A DNA stretch of 64,000 bases, from contig NZ_NEVQ01000012.1 in assembly GCF_002261185.1 (NCBI RefSeq), positions 62,001-126,000 of the forward strand. The letters are read 5' to 3'. A program made the translations under genes and the position numbers. Under the pieces are notes generated by a model, which was given only the letters and a program-made list of their open reading frames with translations, had not been told where the DNA came from and searched no databases. The stretch is from Bordetella genomosp. 4. GTDB taxonomy: Bacteria > Pseudomonadota > Gammaproteobacteria > Burkholderiales > Burkholderiaceae_B. Below, in pieces: positions 1 through 64,000 of the stretch (positions are counted from its first letter, which is position 1; each line of letters opens with the position of its first letter).

Positions 1-502
1 ACATGATCTCCTTTGCCACGGCAGGTCCCACGAGCGATGACAACCGTTTAAGCCAAGCAGGGTAATAGCCCACCCCCAGCTTTGCTGCGGGAATGCTGAA
101 GCTCGCATCAGGCGTCGCGAAACGCAGATCGCAATGCAATGACAGTCCGACACCCCCCCCAAAACATAATCCGCGGATCAGCGCCACGGTGGGCTTGCCC
201 AATCGGACCAGGCGGTCTGCCGCGGCTACCACTGTGTCGTTCCACAGTTTCACGCCGGCTTCGGTGCTGCGACGTTCGCCGAATTGCGAGATATCCGATC
301 CCGACGAAAAGGCTTTTTCGCCTGCGCCGCGCAGTACTACTACACGTACATCGGTATCAGCGTCTGCCTGTTCAATTAGCCCGGGCAATGCCGCCCACAT
401 GTCGAACGTCATCGCGTTATGCCGCGTGGGATGATCAATGGACAGTGTGGCCACACCACCTTCCTTTTGATAACGCAGCGCGGGAGTGTGCTCAGATGAC
501 AT
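1..502 (-). CDS. Enoyl-CoA hydratase/isomerase (crotonase) family, partial
   Basis: This is the N-terminal 167 residues of a crotonase; the gene runs off the left edge of the window. The protein starts MSSEHTPALRYQKEGGVATL. It shows both halves of the family oxyanion hole: AFSSGSDIS (usual form AFCAGADIK) and, later, GLCFGGGVGLSLHCDLRFA. Members hydrate or isomerise acyl-CoA thioesters in the cytoplasm; the exact substrate cannot be told. The ATG (500-502) lies inside the end of the upstream CaiB gene, so the two overlap by 11 bases and are probably translationally coupled. A CoA-transferase followed by a crotonase suggests activation and then hydration of an organic acid. Confidence 0.9.
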   Translation of the reverse strand, partial: MSSEHTPALRYQKEGGVATLSIDHPTRHNAMTFDMWAALPGLIEQADADTDVRVVVLRGAGEKAFSSGSDISQFGERRSTEAGVKLWNDTVVAAADRLVRLGKPTVALIRGLCFGGGVGLSLHCDLRFATPDASFSIPAAKLGVGYYPAWLKRLSSLVGPAVAKEIM

Positions 503-1685
503 GCTGGTTCCTTAGCGTCTGGAGTTCGGACGGCTCTATGCCCAGTCCTTGCAGAATCTCGGTATTGTGTTCGCCCGGCATGGGCGCAACCGTGCGCAAC
601 GTCGGTTGGTAACGGCTGCTCTTGATGGGCTGGCCAACCAGCTGGATATCGCCGAGTTGGGGGTGCCGTACCGGCCACGCGATACCCAGATGCTGCACTT
701 GCGGATCGGCAAAAGCCTGATCCACCGTGTTGACCGCGCCACAAGCCAGGCCGGCTGCGTTGAGTTTTTCGATCCAGTATTCACGAGGCTGCTGGACAAA
801 GATCGCGTTGATTTCCTGATTGAGTGCTTCGCGATTGATGGATCGGTCCCGGTTGGTACGGTATTTCGGGTTGTCCAGCCACTGCGGCTTGTCCAGCGCC
901 TTGCACAGGCGTTCCCACATCAGCTGACCGGGCACCTGCAATGTCATCGGACCGTTCTGAGCGGTGAACAAGCCTGTCGGAATGATGGTGGGATGATTGT
1001 TGCCCGCCTGCGCCGGGACTTCGCCTGCCACGAGCCAACGGGCGGCCTGCAGGTCCAGGATTGCCAACTGGGCCTCCAACAATGAGGTCTGCACCCATTG
1101 GCCGACACCCGTGCGTTCGCGATCCAGCAGTGCGATCAAAATACCGATCGAGCAATACAGGCCGGCCGTCGTGTCGGCGATGGCAATGCCTGCGCGCACA
1201 GGTCCGGATTCGGGCAGTCCGGTGACTGACATCAATCCGCCCATGCCTTGCACAATTTGGTCATAGCCAGGACGTTTGGCATAGGGACCATCCTGGCCAA
1301 AACCCGAAATGCTCGCGTAGACCAGACGAGGGTTGATCTGCCGCAGTGTGTCGTAATCGATGCCGAGTCTATGTTTGACGTCGGGCCGGTAGTTTTCCAC
1401 GATGACGTCGGCGTTTTGCACCAGTTTTTCGAGCACAGCCCGTCCTTCGGCACTCTTCAGATTGAGCGTGAGGCTCTTCTTATTGCGCTGCAGATTCTGG
1501 TAGTCGGGGCCCAGTCTCATCCCTCCCATCTCTGTTTCGGTGGCAGGGTTGACGGGCTCTTCGATTTTGATGACTTCCGCTCCCCAGTCTGCCAATTGGC
1601 GTACGGCCGTCGGGCCGGCGCGTACCCGGGTCAGATCGATGACCCGGTAGGGCGACAAGGGCAGCGAGTGTTGCGTGTCAGACAT
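492..1685 (-). CDS. CaiB/BaiF family CoA-transferase
   Basis: This 397-residue protein is a full-length class III CoA-transferase. The start region IDLTRVRAGPTAVRQLADWGAEVIKIEEP and the GFGQDGPYAKRPGYDQ segment are typical of the family. The catalytic aspartate is D171 in AIADTTAG, aligned with Asp169 of formyl-CoA transferase. The enzyme moves CoA from one acyl-CoA to a carboxylic acid. A GAGGAG ribosome site lies 9 bases before the ATG. It overlaps the downstream crotonase and is divergent from a GntR gene, with two inverted repeats in the gap, so repression by that regulator is likely. The acid substrate is unknown. Confidence 0.93.
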   Translation of the reverse strand: MSDTQHSLPLSPYRVIDLTRVRAGPTAVRQLADWGAEVIKIEEPVNPATETEMGGMRLGPDYQNLQRNKKSLTLNLKSAEGRAVLEKLVQNADVIVENYRPDVKHRLGIDYDTLRQINPRLVYASISGFGQDGPYAKRPGYDQIVQGMGGLMSVTGLPESGPVRAGIAIADTTAGLYCSIGILIALLDRERTGVGQWVQTSLLEAQLAILDLQAARWLVAGEVPAQAGNNHPTIIPTGLFTAQNGPMTLQVPGQLMWERLCKALDKPQWLDNPKYRTNRDRSINREALNQEINAIFVQQPREYWIEKLNAAGLACGAVNTVDQAFADPQVQHLGIAWPVRHPQLGDIQLVGQPIKSSRYQPTLRTVAPMPGEHNTEILQGLGIEPSELQTLRNQHVI

Positions 1686-1816
1686 GGGCGAGTGCTCCTC
1701 TCATGACGTGGCGGGCCCATCCTTACCGCGAGGCGATGGGCCAGGCGAGAGCCGGGCCCTACGGGCACGGCCAGTTTTTGCTCTTGTTTTGTGAATCCAT
1801 CGTATGAAGCCATCGA

Positions 1817-1834
1817 AAAAGTGTCAACACTTTT
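1817..1834. promoter_or_regulatory. Probable operator palindrome, caiB/gntR divergent region
   Basis: A perfect inverted repeat, AAAAGTGT then 2 bases then ACACTTTT, sits in the gap between the divergent CoA-transferase and GntR genes. FCD-type GntR regulators usually bind short palindromes of this size next to their own gene. The assignment to this regulator is an inference from position. Confidence 0.55.
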
Positions 1835-1838
1835 ATTT

Positions 1839-1875
1839 AAATCGAATACGATAATTTGAAATTTGTCTTCGATTT
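1839..1875. promoter_or_regulatory. Second inverted repeat in caiB/gntR gap
   Basis: AAATCGAA (1839-1846) and TTCGATTT (1868-1875) are perfect 8-base arms separated by 21 bases. The AT-rich stretch between them could hold a promoter. It may be a second operator, or a spaced pair with the palindrome at 1817. No function can be shown from sequence alone. Confidence 0.35.
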
Positions 1876-1959
1876 GGGTCGATCAGACCGCGCACAGGTA
1901 CAATTTGCCGTCATAATCGCCTTGTCGCAGCGACACGTCCTGCTCACTTTTTCGTGCCT

Positions 1960-2619
1960 ATGACTGAACCATCCGAACAAAAGCTACCGTTGCTCGCGGC
2001 GACCGCGGCCGAGGAAATCAAGCGTCTGATCTATTCGGGCGACATCGCGCCGGGTTCACGGCTGAACGAGGCCGCGTTGGCGCAGCAGATGGGGTTCAGC
2101 AGGGGACCGATCCGCGAGGCCATACGCATCCTCGCTGGCAGCGGCCTGGTCACTGCCGTACCGCACCGGGGCATGTTCGTGCGCCAGATGTCGATGCGGG
2201 ACATGCTCGAGAGCTATGATCTGCGTGCGTTGATCTTTGGCTATGCGGCACGGCGCACGACCGAATACTTGTCGCCCGAGCGCACCGCTGCACTGGAGGA
2301 TCTATTGGCCCAGATGGAGGCCGCAGCCGAAATCTCCGACGGCGGCAGCTATTACGAGCTGAACCTGAAGTTCCACGACTTGATCCTGGAATACAGCAAC
2401 AACCGCCATGCGGCGCGTGCATACACCGAGTATGTCAACGAGCTGCATCTGTTTCGCCGTAAATTTTTCAATTACACCGCCAAAATGAATCGTTCCAATG
2501 CAGAGCACCGAGGCATTGTCGAGGCCATCAAGGCAGGTGACGTGGTTCGCGCTGGCGAGCTGGCCGAACAACACGTACTGGCAGGCAAGCAACGTCTATT
2601 GGCCGATCTGGCCGATTGA
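1960..2619 (+). CDS. GntR family transcriptional regulator (FCD/FadR subfamily)
   Basis: The protein has 219 residues from ATG 1960; an in-frame GTG lies two codons earlier. Residues about 15-75 form the winged helix (SRLNEAALAQQMGFSRGPIREAIRIL, then a PHRGMFV wing). Residues about 85-210 are an all-helical FCD ligand domain with metal-type positions in LNLKFHDLI, EHRGIVEAI and AEQHVL. Such regulators sense small carboxylic acids and usually repress neighbouring catabolic genes. It is divergent from the CoA-transferase/crotonase pair and followed 39 bases later by an RraA-like gene, so it probably controls both sides. Confidence 0.92.
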   Translation: MTEPSEQKLPLLAATAAEEIKRLIYSGDIAPGSRLNEAALAQQMGFSRGPIREAIRILAGSGLVTAVPHRGMFVRQMSMRDMLESYDLRALIFGYAARRTTEYLSPERTAALEDLLAQMEAAAEISDGGSYYELNLKFHDLILEYSNNRHAARAYTEYVNELHLFRRKFFNYTAKMNRSNAEHRGIVEAIKAGDVVRAGELAEQHVLAGKQRLLADLAD

Positions 2620-2658
2620 TTTTCCCGTTTGTTCTCTTATTCGCTTCAGGAGCCTCAT

Positions 2659-3381
2659 ATGTCCGTAGATGCATTGCCCATTGAACCGAAGATCAAACAA
2701 GCCCTGGAGGGTGTCACGACCGCGACGCTGACCACCGTTCTGCTCAAGAAGGGCTTGCGCAATGTCTGGCTGCGCGGTGCGTTTCCGCTGGCTCCTTTTA
2801 CCAAGCGCATCGTTGGCCGCGCCTTTACTTTACGCTTTGTTCCCGCTCGCGAGGATTTGGCGACACCGGCTTCCTGGTCCTCTCCCATTTCCACGCGTGC
2901 GGCGATCGAGGCCATGCCCGAAGGCGCTATCGCTGTCGTAGACGCGATGGGTGTCAGTGATGCGGGGATTTTCGGCGACATTCTGTGCGCGCGTATGAAA
3001 AAGCGTGGCGTCAGTGCGCTGGTATCAGACGGCGTGGTGCGTGACCTCGAGGGCGTATTGGGCACGGGACTGCCCGTATGGGCAAACGGCGGCGCAGCGC
3101 CTCCATCCGTTGCCGGCTTGACCTTTGTCGGGTGGCAGGAGCCAGTAGGTTGCGGCGGCGTTGCAGTTTTCCCGAACGATTACATCGTGCTCGATCGAGA
3201 TGGCGCAGTATTGATTCCCGCAGACCTGATCAATGATGTGGTCGAAGCCTCTGTCGAGCAAGAGCGCATGGAGGGATGGATCATGTCCGAGGTCGAGGCA
3301 GGCACGCCGTTGCCAGGTTTGTATCCGCCTAACGAGCAGAATCTGGCGCGTTATAAGGCGTGGCGAGCGGAGCAGGGCTAA
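2659..3381 (+). CDS. RraA family protein (HMG/CHA aldolase-like)
   Basis: This 240-residue protein is placed at ATG 2659 because AGGAG lies just before it. It carries the fold signature GDILCARMKKRGVSALVSDGVVRD. The SDGVVRD segment holds the Arg-Asp pair used in 4-hydroxy-4-methyl-2-oxoglutarate and 4-carboxy-4-hydroxy-2-oxoadipate aldolases, and the G-D-x(n)-KRG segment lines the metal and pyruvate-enolate site. The true RraA RNase E inhibitor is about 160 residues; this longer form is usually enzymatic. With the CoA-transferase and GntR genes nearby, a retro-aldol step releasing pyruvate is plausible. The substrate is not identified. Confidence 0.85.
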   Translation: MSVDALPIEPKIKQALEGVTTATLTTVLLKKGLRNVWLRGAFPLAPFTKRIVGRAFTLRFVPAREDLATPASWSSPISTRAAIEAMPEGAIAVVDAMGVSDAGIFGDILCARMKKRGVSALVSDGVVRDLEGVLGTGLPVWANGGAAPPSVAGLTFVGWQEPVGCGGVAVFPNDYIVLDRDGAVLIPADLINDVVEASVEQERMEGWIMSEVEAGTPLPGLYPPNEQNLARYKAWRAEQG

Positions 3382-3483
3382 AGTCGCCGTCATCCCGCAT
3401 GTACCCGGCGGCGCGATGCCGCCGTCCAGCGCAGTATGCTTGGCGCGAATGAATCAGGCCCTGCGCTGCTTCCCAACACGGCT

Positions 3484-3834
3484 TTACCAGCGCAGCTCCA
3501 AAGTATGCGAGTGGGCATTGTCCCAACCGTCCGCCAATCCATACAGCCCAGCCACGGCGATGACGGCGGCTTGGCGCAGTCTTGCCATGTCCGTCCCCGC
3601 ATCAACGCAACGCAAGGCGGAACTGCCGACGAACGGTACGATCAAGCCGTCTTTCGTTGACTTTGCTGCATCTCCAAAATCCAACTGGCCGCCCAGTACT
3701 TGACCGACGGCGTAGCCGGTGGCGTGAGCTGCCATACTCAAGAACAGCGTCTTCTGAAGCTCTATATCCGGGCTAGGGATCGCGCTGACGCCGCCATACA
3801 CACTAGAAAGATCACATAAAGATAGTTTACGCAT
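3484..3834 (-). CDS. Small secreted-peptide precursor with double-glycine leader (bacteriocin-like)
   Basis: The 116-residue product begins MRKLSLCDLSSVYGG, a classic double-glycine leader (L-S-x-x-(D/E)-L-x-x-V-x-GG) cut by C39-peptidase ABC exporters or similar systems. The predicted mature part is about 101 residues. It is rich in Gly and Ala and has a GxxxG-type stretch (ATGYAVGQVLGG), as in many class II bacteriocins. It contains one cysteine. GGAGG lies 5 bases before the ATG at 3832-3834, which decides this start over one four codons upstream. No exporter, accessory or immunity gene is adjacent. Whether it is a toxin, a signal or something else is unknown. Confidence 0.7.
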   Translation of the reverse strand: MRKLSLCDLSSVYGGVSAIPSPDIELQKTLFLSMAAHATGYAVGQVLGGQLDFGDAAKSTKDGLIVPFVGSSALRCVDAGTDMARLRQAAVIAVAGLYGLADGWDNAHSHTLELRW

Positions 3835-4036
3835 CACTGCCTCCAAACTTCACAACGTGAGAAAAATGGAAATCAAAGTATCCGGTGGATGCCAAGAGGC
3901 CACACCCGCTATCTGAAAGGTGTTTCCCCAGCATAGCTCCTGACAGGCAGGCGGGAGAGTGCAGGCGTTCAGAGCTCTGTCAAAAATAAGACCGGCGTCG
4001 CTGCTCTATTTGCGTCTCGATTTTTTGTATGCAAAA

Positions 4037-4054
4037 ATATATTTACGAATATAT
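4037..4054. promoter_or_regulatory. Probable operator palindrome before second gntR
   Basis: A perfect inverted repeat, ATATATT-TACG-AATATAT, ends 10 bases before the preferred ATG (4065) of the GntR gene. A binder here would block initiation, so autorepression is likely. It would be inside the coding region if the ATG at 4029 were used, which is one reason to prefer 4065. Confidence 0.5.
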
Positions 4055-4064
4055 AGAGACAACC

Positions 4065-4697
4065 ATGCCCATCCCGCAAACCAGTTCACAGGCGTTTGCC
4101 GCCTATAACGAGATCAAGCAACGCATTTTCATGGGCGAATTCACGCCGGGAATGCGGTTGCGCGAGATCGAGGTCGCGGCGTTGCTGGACATGGGGCGTA
4201 CGCCCGTGCGCGAGGCGCTCAAACGGATCCAGGATGAGGGCCTGCTGCGTCACGAGCCCGGACGAGGCATGGTCGTGGCTACGATGGATCAGCAAGAGGT
4301 GGGCGAGCTCTATGCCATGCGCGAGGTGCTGGAATCCGCCGCTGCCGCGATGGCAGCTCAGCATGCGACAGACGCCGAAATCGCCAACATGCAGGCCATC
4401 CTGGACGAAGGCGATACGGATCCCGTAGCGTTGAATCTGCGTTTTCATGACGCTATTTACAGCGCGGCCCATAACCGGCATTTGATCCGTTCGTTGCGCT
4501 CTTTGACCGATACCACTTATCTGCTGGGACGCAGCACGTTGAGCTCCAAGGCGCGCGCGAAGGTCGCGATGAAAGAGCACAGCGATATTGTGGACGCCAT
4601 CCGCAGCCGCGATCCCGATCGTGCTGCAGCTGCCGCCCGGCACCACATTCATCAGGCATTGCTCGAGCGCCTCAAGATGCTGCGGCAGCGCGGTTGA
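4065..4697 (+). CDS. GntR family transcriptional regulator (FCD subfamily)
   Basis: The protein has 210 residues from ATG 4065. An in-frame ATG at 4029 would add 12 AT-rich-encoded residues overlapping a palindrome and is less likely. The winged helix is at about 10-70 (LREIEVAALLDMGRTPVREALKRIQDEGLL). The FCD domain follows, with ligand-type residues in LNLRFHDAIYSAAHN, EHSDIVDAI and AARHHIHQAL. It heads a co-directional run of two Bug receptors, a dehydrogenase and a LigI-like hydrolase, and probably represses that run until its organic-acid effector is present. Confidence 0.9.
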   Translation: MPIPQTSSQAFAAYNEIKQRIFMGEFTPGMRLREIEVAALLDMGRTPVREALKRIQDEGLLRHEPGRGMVVATMDQQEVGELYAMREVLESAAAAMAAQHATDAEIANMQAILDEGDTDPVALNLRFHDAIYSAAHNRHLIRSLRSLTDTTYLLGRSTLSSKARAKVAMKEHSDIVDAIRSRDPDRAAAAARHHIHQALLERLKMLRQRG

Positions 4698-4800
4698 CGT
4701 ATTCGCGTATCGAACGTTCTTGGCGCGTTCAGAGCAACAGAGTCTGTCCCAATTCATCAAAAGAACTCAGTCAGTCCAGACAATCAGGAGACATCGCCTT

Positions 4801-5775
4801 ATGCATTACTTCAAGCACATCCGTCGATATGCCGCTTTAACCGTTGCATGCGTTATGCCGGTCTTGGCGTGCGCACAGGGTTTTCCGACAAAGCCGATCA
4901 AGTTGGTGGTGCCGTTTGCAGCAGGCGGCGGCACGGATAGTATTGCACGCGATATGGCGCGCACTTTGAGCGAACGTCTGGGGCAGCCTGTGGTGGTGGA
5001 AAATCATGGCGGCGGCGGGGGCTCTATTGGCGCGAATAACGTGGCGCATGCGAGCCCCGACGGATATACCTTGTTGTTCGCGACATCGACGTTTGTCACC
5101 AACGCGGCGGCGGAGGTCTCCAGCAATTATGACGTGGAGAAATCGTTCGCACCTGTCGCGCTGATCGGCCGCGGCCCGTTGTTGGTCGTGGCCAATAAAG
5201 ACCTGGGTGCGAAATCGATCGCGGATTTGCGCAAGCTGGCCACTGAGCGACCCGATGAAATCAATTTCTGCTCTGCAGGCTCAGGCAGCATCAACCATTT
5301 GTCGGGTGAGCTGTTCAAGCAAAAGGCCAAGGTGCAGATGATGCATGTGCCATATAAAGGCAGCGGTCCGGCGACAGTGGATCTGCTGGCAGGCCGCGTG
5401 CAAGTGTTCTTCGCGACGGTACCGACCATTTTGGGGCAAGTGAAAGAAGGGCGGGTGCAGTTGCTGGCGGTGACCGGAGCGCAGCGTTCGCCCTTGTTTC
5501 CCGATGCGCCGACCATGGCAGAGGCTGGCGTGCCTGACTTCAATATTTCCACGTGGTGGGGCATTCTGGCGCCTGCCGGTACGCCTGCGCCGATCGTGCA
5601 GCAGTTGAATGCCGCCGTGAACGAAGCCGCATCCGCGGATCTGGTTCGTCAACGATTGACAAACGAGGGCGCAGACTTGTTTGCAGGTACGCCTGAGGAT
5701 TTTGGCAAGGCTTTGTCTGCGGAGCTGGCGCTATGGCGCGGCGTGGTGAAGCAATCCGGCATGCGCCTGGATTGA
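4801..5775 (+). CDS. Bug family tripartite tricarboxylate transporter substrate-binding protein (1)
   Basis: This 324-residue periplasmic receptor starts at ATG 4801, preceded by AGGAG. Residues 1-25 are a Sec signal peptide ending ACAQG. The mature protein has the Bug signature FPTKPIKLVVPFAAGGGTDSIARDMARTL and the later VPYKGSGPATVDLLAGRVQV. Bug proteins bind carboxylates such as citrate, benzoate derivatives or nicotinate and feed TctAB permeases. No TctA/TctB genes are in the window, so it must use a distant permease or act only as a sensor. It is followed after 23 bases by a second Bug gene. Confidence 0.93.
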   Translation: MHYFKHIRRYAALTVACVMPVLACAQGFPTKPIKLVVPFAAGGGTDSIARDMARTLSERLGQPVVVENHGGGGGSIGANNVAHASPDGYTLLFATSTFVTNAAAEVSSNYDVEKSFAPVALIGRGPLLVVANKDLGAKSIADLRKLATERPDEINFCSAGSGSINHLSGELFKQKAKVQMMHVPYKGSGPATVDLLAGRVQVFFATVPTILGQVKEGRVQLLAVTGAQRSPLFPDAPTMAEAGVPDFNISTWWGILAPAGTPAPIVQQLNAAVNEAASADLVRQRLTNEGADLFAGTPEDFGKALSAELALWRGVVKQSGMRLD

Positions 5776-5798
5776 TGTGTCAGTGCAGGAGACTCTCT

Positions 5799-6815
5799 AT
5801 GTTTAAAGATTCGTTGCCTCAGCAGCCGGCTCGCCGGCGTCTGCTCGCCGGCGCAGGCGCTGCTGTTGCTGCTTGGATGACTGTTGGCGGCCGCGCGGCC
5901 TATGCCCAGTCAGGTTATCCGTCGCAGCCCGTGACGGTGATCGTTCCGTATGCGCCTGGCGGCCAAGGTGATGTGTTTGCGCGTCTGATCGGCGAAAAGC
6001 TCAGCCAATCATTAAAGCAAACCGTTGTGGTGGAAAACCGGCCCGGCGCATCGGGCGCGATCGGTGCCCGGATGGTGGCGCGCGACGACCCGGATGGGTA
6101 TCGCCTGTTGCTGGGGCAGACCGGCGAAATGGCGGTAAACCCTTTTGCGATGCGCGATCTGGGTTATGACCCGCAAAAAGATTTTGTACCCGTTGCGTTG
6201 GTTGGCGACTCGCCGCTGGTACTCGTCGTGCCGGCAGGCTCGCCGTACAGGACGCTGCCGGCGTTAATCGAGGCTGCATTGGCTAAACCGGATAATGTGA
6301 CGTATGCCTCATCCGGCACAGCCACGCCAGGTCATCTGGCAGCAGCGGCATTGGCGTTGGGCACCAAGAGTTCGATGGTGCATGTGCCCTATAAAGGCGC
6401 GGGCCAGGCAATGACAGATTTGCTGGGTCAGCACGTTGATTTTTTCTTTTCCAGCGCGGCCGCCGCAATGCCACATGTTTCCGCGGGCAAGCTGAAGGCT
6501 CTGGCGGTTTCTACGCCCGAGCGCATCGCTGCGCTGCCGGATGTGCCCGCAGTGGCCGAAGGTACGGTGGCAGGATTCGAGTTCAGCTTATGGGGCGGTT
6601 ATTTTGCGCCAGCCGCAACGCCGTCACCTATCGTGCAACGCTTGAACCAAGACATCAATGCTGCGCTGTCTGATGACTCTATACGCAAGCGTTTCGAGGC
6701 AGACGGCGTCGTCATCCGGCCGAATACTGCCGAAGAATTCGCCGCGTTTGTCCGTCGCGAAATGGAAAAGTATCAGCGCCTGGTTGCGCAAACCGGCGTG
6801 TCTGTCGAGTCTTAA
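5799..6815 (+). CDS. Bug family tripartite tricarboxylate transporter substrate-binding protein (2)
   Basis: This 338-residue protein starts at ATG 5799 after CAGGAGA. Its signal peptide carries ARRRLLAGAGAAVAAW, which resembles a twin-arginine (Tat) signal, unlike the Sec-type signal of its neighbour. The mature region shows PSQPVTVIVPYAPGGQGDVFARLIGEKL and VPYKGAGQAMTDLLGQHVD. Identity to the preceding receptor looks low, so the pair is more likely a functional duo with different ligands than a recent duplication. It sits between receptor 1 and a decarboxylating dehydrogenase in the same run. Confidence 0.92.
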   Translation: MFKDSLPQQPARRRLLAGAGAAVAAWMTVGGRAAYAQSGYPSQPVTVIVPYAPGGQGDVFARLIGEKLSQSLKQTVVVENRPGASGAIGARMVARDDPDGYRLLLGQTGEMAVNPFAMRDLGYDPQKDFVPVALVGDSPLVLVVPAGSPYRTLPALIEAALAKPDNVTYASSGTATPGHLAAAALALGTKSSMVHVPYKGAGQAMTDLLGQHVDFFFSSAAAAMPHVSAGKLKALAVSTPERIAALPDVPAVAEGTVAGFEFSLWGGYFAPAATPSPIVQRLNQDINAALSDDSIRKRFEADGVVIRPNTAEEFAAFVRREMEKYQRLVAQTGVSVES

Positions 6816-6840
6816 CGTCATTTATTTTCGAGGTGTTCTC

Positions 6841-7902
6841 ATGAAGATCGTTGTATTGCCGGGCGACGGCATCGGGCCTGAAACGATGGCGGTAGCGGTG
6901 GATGCGCTGCAGGCTGTGTCGCAGCGTTTCGATCTGGGTTTGCAGTTGGACCACGACGTGGCCGGGCACGACAGCCTCAAGCGTCATGGCGCTACGGTGA
7001 CGCCGGCATTGCTGGAGAAAGTTCTGGCTGCCGACGGCCTGATGCTGGGGCCGATGGCGACCTACGACTTCAAGGACGAGTCCAAGGGCGAAATCAATCC
7101 TTCGAAGTTTTTCCGCAAGAATCTGGACCTCTATGCCAACATCCGTCCAGCCCGTACATACCCGGGCATGCCTGCACGGTTAGGCGAATTCGATCTGGTG
7201 GTTGTGCGGGAGAACACCGAAGGCTTTTACGCCGACCGCAATATCGAATCCGGCGGCAGTGAAATGCTGATTACCCCAGACGTCGTCGTATCATTGCGCC
7301 GTATCACTCGCCAGTGCTGCGAGCGCATTGCACGCTCTGCTTTTGAACTGGCAATGACGCGCAAGAAGCACGTCACGATCGTACATAAGGCGAACGTGCT
7401 GAAAATCGGTGATGGCATGTTCATCGATATGTGTCACGAGGTGGGCAAGGAATTTCCCGAGGTGCGGGTCGACGACGTCATCGTCGATGCGATGATGGCT
7501 CATGTGGTGCGCGCGCCTGATCGTTATGACGTGATTGTGACGACGAATATGTTTGGCGACATTTTGTCTGACCTGACTGCTGAGTTGTCGGGAAGTTTGG
7601 GCTTGGGCGGCTCATTGAACGCGGGGCGCGATCACGCGATGGGACAGGCTGCGCACGGCTCGGCTCCCGATATCGCCGGCAAGGATCTGGCCAATCCTGC
7701 ATCGCAATTGCTATCGGCTGCGATGCTGTTGACCTGGTATGGCCAACGTAAGGGCGGTGCGAAATTCCTGCATGCTGGCGCTGCAATCGAAGCTGCCGTG
7801 GCTGCCACGATCGCGTCGGGCCAGTGTACGGCCGATGTTGGCGGCAAGCTGGGTACGCGTGCCGCTGGCCAGGCTGTGCTGGCCCACCTGCGGGCGGCAT
7901 GA
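6841..7902 (+). CDS. Isocitrate/isopropylmalate dehydrogenase family protein (tartrate/IPM dehydrogenase-like)
   Basis: The protein has 353 residues from ATG 6841. It begins MKIVVLPGDGIGPETMAVAV and carries the family nucleotide/metal signature NMFGDILSDLTAELSGSLGLGG, then HGSAPDIAGKDLANP. Members are NAD-dependent, Mg/Mn-dependent oxidative decarboxylases of 2-hydroxy acids (isopropylmalate, tartrate, D-malate, homoisocitrate). A leuB role is unlikely because no leuC/leuD genes are nearby and the context is catabolic. Its stop overlaps the next start (ATGA), so the two are coupled. Confidence 0.88.
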   Translation: MKIVVLPGDGIGPETMAVAVDALQAVSQRFDLGLQLDHDVAGHDSLKRHGATVTPALLEKVLAADGLMLGPMATYDFKDESKGEINPSKFFRKNLDLYANIRPARTYPGMPARLGEFDLVVVRENTEGFYADRNIESGGSEMLITPDVVVSLRRITRQCCERIARSAFELAMTRKKHVTIVHKANVLKIGDGMFIDMCHEVGKEFPEVRVDDVIVDAMMAHVVRAPDRYDVIVTTNMFGDILSDLTAELSGSLGLGGSLNAGRDHAMGQAAHGSAPDIAGKDLANPASQLLSAAMLLTWYGQRKGGAKFLHAGAAIEAAVAATIASGQCTADVGGKLGTRAAGQAVLAHLRAA

Positions 7903-8768
7903 TGATGGCCACGCCCCCTCTGCCTGCCGGCGCTTGCGACTGCCACGTTCATGTCGTGGGTGACCCGGTCCGTTATCCTATGGCGGCCGATCGTCATTAC
8001 ACGCCTGGGCGCGCTTCGGTGTCCGATCTGAAGCAGCACATGAGTTCACTGGGCATCAGCCGTGCGGTGATCGTGCAGCCCAGTGTGTATGGCACCGACA
8101 ATGCCTGCATGCTCGATGGCTTACGCGACCTGGACGGGGCAGGGCGTGGCGTCGCCGTATTGGATGACAGTGCTGACGATGCGCAGCTCCGGGATTTTCA
8201 TTCATTGGGTGTGCGCGGGTTGCGGCTGAATCTGGAAAGCGTAGGCAGCCGCGATACGCAACGTATGCGTGATGACTTGCAAGCGTGGGCGCGGCGTGTG
8301 GCGCCGCTGGATTGGCACTTGCAGGTGTACGCCTCGCTGGACGTTATTGCAGAGGTCGTTCCCATATTGCAAACCTTACCTGTGCCGGTAGTGTTGGATC
8401 ATTTTGCCGGCGTGCCGGCGGGCGCCGCATTGACAGACTCGCGGGTGCAGGCCGTGTTGCGTTTGGTCGCGTCGGGGGCGGCCTACGTGAAACTGTCCGC
8501 ACCATATCGTATCGATCCATCCGGCACGGCCGGCGAGGCAGTAGCGGGATTGGCCGCAGCATTCATCGGCGCCAATCCTGATCGCATGCTATGGGCCAGT
8601 GACTGGCCGCATACCAATCGCGAACCGGGCAAATCGCCGCTCGAGGTCAGTGCCTATCGGCACATAGGCAGTCCACGATTGGCGCAGGAGATCAATGCCT
8701 GGCTATCTGACGAGGCGGTGCGCGCGCGCGTGCTGGTTGAAAATCCCGCGCGCTTGTACGGTTTCTAG
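7899..8768 (+). CDS. Amidohydrolase 2 family hydrolase (LigI / 2-pyrone-4,6-dicarboxylate hydrolase-like)
   Basis: This 289-residue TIM-barrel hydrolase starts at ATG 7899, overlapping the previous stop by 4 bases. Two more in-frame ATGs follow at once, and any of the three could be used. The metal-site motif CDCHVHVVGD, the RHYTPGRASVSDL segment, a central AAYVKLSAPYR strand and the C-terminal LWASDWPHTN all match the 2-pyrone-4,6-dicarboxylate lactonase / galactarolactone isomerase group. These open lactones of di- or tricarboxylic acids. It closes the GntR-Bug-Bug-dehydrogenase run, so the pathway probably ends a sugar-acid or aromatic-derived lactone route. Confidence 0.87.
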   Translation: MMMATPPLPAGACDCHVHVVGDPVRYPMAADRHYTPGRASVSDLKQHMSSLGISRAVIVQPSVYGTDNACMLDGLRDLDGAGRGVAVLDDSADDAQLRDFHSLGVRGLRLNLESVGSRDTQRMRDDLQAWARRVAPLDWHLQVYASLDVIAEVVPILQTLPVPVVLDHFAGVPAGAALTDSRVQAVLRLVASGAAYVKLSAPYRIDPSGTAGEAVAGLAAAFIGANPDRMLWASDWPHTNREPGKSPLEVSAYRHIGSPRLAQEINAWLSDEAVRARVLVENPARLYGF

Positions 8769-8800
8769 AAAGTCTTTGTGCCGGAACATCATCGGCTGTC

Positions 8801-8830
8801 CTGATTCCCGCACATCTACGTGGGAATCAG
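8801..8830. terminator. Hairpin between convergent amidohydrolase and trpS genes
   Basis: CTGATTCCC and GGGAATCAG form a perfect 9-bp stem around a 12-base loop in the 101-base gap between two converging genes. No clear T-run follows on either strand, so it may be a bidirectional, Rho-assisted or stabilising hairpin. Confidence 0.45.
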
Positions 8831-8869
8831 CACAGCTCTGGCTTGGCGCAGACTTCGTGCGCGGCCCCG

Positions 8870-10216
8870 TCAGCCCTGCGCAGCCAGGGCTTGGCGCACT
8901 TGCGCCAACAGCGCATCGCGTTGGGTTTCGTCGGCGGCGGCAGGACCTTGAGCGATAGCCGCACCATCCAGCACTGCCGTATAGGCTAGCCCGTCCACAT
9001 GCAGAATGTCTTGGTCGCCAATCGCCTGCAGCCGTTGCATCACGGCGCCTGCCTCTTTTGGATTCTCAAAGCTGCGTGACAGCAAGAGCTCTTGGCCGTC
9101 CGCACCCAGCAACCGAAAACGGAACGTTCCGTCGTCGTCGCGGAAACTGACAAAGCGCGCCGCTTTGCTGGATTTCTTGGCAGTGGCTTTGTTGGCCACC
9201 GCAATCGCCGTGTGACGGCGCAGGCCGATGGCCTCGCGCAATTGCGCCATGAACGGCGTCGCCAGCTTGCGGGCCTTTTCTGCGCCGGCTTGCAGAATGT
9301 CTTCGATACGCTCGGGATGGGCCATCAGAGCCTGATAGCGTTCGCGCATAGGTGCGATATCGCGGTCCAGGCGCTCGTAGAGGGCTTGTTTGGCGTCGCC
9401 CCAGCCCATGCCGCCTTCGAGCTCTTTGCGAAAAGCAGACGATTCGGCTTCGGTGGCAAAGGCCCGATATAGCGTATACAGGTGCGAGCCTTCGGCGTCC
9501 TTGGGTTCGCCCGGCTGACGCGAGTCAGTCACGATGCGCATGACGGCTGCGCGCAACGATTTCGCATCGCCCTCGAACAACGGAATTGTGTTGTTGTAGC
9601 TCTTGGACATCTTGCGTCCGTCCAGGCCCGGCAGGGTGGCGACGGACTCTTCGATGACGACTTCCGGCAGGACGAAATATTCGCCGCCGTAGAGATGGTT
9701 AAAGCGCTGGGCGATATCGCGCGCCATTTCCAGGTGCTGGGTTTGATCGCGCCCGACCGGGACCTTGTTCGCGTTGAACATCAGGATGTCCGCTGCCATC
9801 AGCACGGGGTAGGAAAACAGCCCCATGGTGATGCCGTCATCCGGGTCGACCCCCTTGGCAGTGTTTTGGTCCACCGAGGCTTTGTAGGCATGGGCGCGAT
9901 TCATCAGCCCCTTGGCCGTGACGCAGGTCAGGATCCAGCACAGTTCGGGAATCTCGGGAATGTCCGATTGACGGTAAAACGTCACGCGTTCGGGGTCGAG
10001 GCCTCCGGCTAGCCAGGTGGCGGCGATTTCCAGGCGGGAGCGCGCCACGCGGGCCGGATCATCGCATTTGATCAATGCGTGGTAGTCCGCCATGAAGTAA
10101 AACGCGTCGGTACCAGGCAGGGTGCTCGCGTTGATGGCTGGACGGATGGCGCCAGCCCAGTTACCGAGGTGAGGGGTGCCAGTAGTGGTGATGCCGGTTA
10201 GAACGCGGGTACTCAT
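8870..10216 (-). CDS. trpS: Tryptophan--tRNA ligase with YegP-like C-terminal extension
   Basis: The product is 448 residues, against about 330 for standard TrpS. The class I signatures are present: [10 protein letters not shown] (HIGH, residues 14-22) and [10 protein letters not shown] (KMSKS at about 199-203). The enzyme charges tRNA-Trp in the cytoplasm. The tail after about residue 340 holds a Lys/Ala-rich linker and then [22 protein letters not shown], followed by a Ser-Arg-Phe stretch. This looks like one DUF1508 (YegP) repeat. The last 40 residues are an Ala-rich helix. The gene lies downstream of tex on the same strand with a hairpin between them. Confidence 0.95.
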
Positions 10217-10339
10217 GAGTATGGCGGATAAAGCGTGATTGGACAGAGCGTCCAGTTTAACGCGTTGGCGGGGCCTATGATTCCTGGGGGTAATCTGGCC
10301 CCGATGTCGGATCCGCCATCAACAACGAACAGAGAATAA

Positions 10340-10377
10340 ACCCGTCTGCCAAATCGTTTCCTGTTTGACAGGCGGGT
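10340..10377 (-). terminator. Probable terminator of tex
   Basis: Read on the minus strand, ACCCGCCTG and CAGACGGGT pair (one G-U) around a loop, followed by TTTATT. It lies just past the tex stop codon and before trpS, so the two genes are probably separate transcription units. Confidence 0.5.
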
Positions 10378-10402
10378 CCTGGTGACGGTTTAGCAGCCGC
10401 TT

Positions 10403-12790
10403 TTAACGCTTGAGTTTGGCGAAGGCATCCGCCATGGCGCTGTTGCGCGGCTCGTTGCGGCCAGCGTCTGCCTGAGGACGTCGGCCACCGCCACCGCCGC
10501 CATTGCGCGGCGCGCCGTTGCTGCGAGGCGCATCATTGCCGCTACGGCGTGCAGGCTGGGCCGTATCATTCAAGCGCATGGTCAAGGCGACGCGCTTGCG
10601 GGCGACATCGACTTCCAGCACTTTGACGCTGACGGTTTGCCCCACGCGCACGACATCGCGCGGATCCTTGACGAATTTCTCAGCCAGGGCCGAGATGTGC
10701 ACCAGACCGTCCTGATGCACGCCGATGTCCACGAACGCGCCAAAGTTGGCCACGTTGGTGACGACGCCTTCGAGAATCATGCCGGGGTACAAGTCGTTCA
10801 GCGTTTCCACGCCTTCCTTGAACTGCGCGGTCTTGAACTCAGGGCGCGGATCGCGGCCCGGTTTTTCCAGCTCGGCGAAAATGTCGCGCACAGTCGGCAG
10901 GCCGAAACGCTCGTCCGTAAAATCGGACGGAGATACGCCTTTCAGGGCTTCGCGTTGACCGATGATCTGCTGAACATCGGTCTTGATCTTGGCCACGATG
11001 CGTTCGACCACGGGGTAGGCCTCGGGGTGTACCGCCGAGGCGTCCAGCGGGTTTTCGCCGTTCGGGATGCGCAGGAAGCCGGCGGCCTGTTCAAAAGCCT
11101 TTTCTCCGAAGCGGGGGACTTTGCGCAGTTGTTCCCGCGTTGGGAATGCGCCATTTTCATCGCGCCAGGTGACGATGTTCTTGGCCAGCAGGGAATTCAG
11201 CCCCGACACGCGTGCCAACAGGGCCGCCGAGGCGGTATTCACATCGACGCCGACAGCGTTCACGCAGTCTTCGACCACCGCGTCTAGCGAGCGCGCCAGT
11301 TCGCGTTGATTGACATCGTGCTGGTACTGGCCGACGCCAATGGCTTTGGGATCGATCTTGACCAGTTCGGCCAGGGGGTCTTGCAGGCGGCGAGCAATGG
11401 ACACGGCGCCGCGCAGCGTGACATCGAGATCGGGGAATTCCTGCGCGGCAGTTTCCGAGGCGGAGTACACCGATGCGCCGGCCTCCGAGACGACCACCCG
11501 AGTCAGTTTCAGATCGGGATACTGGCTCATCATGTCGGCCACCAGTTTTTCGCTTTCGCGAGATGCGGTGCCGTTGCCGATGGCGATCAGCTCGACTTTA
11601 TGACGAGCTGCCAGGGCGGCCAGCGTGGCGATTGTGCCTTCGCGATCACGGCGCGGCTCGAACGGGTACACGGTGGCGGTATCGACGACCTTGCCGGTGC
11701 GGTCGATGACGGCGACCTTGCAGCCGGTGCGGATCCCGGGGTCCAGGCCCAGCACAGCTTTGGGGCCGGCCGGTGCGGCCAACAGCAAATCTTTCAGGTT
11801 GGCAGCGAATACGCGGATAGCCTCGGCTTCGCCTTCTTCGCGCAGACGGCCAAATAGCTCACTTTCAAAGGCGGTCAACAGCTTGACGCGCCAAGTCCAG
11901 CGGCAGACTTCTCCCAGCCAGCGTGAACGCGGCGAGGCGTCCAGGGCGAACAGGTCATTGCCGAGCTTCAGGAAGCTTGCCACGCGCGCGACGCAGGGAT
12001 GCGGCGTCTGGGCCTCTAATTCGGCCTCCAGGCCCAGGCGCAGCTCGAGTACGCCTTGTTGGCGGCCTCGCATGAGCGCAAGGATACGGTGCGAGGGCAG
12101 GGTGCGCACCGGCTCGTTGAAGTCGAACCAGTCGCGGAAATTCGCGCCTTCGGTTTCTTTGCCTTCGGCGACTTTGGCATACAACAGGCCGGTGGACCAC
12201 AAGTGGTCGCGCATGTCGGCCAGCAGATCGGCGTTTTCGGCGTAGCGCTCGGCCAGGATGTCGCGGGCCCCGTCCAGGGCTGCCTTGGCGTCGTTGATCG
12301 AGGCTTCGGGATTCAGGTATTGGGCCGCCAACTCGGCGGGGTCACATGCCGGGTCAGCCAGGATGCCGTCGGCCAGAGGCTCCAGTCCGGCTTCGCGAGC
12401 GATCTGGGCACGGGTGCGGCGCTTGGGTTTGTACGGGGCGTACAGGTCTTCCAGGCGTTGCTTTGTATCTGCGGTGGCAATTTCCTGTTGCAATTCGGGC
12501 GTAAGTTTGCCCTGTTGCGTGATGGACTCCAGGATGGCGCCGCGCCGCTCTTCGAGCTCGCGCAGGTAGCCCAATCGGACTTCTAGGTTACGCAGCACCG
12601 TGTCGTCCAGACCGCCGGTCGCTTCTTTGCGGTAGCGTGCGATGAAAGGCACGGTGGCGCCGTCGTCCAGCAACTCGACGGCAGCGGCGATTTGGGAGGG
12701 GCGGCTGCCCAGCTCGGTGGCAAGCTGGGCAAGGATACGGGCTTGGTCGACGCTGGGCGCAGTGCTCGTGGTGGCGGAAGTGTCAGGCAT
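10403..12790 (-). CDS. tex: Tex family transcription accessory / RNA-binding protein
   Basis: The protein has 795 residues when started at the ATG giving MPDTSATTS; an upstream TTG would add 9. Domains in order: N-terminal helical Tex region; a YqgF/RNase H-like domain at about 335-430 ([19 protein letters not shown]); helix-hairpin-helix segments at about 505-570 ([38 protein letters not shown]); an S1 domain at about 665-740 ([20 protein letters not shown]). A Gly/Arg-rich tail follows, likely aiding RNA binding. Bordetella Tex was first described as affecting toxin gene expression. The region upstream (12791-12920) is shared with the divergent helicase gene. Confidence 0.96.
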
Positions 12791-12920
12791 CTCGATACGG
12801 CTGCAAAGGGAAATCAAGGGCCGGATTTTGCCACAAGGCGGCGACAGGGCGCATGTTGAGGGCTATTTTGAGCACGGTGCCCTGGGGGCTCGGAGTATCA
12901 TTGAGCGCCCCTAATCGTTG

Positions 12921-15140
12921 ATGTGTTTGATGCTAGATCTGGATATTTCCGAGTTTTTTGCCGCTGACGGCCCGTTGAGCAAGGCGCTGCCTGGCTATAG
13001 CCCCCGTCCGGCCCAGGTCGAGCTGGCGCAGGCGATCGGCCAGGCCATCACCGATCGCGCGACCCTGGTGGCCGAGGCCGGGACCGGTATTGGCAAGACC
13101 TGGGCTTATCTTGTGCCCGCCATGGTGGCTGGGGGCAAAGTCGTCATCTCAACAGGCACCCGCACGCTGCAGGACCAGCTGTTTGCCCGCGATTTGCCGC
13201 GTGTGCGCGCTGCCTTGGCCGCGCCCGTGACAGCGGCGCTGCTCAAGGGGCGGGGCAATTATGTCTGTCACTATCATCTGGATCGTCTGCAAGGCGACGA
13301 GCGCGCTCTGAAGTCCCGGACCGAGATTTCGCAACTGCGGCAGATCCAGGTCTTTGCTGGCATCTCCAAAACCGGCGATCGCGCCGATCTGGGAAAAATC
13401 CCCGAAGACGCCGATATCTGGAATCGGGTGACGTCTACGCGCGAAAACTGCCTTGGCCAGGAGTGTCCGCGCATCCGCGATTGTTTTGTGGTGAAGGCCC
13501 GGCGCCAGGCCCAAGACGCCGACATCGTGGTGGTCAATCACGCCTTGTTCATGGCCGATCTGGTATTACGCGAAGAAGGCGTGACGGATCTGCTGCCCGA
13601 GGCGGACACGGTGATTTTTGACGAGGCGCATCAGTTGCCGGACACCGCGACGCGATTTTTGGGCAGCAGTGTCTCGACCCATCAATTGCTGGATTTCGGC
13701 CGCGCCCTGGAGGTCGCAGGGCTGGCATACGCCCGCGAAGCGGCGAAATGGGCTGATGTCAGCCGGCACGTGGAAACCGCTGCCCGTGAGTTGCGCCTGG
13801 TCTGCGCACCCCTGGATCAACTGCCGGGGCGCAAAGCGACCTTTGAGGCGATGCCGGACCCAGAGCAATTTGATGCGGCACTGGCTGCCCTACGCCAGGC
13901 GGTCGAGGCGGCTACGCGGGCATTGGCCGGCGTCGCGGAAAAGCATCCCGATCTGGCTGCAGCCGCCCGCAGTGGCGCAGACATTGCGTTGCGCCTGGCA
14001 AAGTGGGCGACGCCTGCCAGAGACGGCTCAGACGGACGGATCGGCGTTCAGGATGACGATGCCGTCTCCGACAGTGGATCGAGTCTCACACGTGACTCAA
14101 CGCTGGCCGACGAGGGTTGGGGTCTGGACCTGCAAGCTCTTGTGTCGGCTCAGCCACCAGCTGGCGAAGAGCCCGCTCATGCTGCCGAAAATGCGTCGGG
14201 TCAATCCTCGGATGACGGGGTTTCCACCGCTCGCGCTTTACTGCAAGGTGCTGCGGCTGCAAGGTTGTTTACCGGTCCGGCGGTGCGCTGGGTCGAGCAC
14301 GGGCAGCATCATGTCCGGCTGCATTCTGCCCCCTTGTCGGTGGCTCAGGCGTTCTCCAAGTTTCGTAAACCTGGCCAGGCTTGGATCCTCACTTCGGCGA
14401 CGCTGTCGGTGCAGGCGGATTTTGGCCACTACACTCGTCAATTAGGACTGAATGACGCCCGGACAGGGCGCTGGGAGTCCCCTTTTGACTATACCAACCA
14501 AGGTTTGCTGTTCGTGCCGCGCGATATGCCCGAACCGCAATCGCCGCGTTTTGCCGAGCGTTTTGTACAGACGCTGATGCCGCTGCTCGAGGCCAGCCCG
14601 GGCGGCACCTTGGTGCTGTGTACGACTTTGCGCGCTGTGGATCGTGTGGCCGCGTTGTTGGCCGAGACGTTCGAGGATCAGGGATACGATTGGCCCTTGC
14701 TGAAACAGGGCGATGCGACGCGGCGCGATCTGTTGGAGCGCTTTTGCAAGCTCGAACATCCGGTGCTGGTCGGCAGCGCGACATTCTGGGAAGGTATCGA
14801 CTTACCGGGCGATGTGCTTACGCTGGTCGCCATCGACAAGCTGCCCTTTGCTCCGCCGGATGATCCCGTGATCGAAGCCCGGCTGCGCGCCTGTCGGGAG
14901 CGAGGCGGCAACCCCTTTGCCGAATATCAATTGCCCGAGGCGGCAATTTCCCTGAAGCAAGGGGCTGGCCGATTAATTCGGACGGAAAGCGATTGGGGGG
15001 TGCTGATGGTCGGGGATGCCCGCCTCGTCGAAAAACCCTATGGCAAGCGTTTGTGGCGTGGGTTGCCGCCATTTTCTCGGACGCGGGACATGAGCGAGGT
15101 CCTGGCGTTTTACGCCCGCCGCGAGCAGGGCGATTACTGA
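12921..15140 (+). CDS. ATP-dependent DNA helicase, DinG/YoaA (XPD-like) family
   Basis: This 739-residue superfamily 2 helicase has Walker A AEAGTGIGKT (about 50-60) and a DEAH box IFDEAHQLPD near residue 232. Four cysteines are placed to hold a 4Fe-4S cluster: NYVC, ENC, QEC and RDC. C-terminal helicase motifs include VGSATFWEGIDLPGD and KQGAGRLIRT. It unwinds DNA with 5'-3' polarity in repair of stalled forks or R-loops. A low-complexity acidic/Ser insert lies at about residues 370-440. Alternative starts are TTG 12918 and ATG 12930. Confidence 0.92.
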   Translation: MCLMLDLDISEFFAADGPLSKALPGYSPRPAQVELAQAIGQAITDRATLVAEAGTGIGKTWAYLVPAMVAGGKVVISTGTRTLQDQLFARDLPRVRAALAAPVTAALLKGRGNYVCHYHLDRLQGDERALKSRTEISQLRQIQVFAGISKTGDRADLGKIPEDADIWNRVTSTRENCLGQECPRIRDCFVVKARRQAQDADIVVVNHALFMADLVLREEGVTDLLPEADTVIFDEAHQLPDTATRFLGSSVSTHQLLDFGRALEVAGLAYAREAAKWADVSRHVETAARELRLVCAPLDQLPGRKATFEAMPDPEQFDAALAALRQAVEAATRALAGVAEKHPDLAAAARSGADIALRLAKWATPARDGSDGRIGVQDDDAVSDSGSSLTRDSTLADEGWGLDLQALVSAQPPAGEEPAHAAENASGQSSDDGVSTARALLQGAAAARLFTGPAVRWVEHGQHHVRLHSAPLSVAQAFSKFRKPGQAWILTSATLSVQADFGHYTRQLGLNDARTGRWESPFDYTNQGLLFVPRDMPEPQSPRFAERFVQTLMPLLEASPGGTLVLCTTLRAVDRVAALLAETFEDQGYDWPLLKQGDATRRDLLERFCKLEHPVLVGSATFWEGIDLPGDVLTLVAIDKLPFAPPDDPVIEARLRACRERGGNPFAEYQLPEAAISLKQGAGRLIRTESDWGVLMVGDARLVEKPYGKRLWRGLPPFSRTRDMSEVLAFYARREQGDY

Positions 15141-15207
15141 GCGCTCCCCGGGCTCGGCTGCAGAGCCAGATGGCGAGTCCCTCCCCCGGGTCGGTCGGGG
15201 ATAAATG

Positions 15208-15236
15208 CAATGTGCCGCCCATCGGGCGGCACATTG
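15208..15236. terminator. Strong bidirectional hairpin between dinG-like gene and bamD
   Basis: CAATGTGCCGCCC and GGGCGGCACATTG make a perfect 13-bp stem with a 3-base loop (ATC). It lies midway between two converging genes and can stop transcription from both sides, although the T-runs are short. Confidence 0.75.
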
Positions 15237-15256
15237 TCATATCGACTACGCGGAGA

Positions 15257-16105
15257 TCATTTCCACGAGAACGGGTTCCACCAGCTCTTGTCGGTCAGCA
15301 GCGTTTTTTCGTCCATGGTGCTGTCCGGATAGTTGGTCTTGAGCACGCGCTGGGCGTCGTTCTGAAGGTCAGTCATTCCCAGCTTGCCATACGAGGCCGA
15401 CATGATGACCAGGGCTTCTTCGGAGGCGGGGGCGCCTTCGAAATCGGTGATCACGGTCTGGGCACGGTTGGCCGCTGCGATATAGGCGCCGCGCTCGTAG
15501 TAGTAGCGCGCGACATAGACCTCGTTCATGGCAATGGCGTTTACCAGCCATGTGAGGCGCTGTTGGGCATCGGGCGTGTACTTGCTCTGGGGAAAGCGTT
15601 TGATCAATTCGTTGAAGGCGTCGTACGAGGCCCGCAACCCTTTGGGATCGCGCTCTGCAGGGTCCTGGCCCGTCAGGTTGCTCATGAACGCACTGGCAGG
15701 GGTGAAATTGATCAGCCCTTTCAGGTAGAGCATGTAATCGGTGCCAGGATGATTGGGGTACATCTGCTGGAACCGGTCAATGGCGGCCAGCGCTTGTTCG
15801 TTTTCGCCGTCTTTCCAGTTGACGTAGGCCAGGTCGATCAGGGCTTGCTGGGCGTAGACGCCAAACGGATATCGGCTTTCAATGGCGGTGAGCCGGTCGC
15901 GCGCTTCGTTCCAGCCGCCGGAGTCCATTTCAGCTTTGGCGTCGGTGTACAACTGTTCCGCGCTCCAGCCGGCGGTCTTGTCATACTTGGTGTCGGTGCC
16001 GCTGCAGCCTGCGACAGTCAGAGCGACGGACAGCGCGATGGCCGCGCGCAGGAGCGAGCCGCGTAGAGCAGGGCGGTTCGAGAGGGCAGCAGAGCGGAAA
16101 ATCAC
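15257..16105 (-). CDS. bamD: Outer membrane protein assembly factor BamD (lipoprotein)
   Basis: The lipoprotein precursor has 282 residues. The GTG start at 16103-16105 is chosen because AAGGAA lies just upstream; the longer ATG frame would overlap the divergent rluD start. A signal peptide ends in the lipobox VAGC (Cys34, the lipidated residue). The mature protein is a chain of TPR-like repeats (AEQLYTDAKAEMDSGGWNEA, YAQQALIDLAYVNWKDGENE, SKYTPDAQQRLTWLVNAI). BamD is an essential part of the BAM complex that inserts beta-barrel proteins in the outer membrane. It is divergent from rluD, a very common arrangement in proteobacteria. Confidence 0.96.
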   Translation of the reverse strand: MIFRSAALSNRPALRGSLLRAAIALSVALTVAGCSGTDTKYDKTAGWSAEQLYTDAKAEMDSGGWNEARDRLTAIESRYPFGVYAQQALIDLAYVNWKDGENEQALAAIDRFQQMYPNHPGTDYMLYLKGLINFTPASAFMSNLTGQDPAERDPKGLRASYDAFNELIKRFPQSKYTPDAQQRLTWLVNAIAMNEVYVARYYYERGAYIAAANRAQTVITDFEGAPASEEALVIMSASYGKLGMTDLQNDAQRVLKTNYPDSTMDEKTLLTDKSWWNPFSWK

Positions 16106-16160
16106 GAGATACGTTTCCTTGGTGTTAGGATGGCACGGCTGAATTATATGATCTTGCTTC

Positions 16161-17135
16161 ATGTCCCATACAGACGCCCTTGCCGTTGACAGTGCCAGCT
16201 TCGCGGCAGATGACGAACCTCAGTGTATTACTGTGCCGCCCGGCACGCGAGCCGACCGCCTGGACAAGGTCTTGGCCGCCTTGCTGGACGGGCATTCCCG
16301 CAGCCGTCTGCAGGGATGGATCGAGGCCGGCTGGGTCCAGGTCAATGGGGCGGCCGCCAAGGTGCGCCAAGTGGTCGGCCCCGGCGATGTCATCGCCGTC
16401 TGGGAACAGCCCGCCCCGGAAAGCCTGGCGTTTACGCCCGAGCCCGTCGAATTCGGGGTTGTGGACGAAAGCCCCGACTGGATCGTCGTGAACAAGCCCG
16501 CGGGGCTGGTGACGCACCCAGGCGCCGGCAATTGGCACGGCACGCTGCTCAACGGCCTGCTGCACCGATACCCAGAGCTGGGCCGGGTGGCGCGCGCAGG
16601 GATCGTGCATCGCCTGGATAAGGATACCTCCGGTTTGATGGTGGTCGCGCGTAACGACTTGGCACAAACTCATCTGGTTCGACAACTTCAGGCGCGCAGC
16701 ATGGGCCGCGAATACATTGCCCTCGCACACGGCTGGTTAAAGACGGCGGGTGTAGTGGATCGTGCGATCGGCCGCGATCCGCGCGTGCCCATCCGCATGA
16801 GCGTCGAGCGCCCGATTGCTCCGAAACCCGCTGTTACGCACTATTCCCCTTTGAGACATGGGCGCGCGCCTGCGGGCGAGCCGGTGACCGAGGTGGTCTG
16901 CCGCCTGGAAACGGGCCGTACGCATCAGATTCGCGTGCACTTGGCCAGCCTGGGGCATCCATTGTTGGCCGATACGATTTATGGCGGACGCGAGGCCGCC
17001 GGCGCGACGCGGCAGATGTTACATGCCCGCGCCTTGCATTTTGATGACCCCGGCGGCCGTGGCGAAGCCGTTTTTCGCGCCGATCCGCCTGAAGACATGA
17101 GACAAGCCCAGGAAGCCACACAATGGAACGCGTGA
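16161..17135 (+). CDS. rluD: 23S rRNA pseudouridine(1911/1915/1917) synthase RluD
   Basis: The enzyme has 324 residues. It has an N-terminal S4 RNA-binding domain (about 15-75: RADRLDKVLAALLDGHSRSR) and then the RluA-type catalytic domain with GIVHRLDKDTSGLMVVA, where D153 is the catalytic aspartate. It isomerises uridines in helix 69 of 23S rRNA and is important for ribosome assembly. Its last 13 bases overlap pgeF, and the divergent neighbour is bamD; both links are typical of this gene. Confidence 0.96.
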   Translation: MSHTDALAVDSASFAADDEPQCITVPPGTRADRLDKVLAALLDGHSRSRLQGWIEAGWVQVNGAAAKVRQVVGPGDVIAVWEQPAPESLAFTPEPVEFGVVDESPDWIVVNKPAGLVTHPGAGNWHGTLLNGLLHRYPELGRVARAGIVHRLDKDTSGLMVVARNDLAQTHLVRQLQARSMGREYIALAHGWLKTAGVVDRAIGRDPRVPIRMSVERPIAPKPAVTHYSPLRHGRAPAGEPVTEVVCRLETGRTHQIRVHLASLGHPLLADTIYGGREAAGATRQMLHARALHFDDPGGRGEAVFRADPPEDMRQAQEATQWNA

Positions 17136-17911
17136 TTCACGGATTGCCCGTTGTTACCGGCCCGCAATGGCCAGGCGTGCACTATTTCTGCACCACGCGA
17201 GCCGGGGGCGTAGGGGTGTCGCCGCACGATACCCTGAACCTGGGACTGCGTGCCGACGATTTGCCGGAGACCGTACAGGAGAATCGCCGCCGTGTGCGCG
17301 CAGCCGTTCCTGCCGATCCCTTGTGGCTGCGCCAAGTCCATGGCACTGAGGTGGTCGATGCCGACAATCCTCCGTCGGCAGTGGATGCGGGGTTGACGGA
17401 GTTTGCTGCCGACGCCAGCGTGACCTCAGTCCCCGGACGGGTGTTGGCCGTCATGGTGGCGGACTGCCTGCCCGTGTTCATGGCGGATCTGGATGGCACG
17501 GTTGTCGGGGCGGCTCATGCCGGCTGGCGAGGGCTGGCTGGCGGAGTCCTGGAAAACACCCTGCGGCAACTCCGCGCCAAAGCGCCGGCCGCCCGTGGCT
17601 GGCGTGCCTGGGTCGGGCCCGGCATCGGCCCCGACCATTTCGAGGTCGGAGAGGACGTGCGCGAGGCCTTTGCCGTTGGCGGTCCGCAGGCCTTGGCGTG
17701 CTTTACGCCGCGTGCCGGGCGCCCTGGTAAATGGCTGGCAGATCTTCCTGCGCTTGCGCTATTGCGGCTGCGGAGGGCGGGGGTTGAGGACGTGCATGCT
17801 TCTGGACTGTGTACGGTGTCGGATCCGGCGCGCTTTTTCTCGTACCGGCGCGACGGCACGACAGGCCGCATGGCGCTGCTCGCGTGGCGGGACAGTTCGT
17901 TTTCGGTATAA
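17123..17911 (+). CDS. pgeF: Peptidoglycan editing factor PgeF (YfiH, laccase-domain/purine nucleoside phosphorylase-like)
   Basis: This 262-residue Cu/Zn-oxidoreductase-fold protein has the conserved metal-binding triad in LRQVHGTEV, VMVADCLPV and GAAHAGWRGLAGG. YfiH homologues clear mis-incorporated serine from muropeptides or act as purine nucleoside phosphorylase/adenosine deaminase. It overlaps rluD by 13 bases and is translationally coupled, as in many proteobacteria. The C-terminal FFSYRRDGTTGRMALLAW is a hallmark. Confidence 0.94.
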   Translation: MERVIHGLPVVTGPQWPGVHYFCTTRAGGVGVSPHDTLNLGLRADDLPETVQENRRRVRAAVPADPLWLRQVHGTEVVDADNPPSAVDAGLTEFAADASVTSVPGRVLAVMVADCLPVFMADLDGTVVGAAHAGWRGLAGGVLENTLRQLRAKAPAARGWRAWVGPGIGPDHFEVGEDVREAFAVGGPQALACFTPRAGRPGKWLADLPALALLRLRRAGVEDVHASGLCTVSDPARFFSYRRDGTTGRMALLAWRDSSFSV

Positions 17912-18046
17912 ACCCGAGTTCTTGTATACCCGCATTGACAGCCTCTGGGGCGCCATGCACCATCGGGCTGTCACGCAGGTGATTTAATCTCGCGGGGAGG
18001 CAGGTCGCTGCTGCATTCCTGCTCCAGACCATAACAAGGTGTCGAA

Positions 18047-19669
18047 GTGAACGCCCCTATTTCCGCTGCTTGGCCCGTCCCGGTTAGCGTGGCGCCGGAC
18101 GCGCTGGCAGATATCCAAGCCGACTTCTCGCGAGAGTGGCTGCGTATTTGCGACGAGGCGCAGCGTGGCGTCCTGGCGCCGCCTGCCGACCGGCGTTTTC
18201 GTGGCGCAGCGTGGGCCGCCAGCCGCCAGCATCTGTTGATGGCGCATGCGTATTTGCTATCGGCGCGGGTGCTCTCGCGTATGGTCGATGCCGCACAGGT
18301 GGGCGAGCCGCTGCGCAACCGGCTGCGGTTTTCCATCATGCAATGGGTCGATGCGCTGTCGCCGTCGAATTTCCTGGCTTTCAACCCTGACGCACAACAG
18401 TCGATCATTGACACGGCGGGTCAGGCATTGCGTGACGGCCTGGCCAATCTGGCCAATGACCTGCGTAAAGGCCGCATCAGCCAGACTGACGACAGCCAAT
18501 TCGAAATCGGCCGCAATGTGGCGACGACGCCGGGCCAGGTCGTATTCCAGAATCCGTTGTTCCAGTTGATCCAATACACACCGCAAACGGATACGGTCTA
18601 CGAGCGTCCGTTGGTGATCGTGCCGCCCAATATCAACAAGTTCTATATCCTGGACTTGCAGCCGGCCAACTCCTTTGTGCGCTATGCAGTTGCGCAGGGG
18701 CACACGGTGTTCATGGTGTCGTGGCGCAATCCGCTGTCGAGCGATACGGATGGCGTCGATCAGGCCACGTGGGCCGAGTATCTGGATAATGCGGTGCTCA
18801 AAGCCTTGCAGGTTGCCAGCGACATTTCTGGACAAGACCAAGTCAACGCATTGGGGTTTTGCGTCGGGGGCACGATGCTGGCATCGGCGTTGGCCCTGGC
18901 TCAGGCCCGCGGTGAGCATCCGGCCGCCTCGCTGACGCTATTGACCACGCTGCTCGACTTTCATGACACCGGCGTGCTGCAAGTGTTCGTCGACGAAGCG
19001 CATGCCATGCTAAGGGATCAGCAGATCGGCCAGGGCGGTCTGATGGCGGGCCGCGATCTGGCGACGACATTTTCGTTCCTGCGGCCCAACGAGCTCGTGT
19101 GGAATTATGTGGTGGGCAATTACCTGAAAGGGCAGACGCCGCCAGCATTCGATTTGTTGTTCTGGAACGGCGACAGCACCAACCTGCCCGGGCCTTTTTT
19201 CACGTGGTATTTCCGTAATACCTATCTGGAAAATAATCTCAAGGTGCCTGGGCGCGCCCGTGCCGGTGACGTCGCATTGGATCTGACGCGCTTGAAAATG
19301 CCGGCCTACTTGTACGGTTCGCGCGAAGATCACATTGTGCCGTGGACCTCTGCCTATGCATCAACGCAGTTGCTGCGCGGGCCGCTGCGTTTTGTGCTGG
19401 GGGCATCCGGCCATATCGCCGGTGTCATCAATCCGCCCGAGGCCGGCAAGCGCAATTACTGGGTCAGTGAGGATGCGGCCTTGCCAGGCGACCCCGGCGT
19501 ATGGTTTTCGCAAGCTACCGAGCGTGCCGGCAGTTGGTGGCCTGACTGGTCGCAGTGGTTGGCAGAGCATTCCGGCGCCAAGCGCCGCGCGCGTACCAAA
19601 GCCGGGAATGCCCGTTATGCGCCGATCGAACCGGCGCCAGGCAGTTACGTTAAAGTTCGAGCAACCTGA
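18047..19669 (+). CDS. phaC: Class I poly(3-hydroxyalkanoate) synthase PhaC
   Basis: The synthase has 540 residues from GTG 18047; an in-frame stop lies 13 bases upstream, so no longer start is possible. The lipase-like box GFCVGG holds the nucleophile C272. The catalytic Asp is in YGSREDHIVPW and the His in GASGHIAGV. It polymerises 3-hydroxyacyl-CoA on carbon-storage granules. It is shorter than the roughly 590 residues of Cupriavidus PhaC, mainly at the N-terminus. It leads the phaC-phaB-phaR cluster. Confidence 0.95.
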   Translation: MNAPISAAWPVPVSVAPDALADIQADFSREWLRICDEAQRGVLAPPADRRFRGAAWAASRQHLLMAHAYLLSARVLSRMVDAAQVGEPLRNRLRFSIMQWVDALSPSNFLAFNPDAQQSIIDTAGQALRDGLANLANDLRKGRISQTDDSQFEIGRNVATTPGQVVFQNPLFQLIQYTPQTDTVYERPLVIVPPNINKFYILDLQPANSFVRYAVAQGHTVFMVSWRNPLSSDTDGVDQATWAEYLDNAVLKALQVASDISGQDQVNALGFCVGGTMLASALALAQARGEHPAASLTLLTTLLDFHDTGVLQVFVDEAHAMLRDQQIGQGGLMAGRDLATTFSFLRPNELVWNYVVGNYLKGQTPPAFDLLFWNGDSTNLPGPFFTWYFRNTYLENNLKVPGRARAGDVALDLTRLKMPAYLYGSREDHIVPWTSAYASTQLLRGPLRFVLGASGHIAGVINPPEAGKRNYWVSEDAALPGDPGVWFSQATERAGSWWPDWSQWLAEHSGAKRRARTKAGNARYAPIEPAPGSYVKVRAT

Positions 19670-19818
19670 GGCCGCTTGACAGGTCCTTTTTGTTGGATGG
19701 GAGTGTTTTAGATCAACAGTGAGTATGCGCAGCAAGCAGTCGTTATTGAATAAGCAATCCGGCAGTATCAGTAGCAGGTAGTACGTTATTGAGGCGCTCA
19801 GTGCGCAGGAGGAAGGAT

Positions 19819-20556
19819 ATGAGCGGGAAACTGGCATACGTTACGGGCGGTATGGGCGGCATAGGCACGGCGATCTGCCGCCGATTGGCCAAGGACGGGT
19901 TTCGCGTAGTCGCCGGCTGCGGTCCAAGCCGCAACTATCAACAGTGGCTCGATGAGCAGGCTGCCCAGGGATTTACCTTCCATGCATCGGTCGGCAATGT
20001 ATCCGACTGGGATTCCACCGTGGCCGCGTTCGAGCGCGTGGCCAATGAATTGGGGCCTGTCGATGTGTTGGTCAACAACGCGGGGATTACCCGCGATGGC
20101 TTGTTCCGCAAAATGTCCGCCGATGATTGGCGTGCGGTGATCGACACCAATCTGAACAGCTTGTTCAATGTGACCAAGCAGGTCATCGAAGGCATGGTCG
20201 AGCGTCAGTGGGGCCGTATCATCAACATCAGTTCGGTCAATGGGCAGAAAGGGCAGTTTGGGCAAACCAATTACTCCACGGCCAAAGCCGGTATTCACGG
20301 CTTTACGATGGCTCTGGCCCAAGAAGTCGCCAGCAAAGGCGTGACGGTCAATACGATCTCGCCCGGATATATCGGTACGGATATGGTGCGTGCCATCCGC
20401 CCGGATGTGCTGGAGAAAATCGTCGCGACGATCCCGGTACGCCGTCTCGGAACCCCCGAAGAAATCGCTTCGATGACGTCATGGCTGGCTTCAGATGAAT
20501 CTGGTTTTTCGACGGGCGCTGATTTTTCGCTCAATGGCGGCCTGCACATGGGCTGA
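19819..20556 (+). CDS. phaB: Acetoacetyl-CoA reductase PhaB
   Basis: This 245-residue short-chain dehydrogenase starts at ATG 19819 after AGGAGGAAGG. It shows the cofactor motif TGGMGGIG, NNAGITRD, and the catalytic Ser (NISSVNGQKG), Tyr152 and Lys156 (NYSTAK). The GQFGQTNYSTAKAG stretch is typical of PhaB rather than FabG. It reduces acetoacetyl-CoA to (R)-3-hydroxybutyryl-CoA with NADPH for PhaC. No phaA thiolase is in this cluster. Confidence 0.94.
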   Translation: MSGKLAYVTGGMGGIGTAICRRLAKDGFRVVAGCGPSRNYQQWLDEQAAQGFTFHASVGNVSDWDSTVAAFERVANELGPVDVLVNNAGITRDGLFRKMSADDWRAVIDTNLNSLFNVTKQVIEGMVERQWGRIINISSVNGQKGQFGQTNYSTAKAGIHGFTMALAQEVASKGVTVNTISPGYIGTDMVRAIRPDVLEKIVATIPVRRLGTPEEIASMTSWLASDESGFSTGADFSLNGGLHMG

Positions 20557-20647
20557 TGAGAGACGAGCCGGAAAGCATGTGCAGGCGTTCCGGCTTACAC
20601 TAGGAATACTTCAAAGCTAAAGAGATCGCCCGATCTCGGGGACAACC

Positions 20648-21211
20648 ATGACGCAAGCTCAAACTGGCGCCGGTCAGCGCCTGATTAAAAAGTACCCCAA
20701 TCGTCGTTTGTACGACACCCAGACGAGTACCTACATTACGCTGGCGGACGTCAAACAACTGGTGTTGGCGAACGAGGAATTTCAGGTGGTCGACGCCAAG
20801 AGCGGCGACGACTTGACGCGCAGCATCCTGCTGCAGATCATCCTCGAAGAAGAAAGCGGCGGCATGCCGATGTTTTCCTCGAACATGCTGTCGCAGATCA
20901 TTCGTTTCTACGGCCACGCCATGCAAGGCATCATGGGCTCGTACCTGGAAAAGAACATCCAGGCGTTCATGGAGATTCAGCAGCGCATGGCAGAGCAGTC
21001 CAAAGGTCTGTATGGCAGCCAATTCGGCCCGGAAGCCTGGGCGCAATTCATGAACGTGCAGACGCCGATGCTGCAGAACATGATGAACAACTATATTGAT
21101 CAAAGCAAAAATCTGTTCGTGCAGATGCAGGATCAAATGCAAGACCAGACGCGTGCGATGTTCTCTTCGTTTCCGTTTACGCCGGGCGGCGGCCAGAGCG
21201 GCCGCAAGTAA
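20648..21211 (+). CDS. phaR: Polyhydroxyalkanoate synthesis repressor PhaR
   Basis: This 187-residue protein opens with the PHB/PHA accumulation regulator DNA-binding domain (LIKKYPNRRLYDTQTSTYIT), then LILEEES-type segments and a Gln/Met-rich coiled tail (MQDQMQDQTRAMFSSFPF). PhaR binds both PHA granules and the phasin promoter, and leaves DNA when granules form. The start ATG 20648 follows a weak ribosome site. A strong hairpin ends the cluster. Confidence 0.93.
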   Translation: MTQAQTGAGQRLIKKYPNRRLYDTQTSTYITLADVKQLVLANEEFQVVDAKSGDDLTRSILLQIILEEESGGMPMFSSNMLSQIIRFYGHAMQGIMGSYLEKNIQAFMEIQQRMAEQSKGLYGSQFGPEAWAQFMNVQTPMLQNMMNNYIDQSKNLFVQMQDQMQDQTRAMFSSFPFTPGGGQSGRK

Positions 21212-21218
21212 GGCGCGC

Positions 21219-21262
21219 GGCGTCAGACCCGATGCGCGGATTCATCGCCGTAGTCTGACGCC
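21219..21262 (+). terminator. Hairpin terminator after phaR
   Basis: GGCGTCAGAC and GTCTGACGCC form a perfect 10-bp stem just after the phaR stop, followed by a pyrimidine-rich tract with T-runs. It also lies next to the end of the converging BON gene and may serve both. Confidence 0.6.
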
Positions 21263-21270
21263 TCTATCTG

Positions 21271-21621
21271 CTATTTCTTTTCAGCTTTACTGGGATCGAC
21301 CTTGATGTCGTTCTGCACTTGCTTGACGCCTTCGACATCACGCGCGACCCGGGCGGCCTGCTCGACCTCTGCCTCGGTGCCTACGGTACCGCTGAGCACC
21401 ACCGTGCCATCAGTAGTCTCGACGGCAATGTCCAGCGCGCTGAGCGTCGAGTCGGCGACCAGTGCGCCTTTGACCTTGGTCGTGATGACCGTATCCGACG
21501 CGTATTCGCTAACAGACTGTTTGTTGGTATCGGCCTCGGCGGCATGAACGGTCGTACCCACGGCGCCGAACATGGCACCGGCACCGACGGCCGTGGCAAT
21601 GATCAGTTTACGCATGTTCAT
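21271..21621 (-). CDS. BON domain-containing periplasmic protein (OsmY-like)
   Basis: The product has 116 residues with a Sec signal (MNMRKLIIATAVGAGAMFGAVGTTVHAAEA) and one BON domain (about 42-108: VITTKVKGALVADSTLSAL, then VVLSGTVGTEAEVEQAARVARDVEGVKQVQNDI). BON proteins are thought to bind phospholipid surfaces and are often osmotically or RpoS induced. The next two genes on the same strand (DUF1328, CsbD) are also stress-type, so this is a small stress cluster. Confidence 0.88.
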   Translation of the reverse strand: MNMRKLIIATAVGAGAMFGAVGTTVHAAEADTNKQSVSEYASDTVITTKVKGALVADSTLSALDIAVETTDGTVVLSGTVGTEAEVEQAARVARDVEGVKQVQNDIKVDPSKAEKK

Positions 21622-21692
21622 AGAAATACTCCTTCTACATAGCGATGAGTGGCATCGGGGGGAGAGCGCGGCCTACTGTGGCCGCGCAGGGT

Positions 21693-21857
21693 CTATTTCT
21701 TTCTGAGCACGCCGCTCAGTATGGATAGCACCGCCAGAATCAAAAACACGAAGAACAGAATCTTGGCAATGCCGGCAGCGCCAGCGGCAATACCGCCAAA
21801 GCCCAAGACAGCGGCGATGATAGCAATCACGAAGAACACGGCAGCGTAATACAGCAT
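21693..21857 (-). CDS. DUF1328 family small membrane protein
   Basis: This 54-residue gene encodes [20 protein letters not shown], then [19 protein letters not shown] and a C-terminal VLRKK. It has two hydrophobic helices and is a textbook YtjA/DUF1328 protein. GAGGAG lies before the ATG. The function is unknown; family members sit in the inner membrane and often accompany CsbD and BON genes, as here. Confidence 0.88.
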
Positions 21858-21888
21858 TTTGGATTCTCCTCGAAGTGCAATTAGCCCA

Positions 21889-22089
21889 TTAGCGGTTGGC
21901 GTCGAAAAACGTGCGGACTTCCTTTTCGGCTTCTTCCTTGGTCTTGCCGTAACGTTCCTGGATCAAACCGCTCAGCCGTTCAGCATTGCCTTCGACGCGC
22001 GTCAATTCGTCGTCGGTCAGTTCGCCCCAGGCCGCTTTGGCTTTACCGGTCAGTTGTTTCCACTTGCCTGCAACGATATCGTTGTTCAT
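21889..22089 (-). CDS. CsbD family stress-response protein
   Basis: This 66-residue protein begins [20 protein letters not shown] and carries the CsbD core [20 protein letters not shown], then a charged helix. CsbD-like proteins are abundant, small, soluble and induced in the general stress response; no biochemical role is established. The ATG at 22087-22089 is chosen because the family starts with MN(x)D and GGAGGATCACT precedes it. Confidence 0.9.
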
Positions 22090-22174
22090 AGTGATCCTCC
22101 GGGTTGATGAGCGTGTTACCACCCTACGAGCGACCTGGGGGGCCTGTCAAACGATGCTGTTGGTAAATGTAAAT

Positions 22175-22221
22175 GCGGCCGCAGCGATTCCCATGGTGAA
22201 ACACGGGAGCGCTGCGGCCGC
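22175..22221 (-). terminator. Large hairpin after the cyanophycin synthetase genes
   Basis: GCGGCCGCAGCG (22175-22186) and CGCTGCGGCCGC (22210-22221) form a perfect 12-bp stem, with a further TCCC/GGGA pairing inside the loop. It lies 27 bases after the stop at 22248 and most likely ends the cyanophycin transcript. Confidence 0.6.
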
Positions 22222-22247
22222 GGGTGCAGTTACTGGTCAGTAAAGTT

Positions 22248-24839
22248 TTATGCGGTTTTGACGGATGAATGTAACGAAATTCTGCGCTGAAGATGCGCCA
22301 GTGCCTCATCGACCTGATCCACCAGCACCAGGCACAAATCCCCCTGTGACAAGCGATCCAGCGCAGTGTCGATCGCCAGAAATTCGCCATGGATTTCTTG
22401 CACATGGCGGGTGCGGCGTGCAGCGCTCAAACCCTCGCGCAATAGCGCCAGGACTTCGCCATCGGCCCGGCCGCGCTGACATTGATCCTCATACAGCACG
22501 ACATCGTCGAAGGCATCGCCCAGGATGGTGGTCTGCAACCGCAGATCTTCATCCCGCCGGTCCCCGGCGCCGCTGATCACCACGCTGCGCCGTCGAGCCG
22601 GCATGGCCTCGATCGCTCGTACCAGCGCCTGGATCGCATCAGGATTATGGCCATAGTCGGCGATGACAGTTGCGCCTTTGTAGTCGAACACATTAAAGCG
22701 GCCGGGGACGGTCATCGCATCACTGACAAAGGTCGCGAGTCCCGAACGTATGACGGCCCAATCGATGCCGAGAGACCACGCGGCGGCTATTGCAGCCATG
22801 GCGTTATCCACCTGAAATCCGATGCTGCCTTTACGCGTCAGAGGAATATCGCTGAGCGAAATCTTGATTTCGCTATCGTTCTGCGCCGCGACGATGACCG
22901 GACCGTCACGGTACACCACGCGGTGCCCTTGAGCGCGATGCGTGCCGATCAAGGGATGCGTCGGGTCATCGGAAAAATACACGACCGTCCCGGGACATGC
23001 GATCGCCATGTTGGCGACAGCAGGATCAGTGGCATTCAGTACGGCAGCACCACCCGCATGCACGTATTGCACAATCACGCGTTTGACGACCGCCAGATCT
23101 TCTACAGTACTGATGTAGCCCAGCCCCAAATGGTCGCCCATGCCCAGATTGGTCACGATGGCGACGTCACAGCGGTCAAAAGCCAGACCCTCGCGCAAAA
23201 TGCCGCCACGCGCGGTTTCGAATACGGCCGCATCGACATCGGGATGAGCCAGGATACGGCGCGCGCTGCGAGGGCCGCTGCAGTCTCCCGTATCGATGCA
23301 GCGCGAGCCCACATAGACTCCATCCGAATTGGTCATGCCGACGCGATGGCCCGCTTTGGCGAGCAGGTGTGCCGTCAATCGCACCGTCGTCGTCTTGCCG
23401 TTGGTGCCAGCCACTGCCACGACGGGAATGCGGCCGTTATCGCCATCGGCAAACATGCTGGAAATAATCGCTTCACCGACTGCGCGGCCTTTGCCGAACG
23501 AGGGATTCAAGTGCATGCGCAGACCCGGCGCCGCATTGACCTCGACGACACCCCCGTGCTGTTCCTCAAGCGGCAGGTGCACGGTCTCTGCAACCACGTC
23601 TACGCCGCAAATATCCAGCCCTATCATGCGCGCTGCCGTCACGGCGCGGGCCGCCAATTCCGGATGGACTTCGTCGGTCACATCCGTTGCCGATCCCCCT
23701 GTGCTGAGATTGGCGTTATGGCGCAAGGTGATCAAGGTGCCGGCGGGAGGAATCGAATCGGCGTCATAACCCTGGTTTTGCAGCGTGGCCAACGCGATGT
23801 CGTCAAAACGGATTTTCGTCAATGAGGTGGCATGACCATCGCCGCGTAACGGATCGGCGTTCACTTGCTCGACCAGTTGACGGATGGTGTGGCGTCCGTC
23901 GCCTGTCACTTGAGGCGGATCGCGGCGGGCCGCAGCGACCAGACTATCTCCCACCACGAGTAATCGAAAATCGTGGCCGGGTATGTAGCGTTCGACAATG
24001 ACTTCGTCGCTGATAGCGGCGGCGACTTCATACGCTGCAATGACCTGTTCGCGGCTCTCGATATTGACAGCAACGCCGCGCCCTTGGCTGCCGTCCCGAG
24101 GCTTGACCACGACCGGGCCGCCGAGCTCCTGTGCTGCTTGCCACGCGGATTCCGCGTCGGAGACAGAATGCCCTCGGGGTACGGGGACGCCCGCCGCATG
24201 CAGCAGCATTTTGGTCAGGTCTTTGTCTTGCGCGATAGATTCTGCGATGGCGCTGGTCGCGTCGGTCTCGGCAGCCTGAATGCGGCGTTGCCGGCTGCCC
24301 CAGCCGAATTGCACCATACTGCCTTGAGTCAGCCGGCGAAAGGGAATACTGCGCGCCAGCGCGGCATTGACAATAGAGCCCGTGCTGGGCCCCAGCCGTA
24401 CGTCTTCGTCCAGTTCATGCAGCTCGGCCAGCACCGCCTGCACATCAAACGGCGAGCCGGACAGTACCGCCTGCAGCAGTTGCGTGGCTGCCTCCATGGC
24501 GCGCCGCCCCACGTCTTCTTCACTGTACTCGACGACAACCTGGAATACGCCTGGTTCGATCGTGGCAGCTGTGCGCCCGAACGTCACCGGGCACCCGGCA
24601 TGGGCTTGCAGAGCCAATGCGGTATCTTGCAAAACGTGAGCGATAGAGAGTGCACCCTGATGGCCATCGGGACGCAGCCGGCCTATCTGCGGAAATCGGG
24701 CACGCAGATCAGCTTCGAAATTTGGCAAATGCTCATCGATGGCGCACTCAGCATCGTCGCAGGTAACGATGGCTTCGATAGCAGTATTGCGGCTCCACAA
24801 ATTAGGGCCGCGCAGGGCGCGAATACGGGAAACTTCCAT
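22248..24839 (-). CDS. cphA: Cyanophycin synthetase, canonical type
   Basis: The protein has 863 residues with three parts. The N-terminal domain begins ALRGPNLWSRNTAIEAIV. The ATP-grasp domain at about 220-475 has KPRDGSQGRGVAV and ATDVTDEVHPELA. The Mur-ligase-like domain from about 490 has the P-loop GTNGKTTTVRLTAHLL, then VFETARGGILREGLAFD and ADYGHNPDAIQAL. All canonical motifs are kept. The enzyme adds Asp and Arg in turn to make multi-L-arginyl-poly-L-aspartate, a cytoplasmic nitrogen store. It is the second gene of a two-gene transcript, 30 bases after its divergent paralogue. No cyanophycinase gene is in the window. Confidence 0.93.
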   Translation of the reverse strand: MEVSRIRALRGPNLWSRNTAIEAIVTCDDAECAIDEHLPNFEADLRARFPQIGRLRPDGHQGALSIAHVLQDTALALQAHAGCPVTFGRTAATIEPGVFQVVVEYSEEDVGRRAMEAATQLLQAVLSGSPFDVQAVLAELHELDEDVRLGPSTGSIVNAALARSIPFRRLTQGSMVQFGWGSRQRRIQAAETDATSAIAESIAQDKDLTKMLLHAAGVPVPRGHSVSDAESAWQAAQELGGPVVVKPRDGSQGRGVAVNIESREQVIAAYEVAAAISDEVIVERYIPGHDFRLLVVGDSLVAAARRDPPQVTGDGRHTIRQLVEQVNADPLRGDGHATSLTKIRFDDIALATLQNQGYDADSIPPAGTLITLRHNANLSTGGSATDVTDEVHPELAARAVTAARMIGLDICGVDVVAETVHLPLEEQHGGVVEVNAAPGLRMHLNPSFGKGRAVGEAIISSMFADGDNGRIPVVAVAGTNGKTTTVRLTAHLLAKAGHRVGMTNSDGVYVGSRCIDTGDCSGPRSARRILAHPDVDAAVFETARGGILREGLAFDRCDVAIVTNLGMGDHLGLGYISTVEDLAVVKRVIVQYVHAGGAAVLNATDPAVANMAIACPGTVVYFSDDPTHPLIGTHRAQGHRVVYRDGPVIVAAQNDSEIKISLSDIPLTRKGSIGFQVDNAMAAIAAAWSLGIDWAVIRSGLATFVSDAMTVPGRFNVFDYKGATVIADYGHNPDAIQALVRAIEAMPARRRSVVISGAGDRRDEDLRLQTTILGDAFDDVVLYEDQCQRGRADGEVLALLREGLSAARRTRHVQEIHGEFLAIDTALDRLSQGDLCLVLVDQVDEALAHLQRRISLHSSVKTA

Positions 24840-24869
24840 GACCTAGAGTCCTGTGCGAGGCGTTGTTAT

Positions 24870-27494
24870 CTATTGTTGGATCCAGTGGCGCACGCGATCG
24901 ACGGTGGGACCGGAGTAGCTTTCGTCGGATTGCAGCAGAACAAAGTCGCCAGACTGAATTGCATTCAGCACCTGATCAATGGCGCGAGCGTGATCTGGTT
25001 CTTCTTCGATCCTGATGGTTTTAGAGAGCTCCAGCGCGGCTTGCGCCAGCCCCTGGCGCAACAGCGCACGCCCCTCTCCGGCTGGCCGGCGGCTATTCAC
25101 CGTAGCGTCGTCATACAGCACCACGTGATCAAACGCCTGGGCGAGCAGACGCCCCTGTTCGATGAGATCGGCATCGCGGCGGTCTGCGCCGGCGGCATAG
25201 ACCGCGCAACGCCGCTCAGCAGGAAAATTCGCCACGGCGTCGAGCAATGCTTGCAATCCCGACACGTTGTGGACATCATCCACCACCACTGTGGCGCCTG
25301 CGCGTTTGAACATCGTGAATTGCCACAGCGCATCCGCTTGGCCGACGTCAAATGCCTCGATACCCGCGCGGATGATGGATTCAGGAATACCCAACGCCCA
25401 CGCTGTTCCCACCGCTGCCAGCACGTTTTCGATCTGAAAGCCAACGCGGCCGCCATGCGTGAGCGGAATGTCTGCCACGCGTGCCAGCAGAGTTTCATTC
25501 TGCCCCGCAGCGAGCACAATATTGCCGTCCTTCACGAAGACAGCGCGATTTCCTTGCTCTAAGTGTGCCCGCAACACCGTCAGAGCGGCATCAGGGCTGA
25601 AAAACAGCACCTCGCCGTCGCACAGCGGTGCCATCTCTGCGACCAGCGGATCTTGTGCGTTCAGGACGGCGACGCCCGTGGGAAGCACCACGTCGACTTG
25701 CGTGCGAAACACATTGGCCAGACGCTCAGTGTCCTGAATATCGAAATCGCCCAAATGATCGCCCTGGGCGATGTTGGTCACGACGCCCACCTGGCAGCGG
25801 TCATAAGCAAGCCCCTGCCCAAGTATTACCGCGCTGTCGTTCTCTATCACTGCGGCTTCGGTGCGGCGGTTCATCAGCAGCCGCCGGGCGCTTTCCCAAT
25901 TCGCGCAGTCGCCGGTCTGCACTTGCTGAGGGCCCATATAAAGCCCCTCGCTGCACGCTAAACCTGTTTGCCGGCCGGATAGGGACAGCAGGCGAGCCAC
26001 TAATCGCGCCACCACGGTTTTTCCGTTGGTGCCCGTGATGCCGACAACAGGAATACGGCCATCGTCGTTCTCCGGGAACAGGTGATCGACAATGGCTCGG
26101 CCGACAGGACGCGGCGTCCCGTCGGCAGGCCTCAGGTGCATGAGCAGGCCGGGGCCGGCGTTGACTTCGACGATGGCGCCGCGCTGTTCCTCCAAGGGTT
26201 TTGATATGTCCTCGGCGACTAGATCCACGCCTGCAATATCCAGCCCGACAATTTTGCTGGCCAGCACCACGGTGTGCGCCGTGTCGGGATGCACCCGGTC
26301 GGTGACATCAAAGGCCACATTGCCGCTGCGCTGGATCAGGACGCGCCTGCCGTGTTCGGCAATGCTGTCGGCCGACAGCGATTGTCGCTTCAATTCCAGG
26401 CGGGCGGCAGAGTCCAGACGCACCTTGTTCAGCGGATGGTTTTCGGTGCGGCCGCGTCTAGGGTCTGTATTGAGCTGCAGCTCAACCAGTTCGGCGATGG
26501 TGTGCTGTCCGTCGCCGGTAACCCAGGCCGGTTCTCCCGCTGCGGCCGCAACCAGGCGGTCTCCCACGACCAGCAGGCGGTGCTCGTTGCCCTGTACAAA
26601 ACGTTCCACGATGACGCCGCTGCCTTCGTCTACGGCGACAGAGTAGGCGGACAAGACCTCGGCTTCGGTGGTCAAGTTGGTGAAAACCCCACGGCCATGG
26701 TTGCCGTCGCAGGGTTTGACCACTACGGGCAGGCCGATGTCCTGGGCGGCTTCCCAGGCGGCTTCCGGAGAGTCGACTTCACGGCCTTCAGGCACGGGCA
26801 CGCCGCATTCGGACAGCAGGGATTTGGTCAGGTTCTTGTCTCGCGAGATGCCTTCGGCGATCGCGCTGGTGCGGTCCGTCTCGGCTGTCCAGATGCGCCG
26901 CTGGCGGTTGCCATAGCCGAACTGGACCAGATTGCCTTCGAATAACCTGATGCAAGGAATATCGCGATCGTCGGCGGCGTCTACGATACAGGCGGTGCTG
27001 GGACCCAGGCAGTGCGTATCGACCAGGTCATGCAACCTCGTTACCGCGCGCTCAACGTCAAAATCATGGTCTTTGATGGCGGCCAATACCAGGGCTCGCG
27101 CCTCGTCCAGGGCCGCCCGCGTGACTTGTTCTTGCCAGGCTCGCACCACGACTTTATAGACTCCGCGCCGCGAGGTCTCCCGCGCTTTGCCGAAGCCCCC
27201 CGGCAGACCAGCCAGCGTTTGCAGTTCGAGCGTCACGTGTTCCAGGATATGGCCGGTCCAGGTGCCTTCGCGCAGACGTTGCAAAAAACCGCCCCGTACG
27301 CCGGGGCTGCAGCGATGCTCGATCAAACCCGGCAGCCAGGCAGAGAGCCGCTCGTAAAACCCGGGAATCAGATTCGACGGATAGTCCTCGAGGGCGCCAA
27401 TATCCACCCAGGCTTCAAGAACCGGGCGGTAAGTCCAAATGTTCGGGCCGCGCAAAGCCACGACATCGAGAAATTCAATGTCTTTATCGTTCAT
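24870..27494 (-). CDS. Cyanophycin synthetase paralogue with divergent Mur-ligase domain
   Basis: The protein has 874 residues from the ATG at 27492-27494; no good ribosome site is visible. The overall architecture matches the paralogue downstream. The ATP-grasp half is well kept (KPCDGNHGRGVF, IVEVNAGPGLLMHL) and the P-loop GTNGKTVVARLVARLL is present. However, the ETARGGIL segment reads ENDSAVIL, the DYxHNPD segment reads VDDVHNVSG, and NLSTGG(T/S)ATDVTD reads NVAFDVTD. These are ligase-site positions in canonical CphA, so the second half may have altered or lost activity. Such pairs (cphA and cphA') are known in Cupriavidus and Bordetella. It may instead act as a partner subunit. Confidence 0.88.
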   Translation of the reverse strand: MNDKDIEFLDVVALRGPNIWTYRPVLEAWVDIGALEDYPSNLIPGFYERLSAWLPGLIEHRCSPGVRGGFLQRLREGTWTGHILEHVTLELQTLAGLPGGFGKARETSRRGVYKVVVRAWQEQVTRAALDEARALVLAAIKDHDFDVERAVTRLHDLVDTHCLGPSTACIVDAADDRDIPCIRLFEGNLVQFGYGNRQRRIWTAETDRTSAIAEGISRDKNLTKSLLSECGVPVPEGREVDSPEAAWEAAQDIGLPVVVKPCDGNHGRGVFTNLTTEAEVLSAYSVAVDEGSGVIVERFVQGNEHRLLVVGDRLVAAAAGEPAWVTGDGQHTIAELVELQLNTDPRRGRTENHPLNKVRLDSAARLELKRQSLSADSIAEHGRRVLIQRSGNVAFDVTDRVHPDTAHTVVLASKIVGLDIAGVDLVAEDISKPLEEQRGAIVEVNAGPGLLMHLRPADGTPRPVGRAIVDHLFPENDDGRIPVVGITGTNGKTVVARLVARLLSLSGRQTGLACSEGLYMGPQQVQTGDCANWESARRLLMNRRTEAAVIENDSAVILGQGLAYDRCQVGVVTNIAQGDHLGDFDIQDTERLANVFRTQVDVVLPTGVAVLNAQDPLVAEMAPLCDGEVLFFSPDAALTVLRAHLEQGNRAVFVKDGNIVLAAGQNETLLARVADIPLTHGGRVGFQIENVLAAVGTAWALGIPESIIRAGIEAFDVGQADALWQFTMFKRAGATVVVDDVHNVSGLQALLDAVANFPAERRCAVYAAGADRRDADLIEQGRLLAQAFDHVVLYDDATVNSRRPAGEGRALLRQGLAQAALELSKTIRIEEEPDHARAIDQVLNAIQSGDFVLLQSDESYSGPTVDRVRHWIQQ

Positions 27495-27711
27495 GGTCGA
27501 GGAGGGGGGATGAGCGTCGGCGGACAGGAAACCCCACAATGTGGCGGGGATGTCGTGCAGAATGCGAAGCCGAAGCCTGGGCTGGGATGATTCCTAGTAG
27601 TGGAAATTGATAAATCCGGCTGCTACTATACGCCGCCTTTTTCCGCCGATAAACTCGTGCTGTTGTAAGGAAGGGACAGGCCGCCCTCCCGGCCTCGCCG
27701 GACCGCCATTC

Positions 27712-29970
27712 ATGAAAAACAAGCCGCCCTTTTTGGGCATCTCCGGGCAGCCTCACGCTGCCCTGTACGACGCAATGCAGTCCCGCCTTGCGCCCGGCGA
27801 AGCCATTCTGGCCTGCTTGGAAACCGACCTGGATACCCGGCTGCGTTTCCGCCCTGGCCTGGTTGTATTGACCAATCAACGATTGCTGGCGAAATCCCCC
27901 GACCATGAGCAGTGGCGCGAATGGGGACTGACGTCGGCGTTGCGGTTGAGCTTGCATGATCATGCGGGTGCTGCGGTCTTGTCGCTGAATGAGGGCGATG
28001 TGGGGCTAGCGGTTTGGTGCTTTACGCTGGCAAATAATTCCGCAGCGTTGCGTTTACTTGCAAAGTTCGAGGCACGGCAACACAGCGCCGCGCTTGACGA
28101 CAAGCCACGCTGTTCAGGGTGTGGTCAGCCTTTGCCTGCAGAGGATGCCGAGTGCCAGACTTGCGCACCGGCCGTCGAGCCGCCCACGTCGACCTGGGCG
28201 CTATTGCGTCTATGGCGTTTTGCAAAGCCCTATCGCGCGGCGCTGATCGCCGGATTCATATTGACCTTGCTCGCGACGGCAGCCACGCTTGTTCCGCCAT
28301 ATCTGACGATGCCCTTAATGGATGACGTGCTGATTCCGTTTCAGAACGGCACGCCGATCGATCATGGCCTGGTGCGTTGGTATCTCGGAGGCTTGCTGCT
28401 GTCGGCAGTATTGGCGTGGGGCTTGGGGTGGGCGCGCACATATATTCTGGCGTGGGTGAGCGAGCGTATCGGCGCCGATCTGCGCACCACGACCTACGAG
28501 CATTTGCAGCAACTCTCGTTGCAGTATTTCGGCGGCAAACGTACCGGAGATCTGATGTCCCGCATCGGCAGCGAGACGGATCGCATCTGTGTTTTCCTGT
28601 CCTTGCATCTGTTGGATTTCGCGACCGATGTGTTGATGATCGCCATGACGGCGGCCATCCTGGTGTCGATCAATCCCTGGTTGGCGCTCGTTACGCTAGC
28701 GCCGTTGCCCTTCATTATCTGGATGATCCATGCGGTGCGCGACCGGCTGCGTCATGGCTTCGAGAAAGTCGATCGCATCTGGGCGGAGATCACCAACGTG
28801 CTCGCCGATACGATTCCCGGTATACGCGTGGTCAAGGCCTTTGCCCAGGAAAAGCGCGAGGTACAGCGTTTCCGGCAGGCGAATAATCGCAACCTCGAGG
28901 TCAACGATCGCGTCAATAGTTTGTGGTCCTTGTTCTCGCCTACCGTCACGCTGTTGACGGAAATCGGCTTGCTCATCGTGTGGGTGTTCGGCATTTGGCA
29001 AGTCGCCAACAAACAGATCACGGTGGGGGTGCTGGCGGCATTCCTGGCCTATATCGGTCGTTTCTATACGCGGCTCGATTCGATGAGCCGCATCGTATCC
29101 GTCACACAGAAAGCCGCCGCTGGCGCCAAACGGATTTTCGATATTCTCGATCACGTGTCCAGCGTTCCTGAGCCTGCCGTTCCTGCGCGGCTGGAGCGGC
29201 TGGACGGCCGTATCGAGCTGCGCAATGTGGCGTTCCGCTATGGCAATCGCTCGGTGATCCGAGGCCTCAATCTCAGTATCGAGCCTGGGGAAATGATCGG
29301 GTTGGTAGGCCACAGCGGGTCGGGAAAAAGCACCCTGATCAACTTGATCTGCCGTTTTTACGATGTGTCCGAGGGCGCCATTCTGGTAGGTGACACCGAT
29401 ATCCGTTTGCTGCGCATTGCGGATTATCGGCGCAACATCGGTCTCGTATTGCAAGAGCCGTTTCTGTTCTTTGGCTCCATTGCTGAAAACATTGCCTACG
29501 GTAAACCGGAAGCGACACGCGACGAGATTGTTGCCGCGGCGCGCGCGGCGCATGCGCATGATTTCATCTTGCGCCTGCCGCATGGTTATGACTCTCTGGT
29601 GGGCGAGCGTGGCCAGGCGCTTTCAGGTGGCGAGCGTCAACGGATTTCCATCGCGCGGGCATTGTTGATTGATCCTCGTGTGTTGATTCTGGACGAGGCA
29701 ACATCTTCGGTCGATACGACGACAGAAAAGGAAATCCAGAAGGCTCTGGATAACCTGGTTCGCGGACGGACGACGATTGCGATCGCACACCGTCTCAGTA
29801 CCCTGCGCCGTGCGGATCGTCTGGTGGTGTTGGATCACGGCAGCATCATCGAACAGGGCGGGCATGAGGAGCTGATGGCCCGCAAGGGGGCGTACTATCG
29901 GCTGTATCAGGCCCAGGCGCGCACCAACGAAAACGACCTGCTTTCAGAGGACGACGATGAACAATACTAA
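27712..29970 (+). CDS. Cyanophycin-locus ABC transporter (fused permease/ATPase) with N-terminal PH-like domain and zinc ribbon
   Basis: The protein has 752 residues. Residues about 25-125 resemble a bacterial PH/YokE-like domain (LVVLTNQRLLAKSPDHEQW). Residues about 130-150 form a zinc ribbon (CSGCGQPLPAEDAECQTC). A six-helix ABC exporter membrane domain follows at about 165-470. The ATPase domain has Walker A GHSGSGKSTL, signature LSGGERQRISIARALL and Walker B VLILDEATSSVD. It is divergent from the two cyanophycin synthetase genes and overlaps a DUF1854 gene by 14 bases. This transporter/DUF1854 pair is a recognised companion of betaproteobacterial cyanophycin genes, but its substrate is unknown. 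There is no C39 peptidase domain. Confidence 0.9.
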   Translation: MKNKPPFLGISGQPHAALYDAMQSRLAPGEAILACLETDLDTRLRFRPGLVVLTNQRLLAKSPDHEQWREWGLTSALRLSLHDHAGAAVLSLNEGDVGLAVWCFTLANNSAALRLLAKFEARQHSAALDDKPRCSGCGQPLPAEDAECQTCAPAVEPPTSTWALLRLWRFAKPYRAALIAGFILTLLATAATLVPPYLTMPLMDDVLIPFQNGTPIDHGLVRWYLGGLLLSAVLAWGLGWARTYILAWVSERIGADLRTTTYEHLQQLSLQYFGGKRTGDLMSRIGSETDRICVFLSLHLLDFATDVLMIAMTAAILVSINPWLALVTLAPLPFIIWMIHAVRDRLRHGFEKVDRIWAEITNVLADTIPGIRVVKAFAQEKREVQRFRQANNRNLEVNDRVNSLWSLFSPTVTLLTEIGLLIVWVFGIWQVANKQITVGVLAAFLAYIGRFYTRLDSMSRIVSVTQKAAAGAKRIFDILDHVSSVPEPAVPARLERLDGRIELRNVAFRYGNRSVIRGLNLSIEPGEMIGLVGHSGSGKSTLINLICRFYDVSEGAILVGDTDIRLLRIADYRRNIGLVLQEPFLFFGSIAENIAYGKPEATRDEIVAAARAAHAHDFILRLPHGYDSLVGERGQALSGGERQRISIARALLIDPRVLILDEATSSVDTTTEKEIQKALDNLVRGRTTIAIAHRLSTLRRADRLVVLDHGSIIEQGGHEELMARKGAYYRLYQAQARTNENDLLSEDDDEQY

Positions 29971-30433
29971 GCCGGCGTTTTCCTTGCGTCTCAATGTCTC
30001 AGGCCGCTGGGTATACGTATCGTCGGAGGGTCAAACACACGAGGATGTTCAGGTGGTGAGGGCGTTTCCGATCAGCGATCCTCTGCATGGCATCTCCATT
30101 GTGAGTGCGGACGGATATGAACTGCTGTGGCTGGACACGTTGGATGACCTGCCTCGCGAGACGCAGCAGCAGGTAAATGATGCCTTGGCGAGTCGCGAGT
30201 TCATGCCGGAGATTCTGCGTATTAACGCGGTGTCCACCTACGCCACGCCCTCCGTCTGGGACGTTCAGACAGATAGAGGCGATACCTCGTTCACACTGAA
30301 GGGCGAAGAGGACATCCGCCGCCTGGTTGGTCAGACCCTCTTGATTGACGATAGCCACGGCATTCATTATCTGATTCGCGATGTGGCGGCGTTGGATAAA
30401 CACAGCCGGCGCTTGCTGGATCACTTTCTGTAA
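29957..30433 (+). CDS. DUF1854 family protein of the cyanophycin locus
   Basis: This 158-residue soluble protein has the family pattern GISIVSADGYELLWLDTLDDLP, then a SVWDVQTDRGDTSFTLKGEEDIR segment and a closing LLIDDSHGIHYLIRDVAALD. The start overlaps the end of the ABC transporter gene by 14 bases, so the two are coupled and probably work together. The family has no assigned activity. The DxHGIxYxIxD ending may be a ligand site; that is a guess from conservation as remembered. The next gene converges on it with no gap. Confidence 0.88.
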   Translation: MNNTKPAFSLRLNVSGRWVYVSSEGQTHEDVQVVRAFPISDPLHGISIVSADGYELLWLDTLDDLPRETQQQVNDALASREFMPEILRINAVSTYATPSVWDVQTDRGDTSFTLKGEEDIRRLVGQTLLIDDSHGIHYLIRDVAALDKHSRRLLDHFL

Positions 30434-31567
30434 TCAGGGCACGCGCCGAAATGGTGTGTGGGCTTCCAGTTCGCCCAGGTATCCATCCACCGCCTGTGTC
30501 TCGCGTTCCAGAAAATCCTCGATCGCTGCGGCGAATCTGGCATCGGCAATCCAATGCGCCGACCAGGTAGACGTGGGCAGCAGACCGCGCGCCATCTTGT
30601 GCTCGCCTTGCGCGCCCCCTTCGAAACTGGCCAGCCCATGTTGAATACAGTAGTCGATGGACTGTAAATAGCAGGTCTCGAAATGCAGGCCCGAGACGAA
30701 TTCCAGCGATCCCCAATAACGCCCATAGAGCGTATCGCCGCCACGCATGTTCAAGGCTGCGGCGATAGGTTGCCCGTCTCGTAACGCCACAATCAACACC
30801 ATGGCATTCGGCATCTCGCGATGCAGGCGTTCAAAAAACTCTGCGCTCAGATAGGGCGCATTGCCGTGCGCGAAATAGGTCTGCTCATAGCAACGATAGA
30901 AAAAGGCCAAGGACTGCGGATCGATTTGCGTGCCATGCAGCCAGCGATATTCGATGCCTGCCTCAAGGACCTTTTTGCGATCCTGGCGGATTTTTTTTCG
31001 TTTGTCGTGATTCAAGGCCGCCAGAAAATCATCGAGATGCGCGTATCCCGCATTGCGCCAATGAAACTGCACGCCTTCGCGCACCATATAGCCGCCCTCA
31101 CGCAACGCGAGTAAATCGTCTTTTTCGGGGAACAGCAGGTGCAGCGAAGAGACCTTCAATCCTTGCGCCAATTCGATCAAGCCCTGCGCCAGGATAAGGC
31201 GGTCTTCTGCGTTGCCGGCCAGTAGCCGCGGTCCGCTGACCGGTGTAAACGGGATCGAACTCAACAGCTTCGGGTAATAGCGCAAACCATGCCGCTCAAA
31301 CGCATCGGCCCAGGCGTAATCAAAAACGTACTCGCCACGTGAATGGGATTTCAAATAGAGCGGTACGCCACCGACCACGCGCTCGTCGCGGCGCAACACC
31401 AGGTAGTATGGTGCCCAACCTGTATCGGGGGAGGCGCAGCCCGTCTCGTGCAGGGCCGACAGAAACTCGTGGCGCACAAAGGGTTGGTCGCCCGCCAACG
31501 CGTTCCATTCGGACGGGTCTATGTCGGATAACGAGGCGGCGATGCCGAGGCGGGCGGGAGAGGTCAT
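30434..31567 (-). CDS. FemAB-like GNAT acyltransferase (DUF482 / PF04339 family)
   Basis: The protein has 377 residues from the ATG at 31565-31567 (MTSPARLGIAASLSDIDPSEWNAL). Family marks include FVRHEFLSALHETGCASPDTGW, FDYAWADAFERHGLRYYPKLL and SAHWIADARFAAAIEDFLERE. Proteins of this family have a double GNAT fold related to FemAB enzymes, which add amino acids from aminoacyl-tRNA to peptides. The target here is unknown. Because FemAB-like enzymes make peptide-type bonds and the neighbours make a branched polypeptide, a link to cyanophycin is possible but not shown. Its stop directly abuts the end of the converging DUF1854 gene. Confidence 0.85.
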   Translation of the reverse strand: MTSPARLGIAASLSDIDPSEWNALAGDQPFVRHEFLSALHETGCASPDTGWAPYYLVLRRDERVVGGVPLYLKSHSRGEYVFDYAWADAFERHGLRYYPKLLSSIPFTPVSGPRLLAGNAEDRLILAQGLIELAQGLKVSSLHLLFPEKDDLLALREGGYMVREGVQFHWRNAGYAHLDDFLAALNHDKRKKIRQDRKKVLEAGIEYRWLHGTQIDPQSLAFFYRCYEQTYFAHGNAPYLSAEFFERLHREMPNAMVLIVALRDGQPIAAALNMRGGDTLYGRYWGSLEFVSGLHFETCYLQSIDYCIQHGLASFEGGAQGEHKMARGLLPTSTWSAHWIADARFAAAIEDFLERETQAVDGYLGELEAHTPFRRVP

Positions 31568-31673
31568 GACGTAATGATAAAGTCTGGCCGGCGACTTGCC
31601 GCAGTCCGGGATGCCGGCATTGTGGTTACTATGGAGCACACCGATTGCAAAGTGACGATTTTCTCGTTTTTGT

Positions 31674-32492
31674 ATGACCGATACTGTGATTTCCGCCTCG
31701 ATCAACACCGATTTGCGTAGCCAGGCGCTGTCAGCCTTGGCCGCGCGGACCTGGCCAGATAAATTGGCTGCCGTCCGGGCTATCTGCGACGATGCTGAGC
31801 TGATCCCCGATGTGGTGTTGGAAGAGCCTGCCAATTTGCCCGGACGCCCCGACGCACCTGAGCTCGTACCGCCTCAACAGGTCAAGCAGCGTTCTGTGCA
31901 GTCTCCAGAGGGGCGCGCCGTGTTGTTGCATGCGCTCGCGCATATTGAATTCAATGCGGTGAATCTGGCGCTGGATGCGGTGTGGCGTTACCCGGGCATG
32001 CCCGAGGATTTCTATCGCGACTGGCTGCGAGTCGCGCGTGAGGAGGCCTATCATTTCGACCTGCTCAATACGCATCTAGGCACGCTGGGCCACGTCTACG
32101 GCGATTTTCCCGCGCACAACGGGCTATGGGAAATGGCAGAGAAAACCCGTGACGATCTGCTGGCCCGTCTGGCGCTGGTGCCGCGTACTCTCGAGGCCCG
32201 CGGCCTGGATGCCTCACCGCTCATTCGCGACAAGCTGATCAGTGCAGGGGACAAGGACGGCGGCGCGATTCTGGACATCATCCTGCGCGACGAGATCGGG
32301 CACGTGGCAATTGGGAATCACTGGTTTCGCTATCTGTGCGATCAGCAGGGGCTGGACCCTGTGGCCTGCTATGCGGAGCTGGCGCAACGTTATAGCGCCC
32401 CAAAGCTGCGCGGGCCATTCAATCTCGAGGCGCGCCGGTTAGCGGGGTTTGACGAAGCCGAGCTGGCGGCGTTGCAAGGGACTGTTCGCTAA
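31674..32492 (+). CDS. DUF455 family ferritin-like protein
   Basis: This 272-residue all-helical protein has carboxylate/histidine motifs spaced as in diiron ferritin-like enzymes: HALAHIEFNAVNLALD, AREEAYHFDLL and LRDEIGHVAIGNHW. The DUF455 family is related to tRNA hydroxylase MiaE and to para-aminobenzoate oxygenase-like proteins, but its substrate is not established. It is divergent from the FemAB-like gene with a 106-base gap, and its stop overlaps the stop of the convergent LysR gene. Confidence 0.85.
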   Translation: MTDTVISASINTDLRSQALSALAARTWPDKLAAVRAICDDAELIPDVVLEEPANLPGRPDAPELVPPQQVKQRSVQSPEGRAVLLHALAHIEFNAVNLALDAVWRYPGMPEDFYRDWLRVAREEAYHFDLLNTHLGTLGHVYGDFPAHNGLWEMAEKTRDDLLARLALVPRTLEARGLDASPLIRDKLISAGDKDGGAILDIILRDEIGHVAIGNHWFRYLCDQQGLDPVACYAELAQRYSAPKLRGPFNLEARRLAGFDEAELAALQGTVR

Positions 32493-33433
32493 CGCAGCGG
32501 AATTGTGGGATTCAGATCATTATCCGCGCTGGGGTATTCCGGCCTGCACGAAAAATCGCATAGCTCGATAGCCTTGCTGATGACCAGATCGATGGCGGGG
32601 CTGCGGTTGTCTTCGTGGCACACGGCGCTGTAAATGGTCTCCGGCGGCATGGGATTGCTGCGTACGATTTTCAGCACTCCGCTATCGATATCCTGACGCA
32701 CGTAATCAAGCGGCATCTGGCTGATGCCCAGGCCGCAGGCCACCATTTCACGCCGCACCACCAGACTGTTGGTCGTAAATACGGGACCGAATACAAAACC
32801 GTTTTCTGCTCTCCACGCTGCGTAGAAACGATTCTTTGCAGAGTCTTCGACTTGTTCCAGCACGGGATAGTTGGCGAATTCTGCAGGCTGTAGTGGACGA
32901 TTGGGGATGCAGACATGCGCCCCTGCCATCCAATAGTCCTGAGTCTGGCCCACGCGCACGGTGGTATAGCCGTTTTTCCAATAGGTCCCGGCCATGATGG
33001 CCAGATCCAGCCGCCCCGACTCCACCTTGCGAAACAGCGTGACCCCGGACTCCACCAGAGGTTCCAGCCGCAGTTCAGGGTGGCTGATATGCAATTGTTG
33101 AATCAATCGGCTGAACCATGTCAGCGCGATCAGCTCTGTGACACCTATCCGTAGTACGCCCTTGATGGTCTGCTCGGTGCCCGCCAAATCCTCGATTTGC
33201 GTACGCAGCTGTATGGATTGGGTGGCGAGCGGCAATAAACGGTGGCCCAGACTGGTCAGCGCCAATCCTGCCGGTCTGCGATGCAGGACCAGACCGTCCA
33301 GCATGGTTTCAAGCTCGCTCACGCGCTTGGAGATCGCGGACTGAGTCGTATGCAATCGTGCCGCCGCAGCATTGAAGCTGCCCAGCTTGATGCTGAAATA
33401 AAACGCTTCGAGCTGCTTGAATGTGGGATTCAT
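32489..33433 (-). CDS. LysR family transcriptional regulator
   Basis: The regulator has 314 residues from the ATG at 33431-33433, giving the standard opening MNPTFKQLEAFYFSIKLGSF. The helix-turn-helix is at residues about 3-62 (AAAARLHTTQSAISKRVSELE), followed by a LysR substrate-binding domain. A longer in-frame start 22 codons upstream is less likely. It is divergent from the aminotransferase gene, so autoregulation and control of the aminotransferase/Bug genes are possible. Confidence 0.9.
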   Translation of the reverse strand: MNPTFKQLEAFYFSIKLGSFNAAAARLHTTQSAISKRVSELETMLDGLVLHRRPAGLALTSLGHRLLPLATQSIQLRTQIEDLAGTEQTIKGVLRIGVTELIALTWFSRLIQQLHISHPELRLEPLVESGVTLFRKVESGRLDLAIMAGTYWKNGYTTVRVGQTQDYWMAGAHVCIPNRPLQPAEFANYPVLEQVEDSAKNRFYAAWRAENGFVFGPVFTTNSLVVRREMVACGLGISQMPLDYVRQDIDSGVLKIVRSNPMPPETIYSAVCHEDNRSPAIDLVISKAIELCDFSCRPEYPSADNDLNPTIPLR

Positions 33434-33601
33434 GGTTTGAGAGGGTGGCCCGGCTGCAAAACAATCAAAGCGAATTTCACGCAAGTGATTGTCAGTCAAG
33501 GCAGGAAAAAAAGGAATAGGGCCGACTGCCGATTATTCGTTATGCCGTTCGCACAGACCTGCCACATACTTTTGTCATTTCCATGACAACGGTCTGTAAG
33601 C

Positions 33602-34804
33602 ATGATTGCCATCTCCACCCGTCTGCAACGCATCAAGCCTTCCCCGAGTTCGATGGCTGGCGCACGTGCCCGCGAATTGCGAGCCCAGGGGCGCGACATT
33701 GTCGGCCTGACGGCGGGAGAGCCGGATTTCGATACGCCCGAGCACATCAAGGAAGCCGCCTGGCAAGCCATGCAACAAGGCAAAACGCGCTATACCGATG
33801 TAGGCGGCACGCCGGAATTGCGCGAGGCCATTCGGCAAAAGTTGTTGCGTGAGAACGGCCTGGATTACGCCGTCAATGAAATCGTGGCGGGCACGGGCGC
33901 CAAGCAAATCGTGTTCAACGCGCTGATGAGCACGCTGGAGCCGGGCGACGAGGTGATCATCCCGGCGCCGTACTGGGTATCGTATCCCGACATCACGCTG
34001 CTGGCCGATGGCAAACCTGTTTTCGTTACGGGCAGGCCCGAGCAGGGATTCAAGCTGCAACCCGAGGATCTCGAGCGGGCGATCACGGCACGCACCCGTT
34101 GGCTGCTTTTGAATTCGCCCAATAACCCCAGCGGTGCGACGTATACCCGCGACGAGTTGTCGGCATTGGGCGAGGTGTTGAAGCGTCATCCCCAGGTATG
34201 GGTGATGACTGATGATATCTATGAACATCTGCTTTACGACGGCCGCGAATTTTGCACGATGGCTCAAGTCGTGCCGGAACTGAAGGACCGCACACTGACC
34301 ATCAATGGCGTCTCCAAATCCTATGCGATGACGGGCTGGCGTATCGGCTATGGGGCCGCGCCTGTCGAGTTGTGCAAAGCCATGGTCAAGCTGCAATCGC
34401 AAAGCACGTCCAATCCCAACGCCATTGCGCAGGCCGCCACCGTCGCGGCGTTGAATGGGCCGCAGGACTTCATAGCGACGAGCCGTCGCAGTTTTGAGGC
34501 GCGGCGCGACCTGGTGGTCGAGGCACTGAACGAGATTGATGGCATTCAGGCTTACAGGCCCGAGGGCGCTTTTTATATTTTCGCCGCTTGCGATCCCCTG
34601 TTTGGGTTGAAAACACCGGATGGGCGCGTGATCAACAACAGTGACGATTGGGTGATGCATTTGCTCGATGCCCAGAATCTGGCCGTCCTGCAGGGCAGTG
34701 CTTACGGAATTCCCAGTCACTTCCGTCTATCTTTCGCAGCCAGCGACGCGCAGCTGCTGGAAGGGTGTCGACGTATTGCGCGTGCTCGCGCAGTGCTTTC
34801 TTGA
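33602..34804 (+). CDS. Class I/II pyridoxal phosphate aminotransferase (aspartate aminotransferase-like)
   Basis: This 400-residue fold-type I enzyme has TAGEPDFDTP, the NSPNNPSGATYTRDEL motif and the cofactor lysine K239 in SKSYAMTGWRIGYG. The opening ISTRLQRIKPSPSSMAGARARELRAQG is typical of the AatA-Igamma aspartate/prephenate group. It moves an amino group between an amino acid (probably Asp or an aromatic) and 2-oxoglutarate. A hairpin follows its stop, and then a Bug receptor gene on the same strand. Confidence 0.92.
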   Translation: MIAISTRLQRIKPSPSSMAGARARELRAQGRDIVGLTAGEPDFDTPEHIKEAAWQAMQQGKTRYTDVGGTPELREAIRQKLLRENGLDYAVNEIVAGTGAKQIVFNALMSTLEPGDEVIIPAPYWVSYPDITLLADGKPVFVTGRPEQGFKLQPEDLERAITARTRWLLLNSPNNPSGATYTRDELSALGEVLKRHPQVWVMTDDIYEHLLYDGREFCTMAQVVPELKDRTLTINGVSKSYAMTGWRIGYGAAPVELCKAMVKLQSQSTSNPNAIAQAATVAALNGPQDFIATSRRSFEARRDLVVEALNEIDGIQAYRPEGAFYIFAACDPLFGLKTPDGRVINNSDDWVMHLLDAQNLAVLQGSAYGIPSHFRLSFAASDAQLLEGCRRIARARAVLS

Positions 34805-34806
34805 CG

Positions 34807-34825
34807 GTGGACGTCTGACGTCCAC
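34807..34825 (+). terminator. Hairpin after aminotransferase gene
   Basis: GTGGACGT-CTG-ACGTCCAC is a perfect 8-bp stem with a 3-base loop, starting 2 bases after the stop at 34804. No T-run follows, so it may be a weak terminator or an mRNA-stabilising hairpin that sets the level of the downstream Bug gene. Confidence 0.45.
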
Positions 34826-34854
34826 ATCAACATGTTTGGCTACAAGGGGAATCA

Positions 34855-35835
34855 ATGAAAACCAAACGCAGCATGTCGCTGATCAAGACAATCGGTGCAG
34901 CGCTATCGATGATGGCCGCTAGCGCTTTCGCGGCCGAGTTTCCAACTCAGCCTGTTCATATCCTGGTGGGGTTTTCACCCGGGGGATCGAACGATCTGAT
35001 TGCGCGCTTGATTGCGCCGGAGTTGAGTAAAGAGCTGGGTCAGCAGGTCGTGATTGAAAACAAACCAGGAGCCAACGGCAATATCGCGGCCGATGCATTG
35101 CTCAAGGCCGAGCCGGATGGGCACACCCTGCTGGTGTGCACCACCGGTTTCATGTCCGTGCAGCCGACGCTATATCCCAGCCTGCGTATCAAACCCGCAA
35201 CCGATATCCTGCCCGTGACCCTGGTCGGGATGACGCCCTATTTGGCGTTGGTGAACGCCAAGGTGCCGGTTAAAACCATGCAAGAGTTCATCGACTATGC
35301 GAAGCAGAATCCGGGCAAACTGAGTTTTGCGTCCTCGGGCGTTGGCGCCGCTGGCCATTTAGTGGGTGAAGCCATGCAGCATTTGGCAGGCGTGAAGATG
35401 CTGCACATCCCGTACAAGGGCACCGGTCAGGCGTTGAGCGATCTGGTGTCGGGCGAAGTCCAGGTCATTTTCGATCAGCCCATCAGTTCATACCAGTATG
35501 TGCAAAGCGGCCAGTTGCGTGCATTGGCGGCCGTTAACCCGAAACGGTTGACGGCGTTTCCGGACATCCCTTCTGTGTCAGAGGTCGGCCTGCCCAAATT
35601 GGATCTGGTGCCTTGGACAGGACTTTGCGCTGGAAAAGGTACGCCTGCCGAGGTGCTGGACAAGGTGCAGCGGGCGGTCAGCAAGGTGCTGGCAAAGCCA
35701 GAAATCGCGAAGCGTCTGAGCGGTGATGGGGTTGAGGTAGTGGGCAATACACCGGCAGAGTTTGCTGCCTTTTTGCAACAGGATCGCGAGCGTTGGCATC
35801 GGGCAGTGGAGAGCGCGGGTATTCCTCCGACTTGA
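34855..35835 (+). CDS. Bug family tripartite tricarboxylate transporter substrate-binding protein (3)
   Basis: This 326-residue periplasmic receptor has a Sec signal (MKTKRSMSLIKTIGAALSMM, cut after AFA). The Bug signature is FPTQPVHILVGFSPGGSNDLIARLIAPEL, with IPYKGTGQALSDLVSGEVQV later. AAGGGG precedes the ATG. No TctAB partner is nearby. The pairing with an upstream aminotransferase suggests an amino-acid-derived carboxylate ligand, but this is only context. Confidence 0.92.
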   Translation: MKTKRSMSLIKTIGAALSMMAASAFAAEFPTQPVHILVGFSPGGSNDLIARLIAPELSKELGQQVVIENKPGANGNIAADALLKAEPDGHTLLVCTTGFMSVQPTLYPSLRIKPATDILPVTLVGMTPYLALVNAKVPVKTMQEFIDYAKQNPGKLSFASSGVGAAGHLVGEAMQHLAGVKMLHIPYKGTGQALSDLVSGEVQVIFDQPISSYQYVQSGQLRALAAVNPKRLTAFPDIPSVSEVGLPKLDLVPWTGLCAGKGTPAEVLDKVQRAVSKVLAKPEIAKRLSGDGVEVVGNTPAEFAAFLQQDRERWHRAVESAGIPPT

Positions 35836-36005
35836 TGGATATGGATCGGCGGTCGGCCCGATATGGTCTGTCGAATGTTGGGCCACCGTCGCGGTGAAAA
35901 AGGAAGAGGAGGGCCGATCTAGCGTGTCAGGCCGGTTACAGCGCGATACTATGGCGTCACCTCGCCAGTCGGCTATTTTTTGCGCCAGCTTATAAAATCC
36001 CGCCC

Positions 36006-37295
36006 ATGACACTACGAAACTCCTTGCCCGTTATGACTCTCGCGCTGTGGGCGGGCGCTGCACCGCTGGCGTTAGCCGCTACGGCTGGCAATGCCGCCGT
36101 CGAAGCTGCTTCGGCCACCGCCTATAGTTCCGCCGATTTCGCGCAATGCCTGTCGCAATTGCGTGGCCAGGCGATCAAGCAAGGCGTATCGGCCAGCACC
36201 TACGATACCTACACCAAAGATCTCGAGCCGGACCTGAGTGTCCTGCCGCTGCTGGACGCGCAGCCCGAGTTCAAAACGCCGATCTGGGACTATATGGCCT
36301 CGCTGGTTGACGACGAGCGCGTTGCCGACGGCAAGCTCGCCCTGCAGCAGTGGCAGGCCGAGTTGTCTCGTGCGCAGTCTCAGTTTGGCGTAGATCCTGC
36401 GTCTGTGGTCGCCGTGTGGGGCGTTGAGAGCAATTTCGGCAGAATCCTGGGCGGGCGTCCGTTGCTGACATCGTTATCGACCTTGTCATGTGTCGGCCGC
36501 CGGCAAAGCTATTTCCGTGGCGAGTTCTTTTCCACGCTCAAGATCATCCAGCAAGAACACCTGGGCGTCGAACGACTGAATGGTTCGTGGGCAGGCGCAT
36601 TTGGCCAGACGCAGTTCATGCCCTCGACGTATCTGCGATTGGCCGTAGACTTTGATGGCGACGGCCGTCGCGATCTGGTCGATAGCGTGCCGGATGCACT
36701 GGGCTCGACTGCCAACTTCCTCAAACGCGCCGGATGGAAACCCGATATGCCTTGGGGCTTTGAGGTGAGTCTGCCCGACGGCATGGATACTTCGGGCGCC
36801 GGACGTCGCAACAAACAGCCCATATCCGCCTGGGCGGCAAAGGGCGTCAAAAGGGCTGATGGCAGCGCGTTGCCTGCCGGCGATATGCAGGTCGCGTTGT
36901 TATTGCCTGCTGGCCCTTCTGGTCCTGCGTTTTTAGTGACACGAAATTTTGACGCGATATATTCATACAACGCGGCAGAAAGCTACGCACTGGCGATCTC
37001 GCATCTGTCGGATCGCTTGCGCGGCGCTGGGCCGTTTGTACATGCGTGGCCGACCGATGATCCAGGCCTCTCGCGCGCCCAACGGCGTGAGCTGCAGACC
37101 TTGTTGATCGCGCGCGGTTTCGATATCGGCCAGCCCGACGGCATGATAGGTGCGCGTACCCGCGAGGCCCTGAAATCCATCCAGCGCGACGCAGGCCTGA
37201 CGCCCGATGGCCGGGCGGGGATGAAGTCGTTGCAATGGCTGCAGCAGAATGCGCCGGCGGAGCAGCCCACGACGAGCGGAGCTGCATCGCAGTAG
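36006..37295 (+). CDS. Lytic murein transglycosylase (MltB family) with peptidoglycan-binding domain
   Basis: The precursor has 429 residues with a signal peptide (about 1-25, no lipobox, so it is probably soluble in the periplasm). The SLT_2 catalytic domain runs from about 40 to 330; E141 in VVAVWGVESNFGRILGG is the catalytic acid, and SWAGAFGQTQFMPSTYL is a family hallmark. The C-terminal PGB_1 domain is at about 350-412 (LLIARGFDIGQPDGMIGART). The enzyme cuts glycan strands to 1,6-anhydromuropeptides. Standard E. coli MltB lacks this C-terminal domain. Confidence 0.94.
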   Translation: MTLRNSLPVMTLALWAGAAPLALAATAGNAAVEAASATAYSSADFAQCLSQLRGQAIKQGVSASTYDTYTKDLEPDLSVLPLLDAQPEFKTPIWDYMASLVDDERVADGKLALQQWQAELSRAQSQFGVDPASVVAVWGVESNFGRILGGRPLLTSLSTLSCVGRRQSYFRGEFFSTLKIIQQEHLGVERLNGSWAGAFGQTQFMPSTYLRLAVDFDGDGRRDLVDSVPDALGSTANFLKRAGWKPDMPWGFEVSLPDGMDTSGAGRRNKQPISAWAAKGVKRADGSALPAGDMQVALLLPAGPSGPAFLVTRNFDAIYSYNAAESYALAISHLSDRLRGAGPFVHAWPTDDPGLSRAQRRELQTLLIARGFDIGQPDGMIGARTREALKSIQRDAGLTPDGRAGMKSLQWLQQNAPAEQPTTSGAASQ

Positions 37296-37342
37296 TCCAG
37301 TGCTTGGCAGTGGGCTTTGCGCTCGTGCTTGCCAGGATGCGG

Positions 37343-37369
37343 GAGTGACGTTGCGCGCGTCAACGTCAC
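37343..37369. terminator. Bidirectional hairpin between mltB-like and ligB-like genes
   Basis: AGTGACGTTG and CAACGTCACT form a perfect 10-bp stem around a 7-base loop in the 135-base gap between two converging genes. T-runs are weak on both sides. Confidence 0.55.
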
Positions 37370-37430
37370 TGCCGTTCTCGGCGAGGTCGCCGATGCACGG
37401 CAAGACCTCGGCATGAGATGTATCGACTAC

Positions 37431-38219
37431 TCAGTGCACAGCGGGTGCATTGAACACATAGCTGTCCATGGACAACACACCATGCGTGATGCCCCCATCC
37501 AGCACATCGACCCGGGCATCGGGGGCCGCCGCGCCTGCGGCGATCAACAGCGGCAGATAGTGTTCGGCAGTAGGATGTGCGCGCCGTGCTTGCGGTGCGT
37601 GTTCCAAATAGCCCACCAGCGCATCCTGATCATGCGTTTGCACGGCTTGCCGAGCCCAGTCCGCGAACGCTTTCACATACGGTTCATCCGCGCCATACTG
37701 GCGAAATTCGTACAGGTTGTGCGTCAAACTGCCCGAGCCGACAATCAACACGCCTTGTTGCGATAGTGGCGCCAAAGCCTGTCCCAGCGCCCAGGTCTGT
37801 TCCGGGCTGATATGCATCGGCAATGAGAGCTGCAGCACGGGAATTTGATGTTCCGGGAACATGTGCATCATCGGCACCCAGGCGCCATGATCCAGCCCGC
37901 GTTCGGTATCCAGGTCCGCGTGATACCCCGCGTTTCTCAGCAATGCGGCAATGCGTTCGGCCAACACTGGATCGCCGGCGACGGGGTATTGCAACGCGTA
38001 CAATTCAGCGGGAAAACCGCCAAAATCGTGAATGGTCTGAGGACGCGCAGAGGCGGTAATAGTCAGACCCCGCGTCATCCAGTGCGGCGAGACGATCAGC
38101 ACGGCACGCGGGGAGGGTAGGCGCTCGCCCAACGCTTTCAGTTGCGGGCCGGCCAAGCCTGGCTCGACCGCAAAGGTCGGGGCACCATGAGAGACGAAAA
38201 GCGTAGGTTGGGCTTGCAT
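37431..38219 (-). CDS. DODA-type extradiol ring-opening dioxygenase (LigB/YgiD family)
   Basis: This 262-residue class III extradiol dioxygenase fold protein has metal-site histidines in LFVSHGAPTFA, VSPHWMTRGL and GLDHGAWVPMMHM. It also has YDFGGFPAELYALQYP-type text (HDFGGFPAELYALQY), as in E. coli YgiD and plant DOPA dioxygenases. It may cleave a catechol such as DOPA using a divalent metal. No other aromatic-pathway gene is adjacent, so the natural substrate is open. Confidence 0.9.
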   Translation of the reverse strand: MQAQPTLFVSHGAPTFAVEPGLAGPQLKALGERLPSPRAVLIVSPHWMTRGLTITASARPQTIHDFGGFPAELYALQYPVAGDPVLAERIAALLRNAGYHADLDTERGLDHGAWVPMMHMFPEHQIPVLQLSLPMHISPEQTWALGQALAPLSQQGVLIVGSGSLTHNLYEFRQYGADEPYVKAFADWARQAVQTHDQDALVGYLEHAPQARRAHPTAEHYLPLLIAAGAAAPDARVDVLDGGITHGVLSMDSYVFNAPAVH

Positions 38220-38356
38220 AGCAGATATCTCCGATAAAACAGGGGCGCCTCAAACGCATTGAGGACGCCGTTTTCACTACTGTAATTCTGTTGTTATTTG
38301 AGATAAATCTGCTTTTGGTGGACAGATTGTTTCGAATTCCGGATTAATGGGTGTCT

Positions 38357-39262
38357 TTAGTTCGTCGTCGCCCAATTGATCGACAATGACACGCTTTCGG
38401 TTGCCCCCGGAGCCACTGTCAATGCGTCGTCTAGCACCCGGGCAGTTTCGATGCATGCCATGTGCGACCACGAGTCGTTCGCCATATCTGCCAATCGCGC
38501 GGCCTTGGCCGCACCGGGGTTCCACACCACGGAGGATCGTGAGCCGTTCGCTTGCAGACGGATGTCGCGTTTCCAACCAGGGTCATGCAGCGTGATGGGC
38601 GTAGTGGTATCCAGGTAGATACGGTCGGTTTCGCCATTGAATCTGACAGGGCCTTGCTGTTGGCGAGGTTCCCAATTTTCCAAGGTGTCCAAATAGCGAT
38701 GACCCTCGAGTCCCTGGATGGTGACATGCTGGCTGTCCGAGACGGCCAAGTAAGTATGCAGCGCCAGCGTGGTGGTCAGATCTTGCACTCCTCTGTTGCG
38801 CACGGATAGTGTGATTTCGATGTTCTTGCCGAACCGCATCCGCAGCGTGAGCTGCGCATGATGTATCCATCCCGGCGCATGGCCTCGCGGGGCCTCGAAG
38901 GTGAACTCCAGGCTCGCGGTATCAGCCTCTGTATGTTGCGCCGCCAACTGCCAGTCTACCTGTCGCACCCAGCCGTGCGACGAGACGCCGGGCGCGGCGG
39001 CCACACTGTCTCGCACGGATTGCGGGTTGCGGTCGTAGACGCCGAACCATGGCCAGCAAATCGGGATTCCACCACGCACAGCAGTGCCGGGTTTGAAAAC
39101 GGCCTGCTCGGACAACCAGATTAAGGGCCGGCCTCCCGCCGGGGTATAGCTCAACAATTGAGCGCCTTGCTGAGACACCAGCGCGCTTCCATACGGGGTG
39201 TTGATGCGCCAACCTGCTAAAGCGCCGATCGATGTCGGCTCGATACGTGGATGTGAGGTCAT
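38357..39262 (-). CDS. D-hexose-6-phosphate mutarotase (YeaD-like aldose 1-epimerase)
   Basis: This 301-residue galactose-mutarotase-fold protein shows GGIPICWPWFG, SSHGWVRQVDWQL, LALHTYLAV and the C-terminal ACIETARVLDDALTVAPG. These match YeaD/YMR099c hexose-6-phosphate epimerases, with the active-site His in HTYLAV. It interconverts the alpha and beta forms of hexose 6-phosphates in the cytoplasm. It is followed after 137 bases by the dioxygenase-like gene on the same strand; any link is unclear. Confidence 0.92.
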   Translation of the reverse strand: MTSHPRIEPTSIGALAGWRINTPYGSALVSQQGAQLLSYTPAGGRPLIWLSEQAVFKPGTAVRGGIPICWPWFGVYDRNPQSVRDSVAAAPGVSSHGWVRQVDWQLAAQHTEADTASLEFTFEAPRGHAPGWIHHAQLTLRMRFGKNIEITLSVRNRGVQDLTTTLALHTYLAVSDSQHVTIQGLEGHRYLDTLENWEPRQQQGPVRFNGETDRIYLDTTTPITLHDPGWKRDIRLQANGSRSSVVWNPGAAKAARLADMANDSWSHMACIETARVLDDALTVAPGATESVSLSINWATTN

Positions 39263-39398
39263 AGGGCGTGGCCAGGGGGAAAAATGGAAATGGTACCCGG
39301 GATACGCAGTATTGCATGTGTTGCCTCATGATGACATCTATGACCTCTGGCACGTGACTTGCTGGGCCATCGGTTTACTGTATCGATCAAGGAATATC

Positions 39399-39677
39399 AT
39401 GCCTGCACATTCCCTACCCGAGACTTCCATTCCCGCTCGAGATGCCGGCTCGATGTTGAGAGAGTTGAAATCCTTTGACGACGAAAGGCCCGGTTTTCCC
39501 GGCGAACATCTGATCGTGTTCAGCCTGGGCGCCTTGCTGATGGTTGCGGGTATGCGTAGTCGTACCGTGCTGCGGCGAGGTATTCTGACTGCGGTCGGTA
39601 CCGCGTTGATCGGGCGCGCCGCCAGTGGTAAAGACGGCATTGCGCGCGTGGCGCGAGTGGTGAAGCGGTTGAGCTGA
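39399..39677 (+). CDS. Small putative membrane protein
   Basis: The product has 92 residues from ATG 39399, preceded by AAGGA. After a polar 40-residue start (ELKSFDDERPGFPGEH) comes a hydrophobic stretch LIVFSLGALLMVAGM, then a basic link RSRTVLRRG and a second weaker one, ILTAVGTALIGRAA. This suggests one or two membrane helices with a cytoplasmic loop. I do not recognise the family. It is 30 bases upstream of the BrkB gene on the same strand and probably cotranscribed with it. Confidence 0.65.
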   Translation: MPAHSLPETSIPARDAGSMLRELKSFDDERPGFPGEHLIVFSLGALLMVAGMRSRTVLRRGILTAVGTALIGRAASGKDGIARVARVVKRLS

Positions 39678-39707
39678 TGAGCAGTCCCGGCCCATGCGGA
39701 GCGCCGA

Positions 39708-40601
39708 ATGCATATCAAACGTTTCTACGGCTTAGCCAAACAGGCCGTCAATAGCTGGCTGGATGATTATGCGCCGAGTATGGGCGCGGCTATCGCGTTC
39801 TATACCGTGTTCTCTTTGGCGCCTTTAGTCATCATTGTCATCGCGATCGCCGGCTTTTTCTGGGGCGAAGAAGCCGTTCGCGGCCAACTGTTTCAGCAGG
39901 TCCACGCCATGATCGGCGCAGAAGGCGCCAAGACGATTGAAGGCGTCGTCCGAGGTGCCCAGGAGCCGTCGCAAGGTATCGTGGCCACCGTTATCAGTGT
40001 TGCGGTATTGGTGGTTGGCGCGACGACAGTGTTCTCTGAGCTGCAAAGCGCGCTGGATCGCATTTGGAAAGTCAGTGCAAAGAAACAGTCCGGGATATGG
40101 AGCATGATCCGGGCCCGTTTGCTGTCCTTTGGGTTGGTGCTGACACTGGCCTTTTTGTTGATGGTCTCACTGATCATCAGCTCGATACTCGCAGCATTGG
40201 GCAGTTGGGCGGGCGTCATTATGCCCGGCTGGGAAGTTCTGCTGCAGGGGCTGAATATCGCCGTGACATTGGGGACGTTGACGCTGCTGTTTGCGTTGAT
40301 CTATCGATTCATGCCGCAGGCGCCTGTCGCCTGGCGGGACGTCTGGACCGGCGCTTTCGTGACGGCGGTGCTATTTGAGACCGGCAAATCCTTGATCGGA
40401 CTGTACCTGGGGAAAGCGTCGGTCGCGTCCTCCTACGCGGCGGCAGGCTCGCTCGTGATCGTACTGATCTGGGTGTATTACGCCGCGCAGGTTTTCTTGC
40501 TGGGGGCGGAGTTCACCCGGATATACGCCGAGGCGCATGGTTCGCGCCGCGAGCGTGTTCGCGAACCAACGCCCGACACGGGATCAGCGGGGAAATCCTG
40601 A
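39708..40601 (+). CDS. YihY/BrkB family inner membrane protein
   Basis: This 297-residue polytopic protein has six hydrophobic helices. It carries the family marks SMGAAIAFYTVFSLAPLVIIVIAI near the N-terminus and YAAAGSLVIVLIWVYYAAQVFLLGAEFTRIYAE near the C-terminus. The family was once called RNase BN, wrongly. In Bordetella, BrkB is linked to serum resistance, but the wider family has no proven transport or enzymatic role. The C-terminal 18 bases overlap the convergent GAF gene. Confidence 0.9.
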   Translation: MHIKRFYGLAKQAVNSWLDDYAPSMGAAIAFYTVFSLAPLVIIVIAIAGFFWGEEAVRGQLFQQVHAMIGAEGAKTIEGVVRGAQEPSQGIVATVISVAVLVVGATTVFSELQSALDRIWKVSAKKQSGIWSMIRARLLSFGLVLTLAFLLMVSLIISSILAALGSWAGVIMPGWEVLLQGLNIAVTLGTLTLLFALIYRFMPQAPVAWRDVWTGAFVTAVLFETGKSLIGLYLGKASVASSYAAAGSLVIVLIWVYYAAQVFLLGAEFTRIYAEAHGSRRERVREPTPDTGSAGKS

Positions 40602-41081
40602 CACTGTCAAATACGCCGCCAGTCGCGCAAAGCTGACATGCGCATCGTGAACACGTGCTTCGCGCATCAGAAAATTGACCGTGCCGAGGCATACGTCGCC
40701 CACGACCACCGGTACATTGATCACCGACTGCAGGCCTAGCCCCAAGATCGCCGAATGGTCGTCAAACGAGGCCCGTATCGCGTCCGGGCCTTCGCCGACA
40801 TAGATACGCCGCTGCAACAACACGTGTTCCCCCCAGGGCATGCCGCGTTTCTGCTTCGACCCGCCAGGCGGATAGGACACGGGATCTGAACTGTACAGCC
40901 GCACCACAGCCATGTTGACCGAGTCGAAACGATTGACCGTGCATAACGCCTGTTGCAACACGGGTTGAGACCATTTATCCATGGCCGCAAATACCGCCGC
41001 AGGATCGGTGCTGGTCAGTGCATCAGTCACGACGGCACCATCGCGCACTGCCTGGGCGATTCGAACGTCCAATTCCGTCAT
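40584..41081 (-). CDS. GAF domain-containing protein
   Basis: This 165-residue protein is almost entirely one GAF domain (about 25-160: FDSVNMAVVRLYSSDP, IRASFDDHSAILGLGLQSVINVPVVVGDVCLGTVNFL). There is no output domain, so it is probably a small-molecule binder or partner protein. It overlaps the upstream Bug gene (ATGA) and is the last gene of a GGT-Bug-GAF operon. A stand-alone GAF sensor tied to a periplasmic binding protein is unusual. Confidence 0.85.
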   Translation of the reverse strand: MTELDVRIAQAVRDGAVVTDALTSTDPAAVFAAMDKWSQPVLQQALCTVNRFDSVNMAVVRLYSSDPVSYPPGGSKQKRGMPWGEHVLLQRRIYVGEGPDAIRASFDDHSAILGLGLQSVINVPVVVGDVCLGTVNFLMREARVHDAHVSFARLAAYLTVSGFPR

Positions 41082-42049
41082 TGCGCCTTGATCCCCATTT
41101 CGCGCACGATGGCGGAGTATTTTTGTGCATCGGCCGCCAGCGTCTTGGCAAAGCCATCCGGCGTCGATTGCATGACCAGCACTCCCATATCGCCCATTTT
41201 CTTTTTCACTTCCGGCAGGTCCAGGATGCGGTTGATTTCTTTATTCAAGCTGGCAACCAACTCGGGGTCCATTCCAGCCGGCCCGAACGCGCCGTACCAA
41301 ACAGCCATCGAATAACCCGGCACGGTTTCCGCAACGGTAGGGACATCGGACAACAGTGGCGAACGCGATTCCTCGGTCACTGCCAACAGCTTCAGTTTCT
41401 TTGCCTGCACGTGCGGCAAAGTCTGCGTGCCCGCGCTGAACAGCACCTGCGTACGATCCGCGACCGTGTCCAAGACCGCTGGCGCGCCGCCGCGATAGGG
41501 GATGTGAACCATCTTGATGCCGGTCGCTTTCTCGAACATGGCCGCGCTCAAGTGGTTGGTCGAACCGGGGCCTGCCGAGGCATACGCGATTTTTTCGGGG
41601 TTCGCCTTGGCATAGTCGATGAACTCTTTGACGTTATTGACTGGCAGCGAAGGGTTCACCACCATCGTGTTCGTCACCAGCGCGAGTTCCGCGATCGGCG
41701 TAAAGCTTTTCACGCCATCAAATGGCATGTTGTCGTAGAGTGCCTCGTTCATCGTATGCGTGCTCATGGACCCGACCAGCAGGGTGTAGCCATCCGGTTC
41801 CGAGCGCGCCACAAATGCCGATCCAATATTGCCTGAGGCTCCCGAGCGGTTTTCCACGATCACCGGCTGGCCATATGTCTTGGTCATCTGTTCGGACAGC
41901 ATGCGCGCCAGAATATCTGTCGAGCCACCTGCTGCCCACGGCACGATCAGCGTAATCGGTTTCTCTGGCCATGCCGCCATTGCTGCAGCAGGCACGATGC
42001 CTGCCGCTAAAACGAAGGCGCGTAATGCGCTGCGAAATGAAAAAGTCAT
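41078..42049 (-). CDS. Bug family tripartite tricarboxylate transporter substrate-binding protein (4)
   Basis: This 323-residue receptor has a Sec signal (about 1-25, ending AAMAAW). The Bug signature is WPEKPITLIVPWAAGGSTDILARMLSEQM, with IPYRGGAPAVLDTVADRTQV later. It lies 82 bases after the gamma-glutamyltransferase-like gene and is coupled to the GAF gene by a 4-base overlap. The operon suggests that the bound ligand is a product or substrate of the transferase, for example a glutamyl or related carboxylate. Confidence 0.93.
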   Translation of the reverse strand: MTFSFRSALRAFVLAAGIVPAAAMAAWPEKPITLIVPWAAGGSTDILARMLSEQMTKTYGQPVIVENRSGASGNIGSAFVARSEPDGYTLLVGSMSTHTMNEALYDNMPFDGVKSFTPIAELALVTNTMVVNPSLPVNNVKEFIDYAKANPEKIAYASAGPGSTNHLSAAMFEKATGIKMVHIPYRGGAPAVLDTVADRTQVLFSAGTQTLPHVQAKKLKLLAVTEESRSPLLSDVPTVAETVPGYSMAVWYGAFGPAGMDPELVASLNKEINRILDLPEVKKKMGDMGVLVMQSTPDGFAKTLAADAQKYSAIVREMGIKAQ

Positions 42050-42131
42050 GGATCAATCCCCTTGTTATGTGCGGCCTGCGCCGCGATACAAAATGCGAGT
42101 CCCCAGTGCGGGCCCGCTTGTTAAATAGCCA

Positions 42132-43970
42132 TCAACGTCCGGCGGCATAGCTCTGCATGCCGCGCGGATTTGCACCTGCGCGCAGCAGTCTCGCACCATT
42201 GCCGGCCGGCTCCCGTGTACACACGCTGATGCGACCCTCGGACCAGGGCGCTCCGACCTTGACCTCATGACCGGCCGCGCGTAACGCGTCCAACGTGCTC
42301 TCGGGCATGCGCGATTCCACCGTGATACGGTTGAGCGTTGTCGTGCGTGGCCAGAATGAGCCCGGAAAGTGATCGATATGCCAGGCCGGTGCGTCGATGG
42401 CCTCTTGCAGATTCATGCCGCACAGCGCATGGCGCAGGAAAAACGCCACGGTCCATTGATCCTGTTGATCTCCGCCGGGTGTACCGAACGCCATATAAGG
42501 CTGTCCATCACGCAACGCCATGCCGGGCGATAGCGTGGTGCAAGGGCGTGCACCTGCGCGCAATTGTCCTGGCAGACCTTCGTCGAGCCACGTCATCTGC
42601 AATCGCGTTGTGATCGAGAACCCCAACCCGGGTACGACTGGACTGGACGACAGCCACCCCCCTGATGGCGTCGCGGCGACCATGTTGCCGTCCTTGTCGA
42701 TCACATCGATGTGGCAGGTGTCGCCGACGAACAGCTCGCGCTCCAGCCACTGGTCCACGGGTGGCAATTGAGCAAAGGTCGGTTCTCCCACACCAAAACG
42801 CGTATCGGCTTGTGCCAGTGCACGGCGTGCGGCGTCCAAGTCAGGTAAACGTGGCGTACGTCCGCCAGGCGATCCCGGGACGAGCTCACGCGACGCCTGA
42901 TCACGAATCAGCGCCGCTCGCGTGCGCGCATAGTCGTCCGACAGCAGATCTGCCAACGGCACATCATTGCAACGTGGATCGCCGTACCAAGCCAGGCGAT
43001 CCGCAAACGCCAGCTTTGCCGCCTCTGCGATATGGTGCACGAACGTGGGCGAGTCGGCAGCGACTCCCTCTAACGGCAGATGCCGCGCCATCGCCAACTG
43101 TTGCAAAAACACCGGTCCTTGCGACCACACGCCGCATTTGGCGACGGTATAGCGGCCAAAATCCACCATGGCAGGTTCTTCGTAGGTCGCCTTCCAATCC
43201 GCCATATCCTCGCGGCGCAGCAGGCCGGCATTCCTTTCACCGGTGCAGTCGCGCATCGGGGTACGGTATGCAGCGTCGATCGCCTTGGCGACAAAACCGC
43301 GATACCAGATCTCCAGTGCGGCATCGATACGGGCACGCCGATCGCTGCCTTTGTTATTGGCCTCGCTAACGATCCGCGTGTAGGTATCGGCGATGGCAGG
43401 CGTGCGCATCAAGTGCTCGGGATGCGGTACTTTGCCGCCGGGCAACCAGACCTCGGCAGAGCTGTGCCATTCCTGGTGAAACAGATCCTGTACCGAATAA
43501 ATCGCTTGCACAATGCGCGGCACCAGCGGAAAACCATTGCGTGCGTAATCAATCGCCGGACGCAATACGTCTGCCAGTTCCCAGGTGCCGTGATCGCGCA
43601 GCATCGTCAGCCACGCGCCAAATGCGCCGGGGACCGTGGCAGGCAACAGCCCCACGCCGGGGACCAGATCTACTCCCATATTCCGGAAATAGGCGGGCGT
43701 TGCCAATTGAGGCGCATTACCCTGACCGCATATCGACTGGATACGCGGATCATTTTCGTTCCAGAACAGGATCGGCACCTCGCCGCCGGGGCCGTTCAAA
43801 TGCGGCTCGACAATCTGCAGCGTAAAGCCGCCGGCGACCGCGGCGTCAAACGCATTGCCGCCGCGCTCCAGCACGCTCATGGCGACCTGCGTGGCCAGCC
43901 AATGCGTAGACGATGCCACGCCAAACGTGCCACGGATTTCCGGGCGGGTCGTGAAACTGGGGGAGGACAT
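42132..43970 (-). CDS. Gamma-glutamyltransferase family Ntn-hydrolase
   Basis: The protein has 612 residues. The N-terminal half shows SSTHWLATQVAMSVLERGGNAFDAAVAGGF. The self-processing site is in FVGDTCHIDVIDKDGNMVAATPS, where T418 is the expected new N-terminal nucleophile. The usual form is T-T-H, so Cys replaces the residue after it. The oxyanion region GGWLSSSP and the C-terminal FGTPGGDQQDQWTVAFFL are typical. No signal peptide is evident, unlike secreted E. coli Ggt, so this is probably a cytoplasmic YwrD-like acylase or cephalosporin-acylase-type member. It heads the operon with Bug and GAF genes. Confidence 0.9.
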   Translation of the reverse strand: MSSPSFTTRPEIRGTFGVASSTHWLATQVAMSVLERGGNAFDAAVAGGFTLQIVEPHLNGPGGEVPILFWNENDPRIQSICGQGNAPQLATPAYFRNMGVDLVPGVGLLPATVPGAFGAWLTMLRDHGTWELADVLRPAIDYARNGFPLVPRIVQAIYSVQDLFHQEWHSSAEVWLPGGKVPHPEHLMRTPAIADTYTRIVSEANNKGSDRRARIDAALEIWYRGFVAKAIDAAYRTPMRDCTGERNAGLLRREDMADWKATYEEPAMVDFGRYTVAKCGVWSQGPVFLQQLAMARHLPLEGVAADSPTFVHHIAEAAKLAFADRLAWYGDPRCNDVPLADLLSDDYARTRAALIRDQASRELVPGSPGGRTPRLPDLDAARRALAQADTRFGVGEPTFAQLPPVDQWLERELFVGDTCHIDVIDKDGNMVAATPSGGWLSSSPVVPGLGFSITTRLQMTWLDEGLPGQLRAGARPCTTLSPGMALRDGQPYMAFGTPGGDQQDQWTVAFFLRHALCGMNLQEAIDAPAWHIDHFPGSFWPRTTTLNRITVESRMPESTLDALRAAGHEVKVGAPWSEGRISVCTREPAGNGARLLRAGANPRGMQSYAAGR

Positions 43971-44052
43971 AGGCGAATACCGGAGGAAAGCGCGGGGAAG
44001 AGGAGGTCAGTATAAAGAGTGTAAATAACGGTAATATGCGTATTTCCAATCA

Positions 44053-44076
44053 ATGCATAACCATTTGGTTATGCAT
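44053..44076. promoter_or_regulatory. Probable PcaQ-type LysR operator
   Basis: ATGCATAACC and GGTTATGCAT are perfect 10-base arms around a 4-base centre (ATTT). The core ATAACC-N4-GGTTAT is nearly identical to the PcaQ site ATAACC-N4-GGTTAA known from Sinorhizobium. It lies 82 bases before the ggt-like start and 105 before the LysR start, ideal for divergent control. Confidence 0.75.
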
Positions 44077-44181
44077 TTGTGGGCGTTCAGCGGCGCTATA
44101 GGCCGTTTTTCCCCGGCTCCGCCACGGTTTTTTCGTTCGGTTCTTTTTCACCCAGACCTGTTTTTCTTCTTCGTCATTGCC

Positions 44182-45156
44182 ATGACAACTGCGCGTTCGT
44201 CCCATTCCGATACTGCCAGCCGTCGACCTGGCGCACGATTGTTTTCACGATTGAAATTGCGGCACCTGACGTTGCTGACTCGATTGGGGCGTCTGCGTTC
44301 ATTGACGCGAGCAGCGGACGCGATGGGCATCAGCCAGCCCGCCGCGACCAAGGCTCTGGCCGAAATCGAAGATATCTTCGAGGCCCCCTTATTCGTGCGT
44401 TCGCGCCAGGGGCTGGAGCCTACGCCGCTGGGCAAGCTGGCCCTGGTGCGAGCGGAACGGATGATGCTGGACCTGGATCATTGGGGCCAGGAAATGGAGG
44501 CCGTACGATCAGGACGAGCCGCCCAATTGCGGGTAGGGGCGATTCCCTTTGTTTCCGGCCGCATTCTGACGCCCACGTTGGAGCGCCTGTGCGCCGAAGG
44601 CATCAACGTCGTGCTGCACCGAGCGACCACCGATCAGCTCTTAAAGGAACTACGCGCCCACGAAATCGATTGCGTCATCGGCCGCGCCGCAGCGGCCGTC
44701 GGCATGAACGACATGTGGCATCAGGTGCTGTACACGCAGCGGCCTGCACTGATCGCCCATCCCGCACTTGCCCGGCGCATCGCGCGCACCAAGCCCGACT
44801 GGCGCATGTTGGCCGAAGTAGACTGGATCCTGCCGTCGTCGGCGACGCCCATCGGCAACATGGTGACCGAGCTATTCACCCGCGAGCAAGTTCGCCCACC
44901 TGTCGCACGCGTCGAGACCTACTCCATCGACGTGATCTCTGGGATGTTGCGCAACAATCAAAACCTGCTTTCCATTGTTCCAGAGGATATCGCGCATGAC
45001 ATGGAGCAGGGCGGCGGCGTGGCGCGCGTGGCCTGGGAATGGAACTGGGAGTTGCCGCCGGTCAGTTTGATACGCCAGGTGCGCGACCTGCCGCTGGATG
45101 CGGAAGAGCGGTTTGCGCAGATTGTGCGAGAGGTGTGTACGACCATGCCCGTTTAA
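44182..45156 (+). CDS. LysR family transcriptional regulator (PcaQ/GbpR subfamily)
   Basis: The regulator has 324 residues from ATG 44182. An in-frame ATG at 44053 would start inside the palindromic operator and add a non-conserved stretch, so it is rejected. The helix-turn-helix is RLKLRHLTLLTRLGRLRSLTRAADAMGISQPAATKALAEIEDIFEAPLF, with the RxLRHLxxL opening of the PcaQ/GbpR branch. The substrate-binding domain follows. It is divergent from the ggt-bug-GAF operon and is its likely activator. Confidence 0.9.
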   Translation: MTTARSSHSDTASRRPGARLFSRLKLRHLTLLTRLGRLRSLTRAADAMGISQPAATKALAEIEDIFEAPLFVRSRQGLEPTPLGKLALVRAERMMLDLDHWGQEMEAVRSGRAAQLRVGAIPFVSGRILTPTLERLCAEGINVVLHRATTDQLLKELRAHEIDCVIGRAAAAVGMNDMWHQVLYTQRPALIAHPALARRIARTKPDWRMLAEVDWILPSSATPIGNMVTELFTREQVRPPVARVETYSIDVISGMLRNNQNLLSIVPEDIAHDMEQGGGVARVAWEWNWELPPVSLIRQVRDLPLDAEERFAQIVREVCTTMPV

Positions 45157-45298
45157 AAGCGGCAGGCAATTTGCCTGGGAACGTACTATAAATGCACGGG
45201 CCAGCGCCCCGTTGACCTGCTGGTGAGGCGGGGCGACGGGTGTCACTCCGCCTGTTCCACAGGAGGGGGCGCGGGTGCTTTATTTGGCCCAATTGGAG

Positions 45299-45304
45299 TA
45301 CAAT
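45299..45304 (+). promoter_or_regulatory. Probable -10 element of ssrA
   Basis: TACAAT lies 10 bases before the first base of the mature tmRNA. No good -35 hexamer is seen at the usual spacing (TGCTTT is the nearest). The transcript may begin a few bases before the mature end and be trimmed by RNase P. Confidence 0.5.
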
Positions 45305-45314
45305 ACAGAATCTT

Positions 45315-45701
45315 GGGGCCGATCCGGATTCGACGTGGGTCGCGAAACAACTCAGGGCATGCCGAGCACCAGTAAGCTCGTAAAACCACTGGAACACTTT
45401 AAACGCAAACGAAGAGCGTTTCGCTCTCGCCGCTTAAGCGGTGAGCCGCTGCACTGATCTGTCCTTGGGTCAGGCGAGGGAAGGCAACTTCCTAGGGGGC
45501 AACCTCGAATCGCAGCAGCGTCCTTTACAAGGAATCGGGCTGCACTGGGGTCACACGGTTCAGTCTTAAATTACGTGAATCGCCATGGTCCGGCCTGTCG
45601 ATCGGCTAAGTCCATGGTTAAAACTAAATAGGTCGACTACGCATGTAGAACTGGTTGCGGAGGGCTTGCGGACGGGGGTTCAATTCCCCCCGGCTCCACC
45701 A
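45315..45701 (+). ncRNA. ssrA: Transfer-messenger RNA (tmRNA)
   Basis: The 387-base RNA opens GGGGCCGATCCGGATTCGAC and ends with the T-arm and acceptor GGTTCAATTCC...CGGCTCCACCA. The first seven bases GGGGCCG pair with CGGCTCC at the 3' end. The tag frame at 45405-45437 reads ANEERFALAA then TAA, with GCA as resume codon. tmRNA rescues stalled ribosomes and marks the peptide for proteolysis. The encoded CCA and the following terminator are repeated about 5.8 kb downstream. Confidence 0.97.
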
Positions 45702-45766
45702 AATTAGCAAGCATTAGACAGTGACAGACAGGGGCGGACGGGTTAACCGATCCGCCCTTTTTTGTC
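45697..45766 (+). repeat. Left direct repeat (attL-like) at the ssrA 3' end
   Basis: This segment runs from CACCAAATT at the tmRNA end, through GCAAG, to a 27-base block (45722-45748) that is identical at 51481-51507, and on into the terminator T-run. The right copy is 51456-51524. Only the last five bases (CACCA) are tmRNA sequence; the rest is its downstream flank. This is the left boundary of the island. The ISL3 element begins directly after it. Confidence 0.7.
45732..45763 (+). terminator. Rho-independent terminator of ssrA (left copy)
   Basis: GGGCGGA and TCCGCCC make a 7-bp stem, with a GGTTAACC palindrome in the loop, followed by six T. It is the immediate terminator of the tmRNA. 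Confidence 0.9.
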
Positions 45767-47071
45767 GGCTCTACCCCGTAAACGGGGGATGGGCATTCAT
45801 CAGACTCGGTTAATCACACCGTTCCAACCGCACTGAGCCAAGACTCTCATGCGGTAATTCTCAAAATTTCTGAACCCAAACGCCCGGCGTGAGAGCATCT
45901 CCATCTTCGTATGGAATCCCTCGGTGATCCCGTTGGACTTGGTGAAACGCCACATTCGTACGATCGGCTCCAGCCACGATAGTAACGTCGCGGCCAGCGC
46001 CTTGGCCGGACTTTGCTCGAACTGCCGGATCAACGCCAGGAATTTGGGTAGCATTTTCTGGGAGCGTTCGGCCTTCAGGCTCTTCAGGACTAAAAAGCCG
46101 TTGAGCTGCTGCTTGGCAAAATACAGCGCCTGCAGCACCGGCATCTGTGCCAGGTACTGGTGCAGGTTTTCCTTCTGCAGGGCGGTCAGTTTCCAGTGAT
46201 GGCGGCGCATCAGGCTTAATAGTCCACGGTTTCTGCGACCGTCGGGATCGTGCTGTTGCCACAGCTTGAGGAAATGGTGATTCACCAGCCGAATGACGTG
46301 GAAACGGTCAGCCACAATCATGGCATTGGGGAAGTACCGTTGGGCAATTCGGCGATAGGTCTCGGACAAATCCATGACGATGACCCGCACGTGTTCCTTG
46401 CCCGGCAAACGCTGCAAATAGCGATGCAGACTGTCTTCTGAGCGCCCCAGCACGACATCAAAGACCTTATGGTTCTTTAAATCCACCAGCGTCGTGGCGT
46501 AGCCCTTTTTACGACTGAAAAAGTGTTCATCGATCCCCAGCACCTGTGGGCAAGCCCGGCTCGAGAGCTCTGAGACGCGCTGCCTCACAAACGATTGATA
46601 CCAGCGCTCGACCGTCGCACTGCCGATCCGGTGCGTGACCGTCAGCTTGCGTTGACTAACGCCACCCTCGTGGGCCTCAAATACCTCCAGCCGATAAGCC
46701 TCGGTGGCCCGAAGCCGAGGGCGAATCCCAGAAAATCGATGCCGGAAATAGCGATGGCAGTCAGTACAGTGGTACTTGGGCACGCTCAGGTGCAACACCA
46801 TCAACTGATTACCCTGACGAGTGTGTTTAACGGTGCGCCGATGCGTGGCCTTAATGCGCAATCCGTCGTGCGAACAATACTCGCACACCGGCCGCTTCGC
46901 CGGCCTGGCCCAGACGTGAATGTCTCGGCGCCTCTCGACCCGCTGAACTACTAAATCCCGCAACCCTAAGATAGAATCGACTGGGGACATCGGCATTGCC
47001 TCCATTAAACCTGTTTCTTCGCAAAAACAAGTCTAATGAATGTCGGTGTCCCCCGTTAATGATGTAGAGCC
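45767..47071 (-). mobile_element. ISL3-family insertion sequence
   Basis: The 1305-bp element is bounded by imperfect inverted repeats that both begin GGCTCTAC and share AACGGGGGA and CATTCAT further in. It encodes one transposase. The family normally makes an 8-base target duplication, but the flanks here (TTTTTGTC on the left, GATTTTCT on the right) do not match. The left end abuts the ssrA terminator and the right end cuts the integrase gene, so an IS-linked deletion probably removed what lay between. Confidence 0.85.
45800..47005 (-). CDS. ISL3-family transposase (IS1001-type)
   Basis: This 401-residue transposase has an N-terminal zinc-binding part (CEYC and CTDC, about residues 42-86), a helix-turn-helix (GGVSQRKLTVTHRIGSATVERW) and the DDE domain with GIDEHFFSRKKGYATTLVDL, VIVMDLSETYRRIAQRYFPNA and a final SNGITEGFHTKMEML (E). 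It is full length with all catalytic acids visible, so it may be active. It is flanked by the element ends at 45767 and 47071. Confidence 0.92.
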   Translation of the reverse strand: MEAMPMSPVDSILGLRDLVVQRVERRRDIHVWARPAKRPVCEYCSHDGLRIKATHRRTVKHTRQGNQLMVLHLSVPKYHCTDCHRYFRHRFSGIRPRLRATEAYRLEVFEAHEGGVSQRKLTVTHRIGSATVERWYQSFVRQRVSELSSRACPQVLGIDEHFFSRKKGYATTLVDLKNHKVFDVVLGRSEDSLHRYLQRLPGKEHVRVIVMDLSETYRRIAQRYFPNAMIVADRFHVIRLVNHHFLKLWQQHDPDGRRNRGLLSLMRRHHWKLTALQKENLHQYLAQMPVLQALYFAKQQLNGFLVLKSLKAERSQKMLPKFLALIRQFEQSPAKALAATLLSWLEPIVRMWRFTKSNGITEGFHTKMEMLSRRAFGFRNFENYRMRVLAQCGWNGVINRV

Positions 47072-47455
47072 GATTTTCTGACCTGTTGGTCTCCCTCCCA
47101 TCGACGCCCGGTTGTGTAATGAGCGAAGACCGGGCCGCCAGCTAGGAACGCAGTTGGCTTCTGTTGTGACAGCGCCTGCAGTGCCGGTCCGAGTAGCTTG
47201 ATCTCGCCCCATTTCAGGGCGACCATCTCGCTCGTTCTCAGTCGGGTCCAAAACATGAACTGCCATTGATTGAGAAGAGTGGGCGGGCAACATGAGAGAA
47301 TTCGTGCCCGCTCGTCCGGTCTAAACGGGTCTATCCTGTCTCGTGATTTTGGTGCCTCTTTGCGCCTATACGTCCAGCTGCGCATTGGATTCGCGTCGAT
47401 CAAATCGTCATCAATGGCGGATGTCAGAACCGCTCGCAAATTGAAGGGTGCCTTA
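47072..47455 (-). pseudogene. Tyrosine integrase fragment
   Basis: The readable part is FNLRAVLTSAIDDDLIDANP (end of the SAM-like core-binding domain), then RIDPFRPDERARILSCC and WQFMFWTRLRTSEMVALKWGEI. The arm-type Arg (LRTSEM, usually GLR.SEL) is present. It stops at WEGDQQVRK, where the ISL3 end begins, so the catalytic H-x-x-R and Tyr are lost. The N-terminus is also missing, cut where the DUF883 gene ends. It is not functional as an integrase and is presumably the enzyme that once inserted the island at ssrA. Confidence 0.8.
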
Positions 47456-47731
47456 TCGTAGCCCCAGCAGGACGCCAAGCGCCACCACTGCGGCGGCGCA
47501 TATAGCTATCATTTTCCATGGATTATCGCGCACGAATTCGGCTGAGGCGTCCGCTGCGCTTTCCAGATTATGCTTCGTCGCGGCGTGCACAGAATCAAAC
47601 CAACGATTACTGTCGTCACTTGGCGATTCGCCACCTCCTTGAGGAAGGTTCTTGACTTCATTATCCGAAGTTACCGGAGATGTATTGCCCCGAGTCTGTG
47701 ATTGGGAACCGGTGTTATTTGGGCTGTTCAT
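47453..47731 (-). CDS. DUF883 family protein (YqjD/ElaB-like, membrane-anchored)
   Basis: The product has 92 residues. A polar Asn/Ser-rich start is followed by a helix (HNLESAADASAEFVRDNPWKM) and a single C-terminal membrane segment IAICAAAVVALGVLLGLR. E. coli homologues (ElaB, YqjD) are tail-anchored inner-membrane proteins that bind ribosomes in stationary phase. AGGAG lies 7 bases before the ATG. Its stop overlaps the truncated edge of the integrase fragment, which shows how tightly the rearrangement joined the two. Confidence 0.82.
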   Translation of the reverse strand: MNSPNNTGSQSQTRGNTSPVTSDNEVKNLPQGGGESPSDDSNRWFDSVHAATKHNLESAADASAEFVRDNPWKMIAICAAAVVALGVLLGLR

Positions 47732-48003
47732 TGAGTGCTCCTAGAAAGAGCAGAAGTACTTTTCGTACGACCTCGATGTCGTCTATTGCAGTCGTCTCAC
47801 ATTACGTGCTTTTGACACTTTGAGTCACCATAATGTGCTGCTGCTGCCGACCCTCGTGTTCAGACGATGAGTCAGCACACAACGGTGCCCCGCCCCTTGC
47901 CACTCGGCGCTCCCCCAAAGAAACATTAGATCTAGTACCTACGGTCTATCTTCGATTGGGGGCAATATGGACATAGGATCGGGTTACCTAACCTAGATCT
48001 AGG

Positions 48004-48165
48004 CTATTGGGGGGTGCTTTGTTTGTTCGGATCGCTTTGAGCCTGCTTGCGCGCAGCATCCTCTTTTTGCTGCTGCGTTTGCTGGTCTTGCGATTGGTTG
48101 GGTGCTTGCTTCTTGTCCGGCTCGTCTGGGGTGACGGAAGCAGCGAAGCGGGTGGGAAATGTCAT
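48004..48165 (-). CDS. Small hydrophilic protein, unknown
   Basis: The product has 53 residues from the ATG at 48163-48165 (MTFPTRFAASVTPDEPDKKQ), where AAGAGGT sits 7 bases upstream. The rest is Gln-, Lys- and Asp-rich (NQSQDQQTQQQKEDAARKQA), with no cysteine or hydrophobic core, and is probably disordered. I do not recognise a family. Such short Gln-rich ORFs are common beside DUF883 and CsbD-type stress genes. The 272 bases between it and the DUF883 gene hold no gene, only a CCTAGATCTAGG palindrome (47992-48003) next to the stop. Confidence 0.5.
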   Translation of the reverse strand: MTFPTRFAASVTPDEPDKKQAPNQSQDQQTQQQKEDAARKQAQSDPNKQSTPQ

Positions 48166-48302
48166 GATGGTACCTCTTAGGTTGCTGTGGCTGGATGCCA
48201 CCTCTTCACGGTGCGCTCTTGCTGCCTTTTTCCCTAATGTTTAATTGAAACAATTAATCATTTGGTGAGCTGTACACTAATCTTGGTTTTCGGGAGATCA
48301 AC

Positions 48303-48566
48303 ATGACCAAGTCAACGCAGCAGTCTGACAATGAGCGATGGGATAGTGAGGGCGGGTCGCAAATTGCTGAGCTAGCTAAATCATTAGCAATAGATGAGTT
48401 GGAGGAGACGGATCGGCGCATTCTTGCGTTTCTGGGCGCGTCGGTTCTTTGCCTGTGGGACGAGCTCCCAGACGACGCGCGCCAGAAGGTTCTTAACGGA
48501 GAGTTGGTTCAAAGAACGTTTGATGAGTCTGTCGTGAAAGCTCGACTTGCTCTCTTATTCAAGTAG
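48303..48566 (+). CDS. Hypothetical protein, 87 residues
   Basis: The product is acidic and mostly helical (QIAELAKSLAIDELEETDRRILAFLGASVLCLWDELPDDARQKVLNG). GGGAG lies just before the ATG. The ELPDDARQKVL segment resembles small regulatory or partner proteins, but I cannot assign a family. It is followed after 35 bases by a small cysteine-rich gene on the same strand, so the two may be cotranscribed. Confidence 0.6.
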   Translation: MTKSTQQSDNERWDSEGGSQIAELAKSLAIDELEETDRRILAFLGASVLCLWDELPDDARQKVLNGELVQRTFDESVVKARLALLFK

Positions 48567-48601
48567 CAGAGGGCGCCGCTGGTCAATGTCCAGGAGGGGA
48601 G

Positions 48602-48775
48602 ATGTGGATTTGCAGACATTGTGGAGTAGAGGCGAAGGCCGGAGAAACTGACGCTGAGCATGACGAAGACGGATTCTATTTTCGGTGTCGTAGATGCCAG
48701 TGTCGCAATAGCTTGATTGACGCCGCGCGTAGAGACGTCGGCAGCGCTGTTGGGTTGATTCAACCTGACCCGTAA
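48602..48775 (+). CDS. Small zinc-ribbon-like protein, 57 residues
   Basis: The product reads MWICRHCGVEAKAGETDAEH and then DEDGFYFRCRRCQCRNSLID. Two knuckles, CRHC and CRRC (with an extra Cys after the second), are about 28 residues apart, the pattern of a four-cysteine zinc ribbon. A strong AGGAGGGG precedes the ATG, supporting real translation. It may bind nucleic acid or be a metal-binding adaptor; no family is recognised. It is too short for most ORF-length cut-offs. Confidence 0.6.
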   Translation: MWICRHCGVEAKAGETDAEHDEDGFYFRCRRCQCRNSLIDAARRDVGSAVGLIQPDP

Positions 48776-48930
48776 GTTGGCTTTCTTTGACCGATCTCTC
48801 CCTTAGGCGCAATTGCCATACTCTTTACAAGAGTCATGGGCGCCGTATGGCTGCCCGCTTGCGCCCCTTGCTGCCAAGGCAATCGCGATAAGAGTCGCTC
48901 GATAGGATGTGTGTGTGGGATACTAGGCGT

Positions 48931-48950
48931 TTGATCCATGTCTGGATCAA
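48931..48950. promoter_or_regulatory. Inverted repeat upstream of the FabZ-like gene
   Basis: TTGATCCA-TGTC-TGGATCAA has perfect 8-base arms, 41 bases before the ATG at 48992. The position suits an operator. It could also be a weak hairpin in the leader. No T-run follows. Confidence 0.4.
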
Positions 48951-48991
48951 TGCCTTAGTCACGGGTTCCAGTGATACTACTAGAGGTTGCT

Positions 48992-49450
48992 ATGGACCTG
49001 GACATCAAATCTATCATGGGGCGCCTGCCGCATCGTTACCCCATGCTCCTAATAGATTATGTCGTCGAAATTGTTCCCCGGAGCAAGATTGCGGCCATTA
49101 AAAATGTGTCAGCTAATGATCCATTTATCGCCCATGGTCAATGCATGCCGGCCGTACTCATTGTCGAGGCAATGGCACAGTCGGCAGCTTTGTTTTCCTT
49201 TGCGGATGAGGGAGATGAGCGACGTCCGGAGCAGGGGAAGGCCGTCTACTATTTTCTTGGGATCGATGATGCAAGGTTTTTGAAGCCGGTCGTCCCTGGA
49301 GATCAGTTGTGCATCGAGGTAAAGGCATTGAGGTTAAGCCGCGCGATTTGCAAGTATCATGGGCAAGCATTTGTTGATGGACAGCTCGTGGCTGAAGCCT
49401 CGATACTGTGCGCCATACGCAACTCTCCCGAGTTGCTTGCGTCTCGATAA
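48992..49450 (+). CDS. FabZ-like hotdog dehydratase with shortened catalytic loop
   Basis: The product has 152 residues from ATG 48992 (AGAGG upstream). The opening [20 protein letters not shown] and [12 protein letters not shown] are clear FabZ marks ((3R)-hydroxyacyl-ACP dehydratase). The catalytic segment, usually NxPFFxGHFPGxPVMPGVLxxEA, reads [22 protein letters not shown]. It is about four residues short and has lost the HFPG motif, although the Glu and one His remain. Activity is therefore doubtful or altered. It is not in the usual lpxD-fabZ-lpxA cluster but in the ssrA island, so it is an accessory paralogue. Confidence 0.8.
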
Positions 49451-49574
49451 GAGGGGGTCTGCTAGATCCAAATGCCAATGCAGACGTAAGGTCACAGCGG
49501 TTGCTTAGCCGTTCTGCTGGTCGGACCCACGCGATACTGTAAAGGCTCAACATACTAGTCTGAGGCGTCGTATC

Positions 49575-49823
49575 ATGAGCAAATCAAAGGGCGACGCGCA
49601 AAGCGTCGTCAGTATTCGGGTAGGTGCACTTGCGGGCCCCAGCGATGTCCTGATGTTGCGTATAGACTATGTCACAAATGGTGTCCACGGAGAGAATAGT
49701 GCCACCACCACTTCGCGGGTGAAGGTCTTCACGCTGACCAATGGTCAAGCAGAAGATTTGGCAATGCAACTTAACAACGCGCTTCGTTGGATCGAAGGTA
49801 AGCCGCGTGATCGTTTCCATTGA
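49575..49823 (+). CDS. Hypothetical protein, 82 residues
   Basis: This small mixed alpha/beta protein contains VSIRVGALAGPSDVLMLRIDYV and a helical end, TLTNGQAEDLAMQLNNALRW. The pattern beta-strand, Ser/Thr-rich loop, strand, helix suggests a compact single domain. No family is recognised. GAGG lies 10 bases before the ATG. It is separated from the FabZ-like gene by 124 bases that hold no feature I can name. Confidence 0.55.
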   Translation: MSKSKGDAQSVVSIRVGALAGPSDVLMLRIDYVTNGVHGENSATTTSRVKVFTLTNGQAEDLAMQLNNALRWIEGKPRDRFH

Positions 49824-49836
49824 CAGACGCTGATTC

Positions 49837-50580
49837 ATGGCGGCTTTTCAGTCGAAGGCCGCCTTTATGGAGTTAGCCAGCACGTTGCGCAGCGCCAGCC
49901 ATCTGAAGGTCGACCGAAAAGCGCGCGAGCTGCTGGTGCAAAAATGGACATGGATCGCACCGCGCAGCAAGGCGTTGACGGCGGCGGTGGAGGACACGCT
50001 CGGCAGATTCGAGCGTTTTCAACTGGCATCACCGAGGAACCACGCAAAGATCGTTATTTACACGCTAGAGGTGTATGCTGGATGCAAGCGTGCATGTGGC
50101 GGTGCACTTCATCATTGCTGGACTACATTCAAGGAGCGAATGGTCATGAAGATCCTGGAACGCTTCTTGGCACGCGTGCTGCACGTTTTTGTGAAATTGC
50201 TGCCACGCGCCGATGACCCCACCCGGAGTGAAACTCCGATGTCGTCGCCCACGCGACGTCATGGAGACGCTATGCGGTCGCCGTGGCGGATTTATCGCTT
50301 ATATGCGATCAATTCAAGGCTGCTGTTGCGGGGAGAAACTGGTCGGATCATCAGCATAGGGACTTATGCCGGTGATGCGCCAATAATGAAGTACAACCTG
50401 GGGGCTGGCGCCACGCGTGGGCCATGCTCATCGTTGCCCTTGCTGTTGGCCGATGTCTCCGAACATTTGACTGCGTCCAAACTTGAACTGTCCCTGGCGC
50501 AAGCTTCAGAACATGTGATTGCGTCTGTCGAGTTGGATCGCAGTCCTCACCTTGATGTATCGCTGCCCCTGCAACCGTGA
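49837..50580 (+). CDS. Hypothetical open frame, doubtful; internal start likely
   Basis: An open frame of 247 codons with no recognisable domain. Coding-like text runs to about 50040, then becomes odd. A better start may be ATG 50146, preceded by AAGGAG, giving a 144-residue basic protein (MKILERFLARVLHVFVKLLP). This could be two unrelated pieces joined in the rearranged island. It lies 54 bases upstream of the dksA-like gene. Treat as low confidence. Confidence 0.3.
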   Translation: MAAFQSKAAFMELASTLRSASHLKVDRKARELLVQKWTWIAPRSKALTAAVEDTLGRFERFQLASPRNHAKIVIYTLEVYAGCKRACGGALHHCWTTFKERMVMKILERFLARVLHVFVKLLPRADDPTRSETPMSSPTRRHGDAMRSPWRIYRLYAINSRLLLRGETGRIISIGTYAGDAPIMKYNLGAGATRGPCSSLPLLLADVSEHLTASKLELSLAQASEHVIASVELDRSPHLDVSLPLQP

Positions 50581-50634
50581 GAATCGGCGCCGCATTGGCC
50601 GGCGGGCAAGAGACCACTCATTTAGGAGGTGGCT

Positions 50635-51096
50635 ATGAAAATTCCGTCCACTCAACAGGCCCGAGCCCTGGCAATGGCCGATCATCCATTGACGCTGGCT
50701 GCCCTATTGAAAGCGCCCAAACGCGATTACATGTCGGAACGGCAATTGCAGTTTTTTCGCCTGCTTTTGATCAAGTCTCGCGCGCAGCTGTTGGCGTCCG
50801 CGTATGACATGCAGATTCGGCTCAAAGAGGACGAGGTCCACGCTGACCCCTCTGACAAAGCGTCCATCGAAGAAGAGCATACGCTTGAACTGCGGCTGCG
50901 CGATCGAGAATTCAAGCAATTGCGCAAGGTCGATCAGGCCTTGGAGCGTATCGAGGACGGGACTTACGGATGGTGCCGAGACAGTGGAGAGCCCATCGGA
51001 CTAGGCCGGCTATTAGCGCGGCCCACTGCGGAGCTGTGCATCGAAGCACAGGAACGCCACGAGCGGATCGAAGCAGGCAGAGCAAATCCGCGCTGA
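50635..51096 (+). CDS. DksA/TraR family protein lacking two zinc cysteines (DksA2-like)
   Basis: The product has 153 residues from ATG 50635, with AGGAGG 7 bases upstream. A long coiled coil (about 35-105, including DPSDKASIEEEHTLELRLRD with the tip acidic residues) is followed by RKVDQALERIEDGTYGWC. The zinc finger, normally C-x2-C and C-x2-C, reads CRDS and CIEA, so only one Cys of each pair remains. This resembles the zinc-independent DksA2 of Pseudomonas, which replaces DksA when zinc is low. DksA binds RNA polymerase and works with ppGpp. It sits in the ssrA island. Confidence 0.88.
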   Translation: MKIPSTQQARALAMADHPLTLAALLKAPKRDYMSERQLQFFRLLLIKSRAQLLASAYDMQIRLKEDEVHADPSDKASIEEEHTLELRLRDREFKQLRKVDQALERIEDGTYGWCRDSGEPIGLGRLLARPTAELCIEAQERHERIEAGRANPR

Positions 51097-51149
51097 TTCA
51101 GACTTGCGGAGCCTGGCTGAGTCGTTATAGGAACCCGGGCGCGTTGCTC

Positions 51150-51413
51150 CTCGCCGGCACGGCCCTGCGCAAAGTCGTAGATCACCGCCTTCAGCGAGTC
51201 AAAGACACCAGGTGCATATGCCCAGAGATACGCGCGATGAGTCTTCTTGTTGCCAGGCTGGAGCATCTGCACCGGCGTTTCGTCGGCATGCATCACGCGA
51301 TGTGCGAAGATCGCCTCTTGCCGGTATAGCGGTAGATGGTCGGCGTACTTGGCCACCAATACGTGAGCCACCAAGCCAGTGGTGGCCATCCACTTGTCGA
51401 TGATATGCTCTTA
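51150..51413 (-). pseudogene. IS66-family transposase (TnpC) remnant
   Basis: Read on the minus strand: ATTGLVAHVLVAKYADHLPL, then YRQEAIFAHRVMHADETPVQML and GNKKTHRAYLWAYAPGVFDS, ending AVIYDFAQGRAGE. This is the catalytic part of an IS66 transposase, with the DE of HADETPV kept. About 40 residues are missing between EAIFA and MHADETP, and both ends are cut. No IS66 ends or partner genes are found. It lies between dksA and the right island repeat. Confidence 0.8.
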
Positions 51414-51455
51414 AATATGTCCTACCGTTTCAAGATGGGTTGCCCGGACGTTAAC

Positions 51456-51524
51456 ACCAAATTGGCAAGTCTTACATGGTGACAGACAGGGGCGGACGGG
51501 TTAACCAGTCCGTCCTTTTTGTCT
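51456..51524 (+). repeat. Right direct repeat (attR-like) of the ssrA island
   Basis: CACCAAATT (51456-51464) and GCAAG (51466-51470), then 27 identical bases (51481-51507), match the sequence directly after ssrA. Between the blocks about ten positions differ, so the copies have drifted. No further tmRNA sequence precedes CACCA here. Confidence 0.7.
51491..51521 (+). terminator. Second copy of the ssrA terminator
   Basis: GGGCGGAC and GTCCGTCC pair (with one G-U), with GGTTAACC in the loop and five T after it. It could still stop rightward transcripts from the island. Confidence 0.7.
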
Positions 51525-51613
51525 GCAACTCCAGGTAATATAGCCCTCATCTACATTAGAGCTTTGGGACCCATCACAATGACGGATACATCACCGCAGC
51601 GTTGCCGCTGCTC

Positions 51614-51751
51614 ATGTGCGCGGTGACCTTTGGCATCATTGGGCTCTCCATGAGCAATCTCACATTCATGCTGTTGGGTGCCGGTATGCTCATTGGGGGA
51701 GTGCCTCTGCTAGTGATGGGGATGAGTCGGCCTCGAATGGCGAGCAAATAG
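51614..51751 (+). CDS. Small hydrophobic ORF, possible membrane protein fragment
   Basis: The 45-residue frame reads MCAVTFGIIGLSMSNLTFML, then LGAGMLIGGVPLLVMGMSRPRMASK: two hydrophobic stretches and a basic end, as expected for a small inner-membrane protein or the tail of a larger one. The frame stays open upstream to a stop near 51562, but without an ATG. No ribosome site is evident. It ends 48 bases before blc. It could be a remnant left by the island. Confidence 0.35.
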   Translation: MCAVTFGIIGLSMSNLTFMLLGAGMLIGGVPLLVMGMSRPRMASK

Positions 51752-51799
51752 CTATTCTGTTCACTCCGTTACGCTCACAAGATTCATTAGGAGCCCGCC

Positions 51800-52348
51800 A
51801 TGAAGCTTTTGATTGCTGTGCCGCTGCTTGCAGTATTTGTCGGCTGTGCGACGCAAACGCACAACTTGCCTACGCAGGCCGACGTCAATCTGGAGAAGTA
51901 CGCGGGCACGTGGTACGAGCAAGCGCGGTTGCCGAATCGCTTCCAGGAGGATTGTGCAGGCGATGTCCGGGCCGATTACACCCTTCTCGCCAACGGATCG
52001 ATCGAAGTCGTGAATCAGTGTCGTACCAGCGACGGAAAGACGAAAGTCGCTCAGGGCGAAGGGCGATTGGCGACAGCGTTTGACCCGCCAGATCCAGCCC
52101 GCCTGGAAGTACGCTTCGCACCGAAATGGACATCATGGCTGCCCATGGTCTGGGGCGATTACTGGATCATGCGATTGGAAGGAAACTACCAGTATTCGCT
52201 GGTCGGCACGCCGAATCGAAAGTACCTATGGGTGCTATCCCGGGAACGCAGCGCGGACGATGCGACTGTTCGTCGATTGCTTGACCACGCCAGGACGCTC
52301 GGGTTTGATGTGGACCAAGTAGTTCGCACCAAGAACAAATCGAATTAG
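51800..52348 (+). CDS. blc: Outer membrane lipocalin Blc
   Basis: The lipoprotein precursor has 182 residues. The signal ends in the lipobox VFVGC (Cys16 is lipidated). The lipocalin signature KYAGTWYEQARLPNRFQEDC follows, then TSDGKTKVAQGEGRL, LEVRFAPKW, GDYWIMRL and YLWVLSRER. Bacterial lipocalins bind fatty acids or lysophospholipids at the outer membrane and are often stationary-phase induced. AGGAG precedes the ATG. Confidence 0.95.
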   Translation: MKLLIAVPLLAVFVGCATQTHNLPTQADVNLEKYAGTWYEQARLPNRFQEDCAGDVRADYTLLANGSIEVVNQCRTSDGKTKVAQGEGRLATAFDPPDPARLEVRFAPKWTSWLPMVWGDYWIMRLEGNYQYSLVGTPNRKYLWVLSRERSADDATVRRLLDHARTLGFDVDQVVRTKNKSN

Positions 52349-52445
52349 CAGGATTATCGTGGCAACGCAGCGATTGCCAGATCGAATCGCAATGCATGCC
52401 AAAGAGCGACTACGCCCGTGTAAACCAGAAGCTTGAAGGGTGGCC

Positions 52446-52495
52446 GGCCAAAAGAAAGCCACCCGCAGGCGGCCAAAAGAAAACCGCCCGCAGGC
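52446..52495. repeat. 25-base tandem repeat, two copies
   Basis: Two back-to-back 25-base units (52446-52470 and 52471-52495) start GGCCAAAAGAAA and end CCCGCAGGC, and differ at two positions. They lie about 100 bases after blc in a 190-base gap without a gene. Confidence 0.75.
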
Positions 52496-52499
52496 GGTT
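52482..52499. terminator. Hairpin at the end of the tandem repeat
   Basis: AACCGCC-CGCA-GGCGGTT is a perfect 7-bp stem with a 4-base loop, formed by the second repeat unit and its flank. It may end blc transcription or the convergent small gene at 52539. Confidence 0.45.
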
Positions 52500-52538
52500 A
52501 GTGAGCAAGCGCGCAGCGCTGTTCTTTTAGTTCTTATT

Positions 52539-52742
52539 TCAACCTCTCCTGTGGTCTCTGCTCGCGAGCCGCAATCCCAATTCCTGCATGTATTCCCGTA
52601 GCTCGTGTTCGGCGGACGTCGCCTGACTCGGCGCCGGAGTAGGAGTGGGATTGATCAATTGCCGTCCGGCAGCAACAGCGCGCCGAGCGCGTAATTCAGA
52701 TTCTGATAAAGGTTTAAGTGTTTGATGGTAGAAAGACTCCAT
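52539..52742 (-). CDS. Hypothetical protein, 67 residues
   Basis: The product starts MESFYHQTLKPLSESELRAR and ends with a helix, SAEHELREYMQELGLRLASR, joined by a Pro/Thr linker (INPTPTPAPSQ). AGGAG lies 7 bases before the ATG at 52740-52742. It is charged and soluble, and no family is recognised. It is isolated, with 162 bases to the next gene on the right that hold nothing I can identify. Confidence 0.5.
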   Translation of the reverse strand: MESFYHQTLKPLSESELRARRAVAAGRQLINPTPTPAPSQATSAEHELREYMQELGLRLASRDHRRG

Positions 52743-52904
52743 CGCCATCTCCTGATTTGTGCAGCATGAGCGTGAAGTGATCGCTCAGGGTTCAACCTTA
52801 CATGCGGCTCTGGAATGTGACCAATTCAAGAATTGCAAAGTGTGCAGTTATACGCAATGGCTGCCTCGGATTTGATCTTGCATGCGCCGCTCATTTACAT
52901 CAGC

Positions 52905-54113
52905 CTAGAATGATCGCAACTTGGTCGCCGTCCGTGCCCGACGCTTGCGCACCCAGATCACCAGGCCGGTCACGCTCAGTGTTGCAACAAAAATTCCCAT
53001 GAACGAGATCAACACGCGCCCCGGCGTGCCCACAATCCGGCCTGAGTGCAGTGGCAACTGCGCCTGCATGAACACGTCGCCCCATGAGCCTTGACCCGGT
53101 ACGTGTTCGCCGAGGACCGCACCTGTGTTTCCGTCCAGATAGAGAACCTCGTTACCCATGCCGTCGTCATCTCGGTCGTTCTCCGGTGTGAAGAACGTCA
53201 CACCATAGATACCGAAGCGCTGGGCATAGAAGACAGACCCCGCAGGAGCCTCCCAGCCGCGGCGGCGGCCCTCGGCCTCGGCCGCCGCGATGGCTTGTTC
53301 ACGGTCCACCAGCGGATCGGCCAATTCCCGCTCTCGACTACCCTGGCGAATCTGGAAGGGGGTAGGCGTCAGGGGCGAGAACACCGACACCAGCGGCCGC
53401 ATCACTTGCGTTCCCAGGTTTAGCGACACCGAAGTGACGGCCAGCATCAGCAGCAGACCCCACACCCACACGCCGCCGGAGCGATGGACGTCGAAATTGA
53501 GCTTGGCGCCGCCCTGCCGCAGCCGGAAGCTCAGTGATTTACGCCAGCTGCGTGCACTGGGAAACGAGATACAGAGCGCCAGAAAACAGTCGATAATCCA
53601 TACCGCCGACACCACGCCCATCAGCCACACGCCGAAGTCAATACCCCAACCCTTGGGGATATGCATGGTGTAGTGCAGCTTGTAGAGAAAGGGCAGCAGG
53701 TTCTCGCGCGACAGCGATATCTGGCCCCACTGTCGCTTCCCTTGGATCTGGCCGGTAGCCGGGTCCACGGCCAGTTGATTAAAGCCGAGGCGGTACGGCG
53801 CGCCTGTGACGGGATCGATGCGTGCAGCGACGCCCAGCATCGCCGTATGGCCAGACTCGAGCGTCAGTGGCACAAAGCTGACCCGCAAGCGCGGATCAGC
53901 CGCCTCGACCCGGCGTGCCAACTCCAAAGGAGAAAGCGGATTATCCGTCTCACCGGAGGCGGCCACATACAGGTCGGGATTGGCCCACTCGTCGAGTTCG
54001 TGATTCCAGGCGATCACCGCGCCGGTCAAGCCAGCGACGAACAGGAAAACGGCGATGAACAGGCCGCACCATCGGTGCAGCACCACCAACGCGCCACGCA
54101 TGCCGGCGCGCAT
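52905..54113 (-). CDS. PepSY-associated TM protein (siderophore-locus ferric reductase-like)
   Basis: The product has 402 residues. The first membrane helix is in LHRWCGLFIAVFLFVAGLTGAVIAWNHELD (PepSY_TM opening, with the His), and YKLHYTMHIPKGWGIDFGVWLMG is the second hallmark. Helices follow in the middle (VWVWGLLLMLAVTSVSL) and at the end (LISFMGIFVATLSVTGLVIWV). The large periplasmic loops hold PepSY-like domains. Relatives at siderophore loci are thought to reduce or process iron-siderophores at the inner membrane. It overlaps the TonB receptor gene by one base and is its operon partner. Confidence 0.9.
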   Translation of the reverse strand: MRAGMRGALVVLHRWCGLFIAVFLFVAGLTGAVIAWNHELDEWANPDLYVAASGETDNPLSPLELARRVEAADPRLRVSFVPLTLESGHTAMLGVAARIDPVTGAPYRLGFNQLAVDPATGQIQGKRQWGQISLSRENLLPFLYKLHYTMHIPKGWGIDFGVWLMGVVSAVWIIDCFLALCISFPSARSWRKSLSFRLRQGGAKLNFDVHRSGGVWVWGLLLMLAVTSVSLNLGTQVMRPLVSVFSPLTPTPFQIRQGSRERELADPLVDREQAIAAAEAEGRRRGWEAPAGSVFYAQRFGIYGVTFFTPENDRDDDGMGNEVLYLDGNTGAVLGEHVPGQGSWGDVFMQAQLPLHSGRIVGTPGRVLISFMGIFVATLSVTGLVIWVRKRRARTATKLRSF

Positions 54114-56641
54114 CAGAACTGGTACCGCGCCGACAGCGTCACACTGCGCGGCTCGCCATAGCCGTTACTCGGAAAACTCACATTGCCGGACAGCGCGTTG
54201 TAGTACTTCTTGTCGAAGACGTTGTTGATGTTGAGCTGCAGGTCCAGCTTCGGTGTGGCCTGCCAGCCTACTACCAAGTCGGCCAAGGTGTAGGCGCTTT
54301 GGCTGATGCGAAAGGGCACACCGCTCGTGGTGCCCTTGTTGTAAATGGCGCCCTGGCGGTAGACCGAGCCGCCGATGCGCCAGCCTTGCAGAGCGCCAGA
54401 CAGTCTATACATCGTCGACAGCTTGAACAGGTGTCGCGGCGTGTCGGTATCGAACAGCTCGCCCACATTGTCGGGATTCGCATCCCTGCGATAGCGTGCG
54501 ATGGCCACCGTGTAGCCGAGACTCACCTGCCAATTTGGGGTGATGGCGCCTTGCACCTCAAATTCCACACCCTGGCTGCGCACCTTGCCAGCGGCCGAAT
54601 AGCAGGTGACGGTCGGGTAGCCAGCGCACTGGGTCTGATCGGTGCTGCGGAAGGCACGGTTTTTCTGGTCCATGCGGAACAATGCTGCCGAAGCATTCAG
54701 CGCGCCATCGAAGTATTCGCCCTTGATGCCGATTTCGTAGTTTTCACCGATCACTGGATCCAGCAGATTGTTGCTGGCATCCATGTAGTTTTGAGGTTTG
54801 AAGATGTCGGTATAGCTGGCGTAGACCGAGTGCTGGTCGTTCAGGTCGTAGACAATGCCGGCATACTTTGTCAGTTGGTTATTGATGCTGTAGCGGTTAT
54901 GCGCACTGACGGACGGCGTATTGGCGGTAAAGCTGGGATACGTGTTGACGGTGTCGTTGTAGTCGAACCAGTCCAACCGCCCGCCCAATATCAGCTTTAG
55001 CCGATCCGTCACATTGAGACGCGTCGTGGCGTATAAGCTTTGCTGGGTGATATTGGCGTCCATCCAGTCCCGCAGCGGGATGTTGGGATTGGCAACGGCG
55101 CTCGAGTCGAAGTCGTAGAGATCGAGATCGTCGTACAGCACCACGCCTTGGCGGCTGTTGCCGTCGAAATCGACATCACGGTAGCTGGCGCCCAGGACCA
55201 GCTCATGAGTACGGCCCAGCAGTTCAAATGGGCCGTTGGCATAGAGGTCCACGCTGCTCTGCTTTTCCTTATGGGCGTTACGCGCACCTAATTGGCGGTA
55301 TTTATCGGTGGTGACGTTGTAATTGAGGTAATGGCCCAGCATGTCGACCTCGGCCTGCGCGTAATAGGCCGAGAGATGCGTACGCCAGCCGTTGTCGAAT
55401 CGGTGGTCGAGCCCCACGAATGCCGAGGTGGTGTTCTTGTTCCAATGTTCCCAGTCATTGGCATACGACGTGGATCGAGGCAGATCCAGATCACTGCCGT
55501 CGCGGGCCACGGGCAAACCGGTGAAGCCATTCCCATGCAGCCGGCTCTCCTGATGCAGCGCGCTGAGCGTGAGCGTGGTGGAGGCGCTCAGATCCTTTTC
55601 CAGAATCCCGTAGAACGTCTGGCCGCTGCTGTCTTCGCCGCGCTTGTAGCTTCCGTAGTCCTGAGTGGCAATCACCGCGCGGCCGCGCAGACTGCTGTCC
55701 TTCGATAGAGGACCAGAGGCGTCCAACTCGGCTCGATAGTGGTCCCAGCTGCCAGCGCTCACGTCGGCGGATACCTGTGGCACATCGGTCGGCCGCTTGC
55801 GCACCAGGTTGATGGCGGCCGATGGATTCCCTGCGCCCTGCACCAGTCCAGTGGCACCACGCACGATCTCCACGCGGTCATAGACCGCCATATCGGTGGA
55901 CAACAGGTCCTGTGACAGATTGGAGCTGTCCAGGCTCACGGGCAGGCCGTCGAACATGAGGTTGTCGACGTACATGCCCCGCGCATAAAAGGAAGCGCGC
56001 TCCGGCCCGAAACGACGGTACGTCAGGCCGGGTGCAGCTTGCACCACGTCGTTGATCGTCTGCAGGTTCTGATCCTTGATGAGTTCGCTCGTAATGACGG
56101 TGACCGACTGCGGCGTTTCGCGCATGGACAGGTTGAGCCGGGTGGCTGTGCTCATACTGCCGGTGGTGTACGAGTCCGTGCCCTCGGTCGTGCCGTCGGC
56201 GGCAGTCGCGCCGGTCACCATGACCACGGGTAGCGTGGCAGCGTGGGACGCCTCCGGTGTCTGCGTAGGGTCGACACGCAGCACGAACGCGCCATTATCC
56301 AGTTGCTCGGCCCGAAGGCCGCTGCCGGCGAGCAATAGGGCCAGCGCGCCGGCGGCTGGATGCCGCCCATTCACGCCGGCCGTCCGTTTGCCCTCGGTTT
56401 GCTCGGCGGTGAAGGTCAACATGATGTTGGCCGTGCTGGCTAACTGACGCAATGCGGGAGCTAGCGGCCCGGGCGCAATCCTGAAGTCTGCCACGGCGGT
56501 CCCGGCAGCAGCGGTGGCGGTTTGAGCATGCACCAGGGCTGGTGCGCCGGCCGCGAGGGCGACGGACAGCGCTAGCGAGGCAAGCGCAACAGCAGATAAA
56601 TGTGGACGCTCCGAATCGTGGGCGCGGTGCGGGTTCGGCAT
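54113..56641 (-). CDS. TonB-dependent siderophore receptor with N-terminal signalling (STN) domain
   Basis: The precursor has 842 residues. The signal peptide ends near residue 40. The STN domain (about 50-100: FRIAPGPLAPALRQLASTAN) talks to FecR. The plug is at about 165-300 (RETPQSVTVITSELIKDQNL and RVEIVRGATGLVQGAGNPSAAINLVRKRPT). The 22-strand barrel ends in the expected Phe (SLSARYQF). It has the layout of FpvA/FoxA-type receptors for ferric hydroxamates or pyoverdine-like ligands; the actual siderophore is unknown. The STN domain and the upstream fecI-fecR pair point to surface signalling. Confidence 0.94.
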   Translation of the reverse strand: MPNPHRAHDSERPHLSAVALASLALSVALAAGAPALVHAQTATAAAGTAVADFRIAPGPLAPALRQLASTANIMLTFTAEQTEGKRTAGVNGRHPAAGALALLLAGSGLRAEQLDNGAFVLRVDPTQTPEASHAATLPVVMVTGATAADGTTEGTDSYTTGSMSTATRLNLSMRETPQSVTVITSELIKDQNLQTINDVVQAAPGLTYRRFGPERASFYARGMYVDNLMFDGLPVSLDSSNLSQDLLSTDMAVYDRVEIVRGATGLVQGAGNPSAAINLVRKRPTDVPQVSADVSAGSWDHYRAELDASGPLSKDSSLRGRAVIATQDYGSYKRGEDSSGQTFYGILEKDLSASTTLTLSALHQESRLHGNGFTGLPVARDGSDLDLPRSTSYANDWEHWNKNTTSAFVGLDHRFDNGWRTHLSAYYAQAEVDMLGHYLNYNVTTDKYRQLGARNAHKEKQSSVDLYANGPFELLGRTHELVLGASYRDVDFDGNSRQGVVLYDDLDLYDFDSSAVANPNIPLRDWMDANITQQSLYATTRLNVTDRLKLILGGRLDWFDYNDTVNTYPSFTANTPSVSAHNRYSINNQLTKYAGIVYDLNDQHSVYASYTDIFKPQNYMDASNNLLDPVIGENYEIGIKGEYFDGALNASAALFRMDQKNRAFRSTDQTQCAGYPTVTCYSAAGKVRSQGVEFEVQGAITPNWQVSLGYTVAIARYRRDANPDNVGELFDTDTPRHLFKLSTMYRLSGALQGWRIGGSVYRQGAIYNKGTTSGVPFRISQSAYTLADLVVGWQATPKLDLQLNINNVFDKKYYNALSGNVSFPSNGYGEPRSVTLSARYQF

Positions 56642-56745
56642 GTTCTTCCTCTTGACTGGACCTCCGAAAATTCCGGTCCCTCATAAGGTAGGTGCCGCGA
56701 AAACGCCAAACGGGCAGTCGATGCGAAAAATTTTTTTTCGTGGCC

Positions 56746-57759
56746 TTAATCAGCCGGTACGACAGTCGCCCAGAAACGAGTACGCCACTGTACGCGTACC
56801 GGCAGCACGCTGGGCAGCGTGGCCAGGATGCGGTCGGTGTCGGCCAAGGGGAAGACCCCCGAAAGACGCAGACCCGCGATTTGGGGATCGACGCGCAACA
56901 TGCCCGGCCGGTAGCGATCCAGTTCAGCCAGAAAGTCGTCCAGCCGCTGCTCGTCAGCCACCAATTGACCCCGGGTCCACGCATCCGCGCGCTCGTCGAT
57001 CGAGCGCGGCGCGTCGACTGCGTTGCGGCTGAATTGGGTCTGTTGGCCAGCGTGCAGCAGACGCGCACTGCCGGACTCGGCCCAGGGGGAGATTTCCACT
57101 GCGCTTTCCAGAACCGCAACACTGGTCCGCCCGGTGCGCTGTCGTACGGTGAAACGGGTGCCCAGCGAACGGATGCTGCCTTCGGCAGTCGTCACCAGCA
57201 GCGGCCGCGGATCGGCCAGGCCCGGCCCATGGCGGGTGGTGATCATGATCTCGCCCGCCACCAATAGGATGCGGCGCTGGTTCGCATCGAAGCGCAGATT
57301 CACCGCGCTATCCGTGTTGAGCGTCAGCCGGGTGCCGTCATCCAGTGTGAAATCGCGTTGCTCACCGGTGCTGCTGCGGTAATCGGCCACGCTCGCCTGC
57401 CAGGTGCCAGAGCGAGAAGCGAGGAGCCCGACGCCGGTGGCTAATCCACCCCACAGCAGCATTCGGGTGGCCCTTCGGCGGGCGGTGCAGGACGGCCGGT
57501 CGCTCGCGCCGTAGGATGACAGGGCAGCGTAAGCCGAGGCGCGCTCCAACGATTTCATCCGGCCCGTGACGGACTCGACGTGCTGCCAGGCGGCTTCATG
57601 GTCGACATGCGCCTGGCGCCATTGACGCCATTGGCGTTGCTGCTCATCGCCAGCCTCTCCGGACATCAGCAGGGTGAGCCAGTCCGCAGCAGCATCCGCA
57701 GTAGCCCGACTGATGATCCTGCCGCTGGGCAGAGTCAACGTGTCGTGATGGGAGGCCAT
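56746..57759 (-). CDS. FecR family anti-sigma/transmembrane sensor
   Basis: The protein has 337 residues. The N-terminal DUF4880 cytoplasmic part (AADWLTLLMSGEAGDEQQRQWRQW) binds the sigma factor. One membrane helix follows (MLLWGGLATGVGLLAS, about 105-120), then a periplasmic FecR domain (DFTLDDGTRLTLNTDSAVNLRFDANQRRILLVAGE) and a secretin/STN-like C-terminus (GVFPLADTDRILATLPSVLPV). It carries the receptor signal to FecI. It is 4 bases downstream of the sigma gene and 104 bases before the receptor start. Confidence 0.93.
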   Translation of the reverse strand: MASHHDTLTLPSGRIISRATADAAADWLTLLMSGEAGDEQQRQWRQWRQAHVDHEAAWQHVESVTGRMKSLERASAYAALSSYGASDRPSCTARRRATRMLLWGGLATGVGLLASRSGTWQASVADYRSSTGEQRDFTLDDGTRLTLNTDSAVNLRFDANQRRILLVAGEIMITTRHGPGLADPRPLLVTTAEGSIRSLGTRFTVRQRTGRTSVAVLESAVEISPWAESGSARLLHAGQQTQFSRNAVDAPRSIDERADAWTRGQLVADEQRLDDFLAELDRYRPGMLRVDPQIAGLRLSGVFPLADTDRILATLPSVLPVRVQWRTRFWATVVPAD

Positions 57760-57763
57760 GAGG

Positions 57764-58276
57764 TCAGACCGCCAACGCGAACATGCATTCGCGGTTGGCC
57801 CTGGTCAGATATTGCTTTACCGAACTGGTCGAGGTCCCCAACCGCTCGGCGATCTCGGCGTAGCTCAGTTCGACCAGGTGTGCCAACAGAAAGGCTTCCC
57901 GCACCTTGGGAGGTAGACCATCGAGCACGCGGTCGATCTGCTGCAGGCTCTCGACGGCCATCAGCCGCGCTTCCGGCGAGGGGGCGACTTCTTCCGGCAG
58001 GCAGGCGAGGGCCTCGAGGTAAGCGGTTTCGAGCAGCTGCCGGCGGTGGCGGTGCGCGAGGAGCCGACGGGCGATGGTCGCCAGGAATGGGCGAGGCTCC
58101 CGGATCTCGACAGCCGCAGTCTTGCGGTCCAACAGGCTCAGAAAAGTGTCCTGCGCCAGGTCGGCTGCTGCGAACGTGTCGCCTACGCGCCTGCGCAGCC
58201 AGCCCTGAAGCCACGTGCTGTGCTCGACATACAGCCCGGCCAAATCACCGGTAATAGGTTGGTCCTGGGCGGGCAT
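57764..58276 (-). CDS. FecI-like ECF sigma factor
   Basis: The product has 170 residues from the ATG at 58274-58276; a TTG eight codons upstream is unlikely. Region 2 is at about 15-80 (GDTFAAADLAQDTFLSLLDR, RPFLATIARRLLAHRHRRQ) and region 4 at about 110-165 (IDRVLDGLPPKVREAFLLAH, SYAEIAERLGTSTSSVKQYL). It directs RNA polymerase to the receptor promoter when the cognate siderophore is bound. A probable Fur box overlaps its promoter, so iron shuts the cascade off. Confidence 0.93.
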   Translation of the reverse strand: MPAQDQPITGDLAGLYVEHSTWLQGWLRRRVGDTFAAADLAQDTFLSLLDRKTAAVEIREPRPFLATIARRLLAHRHRRQLLETAYLEALACLPEEVAPSPEARLMAVESLQQIDRVLDGLPPKVREAFLLAHLVELSYAEIAERLGTSTSSVKQYLTRANRECMFALAV

Positions 58277-58303
58277 GGGGAAAAAATGGGGAAACCCCAA
58301 ATC

Positions 58304-58323
58304 AAATGAGAATGGATCGCATT
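58304..58323 (-). promoter_or_regulatory. Probable Fur box upstream of the fecI-like gene
   Basis: AAATGAGAATGGATCGCATT holds one exact Fur half-site (AATGAGAAT) and a weaker second half (ATCGCATT). It lies 28-47 bases before the fecI-like ATG, where Fur would cover the promoter. Confidence 0.55.
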
Positions 58324-58411
58324 ATACATAATCGAACTCATCGATTCGGCTGGCCGCCGTTTGGCGAGTATGGAGGCTCGTTCCAAACCTGCTGCGGTCG
58401 TCACACGGCAG

Positions 58412-59188
58412 TCAGCGCTCTGCACTCACCACGAGCCACCGCCCATACATCGACTGCAGACTTCCCACCTGTTTCCAATAACTCGCCTCGTCCTCATCCA
58501 CTGCGTTCGCAACCTTGCGCCGGCAATACGTTTCCCCAGGCCAGCCCAACAGCCGTTCGATCTGGCGCTTTGGCTTCGGCTCATCCACCTCGTGCAATTC
58601 AATTCGCTGAAATCCCAAAGTGCTGAGCATCAGGTGTAGTTGAGGAAATGAAAATGGAAAATGCGTGATGTAGTCACCTCGATTTTTCCCATACATTGGG
58701 CTGAACCCAGAGTGAAATCCTCTCAGTAAGAACTGGCCCCGCGATCTGACATGCCATGTGTTGGGCGTGGTGACGATCAGCTTACCGCCAGGGCGCAGCA
58801 CATCGCGAAAGCCTTTCAGGGCAGAGCCTGGGCTGGTGAGCAAATGAATCGCTTCGCAGCAAACTACCGCATCGTATTCGCGGGGCATCTTGGGCAAGGG
58901 CTCGTCCAGATCGTGTTCACGGACCATCCCATAGGCAGGTACCTCCACTGGGTATTCCCACAACGCCAAACCGTCGATCTGCAAATCCGGCTGAAGTCGG
59001 GAGAATTCATGTCCCAGCCACCCATGGCCGCATGGAGCATCCAGGACCGCGCGAGCCGGCTGCCTTTGCAAGATATCGAGGACCACCGGGTGATAGGGCT
59101 TTTTGATCAGGTGTGGCTGCACTGTGGTTTCCGTCCGTACGGCGTGTCGTACAAGCGTAAGCCAAGAATGCCTGAAACTCTCGTGCAT
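58412..59188 (-). CDS. Class I SAM-dependent methyltransferase
   Basis: The protein has 258 residues from the ATG at 59186-59188 (MHESFRHSWLTLVRHAVRTE); a longer frame upstream looks non-coding. Motif I is VLDAPCGHGWLG, with YDAVVCCEAIHLLTSPGSALKGFRDVLRPGGKLIVTTPN as motifs II-III, typical of Methyltransf_11. The FSFPQLHLMLSTLGFQ segment resembles enzymes acting on lipids, quinones or sugars. Substrate unknown. It sits alone between the iron cluster and the DASS transporter. Its upstream gap of 278 bases to the transporter gene holds nothing I can identify. Confidence 0.87.
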   Translation of the reverse strand: MHESFRHSWLTLVRHAVRTETTVQPHLIKKPYHPVVLDILQRQPARAVLDAPCGHGWLGHEFSRLQPDLQIDGLALWEYPVEVPAYGMVREHDLDEPLPKMPREYDAVVCCEAIHLLTSPGSALKGFRDVLRPGGKLIVTTPNTWHVRSRGQFLLRGFHSGFSPMYGKNRGDYITHFPFSFPQLHLMLSTLGFQRIELHEVDEPKPKRQIERLLGWPGETYCRRKVANAVDEDEASYWKQVGSLQSMYGRWLVVSAER

Positions 59189-59466
59189 AGATGGGCTTGT
59201 CTCGGCCAGAAATGAGCGAATAGGACAGGGGGAGGGGAGCCGCGCCGTTCGTGATCGGCGTCGATTATCACGAAGGGAATTGACTACGTGGATTGGTATT
59301 GATATTTCGCAATAATCTTGTGCAAAAGTGGGGAGTGTTTCTCGTTTCACTGTTACATTGTTATAGAATGTTCCCGTGTTGCCTGCGACCTGTTGTTATT
59401 CGCGGCGCCTATCCGCGAACAGCTCTGGTTGCATTCGACACCCTATTTTGGTTACCGGAGAAAGGC

Positions 59467-60987
59467 ATGTCTGAGCCTGTAGCTGTTCCCGTTAAACCCG
59501 CCTCACCTGCGGCGCCGCCCGCGAGTCCCCCCAGCAAAGCAAAGATCCCCATTGGCTTGATCGCCGGGGTCATTGCCATGCTCGTTGTTCTGTTCATGCC
59601 GATGTCTGATGCGCTTCCGGTTGCGGGGCATCGCATGTTAGCCATACTGGTATTTGCGGTGGTGGTATGGATCACCGAAGCCGTGTCGTACGAAGCCAGC
59701 GCCATCATGATCACAACCTTGATGGCATTTTTATTGGGTACCGCCCCGACGGTGCAGGACCCGAATGTCGTGTACGGTACGTCTCGGGCCATCACGATGG
59801 CGTTGACGGGGTTTTCAAATTCTGCACTCGCCCTGGTGGCTGGCGCGCTGTTCATTGCCGCCGCCATGACGTTTACCGGCTTGGATAAACGGATCGCACT
59901 GGTCACCCTATCTAAAGTCGGCACCAGCACGCGCCGCATCATGATGGGCGCGATCGCTGTCACGATTGTGCTCAGCCTGGTGGTGCCGTCTGCGACGGCG
60001 CGCAGTGCTTGCGTGGTGCCGATCATGATGGGTGTCATCGCTGCGTTCGGCGTGGAAAAGCGCTCGCATATCGCTGCCGGCATCATGATCATCGTGGCGC
60101 AGGCCACCAGTATCTGGAACGTCGGTATTCAAACAGCCGCCGCGCAGAACCTGCTGACGGTGGGCTTTATGGACAAGATGTTGGGCCAGCGTGTGGCCTG
60201 GTCTGACTGGCTGGTGGCCGGTGCGCCGTGGGCCATCATCATGTCGGCATTCCTCGTGGTCCTCGTGTTGAAGCTGTTGCCGCCCGAGACGGATGCAGTC
60301 CAAGGCGGCAAAGAAGCCGTCGAGCAATCGCTGCGTGACCTGGGCCCCATGACCGGCCCGCAAAAACGGCTAATGATCGTATCGGTTCTGTTGCTGCTCT
60401 GCTGGTCAACGGAAGGGAAGCTGCATCATTTCGATACGACCTCGACGACGTATTTTGGTTTGGTGTTGCTGATGCTGCCTCGCATCGGCGTCATGACATG
60501 GAAAGACGTGCAGTCGCGTATTCCGTGGGGTACGGTGATTGTGTTCGGGGTGGGCATTAGCCTGGGTACAGCACTATTGACCACGCAGGCTGGCCAATGG
60601 CTGGGAGCTCAAGTGGTGGCCAATACGGGACTAGATAAACTCGGATCTGTAGGCATCTTTGCGATCCTGGGCGCTTTCCTGATTTTGATCCATCTCGGTT
60701 TTGCCAGCGCGACTGCGTTGACGTCCGCCATGCTGCCGATTCTGATCTCGGTGCTGCAAACCTTGCCGGGCGATTTCAACCGACTGGGCATGACGATGCT
60801 GCTGGGTTTCGTGGTGAGCTACGGCTTCATGCTGCCCATCAACGCACCGCAGAATATGGTCTGCCTGGGTACGGAAACCTTTACCGCCAAGCAATTTGCC
60901 AAGGTCGGTATCGGCATCACGATCGTGGGTTTCGGGCTGATGTTGGTGATGGCTGCAACGTACTGGCGCTGGCTGGGCTGGATGTAG
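59467..60987 (+). CDS. DASS/SLC13 family anion:sodium symporter
   Basis: This 506-residue polytopic permease starts at ATG 59467, preceded by GGAGAAAGG. A Pro-rich cytoplasmic start (PVKPASPAAPPASPPSK) leads into about 11-12 hydrophobic helices. The two conserved substrate/sodium loops are visible: VPSATARSACVVPIMMGVI in the first half and PINAPQNMVCLGTETFTAKQF near the end. The family imports di- and tricarboxylates or sulfonates. It is followed 10 bases later by an Ldh2-type dehydrogenase gene, suggesting uptake and oxidation of the same 2-hydroxy acid. Confidence 0.92.
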   Translation: MSEPVAVPVKPASPAAPPASPPSKAKIPIGLIAGVIAMLVVLFMPMSDALPVAGHRMLAILVFAVVVWITEAVSYEASAIMITTLMAFLLGTAPTVQDPNVVYGTSRAITMALTGFSNSALALVAGALFIAAAMTFTGLDKRIALVTLSKVGTSTRRIMMGAIAVTIVLSLVVPSATARSACVVPIMMGVIAAFGVEKRSHIAAGIMIIVAQATSIWNVGIQTAAAQNLLTVGFMDKMLGQRVAWSDWLVAGAPWAIIMSAFLVVLVLKLLPPETDAVQGGKEAVEQSLRDLGPMTGPQKRLMIVSVLLLLCWSTEGKLHHFDTTSTTYFGLVLLMLPRIGVMTWKDVQSRIPWGTVIVFGVGISLGTALLTTQAGQWLGAQVVANTGLDKLGSVGIFAILGAFLILIHLGFASATALTSAMLPILISVLQTLPGDFNRLGMTMLLGFVVSYGFMLPINAPQNMVCLGTETFTAKQFAKVGIGITIVGFGLMLVMAATYWRWLGWM

Positions 60988-60997
60988 GGGTGCTGCG

Positions 60998-62053
60998 ATG
61001 AAGATACGTATCGAAGACGCGATCGCTTATGGCACCGCGCTGTTGGTCGCGCAAGGCGTACCGGATGATATTGCCGCCAACGTTGCGGAGCACTTAGTGG
61101 AGTCGGATCGGGTTGGCTATACCAGCCACGGCCTTTCCATTCTGCCAAGCTACCGCAAGGTGTTGGAAAAAGGCCTGGCCAACGGCTCGGCGCGTCCCAC
61201 GGTCATGTACGACCATGGGCCCATGCTGGCCTTCGAAGGCAATCAAGGCCTGGGCCAGCATGTGGGCAAGGTGATCATGCAGCAGGCCTTGGAACGCACA
61301 CGCGAACACGGTCAGTGCATTGTGACGCTGCGCAATAGCCATCACCTGGGTCGCATGGGCTTTTACGGTGAAATGGCCGCCCACGACGGCTTTATCCTGC
61401 TGGCTTTCACCAACGTGATCAACCGCGAGCCCACCGTCGCGCCGTTCGGCGGTGCGCAGGCCTGCATGACGACGAACCCCTTGTGCTTTGCGGGCCCGCT
61501 GCCAGATGGCCGCCCGCCTTTTCTGGTGGACATGGCGACGAGTTCGATTGCGGTGAACAAGGCGCGTGTGTTGGCCGCAAATGGACAACAGGCACCGGAG
61601 GGATCGCTGATCGATGCGCAAGGGAATCCGACGACGGATCCTAATGCGTTGTTTACCGATCCTCCGGGGGCGTTGTTGCCCTTTGGCGGGCACAAGGGCT
61701 ATGCGATGGGTCTGGTGGCTGAGTTGTTGGCTGGTGTACTGTCAGGCGGCGGTACCATACAACCAGCTCGTCCGCGCGAAGGCGCAGCGATGAACAATAT
61801 GTTCGCGCTGCTGCTCGATGCGCGTGTGGGTTTCCAAGCGGATTGGCGCATTCAGGAGGTCGGTGCTTTTATCGACTATCTACATGCGTGCAAGCCGCAA
61901 CCGGGCGTGGATGCGGTCCAGTATCCGGGTGAATACGAGGCCGCGAACCGCGCGCTGAATAAGCATCAGATCGAGTTTGCCCCCGCGATTTGGGACAGTC
62001 TGGCGAAGCTGGGCGGAGAGCTCAATGTGTCACTGCCGGCATCGGCGGACTGA
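60998..62053 (+). CDS. Malate/L-lactate/sulfolactate dehydrogenase family (Ldh_2) oxidoreductase
   Basis: This 351-residue NAD(P)-dependent enzyme of the YlbC/ComC family has VESDRVGYTSHGLSILPSY, the catalytic His in RNSHHLGRMGFYGEMA, MTTNPLCFAGP and LPFGGHKGYAMGLVAELLAG. Members act on malate, sulfolactate, ureidoglycolate or 2,3-diketogulonate. It is the second gene of a pair with a DASS transporter, so a hydroxydicarboxylate or sulfonate substrate is likely. It ends before a hairpin and a convergent CoA-transferase gene. Confidence 0.92.
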   Translation: MKIRIEDAIAYGTALLVAQGVPDDIAANVAEHLVESDRVGYTSHGLSILPSYRKVLEKGLANGSARPTVMYDHGPMLAFEGNQGLGQHVGKVIMQQALERTREHGQCIVTLRNSHHLGRMGFYGEMAAHDGFILLAFTNVINREPTVAPFGGAQACMTTNPLCFAGPLPDGRPPFLVDMATSSIAVNKARVLAANGQQAPEGSLIDAQGNPTTDPNALFTDPPGALLPFGGHKGYAMGLVAELLAGVLSGGGTIQPARPREGAAMNNMFALLLDARVGFQADWRIQEVGAFIDYLHACKPQPGVDAVQYPGEYEAANRALNKHQIEFAPAIWDSLAKLGGELNVSLPASAD

Positions 62054-62081
62054 GTTGCCTCAGTTCTGATCCCAGGCGTTT

Positions 62082-62128
62082 TTGCTGCGATCGACGTGAC
62101 GCTATCTGGTGCACGACGATCGCGGCAA
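62082..62128. terminator. Hairpin between converging ldh2-like and caiB genes
   Basis: TTGCTGCGATCG (62082-62093) pairs with CGATCGCGGCAA (62117-62128) in a 12-bp stem with one G-U. It lies in a 115-base gap between two convergent genes and may serve both. Confidence 0.5.
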
Positions 62129-62168
62129 CGTAGCTGCATAGCGGCCGGCTGGCGGGCAGCTGTGTCGA

Positions 62169-63284
62169 CTATTCACGCAGCCAATCATCCAGGACTTCCT
62201 CGGTATGTTGTCCAGGAGCAGGCGGCGCACTGCGTACGCTGGCAGGCGTGCGGCTGAACCGCGGTGCCGGCGCGGGTTGCACGACACTATCCACCTGAAC
62301 AAAGCTGCCACGCGCCACCATCTGCGGATGGTGCGGGGCCTCGGCCATGGATAGCACTGGCGCGTAACAGGCATCACTGTCCGCCAAGCGCTGTTCGATC
62401 TCGGTCAACGTCATGGCCGATACCGTGTCGGCGATTATCTGACGCAACCGAGGCCACGCGGCGTGATCGTTGCGGGGCGGCAATGTTTCTGGATCCAAAC
62501 CCAGGCCCCAAATCAGTTCTTCATAGAAACGAGGCTCGACGGCAGCGAAAGACACATAGTGTTGATCGCAGGTGCGATAAACGCCATACCATGGCGCTGC
62601 GCCGTCTAACAGATTGGACCCGCGCGCGTCACGCCAGACGCCCGAGGCGCGTAAACCATACGTACTGGCCATCAGCAGATTGGCGCCGTCGACCATGGCG
62701 GCGTCGACCACTTGGCCCTCGCCGGAATGCCGGGACTCGATATGAGCTGCCAACATGCCTGCTAATAGCAACATGCCGCCGCCACCAAAATCACCGATCA
62801 AGTTCAGTGGCACGACAGGGTCGCCATCTGCATGACCAATGGCGTGCAACGCTCCAGTCAAGGCAATGTAGTTCAGGTCATGTCCCGCGACCTTTGCCAT
62901 CGGTCCGGTTTGGCCGAAGCCCGTGACGCGGCCATAGACCAGTGCCGGATTGCGGGCTAGGCAGTCCTGTGGCCCGATGGACAGCCGTTCCATCACGCCG
63001 GGGCGGAAACCTTCAATCAGCATATCCGCTTTGTCCACCAGGCGCAGCAGTGTTGCGACGCCCGTCTCTGTCTTGAGATCCAATGCCACCGACCGTCGGC
63101 TGCGATTCAGGACTTCGAATGTGGGCGGGATGGGAATTCCCCGCGCTGGAGCATTGGCGCGTTCGATGCGCACCACGTCGGCGCCCATGTCGGCAAGCAT
63201 CATGGCGCAAAATGGCGCGGGACCGAAGCCCGCCATCTCGATGACACGAATGCCATTAAGCGGGCCATTGTTGCTATTCGGCAT
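62169..63284 (-). CDS. CaiB/BaiF family CoA-transferase (alpha-methylacyl-CoA racemase-like)
   Basis: The protein has 371 residues. GIRVIEMAGFGPAPFCAMMLADMGADVVRIER, VTGFGQTGPMAKVAGHDLNYIALTGALHAIG and the catalytic Asp in LIGDFGGGGMLLLAGML match the AMACR group. It either racemises 2-methylacyl-CoAs or transfers CoA. It differs from the CaiB at 492-1685, which belongs to the formyl-CoA-transferase side. It is 6 bases downstream of the NTF2-like gene and forms an operon with it. Confidence 0.92.
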   Translation of the reverse strand: MPNSNNGPLNGIRVIEMAGFGPAPFCAMMLADMGADVVRIERANAPARGIPIPPTFEVLNRSRRSVALDLKTETGVATLLRLVDKADMLIEGFRPGVMERLSIGPQDCLARNPALVYGRVTGFGQTGPMAKVAGHDLNYIALTGALHAIGHADGDPVVPLNLIGDFGGGGMLLLAGMLAAHIESRHSGEGQVVDAAMVDGANLLMASTYGLRASGVWRDARGSNLLDGAAPWYGVYRTCDQHYVSFAAVEPRFYEELIWGLGLDPETLPPRNDHAAWPRLRQIIADTVSAMTLTEIEQRLADSDACYAPVLSMAEAPHHPQMVARGSFVQVDSVVQPAPAPRFSRTPASVRSAPPAPGQHTEEVLDDWLRE

Positions 63285-63290
63285 GTTGTC

Positions 63291-63866
63291 TCAACCTAAT
63301 CGCAGTTCACGTCTGGCCACCTGCATAGCGTCCTCGCCATCGCGCCGTCCCAGTATCCAGCCTTCATGTGGCTGCAGGGCCTGTGTTTTGACGTCGACCA
63401 GCTGTTTCCAATCCTGGATCAGGGTGCGATGCGCGATTTTCCACTGCCCGTCTCGCCGTTCCATCCGATCCAGATAGCGTGACGACGTGAACATATCCAC
63501 CGCGGCATCGGGATCGCCGCTGGCGCCGCCGGTCAACTGAGACAACTGAGATTTGGCGCCCTGCGGATACTGCTGAATTGTCCGAACATAGGATTCGACC
63601 AGTGCAACGTCCTCGGTCGCAAACTCGATGAGCAGGTTGCCGATGAAATGGCTGGAAAAGGGGATGGGCTTGTGCCGCACTATGATCCAGTCGACCAGGC
63701 CTTCGATGGGACCGATATAGGGGCCGTGGCTGTCTATCGCCCCTGGATAGAAGAGGTCCAGGATACCCTGGCGGTCCAGGCGGTCTACCGCTCGGCACCA
63801 GCGATAGACGACATCCTGGATCATGAAGCGGTCAGCAATGCGTTCGGGGCTGTATTGTTCGATCAC
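63291..63866 (-). CDS. NTF2-like (SnoaL_4) fold protein
   Basis: The product has 191 residues from GTG 63864-63866, chosen because AAGGAA lies 8 bases upstream; an earlier GTG at 63909 lacks a ribosome site. The SnoaL-like cone fold is at about 10-160 (RIADRFMIQDVVYRWCRAVD, FYPGAIDSHGPYIGPIEGLVDWI, RMERRDGQWKIAHRTLIQDW). A Tyr, Asp and His sit as in ring-hydroxylating dioxygenase beta subunits, scytalone dehydratase and steroid isomerases. The substrate is probably a CoA ester or its acid, by association with the CaiB gene. The last 134 bases of the window upstream hold no gene. Confidence 0.82.
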   Translation of the reverse strand: MIEQYSPERIADRFMIQDVVYRWCRAVDRLDRQGILDLFYPGAIDSHGPYIGPIEGLVDWIIVRHKPIPFSSHFIGNLLIEFATEDVALVESYVRTIQQYPQGAKSQLSQLTGGASGDPDAAVDMFTSSRYLDRMERRDGQWKIAHRTLIQDWKQLVDVKTQALQPHEGWILGRRDGEDAMQVARRELRLG

Positions 63867-64000
63867 TGTCGGATTCCTTATGGTGGAAAGAGCAACGCTG
63901 TGTGTTGCCACGGGGAGGGGATTTACGACGATGTGAAATTGACCTGCGCGGACAACGCTCGGATTGTTTCGCTTTCTGTCGTTATCAGGGTTCGAATTTG

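Follow-up and report, generated by a model that had tools for sequence, protein, structure and literature searches.

Four adjacent genes in the window (the whole 64,000-nucleotide stretch of Bordetella genomosp. 4 DNA that was analysed) may form one system, in which the Asp-Arg chain of a synthetase divided between two paralogues, CphA_a and CphA_b, would be moved out of the cytoplasm by an ABC exporter with a DUF1854 partner. We propose this tentatively, at somewhat short of an even chance; the complex, the cargo, the direction of transport and the role of DUF1854 are the parts that we infer. Export is suggested by the anatomy of the locus, the co-occurrence of its genes, the rarity or lack of linkage of cyanophycinase, the complementary loss of motifs in the synthetases and the complete ATPase motifs of the exporter. 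The missing cyanophycinase and the way in which the active-site motifs are shared out over the two synthetases go beyond the initial annotation of this DNA.

That annotation described an exporter with a PH-like front and a ribbon, overlapping a DUF1854 gene by 14 bases and facing the synthetase genes, and all of these features are present, with the overlap given by ORF coordinates (Table 1). A simple scan of positions 27450-27760 found no sigma-70-like promoter site. In 44 of 47 loci counted, the DUF1854 start overlaps the ABC stop or lies within 30 bases of it. Eighty of 83 loci with four separate frames have the divergent orientation and three are unidirectional (L082, L095, L096), as are the four genes in L121-L123.

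Table 1 Positions of the four genes and their parts in the window
Feature	Position	Strand	Basis
CphA_b, 863 aa, N motif gone, G/M sites present	22248..24839	-	Family model, alignment
CphA_a, 874 aa, N motif present, G/M-site residues gone	24870..27494	-	Family model, alignment
Divergent intergenic region, 217 bases	27495..27711	.	Between CphA_a and ABC exporter genes
ABC exporter, 752 aa, NF052233	27712..29970	+	Family model; ATPase motifs identical in 79/79 rows
Predicted PH-like N-terminal domain, ~residues 31-130	27802..28101	+	Model and fold comparison
CxxC...CxxC ribbon, residues 134-151	28111..28164	+	Sequence, alignment
Transmembrane region PF00664, residues 178-451	28243..29064	+	Pfam match, alignment
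ATP-binding domain PF00005, residues 517-665	29260..29706	+	Pfam match, alignment
DUF1854 protein, 158 aa, NF052234/PF08909	29957..30433	+	Family models

The exporter scored 1382.8 bits against NF052233, the model for a cyanophycin metabolism-associated ABC transporter (residues 17-745, cut-off 880), and the DUF1854 protein scored 218.8 bits against NF052234 (cut-off 150) and 173.3 bits against PF08909 (cut-off 26.8). Both NF models, far exceeded here, name an association and state no mechanism, cargo or role. The association of both proteins with cyanophycin is thus already known through NCBIfam equivalog names, and the terms DUF1854/PF08909, NF052233, NF052234, CphA_assoc_ABC and 'cyanophycin metabolism-associated' are absent from the main texts of open-access PMC papers. 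The description of the system as uncharacterised holds for its function only; the association is in NCBIfam and, minus DUF1854, in the published account of a cphA cluster (PMC10687191). The exporter fell below the cut-offs of the MsbA model TIGR02203 (469.4 bits, cut-off 602) and of the HlyB type I secretion model TIGR01846 (428.1 bits, cut-off 725.55); its core would work in the manner of MsbA, yet it is not classed as MsbA.

Walker A, Q-loop, signature and H-loop are identical in all 79 aligned exporter rows, and the four ribbon cysteines are present in 77-78 of them. The N-terminus matched no Pfam family; the predicted model, by fold comparison, has a PH fold of seven strands and a C-terminal helix. 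Polar membrane residues are conserved in at least 95% of the 79 rows, including D302, D306, E417, R450 and R454, the last of which lies just past the PF00664 region. These five residues occur in 1, 3, 0, 2 and 1, respectively, of 16 other exporters (eight frames from six plasmid loci and eight from the window's genome), and are family-specific. A charged membrane pathway of this kind fits a charged cargo, for example Asp-Arg material, but is no proof of one. Fusion of the ABC and DUF1854 proteins was considered as proof of their contact and discarded: the sole in-frame case, a single 927-aa frame in draft Cupriavidus basilensis OR16 (L065, 7673-10453), has a junction resembling a frameshift in the ABC tail, and the long frames in L144-L147 proved on inspection not to be fusions.

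The two synthetases were aligned (86 CphA_a, 84 CphA_b and 12 comparison rows, namely 11 CphA and one Mur-ligase-like ORF) and residues were numbered by mapping R323, N394 and R458 of TeCphA1 onto the alignment. The N-domain motif Cx19HxxEH is complete in 86/86 CphA_a rows versus 0/84 CphA_b rows. In CphA_a, R323 is replaced by G in all 86 rows and R458 by L in 85 and M in one, N394 is retained in 84, and every row lacks five residues of the substrate loop (STGG and the next one) as well as the M-domain E.ARGG...K and DYxHN sets. CphA_b carries complete G- and M-site sets in 84/84 rows, including the aspartate-recognition residues R323 and R458. The incoming aspartate is recognised by R323, N394 and R458, and alanine mutants of these are reported as impaired (PMC9427784). 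Against TIGR02068 (cut-off 850), CphA_b scored 992.6 bits and has the CphA1 G- and M-site residues; CphA_a scored 891.3 bits, although none of its 86 rows has that full set. Just over half of the CphA_a relatives (45/85) are 710-767 aa long and without the Mur C-terminal region; the window copy is full length.

By motif, the two proteins are complementary in their active sites, a pattern in which loss need not mean inactivity. Loss of the N motif alone is not special to the four-gene system, because four classical CphAs are also without it: the motif is complete in 7 of the 11 comparison CphAs, and the remaining four belong to the classical clusters of two genomes (G298, G504), whose loci (L111, L112) hold two opposed CphAs and a cyanophycinase, both CphAs lacking the N motif and keeping their G/M sites. 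Two other readings of the paralogues were rejected. CphA_a is not CphA2-like, as it keeps the N motif (86/86), absent from cyanobacterial CphA2 according to PMC9262961, and has lost two aspartate-recognition residues; and the H267 to Q change in CphA_b is no sign of a dead G domain, as Q is also found in 4 of the 12 comparison rows. The CphA1 N domain is described as a slow endo-cyanophycinase that yields tetramers rather than dipeptides, makes primers and acts in trans (PMC9262961).

The synthetase and exporter pairs share nearly the same distribution. In an even sample of 249 Pseudomonadota genomes, 12 had DUF1854, exactly these 12 had the ABC family, and 14, the 12 among them, had CphA. In an even sample of 300 genomes of the window's order, searched with DUF1854 and CphA profiles, 102 genomes had DUF1854 and 114 had CphA at E 1e-100 (109 above the cut-off). 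All 102 DUF1854 genomes have CphA, and none of the 186 CphA-less genomes has DUF1854. Nine of the 12 genomes with CphA only, from two genera, have cyanophycinase, and the other three (G362, G375, G522) are assemblies 79-86% complete. Among 80 betaproteobacterial loci, which are the best-scoring of at least 559 and hence close relatives, DUF1854 is adjoined by the ABC gene in 79, and the locus also has CphA_a in 78 and CphA_b in 74; loci with missing partners stop at contig edges. With these samples, the co-occurrence of the four genes is near-perfect and the link to cyanophycin proposed in the initial annotation is strong.

Counting the CphAs listed, 90 of the 102 DUF1854 genomes have one no more than 20 kb from DUF1854; in the remaining 12, CphA is on another contig in six, of unlisted position in three and far away on the same contig in three. 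In these last (G385, G421, G442; L115-L120), the synthetase and exporter pairs are each intact, and that both pairs are kept although unlinked points to a common function. Three small genomes (G150, G202, G480; 1.3-1.9 Mb) spend about 0.5% of their length on DUF1854 and both synthetases; upkeep of these genes in genomes of this size suggests real use.

A composite transposon, as suggested in PMC10687191, is not supported as a general explanation by the gene content of the flanks, which differ by genus. On one side of the cluster lie BON-domain and CsbD-like genes (21271-22122) and on the other FemAB-like and DUF455 genes (30434-32492), and five flank genes of the window recur only in Bordetella and Achromobacter, in 15 or 16 of 91 loci each. 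When the flank ORFs were clustered all against all, many antisense frames were joined as well, and we read the largest clusters as the four genes with their shadow frames. PHB genes at 18047-21211, next to the cluster, encode a class I PHA synthase (TIGR01838), an acetoacetyl-CoA reductase (TIGR01829), which also recurs in four Pandoraea loci, and a regulator of PHB accumulation (PF05233/PF07879). An ISL3-family transposase (NF033550, 248.1 bits) is encoded at 45800-47005.

Cyanophycinase is rare where the exporter pair is present. The window's genome gave no match to the cyanophycinase model TIGR02069 at E <= 0.001, and in this it does not look like a storage system. Across the order, TIGR02069 was above the cut-off in 21/300 genomes, comprising 7/102 with DUF1854, 9/12 with CphA only and 5/186 with neither, counts that, like all the distribution counts here, are phylogenetically dependent (a Fisher test on them ignores phylogeny); with all matches at E <= 0.001 included, 13/102 DUF1854 genomes have one. 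Three of the seven (G298, G504, G533) hold a second, classical cphA cluster with adjoining cyanophycinase besides the DUF1854 system, and in the other four (G267, G310, G342, G450) the cyanophycinase lies over 180 kb away or on a different contig. Of the 99 DUF1854 genomes without a second classical cluster, four thus have cyanophycinase, and in none of these is it linked. In the phylum sample it was found in 0/12 pair genomes compared with 2/2 other CphA genomes. IaaA was found in 5/12 pair genomes, and IadA (TIGR01975) was above the cut-off in one of 20 genomes (G086), itself with cyanophycinase. In the classical clusters of six loci (L025, L107-L110, L114), cphA is accompanied by a second ORF of the Mur-ligase-like kind, about 570-650 aa long.

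That beta-proteobacteria with CphA rarely have a cyanophycinase had been noticed before. Beta-Proteobacteria account for 903 of 1614 complete genomes encoding CphA1, and a recognisable cyanophycinase was reported in only 2.8% of those 903, which its authors termed unanticipated, with IadA and/or IaaA in 70.9% of beta-proteobacterial CphA1 genomes (PMC10206079). The same gap is reported with a 2002 citation in PMC5178258 and remarked on in PMC5670224. New here is that the exporter pair occupies the same genomes.

A common occurrence of the exporter pair apart from cyanophycin genes, which would speak against the link, was not found in Pseudomonadota, but a related pair does lie on a replicon without CphA. 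Plasmid protein searches with the ABC and DUF1854 proteins returned one credible DUF1854 match outside the phylum, on plasmid 1 of Gemmatirosa kalamazoonensis (L026), where the ABC protein scored 624.9 bits against NF052233 (residues 19-748, cut-off 880) and the DUF1854 protein 73.6 bits against NF052234 (cut-off 150). The search of this 1.1 Mb replicon alone gave no CphA match. The gene order is as in the window and the NF052233 alignment is nearly end to end, and the N-terminus aligned weakly with the PH-like profile (hhalign probability 23, pairwise E 9e-4); the Gemmatirosa exporter differs in having no ribbon cysteines and, of the five charged residues, only D302. The DUF1854 model also matches Sulfolobus acidocaldarius. 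Because of these two cases, the module need not serve cyanophycin outside Pseudomonadota, and judging from these sequences the PH-like exporter with DUF1854 is probably an older module taken up by a cyanophycin system. G185, a metagenome-assembled genome of another class (93% complete, 8% contamination), carries the exporter pair at a contig edge, where its neighbour is a single undivided CphA that has the N, G and M motifs all together (L019, 6284-11782). This arrangement, which indicates that the split is not required, is perhaps the older state.

In the proposed system, CphA_b (N- G+ M+) would polymerise Asp and Arg, and CphA_a (N+ G- M-) would join it as a hetero-oligomer whose N-domain site cuts chains to give primers or short oligomers. 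The exporter would clear the product, either a soluble Asp-Arg oligomer or a chain still being made, from the cytoplasm; its PH-like and ribbon front and DUF1854 would probably serve for docking or gating at the cytosolic face, and export would replace breakdown by cyanophycinase. Several observations run against export. The flank sequences compared show no conserved outer-membrane or periplasmic partner, IadA/IaaA are found in many CphA genomes, as in a degrading cell, seven DUF1854 genomes have cyanophycinase as above, and the related Gemmatirosa pair sits on a CphA-free replicon. Furthermore, a split SuCphA1 heterodimer was somewhat less active without primer than a version with all sites on one protomer (PMC9262961), so no benefit of splitting is apparent.

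Other explanations share part of this evidence. The four genes could maintain a store with an overflow valve, the polymer being degraded by an unrecognised enzyme or the CphA_a N domain and the exporter venting beta-Asp-Arg, arginine or aspartate. We consider this unlikely but deserving of weight: unknown cyanophycinase isozymes have been suggested (PMC10206079), the endo-cyanophycinase motif is kept throughout CphA_a and isoaspartyl dipeptidases occur in part of the genomes, whereas the N-domain activity of CphA1 is slow and gives tetramers, not dipeptides, and one review reports no cyanophycin from the R. eutropha H16 genes when overexpressed at home or expressed in E. coli, another none in the wild type (PMC8560796, PMC11362209). 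Export of a dipeptide or other breakdown products, as in the initial annotation, is possible. The H16 reports are equally compatible with export, with a requirement for both subunits at once and with a different product; all four genes are present in two Cupriavidus necator strains (L038, L046) among the loci examined, which did not include H16. A different amino-acid polymer or peptide, made by the synthetase pair and secreted by the exporter, would account for those reports, and the Gemmatirosa pair indicates that the module can serve another product; R323, R458 and the M-site sets kept in every CphA_b row make this improbable.

The Gemmatirosa pair also favours a cargo unrelated to cyanophycin, with the exporter a mere long-standing neighbour of the synthetases. 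The all-or-none presence across 300 genomes, even where the pairs are unlinked, leaves this only a slight chance. The predicted PH-like N-terminus is the basis for the suggestion that the exporter and DUF1854 form a membrane tether, sensor or regulator of the synthetase or its granules and do not transport cyanophycin. As such a fold reveals no ligand, and the complete ATPase motifs and conserved charged membrane residues point to real transport, we give tethering, the second idea of the initial annotation, a very slight chance.

If the split-synthetase and export reading is carried to the class with most known cphA, cyanophycin-type material there would be an exported product and not a store, made by an obligate heteromeric synthetase and released by a dedicated ABC/DUF1854 exporter; this wider claim is possible but doubtful. 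Were it true, the cyanophycinase puzzle would largely dissolve, since little would be left to degrade inside, the lack of detectable cyanophycin from the H16 homologues could be explained, and the genes would be a lead to a biodegradable polyamide that cells secrete. The secreted Asp-Arg polypeptide could then feed bacteria that have cyanophycinase but lack a synthetase. Compatible with this is the genome-based prediction that cyanophycin, probably of Polynucleobacter and Oxalobacteraceae origin, is used by freshwater actinobacteria (PMC7527133). Should export prove wrong, the fixed division of active-site motifs over two paralogues would still stand as a concrete claim on betaproteobacterial cphA pairs that can be checked.

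Among known systems, MsbA and HlyB-type exporters have the TMD-NBD core in common with the window exporter, which adds the PH-like and ribbon front, the family-specific charged membrane residues and the DUF1854 partner. In the classical cphA1-cyanophycinase cluster, the polymerase has the same G/M sites as CphA_b; here, in contrast, cyanophycinase is absent or unlinked, and the system has in addition the exporter pair and a second CphA that looks mostly inactive. The Group 1 cphA cluster of activated-sludge bacteria also has two cphA, an ABC transporter and no cphB; the passages describing it (PMC10687191) mention neither DUF1854 nor the motif split, and flanking insertion sequences seem inconstant in the present loci. 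A close parallel for the synthetases is an engineered SuCphA1 heterodimer, N-G+M+/N+G-M-, in which three active sites are divided over two chains as in CphA_a/CphA_b (PMC9262961). That heterodimer is a laboratory construct of one enzyme, and the window, judged by its motifs, encodes a natural counterpart of it in two paralogues that we infer to be in contact.
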